The notes under the pieces are model-generated. The model saw nothing but the letters and a program-made list of their open reading frames with translations, made no database searches and had not been told where the DNA came from. From positions 1 to 33,174 of the forward strand of contig NZ_FODY01000036.1 in NCBI RefSeq assembly GCF_900110485.1: a DNA stretch of 33,174 nt, written 5' to 3'. The translations under genes were made by a program, and so were the position numbers. The stretch is from Propionispora vibrioides (GTDB taxonomy: Bacteria > Bacillota > Negativicutes > Propionisporales > Propionisporaceae). Below, piece after piece: positions 1 through 33,174 of the stretch. Positions within the stretch are counted from its first letter, which is position 1; the number at the start of each line of letters is the position of its first letter.

Positions 1-101
1 GGATAAGTGATGTGTTCTCTAGATCAATGTGCACTTTCTTCTGTGAAGTTTTCAGGGAATGAAGCCCGTAAGGGAGAATTCACCTGAACAAATATATAGA
101 T
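1..101. other. rRNA operon spacer upstream of 5S
   Basis: This stretch precedes the 5S gene and is presumably the 23S-5S spacer. I do not recognise a 23S 3' end in it, so the large rRNA probably ends before the window. TTCAGG (51-56) can pair with CCTGAA (83-88), giving a hairpin that could belong to rRNA processing. No protein gene is supported. Open frames across it on the minus strand are antisense to rRNA. Confidence 0.5.
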
Positions 102-220
102 TGTTCAGCATGCTACAGATGCAAGGCGGAGCGAGGACGAGACGGGAGCTGTACTGGTAAGTACGCGGAAGGATCGCCCGGAGCGACAACGAAGCAGATG
201 GGGCATGATCAACAATCGGA
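102..220. repeat. Palindromic spacer element, relative of the 4698 and 20012 repeats
   Basis: The outer arms, GATTGTT-N3-CATGC near 103-117 and GCATG-N3-AACAATC near 203-218, are inverted copies that close a long stem just before the 5S gene. The interior matches the layout of the elements at 4698-4859 and 20012-20175: a GCAAGGCGG-like left flank, a GGAAGGA motif, a small hairpin around TAC...GTA, and GACAACGAAGC at 184-194. That last motif recurs exactly at 4796-4806. The outer arms differ from the other copies, so this is either a diverged member or a related structured spacer. Confidence 0.5.
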
Positions 221-221
221 T

Positions 222-339
222 ATCCAGTGACGATAGCTGTGGGGTCCCACCTGTTCCCATACCGAACACAGTAGTTAAGCCCACATACGTCGAAAGTACT
301 TGGTTGGAAACGGCCCGGGAGGATAGATAGTTGCTGGTT
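222..339 (+). rRNA. rrf: 5S ribosomal RNA
   Basis: The internal core reads CACCTGTTCCCATACCGAAC followed by the usual ACAGTAGTTAAGCCC, which is the universal bacterial 5S loop A-C region. The later GGAAACGGCCCGGGAGGATAG fits the loop E/helix IV part. CCAG at 224-227 pairs with CTGG at 334-337 as the terminal helix. Length of about 117 nt is normal. The ends are placed from this helix and may be off by a few bases. A terminator follows directly, so 5S is the last gene of the rRNA operon. Confidence 0.93.
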
Positions 340-348
340 AAGAGAAAG

Positions 349-374
349 ACACTCACCTTGGTGGGTGTTTTTTT
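349..374 (+). terminator. Rho-independent terminator of rRNA operon
   Basis: ACACTCACC (349-357) pairs with GGTGGGTGT (360-368) around a two-base loop, with one G-U pair, and is followed by a run of seven T. It lies 10 nt after the 5S 3' end. Confidence 0.9.
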
Positions 375-398
375 GTTGTGCTTTGAGACTGGTTAACA

Positions 399-545
399 CA
401 TCAAGAAAGACCGGCGAGGGTCGTACCATAACAATGCAGGAGCGCTGTCGCTGACTTACGCTTATGTTAAGATACGACCCCCACCGGGTGGCAGTAGCTT
501 ATTTACTGCTTTCTAGCGCTTTATTGTAGAATAGTTTTACTTATA
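399..545. repeat. Structured repeat X, copy 1
   Basis: This block aligns over its whole length with 918-1060. It folds: GGGTCGTA (418-425) pairs with TACGACCC (473-480), then a symmetric 3x3 internal loop, then TAACA (429-433) with TGTTA (465-469). The loop contains a conserved CGCTGACTTACGCTTA. A second small hairpin, CAGTA...TACTG, follows at about 492-508. No ORF, ribosome binding site or terminator T-run is associated with it. Confidence 0.7.
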
Positions 546-667
546 GCCATAAAATTCATCGGCTTGTGTCGTTCCTTACGGCCGTTACGGAAAAAGGCGG
601 TCCGCAGGATGCCGGAAGGGGAAGCTTCCGTTAAGAAATCCGCTTGTTTGAGCGAAGCGAGTTTCGG

Positions 668-805
668 ATTTTAGGAAAGTTCCCCTTCCGGCAAGCCTTT
701 TGGAGTGTCAGGCCTAGATTTTTTGCTCCCCTTTTGTATCATGACAAAAGGGGAATCAAACGGTTGGAGTCAGTTTATCTCATCAAGAAAGGCTGGAGAG
801 GTTGG
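668..805. repeat. Tandem 138-bp unit, copy 1
   Basis: The unit runs from ATTTTAGGAAAG to GAGAGGTTGG and is repeated immediately downstream. It contains a perfect 11-bp hairpin, TCCCCTTTTGT (727-737) with ACAAAAGGGGA (744-754), around the loop ATCATG. Its last 25 bases resemble the start of repeat X. Confidence 0.75.
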
Positions 806-942
806 ATTTTAGGAAGGTGCCGCTTCTTGCAAGTCTTTTGGAGTGTAGGCCTAGATTTTTTTGCCCCTTTTTGTATCATGACAAAAAGGGGAATAGATGG
901 TTGGAGGCAGGTTATCTCATCAAGATAAGCCGGTGAGGGTTG
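806..942. repeat. Tandem 138-bp unit, copy 2
   Basis: This is the second unit, about 80 percent identical to the first by eye. Its hairpin is CCCCTTTTTGT (864-874) with ACAAAAAGGGG (881-891) around the same ATCATG loop. One extra T on the left arm is matched by one extra A on the right arm. Its 3' end overlaps the start of repeat X copy 2. Confidence 0.75.
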
Positions 943-1060
943 TATCATAACAACGCGCCAACACTATCGCTGACTTACGCTTATGTTAAAGTACAACTCT
1001 ACCGAATGACAGTAGTTTATTTACTGCTTTCTGGCACTTATCGTAGAATAGTTACTTATC
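918..1060. repeat. Structured repeat X, copy 2
   Basis: Homologous to 399-545. The same stem forms as GGGTTGTA (937-944) with TACAACTC (992-999), and TAACA (948-952) with TGTTA (984-988). The C-G pair of copy 1 (422/476) is T-A here (941/995), a compensatory change. The loop motif CGCTGACTTACGCTTA is identical in the two copies. Confidence 0.7.
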
Positions 1061-1108
1061 TAGTTTGAAAACTATCCCCGTCTTATGTAAAAAGAGTAGT
1101 AAGAGATA

Positions 1109-1165
1109 TTGCAACAACAGATAGTTGCAAAAAATGCTATGAAACTTCCCCTATAATGGTATAAT
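1109..1165 (+). promoter_or_regulatory. Candidate promoter and inverted repeat upstream of cyclophilin gene
   Basis: Two overlapping TATAAT hexamers lie at 1152-1157 and 1160-1165, about 40-50 nt before the start codon. I see no good -35 at the normal distance. Upstream, TTGCAAC (1109-1115) and GTTGCAA (1124-1130) form a perfect 7-bp inverted repeat with an 8-nt spacer, which could be an operator or a small hairpin. Confidence 0.35.
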
Positions 1166-1205
1166 AATAAAGAAACACAGTGATGAATCAAAGTGAGGGA
1201 TATGT

Positions 1206-1637
1206 TTGAAAAAAGCAATCATTGAAATGGATGCCGGTCAAATTGTGATTGAACTGTTTGAGGGCGACGCACCTAAAACCGTGGCTAATTTTGAGAAGCT
1301 GATTAATGAAGAATTTTATGACGGTTTGACTTTCCATCGCGTAATTAAAGGTTTCGTGGCTCAGGGAGGTTGCCCTAACGGCAACGGTACCGGCGGCCCT
1401 GGCTATACTATTCCCTGTGAAACCAAGGGAAATCCCAAACGGCATGAACGTGGTTCTTTGTCGATGGCGCACCGCGGTCCGAATACGGGTGGCAGTCAGT
1501 TCTTTATCGTATACGAACCGCAGCCCCATTTGGATGGCGTACATACTGTCTTTGGCAAAGTAATTGAAGGCATGGATGTGGTTGACCAGATACAACCGGG
1601 CGATAAGATGAACAAGGTTACCGTAGTCGAAGCATAA
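1206..1637 (+). CDS. Peptidyl-prolyl cis-trans isomerase, small cyclophilin
   Basis: A 143-residue single-domain cyclophilin that catalyses cis-trans isomerisation of X-Pro bonds, cytoplasmic because no signal peptide is present. The family signature is complete: [13 protein letters not shown] around residues 43-55, with the catalytic Arg45 and with Phe50 and Gln53, then [11 protein letters not shown] at 91-101, and LDGVHTVFG with His113. It begins directly with the catalytic fold, as the short PpiB-type enzymes of Firmicutes do. The start is TTG at 1206, preceded by GTGAGGG at a suitable distance; the ATG at 1202 is out of frame and closes quickly. It is monocistronic, with a terminator 60 nt downstream. 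Confidence 0.95.
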
Positions 1638-1698
1638 TTGCTTGAGGCTAGTGTCTGGGCAATTTTGTCAATGAATCTTGCTTGGTCGCAACAACTAA

Positions 1699-1731
1699 TG
1701 ACGTCGCTTGACGGCGTCATTTTTATTTTTT
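1699..1731 (+). terminator. Terminator after cyclophilin gene
   Basis: TGACGTCG (1699-1706) pairs with CGGCGTCA (1712-1719) with one G-U pair, followed by TTTTTATTTTTT. Confidence 0.9.
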
Positions 1732-1751
1732 AAAAGTTGGGAGAGTGGCAC

Positions 1752-2516
1752 ATGGAATTTATTGACCCACAGATGTTATTGTTTTTATTGGCCGCCGGTT
1801 TTTGCGCCGCCTTTGTTGATTCCGTGGTGGGCGGTGGCGGCCTGATTTCGCTGCCGGCATTGCTGCTTACCGGTATGCCGCCCGGACTGGCGCTGGGGAC
1901 GAATAAAATGGCCAGCGTCATGGGCAGTTTTACCAGTACACTTTCTTTTATGTTTTCGGGGAAAGTAAATTTTAAGTTAATCAAATATCTTTTTTTTATT
2001 GACTTCTTTGGGTCCATACTGGGTGTCTATACGGTACAGCATATTCCGCCTCATTTTTTGAAACCGTTGGTTGTTGTACTGCTGGTGGTGGTGACGGTAT
2101 ATACCTTGCTGCGTAAGGACTGGGGCGATATCTCTACCTATGGCGGTATCACGGCGAAGACGCTCTGGCTCAGCGGTGCAGCCGCTGGGTTGCTGGGCTT
2201 TTATGACGGTTTTTTCGGTCCCGGCACAGGGTCGTTTTTGATTTTTGCCTTTCTCATGCTGGGGTTTGATTTTGTTGTAGCGGCGGGAAATGCCAAGGCT
2301 TTAAATTTTGCCAGCAACATCGCCGCCGTCATTGCCTTTGCCTATTTTGGCTCCATTCGGTATTCCTATGGCATTGTAATGGGCTTGGCAATGATTCTGG
2401 GCGCACTGGCCGGTTCGCGTGTGGCGATTAAAAATGGGGCGGCTTTTGTCAAGCCGGTGTTTATTTTTATGTCGCTGCTGCTCATTGGTAAGCAAATTTG
2501 GGATGTGGCGCACTGA
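1752..2516 (+). CDS. TSUP (TauE/SafE) family membrane permease
   Basis: A 254-residue integral membrane protein of the TSUP family, which moves sulfur-containing organic anions or related small acids across the cytoplasmic membrane. The N-terminal segment shows the family hallmark FVDSVVGGGGLISLPALL followed by LALGTNKMAS. The second half repeats the pattern with GFYDGFFGPGTGSFLI and NAKALNFASN, as expected for this internally duplicated fold. About seven or eight hydrophobic segments are visible. I place the start at ATG 1752, where GGGAG sits 8 nt upstream; the TTG at 1737 has no site of its own. It stands alone between two terminators, so the substrate cannot be guessed from context. Confidence 0.88.
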   Translation: MEFIDPQMLLFLLAAGFCAAFVDSVVGGGGLISLPALLLTGMPPGLALGTNKMASVMGSFTSTLSFMFSGKVNFKLIKYLFFIDFFGSILGVYTVQHIPPHFLKPLVVVLLVVVTVYTLLRKDWGDISTYGGITAKTLWLSGAAAGLLGFYDGFFGPGTGSFLIFAFLMLGFDFVVAAGNAKALNFASNIAAVIAFAYFGSIRYSYGIVMGLAMILGALAGSRVAIKNGAAFVKPVFIFMSLLLIGKQIWDVAH

Positions 2517-2542
2517 TTAATCAAGAGAATATGACAGCAAGA

Positions 2543-2576
2543 AGGTTTCCCGCGGGCCGGGAGGCCTCTTTTTTTT
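2543..2576 (+). terminator. Terminator after TSUP gene
   Basis: AGGTTTCCC (2543-2551) pairs with GGGAGGCCT (2559-2567), including two G-U pairs, followed by a short TC and eight T. Confidence 0.7.
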
Positions 2577-2768
2577 GCAGTCAGACAAGCATGTCCGTCA
2601 CAGAAAACCCGGCAAGGTCCTGCCGGAATGGTTGCCCGCCCTTTTCTCCGCTAATTAATAAGATGACTATCCTAAATCGGGCAAAACGGTAATACATTGT
2701 AGTATGGCTATGTGTTAGCATTCTACTTTGCCGCATAGAGACTCAATCAGGATGAGGAGGGTACTTCT
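2577..2768. promoter_or_regulatory. Upstream region of prkA
   Basis: About 190 bp without a gene. AATACATT at 2691-2698 resembles the -10 of sporulation sigma-E promoters, but I could not fix a convincing -35, so this is a weak suggestion. GGAGG at 2756-2760 is the ribosome binding site of prkA. Confidence 0.25.
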
Positions 2769-4700
2769 GTGGTTGATTTTAATTTTGCGACGCTGATCAA
2801 AAAAGACCGGGAAGAACGGCAGTATGTACCGTTTACCGGAACGTTTCTGGAATATTTAAAGCTGGTTGCCGAAAATCCCAAGCACCATTCAATGCTGGCC
2901 CATCAGCGCATGTTCAATCTCCTGGTGGAGCCCGGCGTGGAGACAATCAAGACGGAGGAGCATCCACACTTAAAGCGCATCTATGGCAATGAAACCATTA
3001 AGCAATATGAATTTTTTAAACATGATTTTTTTGGCATTGACAACAGTATTATGAAAATCATGCGTTATTTCCACGCGGCAGCCATGAAGGGGGAAGAGTC
3101 GCGTCAGGTGCTGTATTTGGTTGGACCGGTCGGCGCCGGTAAGTCGTCGATCATGGAGGCGCTAAAACGGGCTTTGGAAGCAAGCCCGGATATTTACGTG
3201 TTGCAGGGCTGCCCGATGCGGGAAATGCCGCTGCACCTGATTCCAAAACACCTGCGACCTGTCTTTGAACGGGAGCTGGGCATCAAGGTGGAAGGCGATT
3301 TGTGCCCGGTATGCCGCTATCGTCTGAAACACGAATTTGGCGGGGAATATGAACGCTTTCCGGTTACGACGGCCGGGTTTTCAATACGTTCCCGCAAAGG
3401 GATCGGCGTAGTACCGCCAGTAGATCCGAACAATCAGGATACGTCGGTGCTGATCGGCTCGGTGGATATTTCCAAGCTGGATTTATACCCGGAGGATGAT
3501 CCACGGGTACTGTCGTTAAATGGGGCGTTTAATGCCGGCAACCGGGGCATTGTGGAATTTATTGAGGTATTTAAGAATGAAGTCGAGTATTTGCACGCCA
3601 TGATTACGGCCACACAGGAAAAGTCCATTCCCTCACCGGGCAAGGGAGCGATGATTTACTTTGACGGCATTATTTTGGCCCATTCCAATGAGGCGGAGTG
3701 GAATAAGTTTAAATCCGACCATACTAATGAAGCGATTTTGGACCGGATTGTCAAAGTAGAGGTGCCCTATTGCCTGCAGTTGGATGAGGAAGTGAAAATC
3801 TACCGAAAAGTCCTGAGAAACAGCAATTTTGATGCTCATATAGCGCCACATACCATCGAAATGGCCTCGATGTTTGCCATTTTGTCCCGTCTGGCGCCAT
3901 CGGCCAAGGTGGACCCTCTGACCAAGCTGAAAATCTACAACGGAGAAGAAATTGTAGAAAAGGGCTCGACTAAAAAGGTGGATATCTTCGAGCTGAGGGA
4001 AGAGGCACAGCGGGAAGGGATGAGCGGAATTTCCACGCGTTTCATCATGAAGGCGCTGGATACGGCATTGTCTGAATCGGAAAACAATTGTATCAATCCC
4101 TTGGCTATTTTGGATACCATGGTGAAAGCCACCAAGGAAATGGCTGTTAACGAGGATGAGAGAAAACGCTATCTGGGCTTTTTGCAGGATACGATTAAGA
4201 AAGAGTACAATCTGATTATCGAAAAGGAGGTAACCAGAGCTTTCATTCATGGTTACCAGGAGCAGGCGGAGAGTCTGTTCAACAACTATCTTGACCATGC
4301 CGAAGCCTTTGTCAATGTCACCAAGCTGAAGGATCCAAACACCGGGGAAGAGCTGGAACCGGATATCAAGTTCCTGCAGTCCATCGAAGAGCAGATTGGC
4401 ATTAGCGGTACGGCGGCGCTGGGCTTCCGGCAGGACGTTACTTCCTATATGTTTTCCATTTTGCGTAGTGGCGGACGGCTGGACTATAAAAGCTATGAAC
4501 CACTCAAGGAAGCCATTGAGAAGAAGCTGACTTTTTCGGTTAAAGAGTTGTCACGGGTGGTCACCAAAGCCAGGGTCAGAGATAAAGAACAAGACAGCAA
4601 GTATAATGCCATGGTCGAGGAAATGAAACAGAACGGCTATTGTGATCACTGCTGCAATGTGATTTTAAAATATGCGGCCAATAATTTGTGGAAGGATTAG
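2769..4700 (+). CDS. prkA: PrkA family AAA+ serine protein kinase
   Basis: A 643-residue cytoplasmic protein matching PrkA/YeaG in length and architecture: an AAA+ domain followed by a C-terminal kinase-like PrkA domain. The Walker A motif GPVGAGKS is at residues 119-126. A CPVC pair (Cys179, Cys182) occurs in the segment typical of the family, and the C-terminus carries CDHCC. In Bacillus the protein is linked to sporulation, and in enteric bacteria (yeaG) to starvation. It is the first gene of the classic prkA-yhbH-spoVR trio. The start is GTG with GAGGAGGG 8 nt upstream. Its TAG stop is the outermost part of the palindromic element that follows. Confidence 0.95.
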   Translation: MVDFNFATLIKKDREERQYVPFTGTFLEYLKLVAENPKHHSMLAHQRMFNLLVEPGVETIKTEEHPHLKRIYGNETIKQYEFFKHDFFGIDNSIMKIMRYFHAAAMKGEESRQVLYLVGPVGAGKSSIMEALKRALEASPDIYVLQGCPMREMPLHLIPKHLRPVFERELGIKVEGDLCPVCRYRLKHEFGGEYERFPVTTAGFSIRSRKGIGVVPPVDPNNQDTSVLIGSVDISKLDLYPEDDPRVLSLNGAFNAGNRGIVEFIEVFKNEVEYLHAMITATQEKSIPSPGKGAMIYFDGIILAHSNEAEWNKFKSDHTNEAILDRIVKVEVPYCLQLDEEVKIYRKVLRNSNFDAHIAPHTIEMASMFAILSRLAPSAKVDPLTKLKIYNGEEIVEKGSTKKVDIFELREEAQREGMSGISTRFIMKALDTALSESENNCINPLAILDTMVKATKEMAVNEDERKRYLGFLQDTIKKEYNLIIEKEVTRAFIHGYQEQAESLFNNYLDHAEAFVNVTKLKDPNTGEELEPDIKFLQSIEEQIGISGTAALGFRQDVTSYMFSILRSGGRLDYKSYEPLKEAIEKKLTFSVKELSRVVTKARVRDKEQDSKYNAMVEEMKQNGYCDHCCNVILKYAANNLWKD

Positions 4701-4859
4701 TACCTTGTCAGTTTTAAAACAGTAGGAGGATGGCGTGGCTATTTTTCGCAGCGCGAGGCGAAGGAAGGAGTCATACCGTTAGTATGCTGACTGACGACAA
4801 CGAAGCGGTGCGGAAAATAGACCGCCAGTATTCACTGGATTAAGGCTGACAAGGTACTA
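4698..4859. repeat. Long palindromic element (family P), copy between prkA and yhbH
   Basis: The ends are perfect inverted copies: TAGTACCTTGTCAG (4698-4711) and its complement (4846-4859). Pairing extends inward to about 20 bp with G-U pairs. Inner arms GGCTATTTTTCGCA and TGCGGAAAATAG also pair, and the tip has a small hairpin AGTCATAC...GTATGCTGACT. The whole 162 bp can fold into one hairpin. The first three bases are the stop codon of prkA. It separates prkA from yhbH, genes usually close together, so the RNA may span it, or it may act as a processing or partial termination site. Confidence 0.8.
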
Positions 4860-4895
4860 GCAGCAATGCTGGCTGCTGAAACGGAGTGAAGGACG

Positions 4896-6083
4896 ATGGC
4901 GGTATTCAAGGACGGGGGGACCGGTCATTCTGACCGGTCCGCATGGGATCGCAAGCGCCACCGGAAACTGATGGAGGATGCCATTAGAAGGAACCTGGGC
5001 GATATTATTGCGGAGGAAAGTATTATTGGGCAGAGCAAGGATAAAAAAATCAAAATACCGGTCAAGAGCATTAAAGAGTATCAGTTTATCTATGGAAAAG
5101 GCAATGACGGTGGCGCGTCGGGGGACGGTCAGGAAAAGAAGGGGCAGGTCATCGGCAAAGTGGTGGGACAAAACGGAACGGCCAGTGGCGGGCCGGGGGG
5201 CAGTGATCCCGGTGAGGAAATTTACGAAACGGAAATTACCATGGATGAAATTATCGGTTATATGTTCAATGAACTGCAGCTACCGGATATCGACAAGAAG
5301 AAGTACGGCCTTATTGAGGATGAATGCCGGATAAAGCGCAGCGGCTATCAGCCGAAGGGCATCCCGCCGCGGCTGGCGAAAAAGCGCACCGTTATTGAAA
5401 AAATAAAGCGCAAGCAAAGTTACCGGCGCAATCAAACGGCTGGAGCGGAACAAGCGATACCTCAGCGTATTCCTTTCCGGACCGAGGATCTTAGATATCA
5501 CCGGGTAAAGGAGGAGCATAAGCGGCGCTCCAACGCGGTGGTCATTTGTATTATGGATACGTCCGGTTCGATGGACCAGACCAAGAAGTATCTGGCTCGC
5601 AGTTTTTATTTTCTGCTGTATCAGTTTGTCCGCTGGAAGTATGAACAGGTGGAGGTGGTGTTCATCGCCCACACCACGGAGGCCAAGGAAGTAAACGAAT
5701 GGGAGTTTTTTCATCGCGGCGAGTCGGGCGGGACGGTTATCAGCAGCGGCTACGCCAAAGCACTGGAGGTCATTGAGGCAAGGTATAATCCGGCAGTGTG
5801 GAATATCTATGCCTTCCATTGCTCTGACGGTGACAATTGGGGCGACGACAATAACCGGGCCATCGGACTGGCCAAAGATTTGTGCGGGGTGTGCAACTTA
5901 TTCGGTTACGGTGAAATTACCTTCACGCAAAGCTGGAACGTTACCATTCGCCGGGATTTTGAGCGGGCCATGCAGGAGCCGAATTTTGTGATGGCAACTA
6001 TGAGCAAAAAAGAAGACATTTGGCCGGCTTTTAAAAAAATATTGGATAAACATGCGACGGCTGGAGGGAAGGAGCATGAATGA
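4896..6083 (+). CDS. yhbH: YhbH/YeaH family (DUF444) sporulation protein
   Basis: A 395-residue cytoplasmic protein of the DUF444 family. The N-terminal half is charged, with a glycine-rich linker around residues 70-110 (GNDGGASGDG, GGPGGSDPG). The C-terminal half is a von Willebrand A-like domain with the metal-site motif DTSGSM at residues 221-226 and a later SGGTVISSGY segment, both typical of the family. It always travels with prkA and spoVR. The molecular role is unknown; in Bacillus it is needed for normal sporulation. The ATG at 4896 has GGAGTGAAGG upstream. The stop overlaps the spoVR start by 8 bp, so the two are translationally coupled. Confidence 0.93.
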   Translation: MAVFKDGGTGHSDRSAWDRKRHRKLMEDAIRRNLGDIIAEESIIGQSKDKKIKIPVKSIKEYQFIYGKGNDGGASGDGQEKKGQVIGKVVGQNGTASGGPGGSDPGEEIYETEITMDEIIGYMFNELQLPDIDKKKYGLIEDECRIKRSGYQPKGIPPRLAKKRTVIEKIKRKQSYRRNQTAGAEQAIPQRIPFRTEDLRYHRVKEEHKRRSNAVVICIMDTSGSMDQTKKYLARSFYFLLYQFVRWKYEQVEVVFIAHTTEAKEVNEWEFFHRGESGGTVISSGYAKALEVIEARYNPAVWNIYAFHCSDGDNWGDDNNRAIGLAKDLCGVCNLFGYGEITFTQSWNVTIRRDFERAMQEPNFVMATMSKKEDIWPAFKKILDKHATAGGKEHE

Positions 6084-7380
6084 TTACACGCTGCGCGAGC
6101 TGGAGGCGTGGGGGGACCGGATTGAAGAACTGGTCCGGTCGGCCGGCCTGGAGTGCTACGAGCAGTTTTTTGAAATATGCGATTATGAAGATATGCTGTG
6201 TTACGAAGCATATGCCGGCATGCCTTCCCACTATCCCCACTGGAGTTTCGGCAAGATGTATGAACGGCAGCGGACTTTTTATCAATATAATCTGGTGGGC
6301 CTTCCCTATGAAATGGTGATAAATTCCGATCCCTGCCTGGCCTATTTAATGCGGGACAATACGCTGGCGCTGCAGGTTTTGACAATGGCCCATGTATATG
6401 GGCACAATGATTTCTTTAAGAACAACCGCTTGTTTAAGGAATATACCCGGGCCGAGCTTACGGTGGAATTGTTTAAGAATCACGCTGACCGGGTACGCGG
6501 CTATATGGCCGATCCCTCTATCGGACCGGACCGGGTGGAGCGGATTCTTGATGCCGCTCATGCGCTGCGCTACCAACTGCAGCGTTTTGGCAAAAGAGAG
6601 CAAAAGCACGACAGGGAGCAACTGACAAAGGAAAGTGAACAGGATATTCCGGACCGTTTAAAGAATGACCTGCTAACGTTTTTGGCGGAACGGGGCAAGC
6701 TGACCGAGTGGGAACGGAACCTGGTCTACATAGTCCGGGATGAAACCTTCTATTTTTTACCTCAATTGGAGACCAAGATCATGAATGAGGGCTGGGCCAG
6801 CTTCTGGCACTACAAATTGTTAAACCGGCTGGCGTTGCCGCAAAGTCTGCATTGGGAATTTCTCCAGCGTCACAATCTGGTGGTGCGGCCCCATGCCAAC
6901 CGGATCAATCCCTATTTTCTCGGGTTTAATATTTTCACTTATTTAGAGGAAACCTATGGGTTGGACTATATTTTTCAGGTCCGGACACAGGAACGGGATC
7001 AGTCGTTTCTGCGACGGTACCTGACCCGGGAATTATGCGAAAAGCTTTGCCTGTTCTCCTATACCGTACGGGGCAACGACATTGTTGTTAAAGAGGTTGG
7101 CGACGAGGAAGGCTGGAAGACGGTGCGGGACGATCTGGTTAAAGGAGTGGGACTGGGCTCTATTCCTTGTGTTGTTCCGTTGGCGGTGGAACGGGACCAG
7201 CTTGTCCTCGAACATGTTTTTGAGGGCTGGGAGCTGGATATTACCTATGCCAGGGAGACGCTGAAATATGTTGTTGATTTATGGGGCGGCCGGGTGAGTC
7301 TGAAGACGCAGTTGAGTGGCAAGGCGAAACGGCTGATTTGCAGTGAGGATAAGGTGGTATCGCTGATCGATGATATTTAA
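6076..7380 (+). CDS. spoVR: SpoVR family stage V sporulation protein
   Basis: A 434-residue soluble protein of the SpoVR/YcgB family, implicated in spore cortex formation in Bacillus. Family features include YEAYAGMPSHYPHWSFGK near residue 46, AHVYGHNDFFKNN near 105, MNEGWASFWHY near 236, and NPYFLGFNIF near 280. It is slightly shorter than the Bacillus protein (about 470). An upstream in-frame ATG exists at 6052, but GGAGGGAAGGAG lies 3-13 nt before ATG 6076, and 6076 gives the expected overlap with yhbH, so I choose it. Its TAA stop is the first three bases of the following repeat. Confidence 0.95.
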   Translation: MNDYTLRELEAWGDRIEELVRSAGLECYEQFFEICDYEDMLCYEAYAGMPSHYPHWSFGKMYERQRTFYQYNLVGLPYEMVINSDPCLAYLMRDNTLALQVLTMAHVYGHNDFFKNNRLFKEYTRAELTVELFKNHADRVRGYMADPSIGPDRVERILDAAHALRYQLQRFGKREQKHDREQLTKESEQDIPDRLKNDLLTFLAERGKLTEWERNLVYIVRDETFYFLPQLETKIMNEGWASFWHYKLLNRLALPQSLHWEFLQRHNLVVRPHANRINPYFLGFNIFTYLEETYGLDYIFQVRTQERDQSFLRRYLTRELCEKLCLFSYTVRGNDIVVKEVGDEEGWKTVRDDLVKGVGLGSIPCVVPLAVERDQLVLEHVFEGWELDITYARETLKYVVDLWGGRVSLKTQLSGKAKRLICSEDKVVSLIDDI

Positions 7381-7539
7381 GGAACCACTGCTTTATTCGC
7401 AGCGCGCGGTCTGAAGAATCTTTTGCTGCCGGGCTGTGTCAGCCAAACCTTTGAAATAGCCTATCTTTGGATATTCCTTTCTTGCCAGGCGGAAGAATCC
7501 CGCATCAGGCCGACTAAATTACTAAATCAACGATTCCCT
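7378..7539. repeat. MITE-like element (family F2), copy A
   Basis: Imperfect terminal inverted repeats: TAAGGAACCACTGCTTTA on the left and TAAATCAACGATTCCCT on the right. The interior shares GTCAGC-AAACC-TTGAAATAG and CTTTCTTGCCAGGCG with the copies at 12591-12741 and 33043-33174. No transposase is encoded. The left end coincides with the spoVR stop codon. Confidence 0.7.
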
Positions 7540-7577
7540 GGAGCAGCAGTGCATGAGGATATAGACAGAGCGGATCA

Positions 7578-7624
7578 TAAAAACAACGAGGCTGCCAGGT
7601 TCAGTAAAGGGCAGTCTCGTTGTT
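7578..7624 (-). terminator. Terminator of ytaF
   Basis: On the minus strand, AACAACGAGACTGCC pairs with GGCAGCCTCGTTGTT (7582-7596 with 7609-7624, one mismatch), followed by a T run. It ends about 25 nt after the ytaF stop. Confidence 0.8.
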
Positions 7625-7649
7625 TGCTGTTGCTCGGCCGTGAGATGCG

Positions 7650-8288
7650 TCAGCTCAGACGGAGCAGGCCGAGCAGAATTAAAATAATGCCGGGCAGGTA
7701 GGGGAAACGGCTTTTCAAAGCAGGGGAGACAAGCCGTTGGCAGGAGGCCAGACCCAGCAGGAGGGCACCCATTTGGACGCAGCCCATCAGCAGCGGCGTG
7801 TAGGCAGGCAGCGAATTCATCAGAGCGGCGGCGAAGGTGGCCACCATATTGTCGATACCCAAGGCCAGACCCAGGAAAACCGCTTCCAGCGCATTGATGC
7901 GGCTGGAATGATCCAAATCGGCAGTTTCCGGCTGAGCCATGATACTGATGACAATGCGGCCGATGGAGATGGTGAGCTTTCGCGCCGTAGGCTCCTGACT
8001 ATTTTCATAGGACTTTACGTCTTTGGTCAGATATTCCTGGAACAGGCTGCAGAGTCCGATTAGGATGAGCAGTAAAGCTCCGGCCACGACGGCGAAATGG
8101 GGGTTCATAAAGTCGCCGACATAAGCGGCGCAGAAAACGGCGGCCACAGTGGAGACGGCAGTGATGCTGCCTACAATCAGGAGGGATACCGGCGGTATGC
8201 GGATATTTTTCAAGCCATAGGCCAAACCGGCAACAAAGCCGTCCAGACTCAGGGCCGTGGCCAATAGCAGTACATAAAATATGTTCAT
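7650..8288 (-). CDS. ytaF: YtaF, MntP-like sporulation membrane protein
   Basis: A 212-residue membrane protein with six hydrophobic segments in two repeated halves, each with an Asp in a helix: LSLDGFVAGLAYGLKN near the N-terminus and LALGIDNMVATFAAAL in the middle. This is the pattern of the MntP manganese exporter family. The GLKNIRIP sequence and the charged loop of about 50 residues between the halves point to the sporulation variant YtaF. The start is ATG at 8288, with GGAGG 8 nt upstream; the longer frame to 8351 has no ribosome site. It is divergent from gyrA. Transport of manganese is inferred from the family only. Confidence 0.85.
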   Translation of the reverse strand: MNIFYVLLLATALSLDGFVAGLAYGLKNIRIPPVSLLIVGSITAVSTVAAVFCAAYVGDFMNPHFAVVAGALLLILIGLCSLFQEYLTKDVKSYENSQEPTARKLTISIGRIVISIMAQPETADLDHSSRINALEAVFLGLALGIDNMVATFAAALMNSLPAYTPLLMGCVQMGALLLGLASCQRLVSPALKSRFPYLPGIILILLGLLRLS

Positions 8289-8401
8289 ACTGTAGCCTCC
8301 CGGATGTGTCAGGATGATTGTGCTACTTGTTTTTCGTGCTATAGTATGCAAGGGAGCGTCGCTTGGTTACCAGGAAAATCGCAGGCGACAGGAGGTTTTT
8401 T

Positions 8402-8431
8402 TTGTCCTTATGGGGAAATATATGGTATAAT
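8402..8431 (+). promoter_or_regulatory. Promoter of gyrA
   Basis: TTGTCC (8402-8407), an 18-bp spacer and TATAAT (8426-8431) form a good housekeeping promoter 38 nt upstream of the GTG start. Confidence 0.65.
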
Positions 8432-8468
8432 AAAGTGTTAGCACACTGAGCGATGTCGAGGTGAGAAT

Positions 8469-10904
8469 GTGGATTTTGGATTAGGCAAGGTTTTGCCGGT
8501 ACGTATTGAAGATGAAATGAAAAATTCCTATATCGATTACGCGATGAGCGTTATTGTTATGCGGGCGCTGCCGGATGTCCGGGATGGTTTGAAACCGGTT
8601 CACCGCCGCATTTTATACGCGATGCATGAGGCCGGAATGGCGCCGAACAAACCGTATAAAAAATCGGCCCGTATTGTTGGGGAAGTATTGGGTAAGTATC
8701 ATCCACACGGTGATTCTTCGGTATACGATGCGACGGTACGGATGGCGCAGGACTTTTCCATCCGCTATTTGCTGGTGGACGGGCATGGTAACTTCGGTTC
8801 GATTGACGGTGACTCGGCGGCGGCGATGCGGTATACTGAGGTGCGCATGTCGCGGGTGGCCGAGTCCATGCTGGAGGATATTGAGCGGGATACGGTCGAT
8901 TTTGCTCCGAACTATGATGAGTCGTTAAAGGAGCCTACCGTTCTGCCGTCTAAGATTCCTAACCTGTTAGTGAACGGGTCGGCGGGGATCGCGGTCGGCA
9001 TGGCCACCAACATACCGCCCCATAACCTGGGCGAAGTGGTGGACGGACTGATTATGATGATTGATAACCCCGAGGTAACCATCAATGAACTGATGATGGC
9101 GATCAAGGGGCCGGACTTTCCGACGGGCGCCTTGATCTTAGGCCGTGAGGGAATCCGCCAGGCCTATACAACCGGCCGGGGCGGCGTAAAAATGCGGGCC
9201 CAGTGCCGGATTGAGAAAATGGCCAACGGGAAAAACCGGATTTTGGTTACCGAGATTCCCTATCAGGTGAATAAGGCCAGACTGGTGGAGAAGATTGCCG
9301 AGTTGGTTCGCGACAAAGTGATTGACGGGGTTACCGATCTGCGGGATGAAAGTGACCGGAAAGGGATGCGGATCGTTATCGAACTGCGGCGGGATGTAAA
9401 TGCCGATATTTTGCTTAATCAGTTGTACAAGCATACGCAGCTCCAGGAAACCTTCGGCATCATCATGCTGGCCCTTGTCGACAGACGGCCGCGGATTATG
9501 AATTTGCAGGAAATACTCTGGCACTATCTGGAACATCAAAAAGAAGTCATTGTCCGGCGGACACGGTTTGAACTGGCTAAAGCCAAGGCGAGGGCGCATA
9601 TCCTGGAAGGGCTGAAAATCGCCCTGGATCACCTGGATGCGGTTATTACGACTATTCGCCAGTCTAAGACGGTGGACATCGCCAAGGAAGCGCTGATGAC
9701 CGGCTTTGACTTAAGCGAAAAGCAGGCCCAGGCTATTCTGGACTTAAGACTCCAACGCTTGACCGGCCTGGAACGGGAAAAGATCGAGCAGGAGTACAAG
9801 GATATTTTGGAAACCATCGAATGGCTGGAGTCGGTATTGGCCGATGAGCATAAAGTTCTGGCGATTATTAAAGAAGAACTGCTGGATGTAAGAAAACGGT
9901 TTGCCGATGAACGGCGCACGGTGATTACCACCGATGTTTCCGAACTGAATATGGAAGATCTCATTGCCGAGGAAGATATTGTCCTGACCTTGACCCATGG
10001 CGGCTATATCAAGCGGCTGCCGGTGGACACCTACCGCAGTCAGAAGCGGGGCGGCAAGGGGGTAACCGGTATGGGCACCAAGGAAGAGGACTTCGTGGAG
10101 CATCTGTTTGTGACCACGACTCATAACAATGTGCTCTTCTTTACCAGCCGGGGCCGGGTGTATCAGTTGAAAGGCTATGAAATCCCGGAAGCCAGCCGTA
10201 CGGCCAAGGGCACAGCCATCGTCAATATGCTGGCTTTAGAGCCGAATGAGAAGGTTACGGCCGTCATTCCGATTAAGGAATTTTCTGAACGAAAGTTCTT
10301 ACTGATGGTCACCCGTAAGGGCATCGTCAAGAAAACCGAGTTGATGGAATTTGATACAACCCGCAAGGGTGGATTGATTGCTATCAACCTGGACGATGAC
10401 GATGATTTGATCGGTGTAAAACTCACCGGCGGTGAGCATTATGTCATTATCGGCACCAAGGACGGTCTGGCCATCTATTTCCCGGAAACCAATGTCCGGG
10501 CCATGGGCCGGACGGCCCACGGCGTCAAAGGGATTACGCTGCATGACGGTGATAGTGTAGTGGGCATGGACACCGTCAAAAAGGACGGAGAACTGCTGAC
10601 CGTTACCTCCGAGGGTTATGGCAAACGGACGCCGCTGGCGGAGTACCGCAACCAGTCCCGGGGCGGCAAAGGCGTCATTAACATTAAGGTGACGGAAAAG
10701 ACAGGGCATGTTGTGGGCATTAAGGTGGTTAAACCGGGTCAGGAACTCATGCTGATTACGGGAGACGGCATTGTCATCCGTACGGAAATTGATGCAATTT
10801 CGGTGTTTAGCCGCAACGCCCAGGGCGTTAAGATCATGCGTACCGGCGAAACCGATACGGTGGTAGCCTTGGCAGTAGTTGAAAAAAAAGCGGATAATGA
10901 ATAA
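8469..10904 (+). CDS. gyrA: DNA gyrase subunit A
   Basis: An 811-residue type IIA topoisomerase subunit that breaks and rejoins DNA, acting with GyrB to introduce negative supercoils. The catalytic tyrosine is Tyr122 in [11 protein letters not shown]. The quinolone-resistance region reads [10 protein letters not shown] with Ser83 and Asp87, the same numbering as Escherichia coli and with the susceptible residues. The C-terminal beta-pinwheel contains the GyrA box QKRGGKG and a second QSRGGKG-like repeat, which argues for GyrA rather than ParC. The start is GTG with GAGGTGA just upstream; the ATG two bases earlier is out of frame. gyrB is not next to it here, unlike in many Firmicutes. Confidence 0.95.
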
Positions 10905-10915
10905 AATAATATCCC

Positions 10916-10949
10916 GGCAGAGCCTGACCTGTTAAGGTTGGGCTTTGCC
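10916..10949 (+). other. Hairpin between gyrA and VOC gene
   Basis: GGCAGAGCC (10916-10924) pairs with GGCTTTGCC (10941-10949), one G-U, and the stem extends inward with ACC/GGT. There is no T run, so it is a weak or processing structure rather than a full terminator. The downstream gene may be co-transcribed with gyrA. Confidence 0.55.
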
Positions 10950-10990
10950 AGCATCACGGTGCAAATACATCTTTACTGGAGGCAGTTGCC

Positions 10991-11401
10991 ATGCAGATCA
11001 AAAGGGTAGATTCGACCATCAGTACGTACAAACTACAGGAGTCAAGAGATTTCTATGTTAAGCATTTTGGCTTTGAGGTAGTATACGAGAGCGATTGGTA
11101 TATCGAATTGTTGGCCAAGGGGCTGCCGACCGCGGGAATTAGCTTTGTGCTGGCCCAGCGGGAGGAGGGCGAGATTTTTAACGGTAAGGGCCTGATTATT
11201 TCTTTTGAGGTAGACGATGTGGACCGGGAGTTTTGGCGGCTTTCGGCCGAAGGGGTGGATATTTACCAGCCTATTCAGGAAAAACCCTGGGGTGAACGGA
11301 GCTTTGTCGTCAATGATCCCAATGGGGTGCACCTTTACATTTATAAACTAATTCCGGCCCAACCGGAATACCAAAAAATTTATGACGCCTACAAGAAATA
11401 A
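10991..11401 (+). CDS. VOC (glyoxalase/bleomycin-resistance) family protein
   Basis: A 136-residue single VOC-fold protein. It begins with the usual beta strand and the STYKLQESRDFYVKHFGFEVVYE segment, followed by an ISFEVDDVD strand near residue 73 and FVVNDPNGVHLYIYK near 105, which is the classic second beta-alpha-beta module. Members bind a metal or small hydrophobic ligands; the metal residues are not clear enough here to name a reaction. GGAGG lies 8 nt before the ATG. It is 22 nt upstream of the patB-type gene, so the two are probably one transcript. Confidence 0.8.
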   Translation: MQIKRVDSTISTYKLQESRDFYVKHFGFEVVYESDWYIELLAKGLPTAGISFVLAQREEGEIFNGKGLIISFEVDDVDREFWRLSAEGVDIYQPIQEKPWGERSFVVNDPNGVHLYIYKLIPAQPEYQKIYDAYKK

Positions 11402-11423
11402 CCCACAGAAAGGCGGAATACCG

Positions 11424-12593
11424 ATGTCGGCTATTTTTGATGAGATGATTGACCGGCGGCGGACGAACTGCCGTAAATGGGATGCGGCCTGCCAGCTCTT
11501 CGGTAATGACGAAGTGCTGCCTATGTGGATTGCCGATATGGATTTTGCCGTGCCGGCGGCGGTGGCCAGGGCTGTACAAGAGCGGGCCGCCCATGAAATT
11601 TACGGCTATCCTCATAAGGAGGAGCGCTTTTATCGGGCCATCCAGAACTGGCTGCAGCACCGCCACGGCTGGCAGGTTCAGCCCGAGTGGATTTTAGGAA
11701 ATCCCGGCGTTGTATCGGCTATCAGCACAGCCATTTTGGCCTTTACCGAACCGGGTGATAAAATTGTCATTCAGCCGCCGGTATATCCGCCGTTTTTTAG
11801 TTGTGTGACGAAAAATAACCGGCAACTGGTGGAAAATCCACTCCGCTTGGTCAACGGACAGTATCAGATGGATTTTGAGGATTTAACCGGCAAGTTGGAC
11901 GGGGTAAAATTGCTGCTGTTGTGTAACCCTCATAATCCGGTAGGCCGGTCCTGGACCAGGGAGGAACTGCTGCGACTGGGGCAGCTTTGCGTAGAACGGG
12001 GCATCGTCATTGTATCTGATGAGATTCATGCCGATCTGGTTTTGCCCGGGGCTATTCATACGCCGATGGCGTCCTTGTCACCGGAGGTAGCTAGACTGAC
12101 GGTCACTTGTATGGCGGCCAGTAAAACATTTAATGTAGCCGGCTTGTATACGTCGATTGCGCTGATTGCCGACCAGAAGCTACGGCAGCGGTTTAGCGGC
12201 GTCCTGGAGGCTCTCGATTTAAATGGTGGTAATCTCTTTGGTATTACCGCACTGATTGCTGCCTTTGAAGAGGGGGAGGCCTGGCTGGACGAGCTGCTCA
12301 CTTACCTGGATGGTAATGTGCGTTATATGGTGGACTTTTTTGCCCGTCAGGTCGAGGGTATTACCCTGTCCCGACCGGAAGCTACCTATCTGGCCTGGCT
12401 GGATTGCCGGGAATTGCAGCTAAGTCAGGCCCGGCTGAAGAAGTTTTTTATTCAGGAAGCCAAGGTGGGCTTAAACGACGGCATGACCTTTGGCCGGGCA
12501 GGAGAAGGTTTTATGCGTTTAAATTACGGTTGTCCGCGAACAATACTGGAAGAAGGACTTGGCCGCATCGCGCAGGCAGTTCGGCTTCTTTAG
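11424..12593 (+). CDS. patB: PatB/MalY family PLP-dependent C-S beta-lyase
   Basis: A 389-residue fold-type I PLP enzyme of the MalY/PatB class, which cleaves cystathionine or cysteine conjugates to give a thiol or homocysteine, ammonia and pyruvate. Family motifs are clear: MWIADMDFAVP near residue 34, GNPGVVSAISTAI near 94, CNPHNPVGRSW near 171, DEIHADL near 200, and MAASKTFNVAGL with the PLP Lys at residue 234. An upstream in-frame ATG at 11382 overlaps the VOC gene, but AAAGGCGG precedes ATG 11424, so the shorter form is chosen. In some species relatives also repress genes; nothing here indicates that. The TAG stop overlaps a repeat end. Confidence 0.9.
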   Translation: MSAIFDEMIDRRRTNCRKWDAACQLFGNDEVLPMWIADMDFAVPAAVARAVQERAAHEIYGYPHKEERFYRAIQNWLQHRHGWQVQPEWILGNPGVVSAISTAILAFTEPGDKIVIQPPVYPPFFSCVTKNNRQLVENPLRLVNGQYQMDFEDLTGKLDGVKLLLLCNPHNPVGRSWTREELLRLGQLCVERGIVIVSDEIHADLVLPGAIHTPMASLSPEVARLTVTCMAASKTFNVAGLYTSIALIADQKLRQRFSGVLEALDLNGGNLFGITALIAAFEEGEAWLDELLTYLDGNVRYMVDFFARQVEGITLSRPEATYLAWLDCRELQLSQARLKKFFIQEAKVGLNDGMTFGRAGEGFMRLNYGCPRTILEEGLGRIAQAVRLL

Positions 12594-12741
12594 GGAACCA
12601 TTGATTAATTTAGCGGAGCTTTTTCCGTCTGGGTATGTCAGCAAAGCCTTGAAATAGCTGAGCTTCCTGCGGCTTTACTTTCTTGCCAGGCAAAAAAATC
12701 TCTCGCCAGGCCGATAGGCTCATTATATCTGCGGTTCCTTA
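12591..12741. repeat. MITE-like element (family F2), copy B
   Basis: Left end TAGGGAACCATTGATTAA and right end GATATAATGAGCCT-type sequence closing with GCGGTTCCTTA are imperfect inverted copies. The interior contains TTTTTCCGTCTGG, GTCAGCAAAGCCTTGAAATAG and CTTTCTTGCCAGGC, as in copies A and C. The left end is the TAG stop codon of the C-S lyase gene. No coding capacity. Confidence 0.75.
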
Positions 12742-12795
12742 GCGGCCGGCCGGTCCTTTTCCGATTGATTGATTATACCGTAATGGAGGTTTACT

Positions 12796-14697
12796 ATGAT
12801 TCGTGAGCGGCGGAGCAAGGGGAAATTAGAGTCTTATTATCATCAATTTGTGCACGAGGGAAAAATGGACCCCAATGTACATCCCTGGGTGGCGGAATCA
12901 TGGCAGCGGAGTGCGGCCAATCAAATCGCCTATGAAACCATGCCCAGTTTAACGCGGCTGAGCAAGGCCGAACTGGCCGAGCGGCAGCAAAGTCATCAGA
13001 CGGCCATTGAATATTTGCAGGGGCTATATCAGGATGTACAGGAACACTTTACCCGTTATAATTTAAGTTTATTGCTGCTGGACCATGAATGCTATGTACT
13101 GAAAAGCTATGCCATGCCGTTTTTTCAAAAGACCCCGGGCGAGGTAGCCGGTGCCAGGCTGACGGAAGAGGACATCGGTACCTCGAGTATTAGCATTGCC
13201 TATGAGCATCAAGTTCCGTTCCTGCTGTTTGGGCCGGAAATGTGGATTGAGGAATGCCAGACCGGAGATGCTTTCTCGGCGCCGATTATTCTGGGCGGTC
13301 AGACCCGGTATCTTTTGACTCTGATTTCGGCGGAGCGGGAAGCCTTGCCGTATAGCTCAGTGGCAGCACTGATGTTCAGCATGAAATATGCGATGGAAAA
13401 ACACCTGGATATGCAGGCTAAACTGGTGGCCTGCCAGGCGATTTTGGATGCCGTGCCTTTGGCGGTATACCATATTGAGCCGGGCGGGGAGGTTACTTAT
13501 GCCAACAAGCTGGGCGAAGAACGGCTGGAAGCGGCCGGTGCGCCACACAAACGGCCCAGCCTGAACGAGGTCGTCCTTAATTACCGTCATACGCCGTTGT
13601 ACCGGGGCTTTCTGGGCATCCCCTCCTACAACAAGGAGGTCACCTGGATTACACCCACCAAGACCTACGAGGATATTACCACGGTGGTTCCCTTGTATGG
13701 GCTGGATAAAGAAGTTGACAGCGTCCTGGCAGTTTCCCTGCCGATCGAGGATCTGCGGAATATGGTGGCCCATGCGGTGGGCTATACTGCCAGGTACAGT
13801 CTGGCCAGCATGGTAGGGGAAGATGAGGCCTTTGTCAGTTTGAAGGATAAAGCTGCCCGCATCGCCCGCTCCGGGCAAGCGGTGTTGCTGCAGGGAGAAC
13901 CGGGCTCCGGCAAACAACGGCTGGCTCATGGCATTCATCAGGCCAGCCCGCGGGCCGGCGGTCCGCTGATTACACTGAAATGCGGCGATATGCCGCCGGA
14001 AATGCTGGAGGATGAACTGTTTGGCGTCAATATTTCGGCCGAGGAAAGCCGTACCGGCAAGCTGGAACTGGCCAATGGCGGTACGCTTTTTTTGGACGAG
14101 GTGGAAAAACTACCGCTTCATACGGCGGTCAGGCTGGCGGAATCGCTGGAGCACCGGCGATTGACCCGCATTGGCGAGGAGGTTCTCCGGCCGATTGATG
14201 TGCGGATTATTGCGGCCTGCGACAGTGACTTGAAACGGCTTAGCGAAAAGGGGATTTTTTCGGAAAGCCTGTATAAATTAGTTTCCAAATCGATTATCCG
14301 GATGATGCCGTTGCGGGCCAGAAAGGATGACATTCCGGTGCTGGCGCGGCACATCATGGCTGAAATCGCTGGGCAGCACCGCATGACTCCCAAGGAACTG
14401 GCGCCGGAGGCTGCCGAATTCCTGATGTCGTACGACTGGCCGGGCAATGTGAAGCAACTGCAGGGTGTGGTGGAGCAGGCTTTCTTCAACACGCCGGGGG
14501 AAACCATCATGCCGGCGAATATCAACCTGCCGGGCAATAAGAGTCTGGCGGCGGCCACCTGGAAGGAAGACCGGGAAGTATTCATCGAAGCATGGAAATC
14601 GGCCGGCGGCAATATCAGCCGTTTAGCCAACATGCTGAACGTCAGCCGGGTTACCTTGTACAGATATCTGAAAAAATACGGATTAGAAAAAGACTAG
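12796..14697 (+). CDS. AcoR-like GAF/AAA+/Fis regulator lacking the sigma-54 loop
   Basis: A 633-residue transcription regulator. Residues about 20-200 resemble the AcoR-type N-terminal region with a GAF domain (EEDIGTSSISIAYEHQ); about 210-330 look like a PAS domain; 340-570 are an AAA+ domain; the C-terminal 40 residues form a Fis-type helix-turn-helix (GNISRLANMLNVSRVTLYRYL). Walker A is GEPGSGKQ (367-374) and Walker B LFLDE ends at 434-435. The GAFTGA loop that contacts sigma-54 is missing: after ELFG (407-410) only eight residues (VNISAEES) precede the RTGKLE helix. The arginine-finger region is also altered (FSESLYKLVSKS). It may therefore work without sigma-54. GGAGG precedes the ATG. 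The ligand is unknown. Confidence 0.85.
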   Translation: MIRERRSKGKLESYYHQFVHEGKMDPNVHPWVAESWQRSAANQIAYETMPSLTRLSKAELAERQQSHQTAIEYLQGLYQDVQEHFTRYNLSLLLLDHECYVLKSYAMPFFQKTPGEVAGARLTEEDIGTSSISIAYEHQVPFLLFGPEMWIEECQTGDAFSAPIILGGQTRYLLTLISAEREALPYSSVAALMFSMKYAMEKHLDMQAKLVACQAILDAVPLAVYHIEPGGEVTYANKLGEERLEAAGAPHKRPSLNEVVLNYRHTPLYRGFLGIPSYNKEVTWITPTKTYEDITTVVPLYGLDKEVDSVLAVSLPIEDLRNMVAHAVGYTARYSLASMVGEDEAFVSLKDKAARIARSGQAVLLQGEPGSGKQRLAHGIHQASPRAGGPLITLKCGDMPPEMLEDELFGVNISAEESRTGKLELANGGTLFLDEVEKLPLHTAVRLAESLEHRRLTRIGEEVLRPIDVRIIAACDSDLKRLSEKGIFSESLYKLVSKSIIRMMPLRARKDDIPVLARHIMAEIAGQHRMTPKELAPEAAEFLMSYDWPGNVKQLQGVVEQAFFNTPGETIMPANINLPGNKSLAAATWKEDREVFIEAWKSAGGNISRLANMLNVSRVTLYRYLKKYGLEKD

Positions 14698-14704
14698 TTC
14701 CCCT

Positions 14705-14724
14705 AGACCTCTTCGAAGAGGTCT
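14705..14724 (+). other. Perfect hairpin after the AAA+ regulator gene
   Basis: AGACCTCT and AGAGGTCT pair around TCGA, an 8-bp stem located 8 nt after the stop. It lacks a T run, so termination here is uncertain; trmB follows 40 nt later. Confidence 0.55.
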
Positions 14725-14764
14725 AATAAGCGGTAATAGATGCGACAGATGAGGTGAGCGGTAG

Positions 14765-15415
14765 ATGAGACTCAGGCGAAAGCCCTGGATTGATGAAGCA
14801 ATCAAAGATTATGAGGATATCGTACGGTTTGGTCCGTTAGAGGAGTTGGCCGGCTGCTGGCAGACGGAATTTGGCCGGACAGCGCCGCTTTATGTGGAAC
14901 TGGGAACCGGTAAGGGCCGGTTTATTTCTGAACTGGCCGAGCGTCACCGGGACATTAATTTTATCGGCATTGAAGCGCAGCAGGATGTGCTATTTTACGC
15001 TGCACGGAAAGTTCGCGATAAAGGGTTGACCAATGTGAGGCTGCTGGTGTTTGATATCAACGGCATTACCAACATTTTTGCTCCCGGTGAGGTAGACCGG
15101 TTTTATATCAATTTCTGCGACCCCTGGCCTAAGGCGCGTCATGCCAAACGGCGGCTCACGTACCGTGGCTTTCTGGAAAAGTATAGAAGCCTACTAAAGA
15201 CGGACGGTGAGCTTCACTTTAAAACTGACAACCGGACACTGTTTGATTTTTCGTTGGAGGAATTCCGGGAGAGCGGCCTGCGGTTACGTAATGTCACTTA
15301 TGATCTTCACGCCGAGGGTGCGCCTGGCCGGAGCGAGAACATTATGACCGAATACGAAGAAAAATTCAGTGCTAAAGGTACAAAGATTAACCGGGCGGAA
15401 ATATTATTTTCATGA
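14765..15415 (+). CDS. trmB: tRNA (guanine-N7)-methyltransferase
   Basis: A 216-residue SAM-dependent enzyme that methylates G46 in the tRNA variable loop. The SAM-binding motif VELGTGKGRF is at residues 44-53. The family-specific INFCDPWPKARHAKRRL is at 115-131 with Asp119, and the late KTDNRTLFDFSLEEF segment is at about 153-167. Length is normal. The start is ATG 14765 with GAGGTGAG upstream. It is followed after 65 nt by the DUF2935 gene in the same direction. Confidence 0.95.
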   Translation: MRLRRKPWIDEAIKDYEDIVRFGPLEELAGCWQTEFGRTAPLYVELGTGKGRFISELAERHRDINFIGIEAQQDVLFYAARKVRDKGLTNVRLLVFDINGITNIFAPGEVDRFYINFCDPWPKARHAKRRLTYRGFLEKYRSLLKTDGELHFKTDNRTLFDFSLEEFRESGLRLRNVTYDLHAEGAPGRSENIMTEYEEKFSAKGTKINRAEILFS

Positions 15416-15480
15416 CCATCCGGGCGGGATGCGGCATACACTGTAATAGTCCATACTTTGTCGGATAGGAGAGTGTTTTT

Positions 15481-16704
15481 ATGTCGCGTCAACCATCGTC
15501 CCGCACGGTTCCCCAGCCGCTGGAGCCCTTGAACGTGGAGGAGCTCAGGTTTTGGCTGACTATTATGAAAGAGCATGCTATCTTTATAAAAAACGGACTT
15601 CCCTGTGGCTGCACGGAATTGCGCGATGAGGCCCAGGCTTTTTGCGAAGAGTTTACCATGCTGCTGGAACGGACCAAGCATGCCCAAAGCGATAAAAAAT
15701 TTAACGAACTGGTCAATGATGCAAAATGTACGGTAAAGGATTTTTGCAAATTTAAACGGGGTCTGCTCGAAGATATTCTTGTTTGTAAAATCCAGGGCCA
15801 CAGTTATCCCCTGTTCATTGACCACATGGCGCGGGAGGCCGAATATGTTTTGATGCTGCTGGAGCAGATGAAGTCGGGGAAAATTCCTCTAACGACTGCG
15901 TCCAAAGCGCAAGAAACGTTATTCTGGCTGCGCCTGATGGCCGATCATACCAAATTCATTGTGCATCTTCTGGACCCCTCCGAGCGGATATTGATCTGCA
16001 CGGCCGAGGAGTTTGCCCGCGAATTTGATGATCTGTACTTACAGGGCCGGGATTTTGGCAGCATGATGCACCTGTGCAAGGAAGTAAATTCCTTTAGGCG
16101 GTTCTTACGGGATGTACGGGCTGCAGTTATGCGGCTGCGTAATTTTAAAAAGGCTACCCATGATATGATTGTCGATTGCCGCCTGCTTGGTCTAATCCCA
16201 GCCGAGCTGGCCGATCATGTATACCGGGAGGCTGAGCACTTTTTAATGGTTCTGTCGCTGATGGATAAGGGAATTATGAAACATGTCCTGGAGCCCTGCG
16301 CCGACGGTTGTGCCGATTGGGAGAGTCTGCCGGAGGAACGGGAGGTCATCCAGACTGTCGAAGAGTCGGCTGCAGAGAACGAATTGGTCATGCCGGGAGA
16401 GTTCGGTGATTTGACTGAACGGGAAGAGGACCTGATTGTACCGGTGACAGAACCGGCAGCCGCGTTTGAGTTTGAACCGCCGTTACCGACTGCTGAGGAG
16501 CTGCCTGCCGACCCGTCGGCTGAAACCGAAAAACCGGCTGCTGCCGTTCAGTCGCCGGATAAGAAGACGAAACCTGTCACGGGGAAAACTAGCAAAACGG
16601 TTCATGCAAAAACCACGAAACAGGATCCTCCTCCGCCCCTGACGAAACCTAAGTATAAATGGGGCGACCGGTGGCCTAGAAAATTGGGGAAGGAAATCAA
16701 GTAG
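15481..16704 (+). CDS. Double DUF2935 protein with acidic proline-rich tail
   Basis: A 407-residue protein. Residues about 15-135 and 145-280 are two similar all-alpha repeats of the DUF2935 type. Each starts with a FWL-x-MxxH motif (EELRFWLTIMKEHAIFI and ETLFWLRLMADHTKFI) and ends with a HxxREAE motif (DHMAREAEYVLMLLEQM and DHVYREAEHFLMVLSLM). The paired His and Glu residues look like a ferritin-like or hemerythrin-like metal site, which is inference. From about 290 the protein becomes acidic and then proline/lysine-rich and disordered, ending basic (KYKWGDRWPRKLGKEIK), longer than the domain pair needs. Such proteins are common in spore formers. Function unknown. Confidence 0.8.
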   Translation: MSRQPSSRTVPQPLEPLNVEELRFWLTIMKEHAIFIKNGLPCGCTELRDEAQAFCEEFTMLLERTKHAQSDKKFNELVNDAKCTVKDFCKFKRGLLEDILVCKIQGHSYPLFIDHMAREAEYVLMLLEQMKSGKIPLTTASKAQETLFWLRLMADHTKFIVHLLDPSERILICTAEEFAREFDDLYLQGRDFGSMMHLCKEVNSFRRFLRDVRAAVMRLRNFKKATHDMIVDCRLLGLIPAELADHVYREAEHFLMVLSLMDKGIMKHVLEPCADGCADWESLPEEREVIQTVEESAAENELVMPGEFGDLTEREEDLIVPVTEPAAAFEFEPPLPTAEELPADPSAETEKPAAAVQSPDKKTKPVTGKTSKTVHAKTTKQDPPPPLTKPKYKWGDRWPRKLGKEIK

Positions 16705-16716
16705 TCGTGAAGGGTC

Positions 16717-16897
16717 TAGGGCGTGTCTTCAAACTATCCGCAACGCTCCCTGACGGCGCTTTTTGTGCCATACTTCATTAAATTTTTTGAAATAGGGGCC
16801 GCTATTCCTGCAATTTTTGCTTGCCCTTTAGGGTATAATTCGTTTGGTTCAGAAATCACTCGCCATCGATCCTTCCGTTAGTTTAAAGACACGCCCT
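16717..16897. repeat. MITE-like element (family F1), copy 1
   Basis: Strong terminal inverted repeats: AGGGCGTGTCTTCAAACTA (16718-16736) and TAGTTTAAAGACACGCCCT (16879-16897), differing at one position. The interior has GGCGCTTTTTGTGCCA and GAAATAGGGGCCGCTATTCC, matching the element at 30567-30731 in the opposite orientation. No transposase and no clear target duplication. It begins 13 nt after the DUF2935 stop. Confidence 0.8.
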
Positions 16898-16905
16898 GGC
16901 ACATG

Positions 16906-16943
16906 AAAAAAACCTCCTAAGAATTGTTAGGAAGTTTTTTTTT
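16906..16943. terminator. Bidirectional terminator between convergent genes
   Basis: AACCTCCTAA (16911-16920) pairs with TTAGGAAGTT (16927-16936) with one mismatch. A run of nine T follows on the plus strand and a run of A precedes it, so it can serve both the DUF2935 gene and the minus-strand beta-propeller gene. Confidence 0.85.
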
Positions 16944-16967
16944 GCTCGCATTGCTTGGCGTGCAGTT

Positions 16968-17939
16968 TTACTGAGTGTCCGACGCTAGTACGGCAATATA
17001 GCCAAGAAATTCGCGCTGCATGTCGGTGATGGACAATAGTCTGCCGTTTACCAGGTCGATCAAACTTAAGTCGGCGAACATGTGGCTGGAAGCGATAGCA
17101 AAATCACCGCCAGGCAGCAGATGCAGGCAGGAGATAGAACGGCCGACTGGAATGCGGCCGGTGACGGTTGCTGTAGGGATGTCGATGATCGTGATGGAGG
17201 CGCTTTCCTCATTAACAATGTAGGCGGTGTGTCCGTCGGGCGAAAAAGCGGCATGGGAAGGATAAGCGCAGGGAATGCTGCTGCTTTGGCAGTTGCAATA
17301 GAGGATGGTCGCGGTAGCTTCGATCTCCGGTGTTTCCGTTCCTCTGCTCATGAGAAATATTCCTTCGCCGGAGGCGCTTTCCGAAGTAAAGGGAATGATG
17401 AAATGGCCGTGGGCATCCAGTGTCAGATTGGTCGGTATGCCGGGAATGGTTTGCTCATAAAGGAGCTGTCCCTGATGATCGAAAGCGGCGAAGCTGCCGC
17501 CGCCGGGATGCTCCCAGATGCTATACAGCGTGTTATCATCAGCCTGAATACCGACACAGTAGGTCTCCGGTGAACCGGGAGCGCCGCAGGGCGTAACCGA
17601 CAGGGAGACCAGGTCAAGCCGATGCAGGGAGCCCTCGGCAGTTGCGACAAAAGCCGACTGTCCGTCAGGCGATAGGGAGAATTGGCTGGGCGAGGGAATG
17701 GCCAACGGCAGGCGATATAATGCCTGCTGGCGGAGATTGGCTGCCAGCAGTACGCCTTCTCCATTGGCGTCGGCCGGTATGTAAGCTTTGCTGCCATCGG
17801 CCGTTACCGCCAGATCGATGGGCGATAGGTCGGTAGAATAGGGCAGTTCACTCATGATTTGCCCAGTGCCGCCATTGATTAACAGCAGGGAATGGGCCAA
17901 CGCATCCATTGCCAGCAACTGATAGGATATCCCTTCCAT
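16968..17939 (-). CDS. YVTN/YncE-like beta-propeller protein
   Basis: A 323-residue protein built of repeated blades of about 40-45 residues, each containing a version of SPDG-x-AYV or TADGSKAYI: LAVTADGSKAYI near 45, FSLSPDGQSAFV near 88, AAFSPDGHTAYIVNE near 228, and LLPGGDFAIAS near 275. This is the YVTN/surface-layer type propeller. No signal peptide or membrane segment is visible, so it is probably cytoplasmic, unlike many relatives. A NCQSSSIPC pair of cysteines lies near 213. Such proteins usually act as binding scaffolds; the partner is unknown. Start ATG 17939 with GAGGTGA upstream on the minus strand. It is divergent from the FtsW/RodA gene. Confidence 0.75.
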   Translation of the reverse strand: MEGISYQLLAMDALAHSLLLINGGTGQIMSELPYSTDLSPIDLAVTADGSKAYIPADANGEGVLLAANLRQQALYRLPLAIPSPSQFSLSPDGQSAFVATAEGSLHRLDLVSLSVTPCGAPGSPETYCVGIQADDNTLYSIWEHPGGGSFAAFDHQGQLLYEQTIPGIPTNLTLDAHGHFIIPFTSESASGEGIFLMSRGTETPEIEATATILYCNCQSSSIPCAYPSHAAFSPDGHTAYIVNEESASITIIDIPTATVTGRIPVGRSISCLHLLPGGDFAIASSHMFADLSLIDLVNGRLLSITDMQREFLGYIAVLASDTQ

Positions 17940-18029
17940 AATACTTCACCTCACATGATGATACCGGATGGTTAGTGCTAAATCCGCTTGTCGGCATGAT
18001 ATCTTATGCAGGGCGGGGCAATTTGGTTA

Positions 18030-18059
18030 TTGGGCTGGAGACAAATTTTCTGATATAAT
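18030..18059 (+). promoter_or_regulatory. Promoter of the FtsW/RodA gene
   Basis: TTGGGC (18030-18035), an 18-bp spacer and TATAAT (18054-18059), 28 nt before the ATG. The predicted transcription start leaves a leader of about 22 nt. Confidence 0.65.
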
Positions 18060-18087
18060 GAAAGAAAGTAGATACGGAGGCTTTGCT

Positions 18088-19278
18088 ATGCTGAAAATTC
18101 CCAGAATATGGACAGGACCGGCCGAAGCGGTATTATATATTACTTTTATTTTATTTATCATTGGTACGGTTAATGTATTCAGTGCCAGCTTTGTTTTGGC
18201 GGGACAACTGCTGGACGACAGCTATTTTTTTCTTAAACGTCATCTGATCAGCTTTGCGATTGGCATGGTCGGTTTGATTATCGCTACGAGGCCGGATTAC
18301 CGAAAGCTAAACCGGCTGTCGGGGCTTTTGGCTGTTATGACGCTGGGTATGTTGATTGCCGTTCATTTTACCGGTGTCGATGCCAACGGGGCCCGGCGCT
18401 GGCTCAATCTGGGGATTAAATTTCAGCCGTCGGAGATTGCCAAACTGGCTTCCATCATTGTGGCGGCCAGTTATTTGGGCCCACGGATCGATCGAAAAAG
18501 AAAAATTTCACTCCTGTCCTTACCAGTCATTTTTATTGGCATCATGGGGGTGTTGATTCTTAAGCAGCCCGATATGGGAACCGCCGTGATCGTAGTTGGC
18601 CTTTGCCTGATCCTCTATGTGCTGGCCGGACTGCCCAAGCAACAGCTTTACCTGCTGTATGGCGGCGGTGCGGCGGTGCTGGCTTACTTTTCCTATGCCG
18701 CTGCCTACCGGATGGACCGGATTACGGCCTGGCTTGATCCCTGGGAGCATCAGCAGGGGATCGGCTACCAGACGGTGCAGTCGCTGCTGGCCATTGGCTC
18801 CGGCGGGCTGTCCGGTACGGGACTGGGGATGGGAGCCAGTAAGTTTTATTACCTGCCCGAATCGCATACCGACTTTGCTTTTGCGGTACTTTGCCAGGAA
18901 TGGGGATTTTTTGGGGCCTTGCTGGTTTTGGTACTGATGGGGCTACTAGCCTGTTATGGTGGACAGATTGCCCGGCGTACCCCGGACGGCTTTGGAAAAA
19001 TCCTGGCCATTGGTGTCACCCTGCTGGTAGCCGGCCAGGCAGTAATCAATATCGGTATGGTGTCGGGTTTGCTGCCGGTAGTCGGTGTACCTCTGCCATT
19101 TATTAGCTTTGGCGGCACGTCTCTGATTGTTAATCTGGTGGCTATGGGCATTTTAATTAATATCGGCCGACGATCGGCACGGTCGGCTGTGCCGATGGAT
19201 GAGCTTTCCGAGCCAGAGCCGTCGGAAAAACCGGAAAAAAGATTAAAGCTGGTGCAACGGCTAAAAGATCGCCGCTAG
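18088..19278 (+). CDS. FtsW/RodA/SpoVE family peptidoglycan glycosyltransferase
   Basis: A 396-residue membrane protein of the SEDS family, which polymerises lipid II into glycan strands together with a class B penicillin-binding protein. About ten membrane segments are visible. Diagnostic motifs are GARRWLNLGIKFQPSEIAKL near residue 98, KQPDMGTAV near 155, YLPESHTDFAFAVLCQEWGF near 255, and GMVSGLLPVVGVPLPFISFGGTSL near 318. The C-terminal tail is charged and cytoplasmic. Longer in-frame starts exist upstream, but GGAGG sits 7 nt before ATG 18088. The gene is outside any division cluster, so I cannot tell FtsW, RodA and SpoVE roles apart; FtsW-like is the closest by motif. Confidence 0.88.
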   Translation: MLKIPRIWTGPAEAVLYITFILFIIGTVNVFSASFVLAGQLLDDSYFFLKRHLISFAIGMVGLIIATRPDYRKLNRLSGLLAVMTLGMLIAVHFTGVDANGARRWLNLGIKFQPSEIAKLASIIVAASYLGPRIDRKRKISLLSLPVIFIGIMGVLILKQPDMGTAVIVVGLCLILYVLAGLPKQQLYLLYGGGAAVLAYFSYAAAYRMDRITAWLDPWEHQQGIGYQTVQSLLAIGSGGLSGTGLGMGASKFYYLPESHTDFAFAVLCQEWGFFGALLVLVLMGLLACYGGQIARRTPDGFGKILAIGVTLLVAGQAVINIGMVSGLLPVVGVPLPFISFGGTSLIVNLVAMGILINIGRRSARSAVPMDELSEPEPSEKPEKRLKLVQRLKDRR

Positions 19279-19291
19279 AAAGCTTGCTATA

Positions 19292-19325
19292 AATCCCCGG
19301 CTGCCTCAGGCAGCCGGGGATTTTG
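19292..19325 (+). terminator. Terminator after FtsW/RodA gene
   Basis: AATCCCCGGCTGCC (19292-19305) pairs perfectly with GGCAGCCGGGGATT (19309-19322) around TCA, followed by T residues. Confidence 0.93.
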
Positions 19326-19396
19326 ATTAAAAGAAGCAAGAACCGGTAATACTGTTACTAGCTATTGTTTGTTACGGGATCCGGGAGGTGGCGGTT

Positions 19397-19672
19397 GTGG
19401 TATGGGTAATCCGAGTTGGTGCATACTTATTTAGTGGCTTGACAATATGGCAGTTTATGCAAAGCAATACGACCGGCGGCGGGCCGGTACATCGTCCTTT
19501 GGCGATTGATCAGGCGCATGCTATGATCCTCGGGGTGTGTGCCGGAGTCAGCAATTATACCGGAGTGGATGTGTCGCTTATCCGGCTTGTGTGGGTGCTG
19601 GCCGGGCTATACCGTGGGGCCGGTGTCGTACTATACATTCTGGCCTTTTTCATTATGCCGCTGGCCAGTTAA
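19397..19672 (+). CDS. PspC-domain small membrane protein
   Basis: A 91-residue protein. The N-terminus has one hydrophobic segment (VGAYLFSGLTIWQF). The C-terminal 50 residues form a PspC domain: a short helix, then GVCAGVSNYTGVDVSLIRLVWVLAG, and a final membrane segment VVLYILAFFIMPLAS. PspC domains occur in envelope-stress proteins and in small proteins of uncertain role. In-frame GTG codons occur at 19388 and 19397; GGAGGTG at 19385-19391 fits only the second. It lies between two strong terminators and so is its own unit. Confidence 0.8.
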   Translation: MVWVIRVGAYLFSGLTIWQFMQSNTTGGGPVHRPLAIDQAHAMILGVCAGVSNYTGVDVSLIRLVWVLAGLYRGAGVVLYILAFFIMPLAS

Positions 19673-19693
19673 CCCAGGAATAAAAAAACGATT

Positions 19694-19728
19694 ACCGGCT
19701 CTGTCTTATTGGCAGAGCCGGTTTTTTT
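19694..19728 (+). terminator. Terminator after PspC gene
   Basis: ACCGGCTCTG (19694-19703) pairs with CAGAGCCGGT (19713-19722), followed by seven T. Confidence 0.92.
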
Positions 19729-19739
19729 GTGACATTTGG

Positions 19740-19764
19740 ATAACCGTATACATAACATATACTA
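19740..19764 (+). promoter_or_regulatory. Candidate sporulation promoter of cotJ operon
   Basis: CATATACTA at 19756-19764 fits the sigma-K -10 pattern CATA-N3-TA and is close to the sigma-E -10. ATA at 19740-19742 is a possible -35 core at 13 bp. The cotJ operon of Bacillus is under a mother-cell sigma factor, which makes this reasonable. Weak on sequence alone. Confidence 0.35.
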
Positions 19765-19789
19765 GGGTTAGTTGAGAGGAGGATAAAGC

Positions 19790-20014
19790 GTGGAACGGAG
19801 ACCGAAGAAAACCTATATGTCACCCGATACTGATGATTGTACCTATGACGAAGAATATATGGAAGGAACGATTTGTCCGGCAGACATGGGGATGCGGCTG
19901 GCTCATTCGTACGTGCCTTGGCAATTTTACAAACAGGCCTTTAATCCCCAGGAGGCGCTTGCTAAAGGAACATTATTTCCCGAGCTATATGGCGTTTATA
20001 AAATACCCCGCTAG
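19790..20014 (+). CDS. cotJA: Spore coat-associated protein CotJA
   Basis: A 74-residue coat protein of the mother-cell-made CotJ set. The family core LAHSYVPWQFYKQAFNPQEALAKGTLFPELYGVY occupies residues 38-71, written here only to show its order: the VPWQ motif, a helix, then GTLFPELY. The N-terminus is charged. The start is GTG 19790 with GAGGAGG upstream. The stop codon TAG is the outer end of the palindromic element that separates it from cotJB, where the genes are normally nearly contiguous. Confidence 0.92.
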   Translation: MERRPKKTYMSPDTDDCTYDEEYMEGTICPADMGMRLAHSYVPWQFYKQAFNPQEALAKGTLFPELYGVYKIPR

Positions 20015-20175
20015 TAGCTTGTCAGTCCTAAAACGGTAGAATAATGACGAGGCTATTTTTTCGTAAGGCAAGGCGGCGGAAGGAGGCATACCCGGGGAGT
20101 ATGCGGACGACGATGATGCAGGCTTGCGGCAAATGGACCGACAGTATTCACTGAATTAGGATTGATAAGGTGCTA
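20012..20175. repeat. Long palindromic element (family P), copy inside cotJ operon
   Basis: TAGTAGCTTGTCAGTCCTA (20012-20030) pairs with TAGGATTGATAAGGTGCTA (20157-20175) at 18 of 19 positions, three of them G-U. Inner arms GGCTATTTTTTCGTAAGGC and GCTTGCGGCAAATGGACC pair, and the tip GCATACCC...GGGAGTATGC forms a hairpin. It has the same architecture as 4698-4859, with sequence changes that keep pairing. The first three bases are the cotJA stop codon. Confidence 0.8.
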
Positions 20176-20199
20176 AGTGGGTAAGAGGAGGTGCATACC

Positions 20200-20457
20200 G
20201 TGGACTGTGAGAAACAGGCGGCAAGGCTGAAAAGGATTCAGGAGATGGAATTTGTAGCGGTCGAGCTTAATTTATATCTGGATACCCATCCCTGTGATGA
20301 GGAGGCCATTAATGACTATAACTGTGCCGTGCAGGCCCTGCGGAAACTGGTGGAGGACTATGAAGAAGAATACGGGCCGTTGATTCATTTTGGCATGGGC
20401 GGCTACAGCGGTGAACCATGGCAATGGTCGCAAGGACCCTGGCCATGGCAGCTATAA
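20200..20457 (+). CDS. cotJB: Spore coat protein CotJB
   Basis: An 85-residue protein with the CotJB features: an N-terminal alpha-helical part (LKRIQEMEFVAVELNLYLDTHPCDEEAI, residues about 9-36), then NDYNCAVQALRKLVEDYEEEYGPL, and a short tail rich in Gly, Trp and Pro (GEPWQWSQGPWPWQL). It forms the coat-associated complex with CotJA and CotJC. GTG codons at 20191 and 20200 are both in frame; GAGGAGGTG at 20185-20192 suits 20200. It follows the palindromic element and is 24 nt upstream of cotJC. Confidence 0.9.
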   Translation: MDCEKQAARLKRIQEMEFVAVELNLYLDTHPCDEEAINDYNCAVQALRKLVEDYEEEYGPLIHFGMGGYSGEPWQWSQGPWPWQL

Positions 20458-20481
20458 GGGAAAAGGAGGAATGTCAGCATC

Positions 20482-21126
20482 ATGTGGCTATATGAAAAAA
20501 AACTGCAGCACCCGGTAAGAGTAAGCCGGCCGGATGTAAAGTTCGCCAAAATGGTCATTACCCAGTACGGCGGTCCGGATGGTGAATTATCGGCGTCGCT
20601 GCGTTACCTTAATCAACGCTACAGCATGCCCACCGATATGGCCCGAGCTGTACTTACGGATATCGGAACCGAGGAACTAGCCCATATGGAAATGATTGCC
20701 GCACTGGTCTATAAACTGACTGAGTGCGCGTCTTGCAAGGATTACAAGGAAGCCGGCTGGGAAGGGCAATTCGTGCAACATGACGGCGGGCTGTTCTGGG
20801 CCGATGCCAACGGCGTACCCTGGTCGGCAAAATATATCGCCTGTCTGGGCGATCCCATTACCGACCTGACGGAAAATATGGCGGCGGAACAAAAGGCCCG
20901 TGCTACCTATGAACATCTGATTGCCTGTACCGATGATCCCTGTGTAAAAGATACGCTGCGTTTTTTGTGGCAGCGGGAAGTCGTTCACTTCCAGCGATTC
21001 GGCGAGGCTCTGAATGTTGTACAGGACTGGATGTGCCAAAGCAAGCATATCTGGACCGGCCATGAGATTAAACGGGAGGATGAAGAACAACCGGCGGGGG
21101 AAGACAAAACGAGTGACAGCCCCTGA
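20482..21126 (+). CDS. cotJC: CotJC, manganese-catalase family spore coat protein
   Basis: A 214-residue protein of the manganese catalase fold. Candidate metal ligands follow the family order: Glu in DGELSASLRYLNQRY (about residue 35), Glu and His in GTEELAHMEMIA (about 65-69), Glu in NMAAEQKARATYEHL, and Glu and His in LWQREVVHFQRFGEAL. It may dispose of hydrogen peroxide at the spore surface, but most CotJC proteins have not been assayed. The C-terminal 30 residues are hydrophilic. AAGGAGGA precedes the ATG. It is the last gene of the operon. Confidence 0.92.
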   Translation: MWLYEKKLQHPVRVSRPDVKFAKMVITQYGGPDGELSASLRYLNQRYSMPTDMARAVLTDIGTEELAHMEMIAALVYKLTECASCKDYKEAGWEGQFVQHDGGLFWADANGVPWSAKYIACLGDPITDLTENMAAEQKARATYEHLIACTDDPCVKDTLRFLWQREVVHFQRFGEALNVVQDWMCQSKHIWTGHEIKREDEEQPAGEDKTSDSP

Positions 21127-21137
21127 CCGGATAAATA

Positions 21138-21174
21138 AAAGGAGCAGTCTTGCGGTATGGCAGACTGCTCCTTT
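21138..21174. terminator. Bidirectional terminator between cotJC and symporter gene
   Basis: AAAGGAGCAGTCT (21138-21150) pairs perfectly with AGACTGCTCCTTT (21162-21174). It lies between two convergent genes and touches the stop codon of the minus-strand symporter. Confidence 0.88.
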
Positions 21175-21175
21175 G

Positions 21176-22609
21176 TTACGGGCTTGTTTCTTTGGAATCC
21201 TTGGCGGGAAAGAGAACCATCATGCCCAGCATGACAAGCATGGTGGCGACAAGAGCGGTCGATTGGGCGTTTAAAAAACCAAGGCCCTTACCGCCGTAAC
21301 CAAATTGCAGGACGGCGGTAATAACGATGCCTGTCATAGCGGTGAGGAAGGCGGCTGTCGGGCTTGGCCGCCGGGAAAACAGGCCAAATAGGAGTGGCGC
21401 GGTCAGCGAGACCGACATGAGAGAATAAAAGATGGACAAGGCCGCGATGATATTAGGTAGGACGATGGCTAAAAGCACACCGATCAGGCCGGCTACGGCG
21501 GTGACCGCCCGATTGATGCGCAGCAGTTTTGCGTCCGCGATGGAAGGGTTAACAAAGGTTTTGTAGAGGTCTTTGGTAAAGGCGGTGGTGATCATATAGA
21601 GCACTGCATCGGCGGCACTGATCTCCGCCGAGAAGATGGCAGCTAAGGCCAGCGCCGAAGTCCAGAAGGGCATGCATTCTTTCATGACGGTAGGCAGTGC
21701 CAGATCACGCTCGGTAAGCTGCGGCAGCGTCACAAAAGCCGCCATACCGAGGATGACCGGAACCAGGGCAAAGACCAACATGACCAGACCGCACAAGAAG
21801 GTACTGCGGATGACTGTTTTTTCGTCTTTGGCACTATAGACTTTCCCGATCAGGGCCGGTGAAATAAAAAAGGAAGGCGTCAGCATCAGGAAAAAACCAA
21901 CCAGGGAAGTGATGCCGATGCCGTCAAAACTGAAATAGGAGGCAGTCTGGGCCGCATTGCCCAAATGGGCGGCCACCTTATCCTGCAGGCCGCCCCAGCC
22001 GCCTACCGCCTGCAGGACAAAGGGCAGGGCGATAGTAAAGCCGAGAAATTTAACGCAGACCTGAATGATATTGACATAGGCGGCCGACAGCAGACCGCCG
22101 GCGCCGAAATATAGTACAACCACCAAGGCACCACTGATAATACCGGCTGCTTTAGACATGCCGGCTACCGCCGACAGAATCCAGGCGATGCCCATCAACT
22201 GTCCGGCAAAAATAGCGATGCTGCCGATGGCCATCAACAGAGAAATTAAACCGCGAAAACCGGAACCGTAGCGGTAGTCCAGATAATCACCCAATGTATA
22301 TAGGTTGTGCTTGACGGCTTTACGCCAGATCGCCGGGCCAACCCAGAAGGCCAGAATCATGGTGCCGATGGCGGAGGCGATAATCCACCAGGCCGCCGAG
22401 ATACCTGTTGTATAGCCAAGTCCGGCGATGCCGACGGTGGAGCCGGCGCCGATATTGGGGGCAATCAGGGTGGCAAATAGTAAACCGGCACCAAATTTGC
22501 GATTGCCGACAAAAAAGTCATTAGTGTTCTTTACCCGGTTTTTTAGCAAAAAGCCAATAGCAATTAAAAATAAGGCATAACCAAAAATAATCCAGACATA
22601 TCCGTTCAT
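21176..22609 (-). CDS. Sodium:solute symporter (SSS) family transporter
   Basis: A 477-residue membrane protein with about thirteen hydrophobic segments, the usual number for the sodium/solute symporter family. Motifs include NRKFGAGLLFATLIAPNIGAGSTVGIAGLGY split over the first three segments (residues 35-67), YTLGDYLDYRYGSGFRG near 113, and the sodium-site helix AAIFSAEISAADAVLYM near 325. The substrate is not recognisable; small organic acids, amino acids or pantothenate are all known for the family. The frame is open from GTG 22633, but GGGGGAG precedes ATG 22609, so I start there. It is alone on the minus strand. Confidence 0.88.
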   Translation of the reverse strand: MNGYVWIIFGYALFLIAIGFLLKNRVKNTNDFFVGNRKFGAGLLFATLIAPNIGAGSTVGIAGLGYTTGISAAWWIIASAIGTMILAFWVGPAIWRKAVKHNLYTLGDYLDYRYGSGFRGLISLLMAIGSIAIFAGQLMGIAWILSAVAGMSKAAGIISGALVVVLYFGAGGLLSAAYVNIIQVCVKFLGFTIALPFVLQAVGGWGGLQDKVAAHLGNAAQTASYFSFDGIGITSLVGFFLMLTPSFFISPALIGKVYSAKDEKTVIRSTFLCGLVMLVFALVPVILGMAAFVTLPQLTERDLALPTVMKECMPFWTSALALAAIFSAEISAADAVLYMITTAFTKDLYKTFVNPSIADAKLLRINRAVTAVAGLIGVLLAIVLPNIIAALSIFYSLMSVSLTAPLLFGLFSRRPSPTAAFLTAMTGIVITAVLQFGYGGKGLGFLNAQSTALVATMLVMLGMMVLFPAKDSKETSP

Positions 22610-22893
22610 TAACACAGCTCCCCCGAATCTCACCAGCCAATAGGCTGACTGTTGTCCATCTGATTTGGAATATATTCATTTTAGAGTATCGACCGGTATT
22701 TTTCCAGTAAAAAATTCTACAGGCGAGAGTGCTGTGGTCCATCAACGCTCAAGATACAATTCCCTTACAGATCCTTTTCCGCAAGGCTTTGTTGTCATTG
22801 CCTGGTGAAAAAACTTCCTGAACTTAATTTGCACTTTTAAAATTGAGCGGACCGCCAGCGAGATCAGAGGGGAAAATTAAATTAAAATTGATA
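22610..22893. other. Intergenic region between symporter and amt
   Basis: About 280 bp without a gene. It must hold the minus-strand promoter of the symporter; TAAAAT-like sequence is visible on that strand near 22680 but I see no good -35. AT-rich sequence leads into the amt promoter at 22894. Nothing else is recognisable. Confidence 0.5.
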
Positions 22894-22922
22894 TTGACAG
22901 TACCGTGAAAAATGTCTAAAAT
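22894..22922 (+). promoter_or_regulatory. Promoter of amt
   Basis: TTGACA (22894-22899), a 17-bp spacer and TAAAAT (22917-22922): a near-consensus housekeeping promoter. The start of transcription would be near 22929, leaving a 90-nt leader. Confidence 0.8.
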
Positions 22923-22950
22923 GATGTAGTAAAATTAACATAACGAAAAT

Positions 22951-22999
22951 GAGGCAATGAAGCCTTCGCTATATGCGAGGGCTTTTTCTGTTTTTTTTT
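22951..22999 (+). promoter_or_regulatory. Leader attenuator of amt with ANTAR-like hexaloop hairpin
   Basis: Two mutually exclusive hairpins are visible. The first pairs GAGGC (22951-22955) with GCCTT (22962-22966) around the six-base loop AATGAA, which has A at position 1 and G at position 4, the signature of ANTAR antiterminator targets. The second pairs GCCTTCGC (22962-22969) with GCGAGGGC (22975-22982) and is followed by TTTTTCTG and a long T run, so it is an intrinsic terminator 20 nt before the amt start codon. The first hairpin uses the left arm of the terminator. An AACGAA just upstream (22942-22947) could be a second loop, but its stem is weak. Confidence 0.7.
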
Positions 23000-23019
23000 A
23001 AGTTTAAGGAGGTTGTCGG

Positions 23020-24294
23020 ATGGAGCAGGTAATGGCAATCAGTGCGGGAGACACAACGTTTGTATTAGTTTCGGCGGCATTGGTCATGTTTATGATCCCC
23101 GGGGTGGCTTTTTTTTATGGCGGCATGGTGGGACAGAAAAATGTATTGAACACACTGACCCAGGTATTGGTTGTGCTGGCCATTGTATCAATAGAGTGGG
23201 TTGTGTTTGGCTACAGTTTATCCTTCGGACCGGATCATGGCGGGTTGATCGGCGATATGAGCATGCTGGGGCTGCAAGGGGTAGGGCCTGCCGGCAATGC
23301 CGATTATGCTCCGACTATTCCGCATTTGGTATTTGTTATTTTTCAGATGATGTTTGCCGTGATTACACCGGCGTTGATTTCCGGTTCTGTCGTAGAAAGA
23401 ATGCGGTTTCCCGCGTTTGTTGCCTTCACATTTATCTGGAGTGCTGTGGTGTATAATCCGCTGGCTCACTGGGTTTGGGGCGTAGGTGGCTGGCTGCGGG
23501 AAATGGGGGCGTTGGATTTCGCCGGCGGTACGGTGGTTCATATCAGCTCAGGCATCGCCGGTCTGGTTGCCTGTGTCATGCTGGGCAAGCGCCGTAAGCA
23601 GACCCGGCCGCATCATTTGCCTATGGCCGTGCTGGGAGCCGCTATGCTGTGGTTTGGCTGGTTCGGTTTCAATAGCGGCAGCGCATTGGCGGCCAATGCG
23701 CTGGCGGCTAACGCATTTTTAGTGACCCATCTTTCGGCGGCAGCCGGGGCGGCAGCCTGGCTTGTCGTGGAATGTCTGCATGAGGGAAAACCCTCGCTGC
23801 TTGGCCTGATCAGTGGCGCGGTGGCCGGTTTGGTTGCCATTACGCCGGCGGCCGGTTTTGTCACGGCCATGTCTTCGATTATTATCGGACTGTTGTCCGG
23901 CGGTATTTGTTATTTTTCCGTTACGATTATGAAGGGCCGCCTGGGCTATGACGATTCGCTGGACGCTTTTGGCATTCACGGGGTCGGCGGTATCTGGGGT
24001 GCGGTGGCTACCGGATTGTTTGCCACAACATCGGTCAACAGTGCCGGGGCCGACGGCTTATTCTACGGTAACGCCGCCCTGCTGGTACCGCAGCTTGTAG
24101 GTGTGCTGGCTGCCTGCGCTTTCAGCGGCATAGCAACCTATGTCATCATGAAGCTGTTAGGCGCTGTCATGGCCATCCGTACAGAGGCGGCAGTCGAAAG
24201 CACGGGCCTTGATATCAGCGAACACGGGCAGGAAGCGTATGAACTGACGCTGGCTACGGCGTTGCCTCTGCCCAAAGAGAAGTTTTTGGTCTAG
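23020..24294 (+). CDS. amt: Ammonium transporter, Amt family
   Basis: A 424-residue membrane protein with eleven expected segments that conducts ammonium or ammonia into the cell under nitrogen limitation. Family motifs are visible: MIPGVAFFYGGMVGQKN near residue 26, NPLAHWVWGVGGWL near 146, DFAGGTVVHISSGIAGL near 166 with the first pore histidine, GWFGFNSGSALAANALAANAF near 210, and DAFGIHGVGGIWGAVATGLFA near 310 with the second. There is no neighbouring PII (glnK/glnB) gene, which is unusual. AAGGAGG precedes the ATG. Expression is probably controlled by the leader terminator. Confidence 0.95.
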   Translation: MEQVMAISAGDTTFVLVSAALVMFMIPGVAFFYGGMVGQKNVLNTLTQVLVVLAIVSIEWVVFGYSLSFGPDHGGLIGDMSMLGLQGVGPAGNADYAPTIPHLVFVIFQMMFAVITPALISGSVVERMRFPAFVAFTFIWSAVVYNPLAHWVWGVGGWLREMGALDFAGGTVVHISSGIAGLVACVMLGKRRKQTRPHHLPMAVLGAAMLWFGWFGFNSGSALAANALAANAFLVTHLSAAAGAAAWLVVECLHEGKPSLLGLISGAVAGLVAITPAAGFVTAMSSIIIGLLSGGICYFSVTIMKGRLGYDDSLDAFGIHGVGGIWGAVATGLFATTSVNSAGADGLFYGNAALLVPQLVGVLAACAFSGIATYVIMKLLGAVMAIRTEAAVESTGLDISEHGQEAYELTLATALPLPKEKFLV

Positions 24295-24314
24295 GGGTTT
24301 TAGATAGAAACAAT

Positions 24315-24359
24315 AGAAATACCTGCTTTTAAGCCTCGCGCTTAAAAGCAGGTATTTCT
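24315..24359. terminator. Bidirectional terminator between amt and MFS gene
   Basis: AGAAATACCTGCTTTTAAGC (24315-24334) pairs with its exact complement at 24340-24359 around CTCGC, a perfect 20-bp stem between two convergent genes. Confidence 0.9.
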
Positions 24360-24369
24360 TATGGCGTTA

Positions 24370-25722
24370 TTATACTGAAGTATGAGCCGAATCAGGCTGG
24401 GGTTCTTCCTCGGGTGATCCGGCCGTAGTCCCGGTACTGACCAGTTTTTCCGGGATGGCCAGTGTTAGCAGGCAGGTTAGCAAGGCGCAGGTGGCCAATA
24501 CGTACATACTGCTTGTGGTGGAGCCGGTTAGGTCCTTTAGATAGCCTACCATATAGGGCCCGGCAAAGCCGCCAAGATTGGCGATTGAATTAATCAGGGC
24601 AATGCCGACCGCGGCAGTTTCTTCGGAGAGAAAAGCGCTGGGCAGCGTCCAGAAGGTTCCGGCAAAACCGTAGATGCCAACCGTACTGAGGGCAATCCAG
24701 GCCAGCGACCAGGTGATGTCGGTAGTCAGTGTAAGGGCGATTAGTCCGATAAAAGCAAGGGAAATCGGCAAGCCCACATGATAGCGCCGTTCCATCGTTT
24801 TATCCGAGTGCCGGGCCACTGCGACCATGGCGAATACGCCGCAAATATAAGGCAGGGTCGAGATCAAGCCGACCTGGGTATTGGATAAGGTTTTTCCGAG
24901 AGCCTTAATAATCTGTGGCACCCACATGCTCAGGCCGTACATAGAGCTTACATAGCCGAAGAAAATAATCGCCAGATGCCAGACTCTGATATTTTTTAAC
25001 ACTTCCCATTTTGATACTTTTGTTTTGGCCAGTTTGTGTTCATGTTCCTTTTTTAACTGATCAATGAGCCAGGTTTTTTCTTCGGCAGTTAAAAAAGTGG
25101 CTTGTTCCGGCCGGTCAATTAAGTAGAATAAAGTGATAATCCCTAAGACGATCGCCGGGATGCCTTCCAGGATAAACAGCCAGCGCCAGCCCTCCAGATT
25201 CATCCAGTGGACATTGTCCATAATCCAGGTGGAAATCGGGCCGGTGATGATATTGTTCAGCGCCATGCCAGTCATAAATATGGCCAGTGTTTTAGCTAGA
25301 TGTTTGGAAGGGAACCAGTAGGTCATATAAAGAATCATGCCGGGATAGAAGCCGGCTTCGGCAATTCCCAGGAGAACGCGCAAGATTCCCAACTGGGTAG
25401 CATTTTGAATAAAGCCGGTTACGACAGTAACTAATCCCCAGGTGATTAGAATACGGGCCATCCAAAGCCGGGAACCAAGTTTGTGCATGAGTACGTTACT
25501 GGGGATTTCAAAAAAGAAGTAGGCAATAAAGAAGATACCGGCGATCATTCCAAAGGTAGTGGAAGAGATGCTTAAGGCCTTGTTCATTTCCAGGGCGGCG
25601 AAACTAATGTTAACCCGGTCCATCATGGCCACGATATATAATAAGAAGATAAAAGGGACAATCCTCCAGCGCAATTTGCTGATCAACCGTTCTTCATCAA
25701 AGGGAAGCGGATTTGTCGGCAT
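24370..25722 (-). CDS. MFS transporter, anion:cation symporter (ACS) type
   Basis: A 450-residue, twelve-segment permease. Its opening, RWRIVPFIFLLYIVAMMDRVNISFA (residues about 19-43), and the AGIFFIAYFFFEIPSNVLMHKLGSR loop are hallmarks of the ACS subfamily, which imports organic anions such as tartrate, galactarate, glucarate, glycerate or phthalate. A long cytoplasmic loop near 200-240 and a hydrophilic C-terminal tail are present. Two ATGs lie in frame; the GGAG is too near the first (25728) and fits the second (25722). The gene is divergent from the transketolase operon and shares its operator, so it very likely imports the sugar acid those enzymes degrade. Confidence 0.88.
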   Translation of the reverse strand: MPTNPLPFDEERLISKLRWRIVPFIFLLYIVAMMDRVNISFAALEMNKALSISSTTFGMIAGIFFIAYFFFEIPSNVLMHKLGSRLWMARILITWGLVTVVTGFIQNATQLGILRVLLGIAEAGFYPGMILYMTYWFPSKHLAKTLAIFMTGMALNNIITGPISTWIMDNVHWMNLEGWRWLFILEGIPAIVLGIITLFYLIDRPEQATFLTAEEKTWLIDQLKKEHEHKLAKTKVSKWEVLKNIRVWHLAIIFFGYVSSMYGLSMWVPQIIKALGKTLSNTQVGLISTLPYICGVFAMVAVARHSDKTMERRYHVGLPISLAFIGLIALTLTTDITWSLAWIALSTVGIYGFAGTFWTLPSAFLSEETAAVGIALINSIANLGGFAGPYMVGYLKDLTGSTTSSMYVLATCALLTCLLTLAIPEKLVSTGTTAGSPEEEPQPDSAHTSV

Positions 25723-25745
25723 ACTCATTCTCCTTTTAAAAGATT

Positions 25746-25768
25746 AAACATCAAACGTTTAACGTATA
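25746..25768. promoter_or_regulatory. Operator O1 at the MFS promoter
   Basis: AAACATCAAACGT-TTA-ACGTATA. Two ACGT half-sites are separated by three bases, and the pattern recurs at 25939-25961. It covers about +1 to +22 of the predicted minus-strand transcript, a position expected to block initiation. The likely binder is the FadR-type regulator at 28787-29545. Confidence 0.75.
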
Positions 25769-25774
25769 GTTGTA

Positions 25775-25803
25775 ATTGTAGGGCTCCAAAATATAATTGT
25801 CAA
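25775..25803 (-). promoter_or_regulatory. Promoter of the MFS gene
   Basis: On the minus strand: TTGACA (25803-25798), a 17-bp spacer and TACAAT (25780-25775). Near consensus. Confidence 0.85.
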
Positions 25804-25902
25804 GAAAAAACAGAAAATAATCTTTTTTCATATTATTACAAAATTTTAGCTTTTTTGAGGACTGCAGATCTGTTGGAGTCAGCGGAATTCTAAAAATATA
25901 GA

Positions 25903-25930
25903 TTGACAGGTCGTTTTTTTCTGTGCTAAT
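25903..25930 (+). promoter_or_regulatory. Promoter of the transketolase operon
   Basis: TTGACA (25903-25908), a 16-bp spacer and GCTAAT (25925-25930), preceded by TG as an extended -10. The start of transcription would be near 25937, directly before operator O2. Confidence 0.7.
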
Positions 25931-25938
25931 CTTGAGTC

Positions 25939-25961
25939 AAACATCAAACGTCATACGTATA
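25939..25961. promoter_or_regulatory. Operator O2 at the transketolase promoter
   Basis: AAACATCAAACGT-CAT-ACGTATA. It matches O1 at every position except the three central spacer bases. It lies just downstream of the predicted start point. Same orientation as O1 on the plus strand, although the two promoters face opposite ways. Confidence 0.75.
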
Positions 25962-26003
25962 ATCAAAGAGCAGAATCATCAAAGCAAAGGAGTGAAGGTT
26001 AGC

Positions 26004-26834
26004 ATGGTTAAAACAGACTGCAGTGACTTGCAGACGATAGCCAACAAAATACGCCTGGATGTTATAAAAATGGTGTACGAAGCAAAAGACGGCCATCCGG
26101 GACCGGCGTTTTCCGCTGCCGATATCATCACAGCGTTGTATTTTAAAGTAATGCAGATTGATCCGGCAAATCCTCATTGGAGTGAGCGGGACCGGTTTAT
26201 TCTTTCCAAGGGGCATGCCTGTCCGGCCTTATACGCTGCGTTGGCCAGACGGGGTTATTTTTCCACTGCTGAGTTTGACGGTTTACGGCGCATGGGTCGC
26301 ATGCTGCAGGGCCATCCGGATATGAATAAGACGCCGGGCATCGATATGACCTCCGGCTCGCTGGGTAACGGCTTATCGCTGGCTACCGGGATAGCGCTGG
26401 CGGCTCAATATCAGAAGAAAGCTTATTATACTTACGTGCTGCTGGGCGATGGCGAGCTGCAAGAGGGACTGATCTGGGAGGCGGCCATGTGCGCCAGTAA
26501 ATATAAACTGAATAAACTGATCGCCTTTGTCGATCATAACGGCTGGCAAAGCGGCGACAGTGTGGAGCTGGTCAGTGGGCTGTTGCCTGTACTGCCCAAA
26601 TGGCAAGCCTTTAACTGGCATTGCCAGGTCATTGACGGCCATGATTTTTCGCAGATTCTCGGAGCGATTGAGACGGCCAAACAAAGTGACGGTCCTTCAG
26701 TGATTATCGCCAATACGATAAAAGGGAAAGGTTTGTCCTTTATGGAAAACGACAATTCTTGGCACAAAAGAATTCCTACGGCGGAGCAGCTTGCGATGGC
26801 CATAGACGTGTTGGGAGGGCAGGATGATGAGTAA
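26004..26834 (+). CDS. Transketolase, N-terminal (TPP-binding) subunit
   Basis: A 276-residue half-transketolase carrying the pyrophosphate-binding domain. Motifs: GHPGPAFSAADIITALYF near residue 32, SKGHACPALYAALARRGYF near 69, GSLGNGLSLATGIALA near 117, and the TPP/metal motif GDGELQEGLIWEAAM at 148-162 followed by N. Split transketolases are common in anaerobes; several are substrate-specific, for example the apulose-4-phosphate enzyme AptAB and the sulfofructose enzyme SqwGH. The frame is open to 25923, but AAAGGAGTGAAGG precedes ATG 26004. It overlaps the next gene by a few bases, so the halves are coupled. The central-carbon role is less likely, given the catabolic operon and operator. 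Confidence 0.92.
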   Translation: MVKTDCSDLQTIANKIRLDVIKMVYEAKDGHPGPAFSAADIITALYFKVMQIDPANPHWSERDRFILSKGHACPALYAALARRGYFSTAEFDGLRRMGRMLQGHPDMNKTPGIDMTSGSLGNGLSLATGIALAAQYQKKAYYTYVLLGDGELQEGLIWEAAMCASKYKLNKLIAFVDHNGWQSGDSVELVSGLLPVLPKWQAFNWHCQVIDGHDFSQILGAIETAKQSDGPSVIIANTIKGKGLSFMENDNSWHKRIPTAEQLAMAIDVLGGQDDE

Positions 26835-27771
26835 TTATAAAGGAACACGGGAAGCATTTGCGCAGGCCATGCTGGAGCTGGCCGGACAGGATGACCGGGT
26901 TATGTTTGTATCGGCCGACTCCTTAAAAGCGATGCGGGCAACGGCCTTCATGGAGCAGTTCCCGGAGCAATATATAGAGGTCGGCATTGCCGAGCAAAAC
27001 TCGGTAGGCGTTGCCGCCGGGCTGGCAAGCTGCGGCTTGATCCCCTTTGTAGGTACTTATGGCGGCTTTATTACCATGCGGGCCGGGGAACAGGTCCGTA
27101 CCTTTGTGGCCTATCCCGGCCTTAATGTTAAGCTTATCGGAATTAATGGCGGCGTGTTCTGTGGCGAGAAGGAAGGCGTTACCCATCAGTTTTTTGAAGA
27201 CCTGGGGATTGTGCGCAGCATTCCGGGAATTACCGTCATTGTGCCGGCCGATGCCCACCAGATGTATCACGCCGTAAAGGCCGCTGCCGCCATCCCGGGA
27301 CCGGTGTACATCCGGGCCGGCAGTGGACGGGAGCATGTGGTATATGATGCGGATACTCCGTTTGAACTGGGAAAAATCCGCATTTTAAAAGAATTTGGCA
27401 CCGATGTGGCTGTGTTAGCCAACGGGTTTATTTTAAACCGGGTATTGGAAGCGGCGCAAATTGCTGCCGAACAGGGAATTCGAGTGACCGTAGCTGATGT
27501 GGCAACTCTTAAACCGTTGGATACGGAGGGGATTGCCGCGCTGCTCGAGGCATGCGGTACGGCGGTAACCATTGAGGACCATAACATTATCGGCGGTTTG
27601 GCCGATGCGGTAGCCAAGGTAAGCACCGAGCGGCAGCCGGTACGGATTGAGCGAGTGGGATTGCAGGATATTTTCCCCAGTTCAGGAGCGGCAGAAGAAG
27701 TGCTCGATTACTATGGCATGTCGGTTGCGGATATTGTTAAGGCCATACAGCGGGCCTATCATAATAAATAG
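26827..27771 (+). CDS. Transketolase, C-terminal (pyrimidine-binding) subunit
   Basis: A 314-residue partner of the preceding protein. It holds the pyrimidine-binding domain with the catalytic glutamate region EVGIAEQNSVGVAAGLAS near residue 55, the GGFITMRAGEQVR segment near 78, and the C-terminal transketolase domain from about 185 (VAVLANGFILNRVLEAA, TLKPLDTEGIAALL, EDHNIIGGLADAVA). Together the two subunits make a full ThDP enzyme that moves a two-carbon ketol unit. ATG codons at 26824 and 26827 are both in frame; GGAGGG suits the second better. The gene is followed after 17 nt by the oxidoreductase gene. Confidence 0.92.
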   Translation: MSNYKGTREAFAQAMLELAGQDDRVMFVSADSLKAMRATAFMEQFPEQYIEVGIAEQNSVGVAAGLASCGLIPFVGTYGGFITMRAGEQVRTFVAYPGLNVKLIGINGGVFCGEKEGVTHQFFEDLGIVRSIPGITVIVPADAHQMYHAVKAAAAIPGPVYIRAGSGREHVVYDADTPFELGKIRILKEFGTDVAVLANGFILNRVLEAAQIAAEQGIRVTVADVATLKPLDTEGIAALLEACGTAVTIEDHNIIGGLADAVAKVSTERQPVRIERVGLQDIFPSSGAAEEVLDYYGMSVADIVKAIQRAYHNK

Positions 27772-27788
27772 CAGAGGAGATGCGCATT

Positions 27789-28649
27789 GTGGAGAAAGGT
27801 ATGATTGTCAGTGTTATTGGGGCAGGCGGAAAAATGGGTACCCGCTGCAGTAATAATTTAGTGAAACATCCGGCTGAAATCGAATTGTATCTGTGCGAAA
27901 CGGCTGAGGCCGGTATCCGGAGTATCCGGGAGCACGGTTTGACGGTGACGGCGCCGGAGCTTGCAGTGCCGAAGAGTGATGTTATTATCTTGGCCGTTCC
28001 TGATAAATTGATCAAGCAGGTATCAGAAGGAATTGTCAAGCTGATGAGCCCAGGCAGTACCCTGATTATTCTGGATCCGGCCGCAGCTGTGGCCAAGGAA
28101 CTGGCTTTGCGGGACGATTGCACCTTTGCGGTTACCCACCCCTGCCATCCGTCCTATTTCCTGGACCAGGACACGGTGGAGGCACGGCAGGATTATTTTG
28201 GCGGGGTAGCCGGCAAACAAGATATTGTTATGGCCAAGATTCAAGGTTCTGATGAGAATTTTGCCAAAGCCCGGCGGGTTAGTGAAATCATGTTCTCGCC
28301 GGTGATGAACAGTTATGTGATGGGGGTGAGGGACATTGCCTTTCTGGAACCGACCTTGGTGGAAATACTGGGAGCTACAGCGCTGTACGCTATGGCGGAA
28401 ACGGTTAAGGAAGCCGAGCGGCGCGGGATTCCCCGGGCAGCGGCCGAATCTTTCATGGCCGGTCATGTATACAATTTGTCGGCTAATTTTTTAGGCAAAC
28501 TGAATGCCCGGGTATCCGATGCCTGCCTGGTGGCTATTGAGCTTGGCAATAAACTGGTACTGCGGGAAGACTGGAAAAAAATCTGGGATGACGAGGTTTT
28601 GGACCGGAGCATTGCGACGATGCTGCATCCTGAGCAGCATAAGCTGTAA
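27789..28649 (+). CDS. PGDH_C-type NAD-dependent oxidoreductase, candidate D-apionate oxidoisomerase-like
   Basis: A 286-residue cytoplasmic dehydrogenase. The N-terminus is a Rossmann fold with VIGAGGKMG at residues 9-17. Then DVIILAVPDKLI near 62 and a THPCHPS motif with His117 and His120. The C-terminal helical domain begins near 165 and looks like the phosphogluconate dehydrogenase C-terminal family (PGDH_C). From memory, D-apionate oxidoisomerase (ApnO), which oxidises and migrates a hydroxymethyl group, belongs to this family. The match here is by family and context, not by alignment. The first in-frame ATG (27780) abuts AGAGGAG; GTG 27789 has proper spacing. It is the third gene of the transketolase operon. 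Confidence 0.75.
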   Translation: MEKGMIVSVIGAGGKMGTRCSNNLVKHPAEIELYLCETAEAGIRSIREHGLTVTAPELAVPKSDVIILAVPDKLIKQVSEGIVKLMSPGSTLIILDPAAAVAKELALRDDCTFAVTHPCHPSYFLDQDTVEARQDYFGGVAGKQDIVMAKIQGSDENFAKARRVSEIMFSPVMNSYVMGVRDIAFLEPTLVEILGATALYAMAETVKEAERRGIPRAAAESFMAGHVYNLSANFLGKLNARVSDACLVAIELGNKLVLREDWKKIWDDEVLDRSIATMLHPEQHKL

Positions 28650-28705
28650 TAGGATTGATCTGGCCCGGCTGCTCTGAAATTTTGTGCAGTAAGTTGATTC
28701 CTCAA

Positions 28706-28735
28706 TTGCATACCAAAAATAGCTAATGATATAAT
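28706..28735 (+). promoter_or_regulatory. Promoter of the FadR-type regulator gene
   Basis: TTGCAT (28706-28711), an 18-bp spacer and TATAAT (28730-28735). It gives the regulator its own transcription start after the oxidoreductase gene. I see no ACGT-N3-ACGT operator here. Confidence 0.6.
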
Positions 28736-28786
28736 GAAGGCAATATTGGATGTATGCGAATTGGAACAACAAAGGAGCAGAGATAC

Positions 28787-29545
28787 GTGGAAATGAAATA
28801 TGATAGAGAGCCGGATCTTTCCATCATGCTGTCCCCCCGGCCAAGCCAGTCTTCGGTCGACTATGTAATCAGCAGCATTAAGGAACTCTTGTTAACAAAA
28901 AAAATGGTGCCCGGTGATAAGCTTCCGGCTGAAATGGAACTGGCCAAATTATTGTCGGTCAGCCGGGGCTCCATCCGGGAGGCTATGAAAATTTTGGCGG
29001 CCTTTGGGATTATTGAGATAAAACGGGGCGATGGGACGTATGTCTCGTCGGACATTGAGGGGAAGGTGCTGTTTGATCCGCTCTTGTTCAGCTTCATTTT
29101 GTCACAGCCGGAGTTCGAGGAGCTTAAGGAGTTAAGAATGCTGCTGGAAAAGGATGTTATCCGTCTGGCCATTAAAAACGCCGGTGAAGAAGATATCCGG
29201 GAACTGCGGCAGTGTTATGAATCGATGGAAATACTGAAAAACGGCCAAGAGAAAGATTATGACAGACTATTAAATTTTGATTTGGAGTTTCATCATATTT
29301 TGGGCAAAATCACTAAAAACCGGTTGCTGGAAAAAATATACCGGTTTGTTATGGAGTATTTTAGTCCGTACATTGCGCAGAGCATGCGTAACCATACCTA
29401 TTTTAGCCTGGAATCCAAAGAGACACACCGGAAATTGCTTGATGCCGTGGAACGGCGTGATTTTGTGTCAGCGGAGGAAGCGGTGGAAAACTCCGTGGAA
29501 GTTTGGGAAACGCTGATTTTCAAGTCCGGTGGGGAAACCAGGTAA
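28787..29545 (+). CDS. GntR-family regulator, FadR subfamily (FCD domain)
   Basis: A 252-residue repressor-type regulator. A winged helix-turn-helix occupies about residues 22-90 (PGDKLPAEMELAKLLSVSRGSIREAMKILAAFGIIEIKRGDGTYV, seen as the usual LPAE...LAxxLxVSRGxxREA pattern). The C-terminal FCD domain from about 105 shows the expected metal or ligand residues in LLNFDLEFHHILGKIT and ETHRKLLDAV. FCD regulators of sugar-acid operons commonly release DNA on binding a pathway acid. It sits inside the locus and is the obvious candidate to bind O1 and O2. The frame opens at 28754, but AAAGGAG fits the GTG at 28787. Confidence 0.9.
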   Translation: MEMKYDREPDLSIMLSPRPSQSSVDYVISSIKELLLTKKMVPGDKLPAEMELAKLLSVSRGSIREAMKILAAFGIIEIKRGDGTYVSSDIEGKVLFDPLLFSFILSQPEFEELKELRMLLEKDVIRLAIKNAGEEDIRELRQCYESMEILKNGQEKDYDRLLNFDLEFHHILGKITKNRLLEKIYRFVMEYFSPYIAQSMRNHTYFSLESKETHRKLLDAVERRDFVSAEEAVENSVEVWETLIFKSGGETR

Positions 29546-29609
29546 TCGATGGTTTCTTAGCTTCTGTTCTGTACGGGGTATATCGTAAACTGATAAATGA
29601 GGTGTACCG

Positions 29610-30569
29610 ATGAAAATTGTTGTTTTGGATGGATATACGTTAAATCCGGGCGATTTAAGCTGGACAGAACTTGAGAAACTAGGTGAGTGCACCTGCTATG
29701 ACAGAACACCTCCGGAAAACATTGTCGAAAGAATTAGTGATGCCGCGATTGCTTTCACCAATAAAACGCCGCTGACCAGGGATATATTACAACAGTGTCC
29801 GGCTCTGCGTTATGTGGGCGTATTGGCCACCGGGTATAATGTGGTGGATGTGGCTGCTGCGAAGGAGCAGGGGATTATCGTTACTAATATTCCCACTTAC
29901 GGGACAAGTGCCGTTGCTCAATATGTATTTGCCCTGCTACTGGAGATTTGCCATCATGTAGGTGCCCATTATGAAGCGGTGCAGGCCGGTGAGTGGGCGC
30001 AGCGCGGCGATTTCAGTTTTTGGAACTACCCGTTGATTGAGCTTAAGGACAAAACGATGGGGATTATCGGTTTCGGGCGGATTGGTCAGGTTACGGCACA
30101 AATTGCCAATGCCTTTGGCATGAAGGTGCTTGCTTATGACAACTACCGGAAAAAAGAATTGGAGACCGATGTGCTGCGGTACGCCGAACTGGATGAGATT
30201 TATGCCTGTGCCGATGTTATCAGCCTGCATTGCCCCTTGTTTGATTCGACCAGGGGGATGATCAATAAAGCTTCACTGGCCAAGATGAAGCCGGGTGTCA
30301 TCATAATCAACACATCACGCGGGCCCCTGATTGTTGAGGAGGATCTGGCCGAAGCGCTGGCGAACGGGCAGGTATTTGCTGCCGCGCTGGACGTTGTGGC
30401 GACAGAGCCGATTGAGGCAGACAGTCCGCTGCTTAGTGCGCCTAACTGCATCATTACCCCTCATATTGCCTGGGCGCCAAAAGAGTCCAGGGAACGGCTG
30501 CTGGGGATTGCCGTAGATAATTTGTCGGCTTTTTTAGCCGGCTCCCCTGTTAATGTGGTTAATTCCTAG
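29610..30569 (+). CDS. D-2-hydroxyacid dehydrogenase, hydroxypyruvate reductase-like
   Basis: A 319-residue NAD(P)-dependent D-2-hydroxyacid dehydrogenase. The nucleotide motif GIIGFGRIG is at 151-159. The catalytic set is complete: Arg237 in NTSRGPLI, Glu266 in ATEPIEADSP, and His285 in ITPHIAWAPKESRERL. The HIAWAPKE context is typical of glycerate dehydrogenase/hydroxypyruvate reductase. It would reduce hydroxypyruvate to D-glycerate in the cytoplasm. It follows the regulator by 64 nt and has GAGGTG before ATG 29610, and is probably co-transcribed with it. The TAG stop is the end of the next repeat. Confidence 0.88.
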   Translation: MKIVVLDGYTLNPGDLSWTELEKLGECTCYDRTPPENIVERISDAAIAFTNKTPLTRDILQQCPALRYVGVLATGYNVVDVAAAKEQGIIVTNIPTYGTSAVAQYVFALLLEICHHVGAHYEAVQAGEWAQRGDFSFWNYPLIELKDKTMGIIGFGRIGQVTAQIANAFGMKVLAYDNYRKKELETDVLRYAELDEIYACADVISLHCPLFDSTRGMINKASLAKMKPGVIIINTSRGPLIVEEDLAEALANGQVFAAALDVVATEPIEADSPLLSAPNCIITPHIAWAPKESRERLLGIAVDNLSAFLAGSPVNVVNS

Positions 30570-30731
30570 GCTGTGTCTTCAAAATAGCGGAATGATTCAT
30601 AGCGAGTGATTTTTGCGCCAGACGAGTTGAATTTTTGCAGGAATAGCGGCCCCTATTCCAAAAAAAATTAATGAAGTGTGGCACAAAAAGCGCCGCTAGG
30701 GTCGTTTCGGATAAGTTGAAGCCACGCCCTA
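30567..30731. repeat. MITE-like element (family F1), copy 2, inverted
   Basis: Ends TAGGCTGTGTCTTCAA and TTGAAGCCACGCCCTA are imperfect inverted copies. Read on the minus strand the interior (GGCGCTTTTTGTGCCACACTTC, then AATAGGGGCCGCTATTCCTGC) matches the copy at 16717-16897 closely. No coding capacity. It starts on the stop codon of the dehydrogenase gene and separates it from the glycerate kinase gene. Confidence 0.8.
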
Positions 30732-30737
30732 AATATG

Positions 30738-30790
30738 TCATGTAATACAGTGTATAGTTACAGTCTATATATTGTATTACATGATTTTTT
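30738..30790 (+). terminator. 20-bp hairpin with T run upstream of glycerate kinase
   Basis: Positions 30738-30757 pair with 30765-30784 (TCATGTAATACAGTGTATAG with its partner, three G-U pairs), loop TTACAGT, followed by six T. This is a terminator by shape, yet only 28 nt remain before the kinase start and I find no promoter in them. The two TGTAATACA/TGTATTACA parts could also be paired operator half-sites. Confidence 0.65.
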
Positions 30791-30818
30791 ATCTGCACGA
30801 TAAGAGAAGAGGGATAGG

Positions 30819-32063
30819 ATGACTGATCTACGGGAAGATGCAAGAAGGATTGTCAATGAGGCTATTGCCGGGGTGCTGCCCAACCAGGCGGTGGAAGCTG
30901 CTCTGGCAGATCGCCGATTTCCCGGCAGGGTTTATCTGGTTGCTATCGGTAAAGCCGGCTTTTCAATGGCGCAGGCGGCTGCCAAGGTGCTTGGACCGGC
31001 TCTGGTCAAAGGGGCTGTTCTTACTAAATACGGCCACGCCCAGGGGCTGCTGGAGCGGATTGAAGTAGTGGAAGCAGGACACCCGGTTCCTGACCGGAAT
31101 ACGCTGTATGGCACTGAAAAAGTGTTGGCGCTGGTTGAGGGGCTTACGGCAACAGATACCGTACTCTTTCTGGTGTCCGGCGGCGGTTCCGCCTTATTTG
31201 AAAAACCGCTGCCCGGTGTGGATCTGACCGATCTGGAGAAGATCACACAGCAATTGCTGGCCTGCGGTGCCGATATTGTTGAAATTAATACAATCAGAAA
31301 GCGGCTGTCTGCAGTCAAAGGCGGGCGCTTCGCACACTTGTGCCGGCCGGCTCAGGTGTTTTCTGTTATCCTGTCCGATGTGCTGGGTGACCGGTTGGAT
31401 TCAATTGCTTCCGGTCCGGCCTGGCCCGATGCCGCGACGGTGGAGGACGCGTTGGCGATTGTCGAGAAATATAAATTGTCACTGCCTTCCTCGCTGTTGG
31501 CCAAGCTGAAGCTGGAAACACCCAAGCAGGTGGATAATGTTACCGTCATGGTCACCGGCAGCGTGAAAGCCTTGTGCCGGGAGGCTGCTGCCGCAGCGGC
31601 AAGACTTGGTTACCGTCCGGTTATTCTTACCACTCAACTGACCTGCGAGGCGCGGGAGGGAGGACGGTTCTTAGCGGCGATTGCCCGGGAGATCCGGGAT
31701 GGTGGCTATTTGCAACCGCCCTGTGCGGTCATTCTGGGTGGCGAGACCGTCGTAAATGTAAAGGGGAAGGGCAAGGGCGGTCGAAATCAGGAATTCGCCC
31801 TTGCCGCTGCCGAGGGGATCGCCGGGCTGGCGGATACGGTGGTTATTGCTGCCGGGTCGGACGGTACGGACGGCCCAACTGATGCTGCCGGCGGGCTGGT
31901 CGATGGCCAAACCCAGGAGGTGCTCTTGCGGCAGGGGCTAAAGATAGGGGCGGTTTTGGAAGACAATGATGCTTATTGTGGACTGGCGGCTTGTGATAGT
32001 CTATTACTGAGCGGGCCGACCGGGACCAATGTGAATGATGTAGCTGTCCTGCTGTGCCGCTGA
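30819..32063 (+). CDS. Glycerate kinase, MOFRL (GckA/TtuD) family
   Basis: A 414-residue kinase of the MOFRL class, which phosphorylates D-glycerate, usually to 2-phosphoglycerate, with ATP. The N-terminal DUF4147 domain has VAIGKAGFSMAQAA near residue 41, GHPVPD near 87, and the phosphate loop SGGGSALFEKP at 120-130. The C-terminal MOFRL domain has LGGETVVNVKGKGKGGRNQE, with GGRNQE at 320-325, and GSDGTDGPTDAAGG near 347. This family differs from the GarK/GlxK type, which may give 3-phosphoglycerate. The ATG is preceded by AAGAGGGATAGG. It completes a hydroxypyruvate-to-glycolysis route with the preceding dehydrogenase. Confidence 0.92.
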   Translation: MTDLREDARRIVNEAIAGVLPNQAVEAALADRRFPGRVYLVAIGKAGFSMAQAAAKVLGPALVKGAVLTKYGHAQGLLERIEVVEAGHPVPDRNTLYGTEKVLALVEGLTATDTVLFLVSGGGSALFEKPLPGVDLTDLEKITQQLLACGADIVEINTIRKRLSAVKGGRFAHLCRPAQVFSVILSDVLGDRLDSIASGPAWPDAATVEDALAIVEKYKLSLPSSLLAKLKLETPKQVDNVTVMVTGSVKALCREAAAAAARLGYRPVILTTQLTCEAREGGRFLAAIAREIRDGGYLQPPCAVILGGETVVNVKGKGKGGRNQEFALAAAEGIAGLADTVVIAAGSDGTDGPTDAAGGLVDGQTQEVLLRQGLKIGAVLEDNDAYCGLAACDSLLLSGPTGTNVNDVAVLLCR

Positions 32064-32088
32064 GCTGGCTGGTAAGATAATGATTGGC

Positions 32089-32130
32089 AAAAGCCGGAAG
32101 AATGGATGAGATCCGTTCTTCCGGCTTTTT
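32089..32130 (+). terminator. Terminator after glycerate kinase
   Basis: AAAAGCCGGAAGAA (32089-32102) pairs with TTCTTCCGGCTTTT (32116-32129), and GGAT/ATCC extends the stem to 19 pairs around GAG. A T run follows. Confidence 0.93.
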
Positions 32131-32322
32131 ATATCGTATATTCAGCAAAGACGGACTATGCTTGTACTGCTAAGCGGCGGATAAAGTAGCCGCAGCCAAA
32201 GGCAGGGTGAATAATGATTCCGCTTATAACAACAGGGGAACGCTGCCGGACTCTTAAAAAGGGTATTGGTAGGCGAGATTGCTTTTTACAGAAAATAATT
32301 TTGGCAAATAAATTTCAGGAAT
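32131..32322. other. Intergenic sequence without recognised content
   Basis: About 190 bp. I compared it with common riboswitch cores (cobalamin, c-di-GMP, molybdenum cofactor) from memory and saw none. GCGGC/GCCGC near 32174-32198 is a minor inverted repeat. Confidence 0.4.
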
Positions 32323-32366
32323 GGTTACATTTTGTTTAGGAATTGTTTAGATTTTATTTCTATACT
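32323..32366 (+). promoter_or_regulatory. Three 11-bp direct repeats next to a -10 box
   Basis: GGTTACATTTT (32323-32333), GTTTAGGAATT (32334-32344) and GTTTAGATTTT (32345-32355) follow each other in perfect 11-bp phase. TATACT at 32361-32366 lies 5 bp later and has no consensus -35. This is the layout of promoters activated by OmpR/PhoB-type response regulators. Confidence 0.55.
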
Positions 32367-32440
32367 AGCGGTAGCGATGGGTTTGAAATTTTCAATTTCC
32401 CCGGTTTTTATTGATAGTGTAAAAATAAGGAGGGTTTATT

Positions 32441-33013
32441 TTGGAAACCAAAATTTCGTTTTTTGAAAAGGCGAAAGTAAAAGCAGGCAAAGGTTTTTCA
32501 GCAATTCCTGTTAAAAAGGTTGGTCTGACGCTTATTATCTGTATGGTTATTGCCGGAGCAGGCGGTGTATACTGGCACCAAGAAAAGCTGGATGAACATA
32601 GGAGAATTGTACAAGCCAGGACAAGGATGATTGAAGCACAAGCGGCTAAGAATAATATCACGCTGCTTGACCAGGAAGCAGTCAAAAGGATTGTAGCAGA
32701 GGCGATTGGCGTTGATGGCAGTCAAATCGAATATAAACAAATAGAGCTTACGACTAAAGATAACGAACAATACATGGAAAAAAGAAGTGAACACAGTAAA
32801 GGTTATGAGAAACTGATGATGAACGACAAATTCACCTGGAAGCCGTTGGCAATGGAAATGGGACCGATTGTGGCAACAACAGCAAAAGTGGATAATCCGG
32901 TCGCTTCCTATCCGTTTTACAAAGTGACCTGTAAGGCTAATGGTATTAAATATCGGTTACAGGTTGATGCTGTTACCGGACGGGTTTTAACCAGCAAAGT
33001 GAATGGTGATTGA
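32441..33013 (+). CDS. Membrane-anchored PepSY-domain protein
   Basis: A 190-residue protein with a cationic N-terminus (about 26 residues), one membrane segment (VGLTLIICMVIAGAGGVYW, residues about 27-45) and an extracytoplasmic part. Residues 75-188 carry a PepSY domain ending in the characteristic YRLQVDAVTGRVLTSKVN. PepSY domains are thought to bind or inhibit peptidases or sense envelope conditions; no more can be said. The start is TTG 32441 with AAGGAGGG 7 nt upstream. Likely response-regulator control is suggested by the 11-bp repeats in its promoter. No partner gene lies within the window. Confidence 0.82.
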   Translation: METKISFFEKAKVKAGKGFSAIPVKKVGLTLIICMVIAGAGGVYWHQEKLDEHRRIVQARTRMIEAQAAKNNITLLDQEAVKRIVAEAIGVDGSQIEYKQIELTTKDNEQYMEKRSEHSKGYEKLMMNDKFTWKPLAMEMGPIVATTAKVDNPVASYPFYKVTCKANGIKYRLQVDAVTGRVLTSKVNGD

Positions 33014-33042
33014 CAAGGGAGTGAAGGTGAGTCTAAGGTTCC

Positions 33043-33174
33043 TAGGGAATCACTGATTTATTCACACTGCACATCCTGGCGGATCTTTTTCCGTCTGGCT
33101 GCGTCAGCAAAACCTTGAAATAGGGACCGCTATTCCTGCGGTTTTACTTCCTTGCCAGCCGAAAAAATCTCTCG
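33043..33174. repeat. MITE-like element (family F2), copy C, cut by window end
   Basis: Begins TAGGGAATCACTGATTTATTC and shares GATCTTTTTCCGTCTGGC, GTCAGCAAAACCTTGAAATAG and TTGCCAGCCGAAAAAATCTCTCG with copies A and B. It also has GGGACCGCTATTCCTGC, the core shared with family F1. It lies 29 nt after the PepSY gene. Confidence 0.75.

Follow-up and report, generated by a model that had tools for sequence, protein, structure and literature searches.

The leader of the ammonium transporter gene amt of Propionispora vibrioides is very probably a transcription attenuator run by a two-component ANTAR antiterminator, in a single-hexaloop form with one promoter-proximal hexaloop per terminator. The gene lies in a stretch of 33,174 nucleotides (contig NZ_FODY01000036.1), the whole of which is here called the window. 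ANTAR control of amt is already known, and what differs here is the architecture of one hexaloop per terminator.

Alternative structures in the amt leader

The amt gene and the features ahead of it are as follows:

22894–22922, plus strand: promoter, TTGACA (22894–22899), 17 nt, TAAAAT (22917–22922), with 11 of 12 consensus matches
22939–22951, plus strand: weak candidate for the remnant of a first hairpin, CAT-AACGAAA-ATG, or a one-pair stem around AACGAA
22951–22966, plus strand: putative antiterminator hairpin GAGGC-AATGAA-GCCTT with an A1/G4 hexaloop (from sequence, fold, covariation and loop signature)
22959–22999, plus strand: intrinsic terminator, stem 22959–22985 and U-rich tract 22983–22999 (from fold and shared-base covariation)
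23006–23012, plus strand: ribosome-binding site AAGGAGG of amt (from sequence)
23020–24294, plus strand: amt, ammonium transporter of 424 aa, without an adjoining P-II gene (PF00909, 5.6e-125; TIGR00836, 463 bits against a cut-off of 343)

From the consensus promoter the RNA is predicted to start at about 22928–22930, and the hairpin begins 28 nt past the -10 box. Its arms, GAGGC (22951–22955) and GCCTT (22962–22966), form five pairs around the loop AATGAA (22956–22961), a six-base loop in which A1 is 22956 and G4 is 22959. Folded alone, the hairpin has an energy of -5.7 kcal/mol, which was equalled by 7 of 200 shuffles, and in the fold computation it forms if the RNA stops at the 3' arm of the hairpin. 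The terminator has 11 pairs, two of which are G-U (one within the stem, one at its end), followed by TTCTGTTTTTTTTT. The full leader has this terminator as its minimum-energy fold (-18.3 kcal/mol, z -4.3; z -5.5 for the terminator alone), and the U tract runs to 22999, which leaves 20 nt before the ATG of amt at 23020. Sequence and fold thus agree with a sequence-only reading made earlier, which had proposed both a terminator at this distance from amt and a five-pair AATGAA hairpin on the shared GCCTT arm. Because the terminator takes up bases 4–6 of the hexaloop together with the 3' arm of the hairpin, the two structures are mutually exclusive.

Comparison of 69 distinct units bears on both structures. 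The middle base of the shared arm, given between its partners, reads G-C-G in 56 units, A-T-A in 12 and A-C-G in a single unit, which breaks the upstream pair only. Since a change of the shared base is accompanied by matching changes in both helices, this covariation among sequences supports the antiterminator hairpin as well as the terminator.

The bare pattern is not rare. In resampled windows, an A1/G4 hexaloop hairpin of at least three pairs overlapping a strong terminator occurs by chance at 0.5 per 33 kb, and the window holds one further such overlap elsewhere; the case therefore rests on comparison and not on the single site. This chance rate is what speaks for a plain constitutive terminator with a fortuitous competing hairpin, a reading that we regard as barely credible. 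The same loop recurs before amt in dozens of genera on varied stems (GGC/GCC, GGAC/GTCC, AAGC/GCTT, AGAC/GTCT), and the shared base covaries with both helices, so that comparative sequence data already contradict it.

An Rfam search of the window gave only 5S rRNA above the gathering score, with no family matching the amt leader, and permissive settings on the leader gave only scores far under gathering. The 5S rRNA gene lies at 223–339, near the contig start (RF00001, 87 bits). Beyond amt, at 24315–24359, a 20-pair hairpin lies where amt and an MFS transporter gene converge; it is called as a minus-strand terminator, is nearly symmetric and is probably bidirectional.

Distribution of the unit and of ANTAR proteins

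The sequence-only reading had assigned the loop to an ANTAR protein and had named the lack of any such protein in the genome as grounds against the assignment. Two proteins of the genome lie above the Pfam ANTAR cut-off. Both are REC-ANTAR response regulators, and each adjoins a HisKA_2/HATPase kinase with PAS-type matches. The first (L001, G000:C6) has PF00072 and PF03861 above cut-off, keeps the phospho-acceptor Asp54 and aligns to EutV of PDB 6WW6 at 3e-43. In 6WW6 a set of EutV residues contacts or positions the hexaloop (numbering of Walshe 2022, PMC8934654), and L001 retains R142, K143, K149, E160, Y164, M172 and R175 of these, differing at four positions (K147R, R168Q, N173S, R177S). 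The second (L002:1477–2055, from G000:C12) has a degenerate ANTAR domain in which Y164 is changed to H, R142 to Q and R175 to Q, and E160 and R168 are also lost. Because L001 keeps most of the EutV contacts and L002 has lost most of them, L001 appears from its residues to be the likelier regulator of amt. The L002 regulator, which has its own HisKA_2 kinase, is conserved in two sister genomes; its target may be another RNA, or it may have no RNA target.

Besides the amt of the window, which is contig C36 of the genome, there is a second amt, on contig C33, with a P-II gene downstream. Its leader contains two hexaloop/terminator units in series, the first being GGC-AATGGC-GCC with its terminator and the second GGAC-AATGAC-GTCC with its terminator. 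The absence of a P-II gene beside amt, which had been offered as fitting control at the RNA level, is true of the amt in the window but fails as an argument and was rejected, given that the amt of C33 has both a P-II gene and the same kind of leader.

For searches of other genomes we used a covariance model, R1, built from ten units, in which the terminator pairs are modelled and the hairpin pairs are not. It was trained on the A1/G4 loop, so loop conservation among its matches is partly by construction. In the P. vibrioides genome itself, the only matches of low E-value are the two amt leaders. No R1 unit was found upstream of glnA or gltB in this genome; relatives do carry the unit ahead of glutamine synthetase and P-II. 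A weak match at G000:C3:81946-82002 has an AATGCG hexaloop, a good promoter and a U tract, but its terminator is imperfect and the following gene matches no Pfam family. The pattern GGCAANGNNGCC has 155 matches in the genome, against 82 for a reversed control pattern, and a strong overlapping terminator was present at 0 of 30 loci examined among the 155.

All eight amt leaders in four genomes of the family contain an A1/G4 hexaloop hairpin. Across 300 genomes of the class, R1 finds units in 82, and the ANTAR family is present in 240. Units occur in 81 of the 240 ANTAR-bearing genomes versus 1 of the 60 ANTAR-less genomes (Fisher 1.1e-8). One genus (g65) accounts for most of the ANTAR-less genomes that have amt, so that there are fewer independent events than the Fisher values imply. 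This genus has neither an ANTAR protein nor a unit, and the other genera of its family have both, which is a clean contrast resting on few independent events, and the p-values need caution. Two genomes, G021 and G102, have units without a detected ANTAR protein; both are only 87–88% complete.

Among 76 leaders examined, 48 precede amt, and others stand before genes for P-II, glutamine synthetase, family-3 amino-acid binding proteins, a permease of the purine/cytosine family and LamB/YcsF. An exact-pattern scan of named genomes gave 22 matches, of which 14 were examined and 11 proved to be leaders from Sporomusa, Pelosinus and related organisms, with amt downstream in nearly every case; these organisms are also where the matches with a promoter and a terminator are found. 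Two Paenibacillus matches and one in Odoribacter, without promoter or U tract, look like chance and were set aside. At one locus (L073, G044:C9:195848-195897) the hexaloop/terminator is palindromic and matches R1 on both strands, with an ammonium transporter next on one of them.

The loop bias of R1 training is avoided in a set of amt leaders without an R1 match, to which ANTAR-bearing genomes contribute 37 and genomes whose ANTAR match is missing or marginal contribute 18. An A1/G4 hexaloop overlapping a terminator was found in 30 of the former versus 1 of the latter (Fisher 7.5e-8), the sole exception being in G102, a genome 88% complete. In these leaders, bases 1 and 4 of hexaloops that overlap a strong terminator are A and G in 49 of 84 cases, the next combination reaching 7, and loops of 4, 5, 7 or 8 bases with A1 and G4 have 0–3 occurrences. 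Divergent units stand before amt in one family (f15; L176, L177, L179, L181), with loops AACGAG, AACGGG and AAAGAG and stems such as TGCAC/GTGCA and TACAC/GTGTA.

These comparisons bear on the possibility that the alternative hairpin belongs to a ligand- or protein-operated attenuator unrelated to ANTAR proteins. An unknown RNA element is conceivable given that the leader has no Rfam match, and the binding of an ANTAR protein is something that we infer. Against such an element, the units track ANTAR proteins across the class and are missing from the ANTAR-less genus within its family, the loop is the exact ANTAR signature, and the downstream genes are mostly nitrogen genes, as for reported ANTAR targets (PMC3369931). 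We consider it very improbable. The ANTAR reading, in which the unit is the target of a REC-ANTAR regulator, is thereby supported.

One hexaloop per terminator

Firmicute and proteobacterial ANTAR RNAs have been described as dual stem-loops (PMC8164766), and a first hairpin (P1) before the same terminator is defining for this published form. The eut leaders have two hexaloop hairpins per terminator with a linker of 5–12 nt; induction is abolished when P1 is removed and falls drastically with a linker of 3 or 14 nt (PMC3369931). EutV and NasR antiterminate efficiently only with both hairpins and bind a single hairpin weakly (PMC3369931; PMC8934654; PMC7496416), at about 12 uM for NasR with the second hairpin, P2, alone (PMC7496416). 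This published need for two hairpins counts against a single-hexaloop reading.

The sequence-only reading had found only one convincing hairpin in the window leader, an assessment upheld here, and had treated a second as the usual expectation, naming AACGAA at 22942 as its only possible site. This motif has no stable fold (0 kcal/mol): its stem would have a single pair if the loop has six bases, or three pairs if the loop has seven. A functional P1 at 22942 was rejected on the unstable fold and the wrong spacing, and the element at 22939–22951 is probably not functional as P1. The sister species (L004/L006) reads AATGAA in place of AACGAA, so that a change at loop position 3 is tolerated, which is weak evidence.

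The expectation itself does not hold for the lineage. The same promoter-to-hairpin layout was found in 56 leaders of the class and in 24 of 30 further leaders, with a median distance from the -10 box to the hairpin of 23 nt in the 56 and of 19 nt in the 24, which belong to the R1-independent set. The RNA ahead of the hairpin is typically about 12–16 nt, and about 22 nt in the window, with starts predicted from consensus promoters; so short an RNA would leave no room for P1. P1 of at least three pairs occurs in 0 of the 56 leaders with a located promoter, and P1 of at least two pairs in 2 of the 56, at the chance level of 2.5 in shuffles. In the R1-independent set, P1 candidates were present in 3 of 30 leaders, scattered and unconserved, one of them inside the promoter. 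Neither in the window, where P1 has no stable fold, nor in the 56 class leaders does a second A1/G4 hairpin with a short linker stand upstream of the same terminator, and its absence is the rule in the lineage and not a defect of the window copy.

Two or more hexaloops in total are present in 41 of 48 amt leaders, mostly one per terminator. Leaders with a single hexaloop are those of the window amt, of its ortholog in the sister species and of three others. In two further single-unit leaders a second loop starts with G. Second hexaloops that start with G and keep G4, GAAGGC and GATGAT, are those of the second unit in L043 (G063) and L093 (G020), and their sequences suggest that a second unit can do without A1. 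In the tandem leaders the loop-to-loop spacing is at least 44 nt. When polymerase reaches terminator 1, hexaloop 1 is the only one in the transcript; if the leader is switched at all, a single hexaloop must therefore be enough at that point.

We have weighed these data against a reading of the leader as the usual dual-hairpin ANTAR element, in which AACGAA at 22942 would be a very weak, protein-stabilised P1 and, in tandem leaders, unit 1 would act as P1 for unit 2. It gains from the retention of A1 and G4 of AACGAA in the sister species, and from the 41 of 48 amt leaders with at least two hexaloops, by which two would be nearly conserved. We nevertheless think it unlikely: AACGAA lacks a stable stem and abuts P2 with no linker, when an eutP linker of 3 or 14 nt strongly cut induction (PMC3369931); P1 with three or more pairs is missing throughout the 56 leaders; unit 2, transcribed after terminator 1, could be of no help at terminator 1; and the loops of tandem leaders lie at least 44 nt apart. 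For the examined genomes of the class (Sporomusa, Pelosinus, Lucifera and relatives) we regard it as probable, with somewhat less assurance than for the window leader, that ANTAR proteins antiterminate at each terminator through one promoter-proximal hexaloop, that two hexaloop-terminator pairs often stand in series, and that P1 is dispensable in nature.

Proposed mechanism and relation to known systems

By default the leader would fold into the terminator and RNA polymerase would halt ahead of amt. The kinase adjoining L001 would phosphorylate the regulator, presumably under nitrogen limitation, a signal suggested by the target genes, and a dimer of the phosphorylated regulator would bind the A1/G4 hexaloop as it emerges from the polymerase. 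By holding the GAGGC/GCCTT hairpin, the bound regulator would block the terminator and amt would be transcribed. Each terminator would have one promoter-proximal hexaloop, most amt leaders having two units in series and the window amt one. The direction of the switch and its mechanism are taken from EutV (PMC3369931, PMC8934654).

The system resembles Enterococcus faecalis eut (EutV/EutW) in that the 3' arm of the A1/G4 hairpin doubles as the 5' arm of an intrinsic terminator, in the pairing of a REC-ANTAR response regulator with a histidine kinase, and in the control of nitrogen genes. Unlike eut, with P1 and P2 for each terminator, the lineage of the window has one hairpin per terminator, usually repeated with its own terminator, and the hairpin in this class typically begins about 12–16 nt past the predicted RNA start. 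ANTAR-type RNAs ahead of ammonium transporters were published by Ramesh 2012 (PMC3369931), whose targets comprise ammonium transporter, P-II, glutamate synthase and nitrogenase leaders, with 13 ANTAR elements in six transcription units of Desulfotomaculum acetoxidans. Those nitrogen leaders are alike in preceding ammonium transporters and in having several elements per transcription unit; they were found by a dual-hairpin covariance model. The Klebsiella nasF leader (NasR, NIT-ANTAR) also sets a hexaloop antiterminator against an intrinsic terminator but, unlike the system of the window, responds to a one-component nitrate sensor and has two hairpins for full affinity. The layout with a single hexaloop per terminator was not found in a search confined to the open-access literature.

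Walshe 2022 (PMC8934654) redefined the binding unit as a single hexaloop, with the EutV dimer binding one hairpin at a time, asked why both hairpins are needed, and called for work on single hexaloops. The leaders of this class amount to a natural experiment on that question of whether a single hexaloop suffices: conserved attenuators in which each terminator has one hexaloop number in the dozens, and Sporomusa ovata and Pelosinus fermentans are among the cultured organisms that carry some of them. These leaders suggest, too, that ANTAR targets can escape a search based on a dual-hairpin model, and that ammonium uptake in the class may be placed under RNA-level control by two-component systems, with or without P-II.
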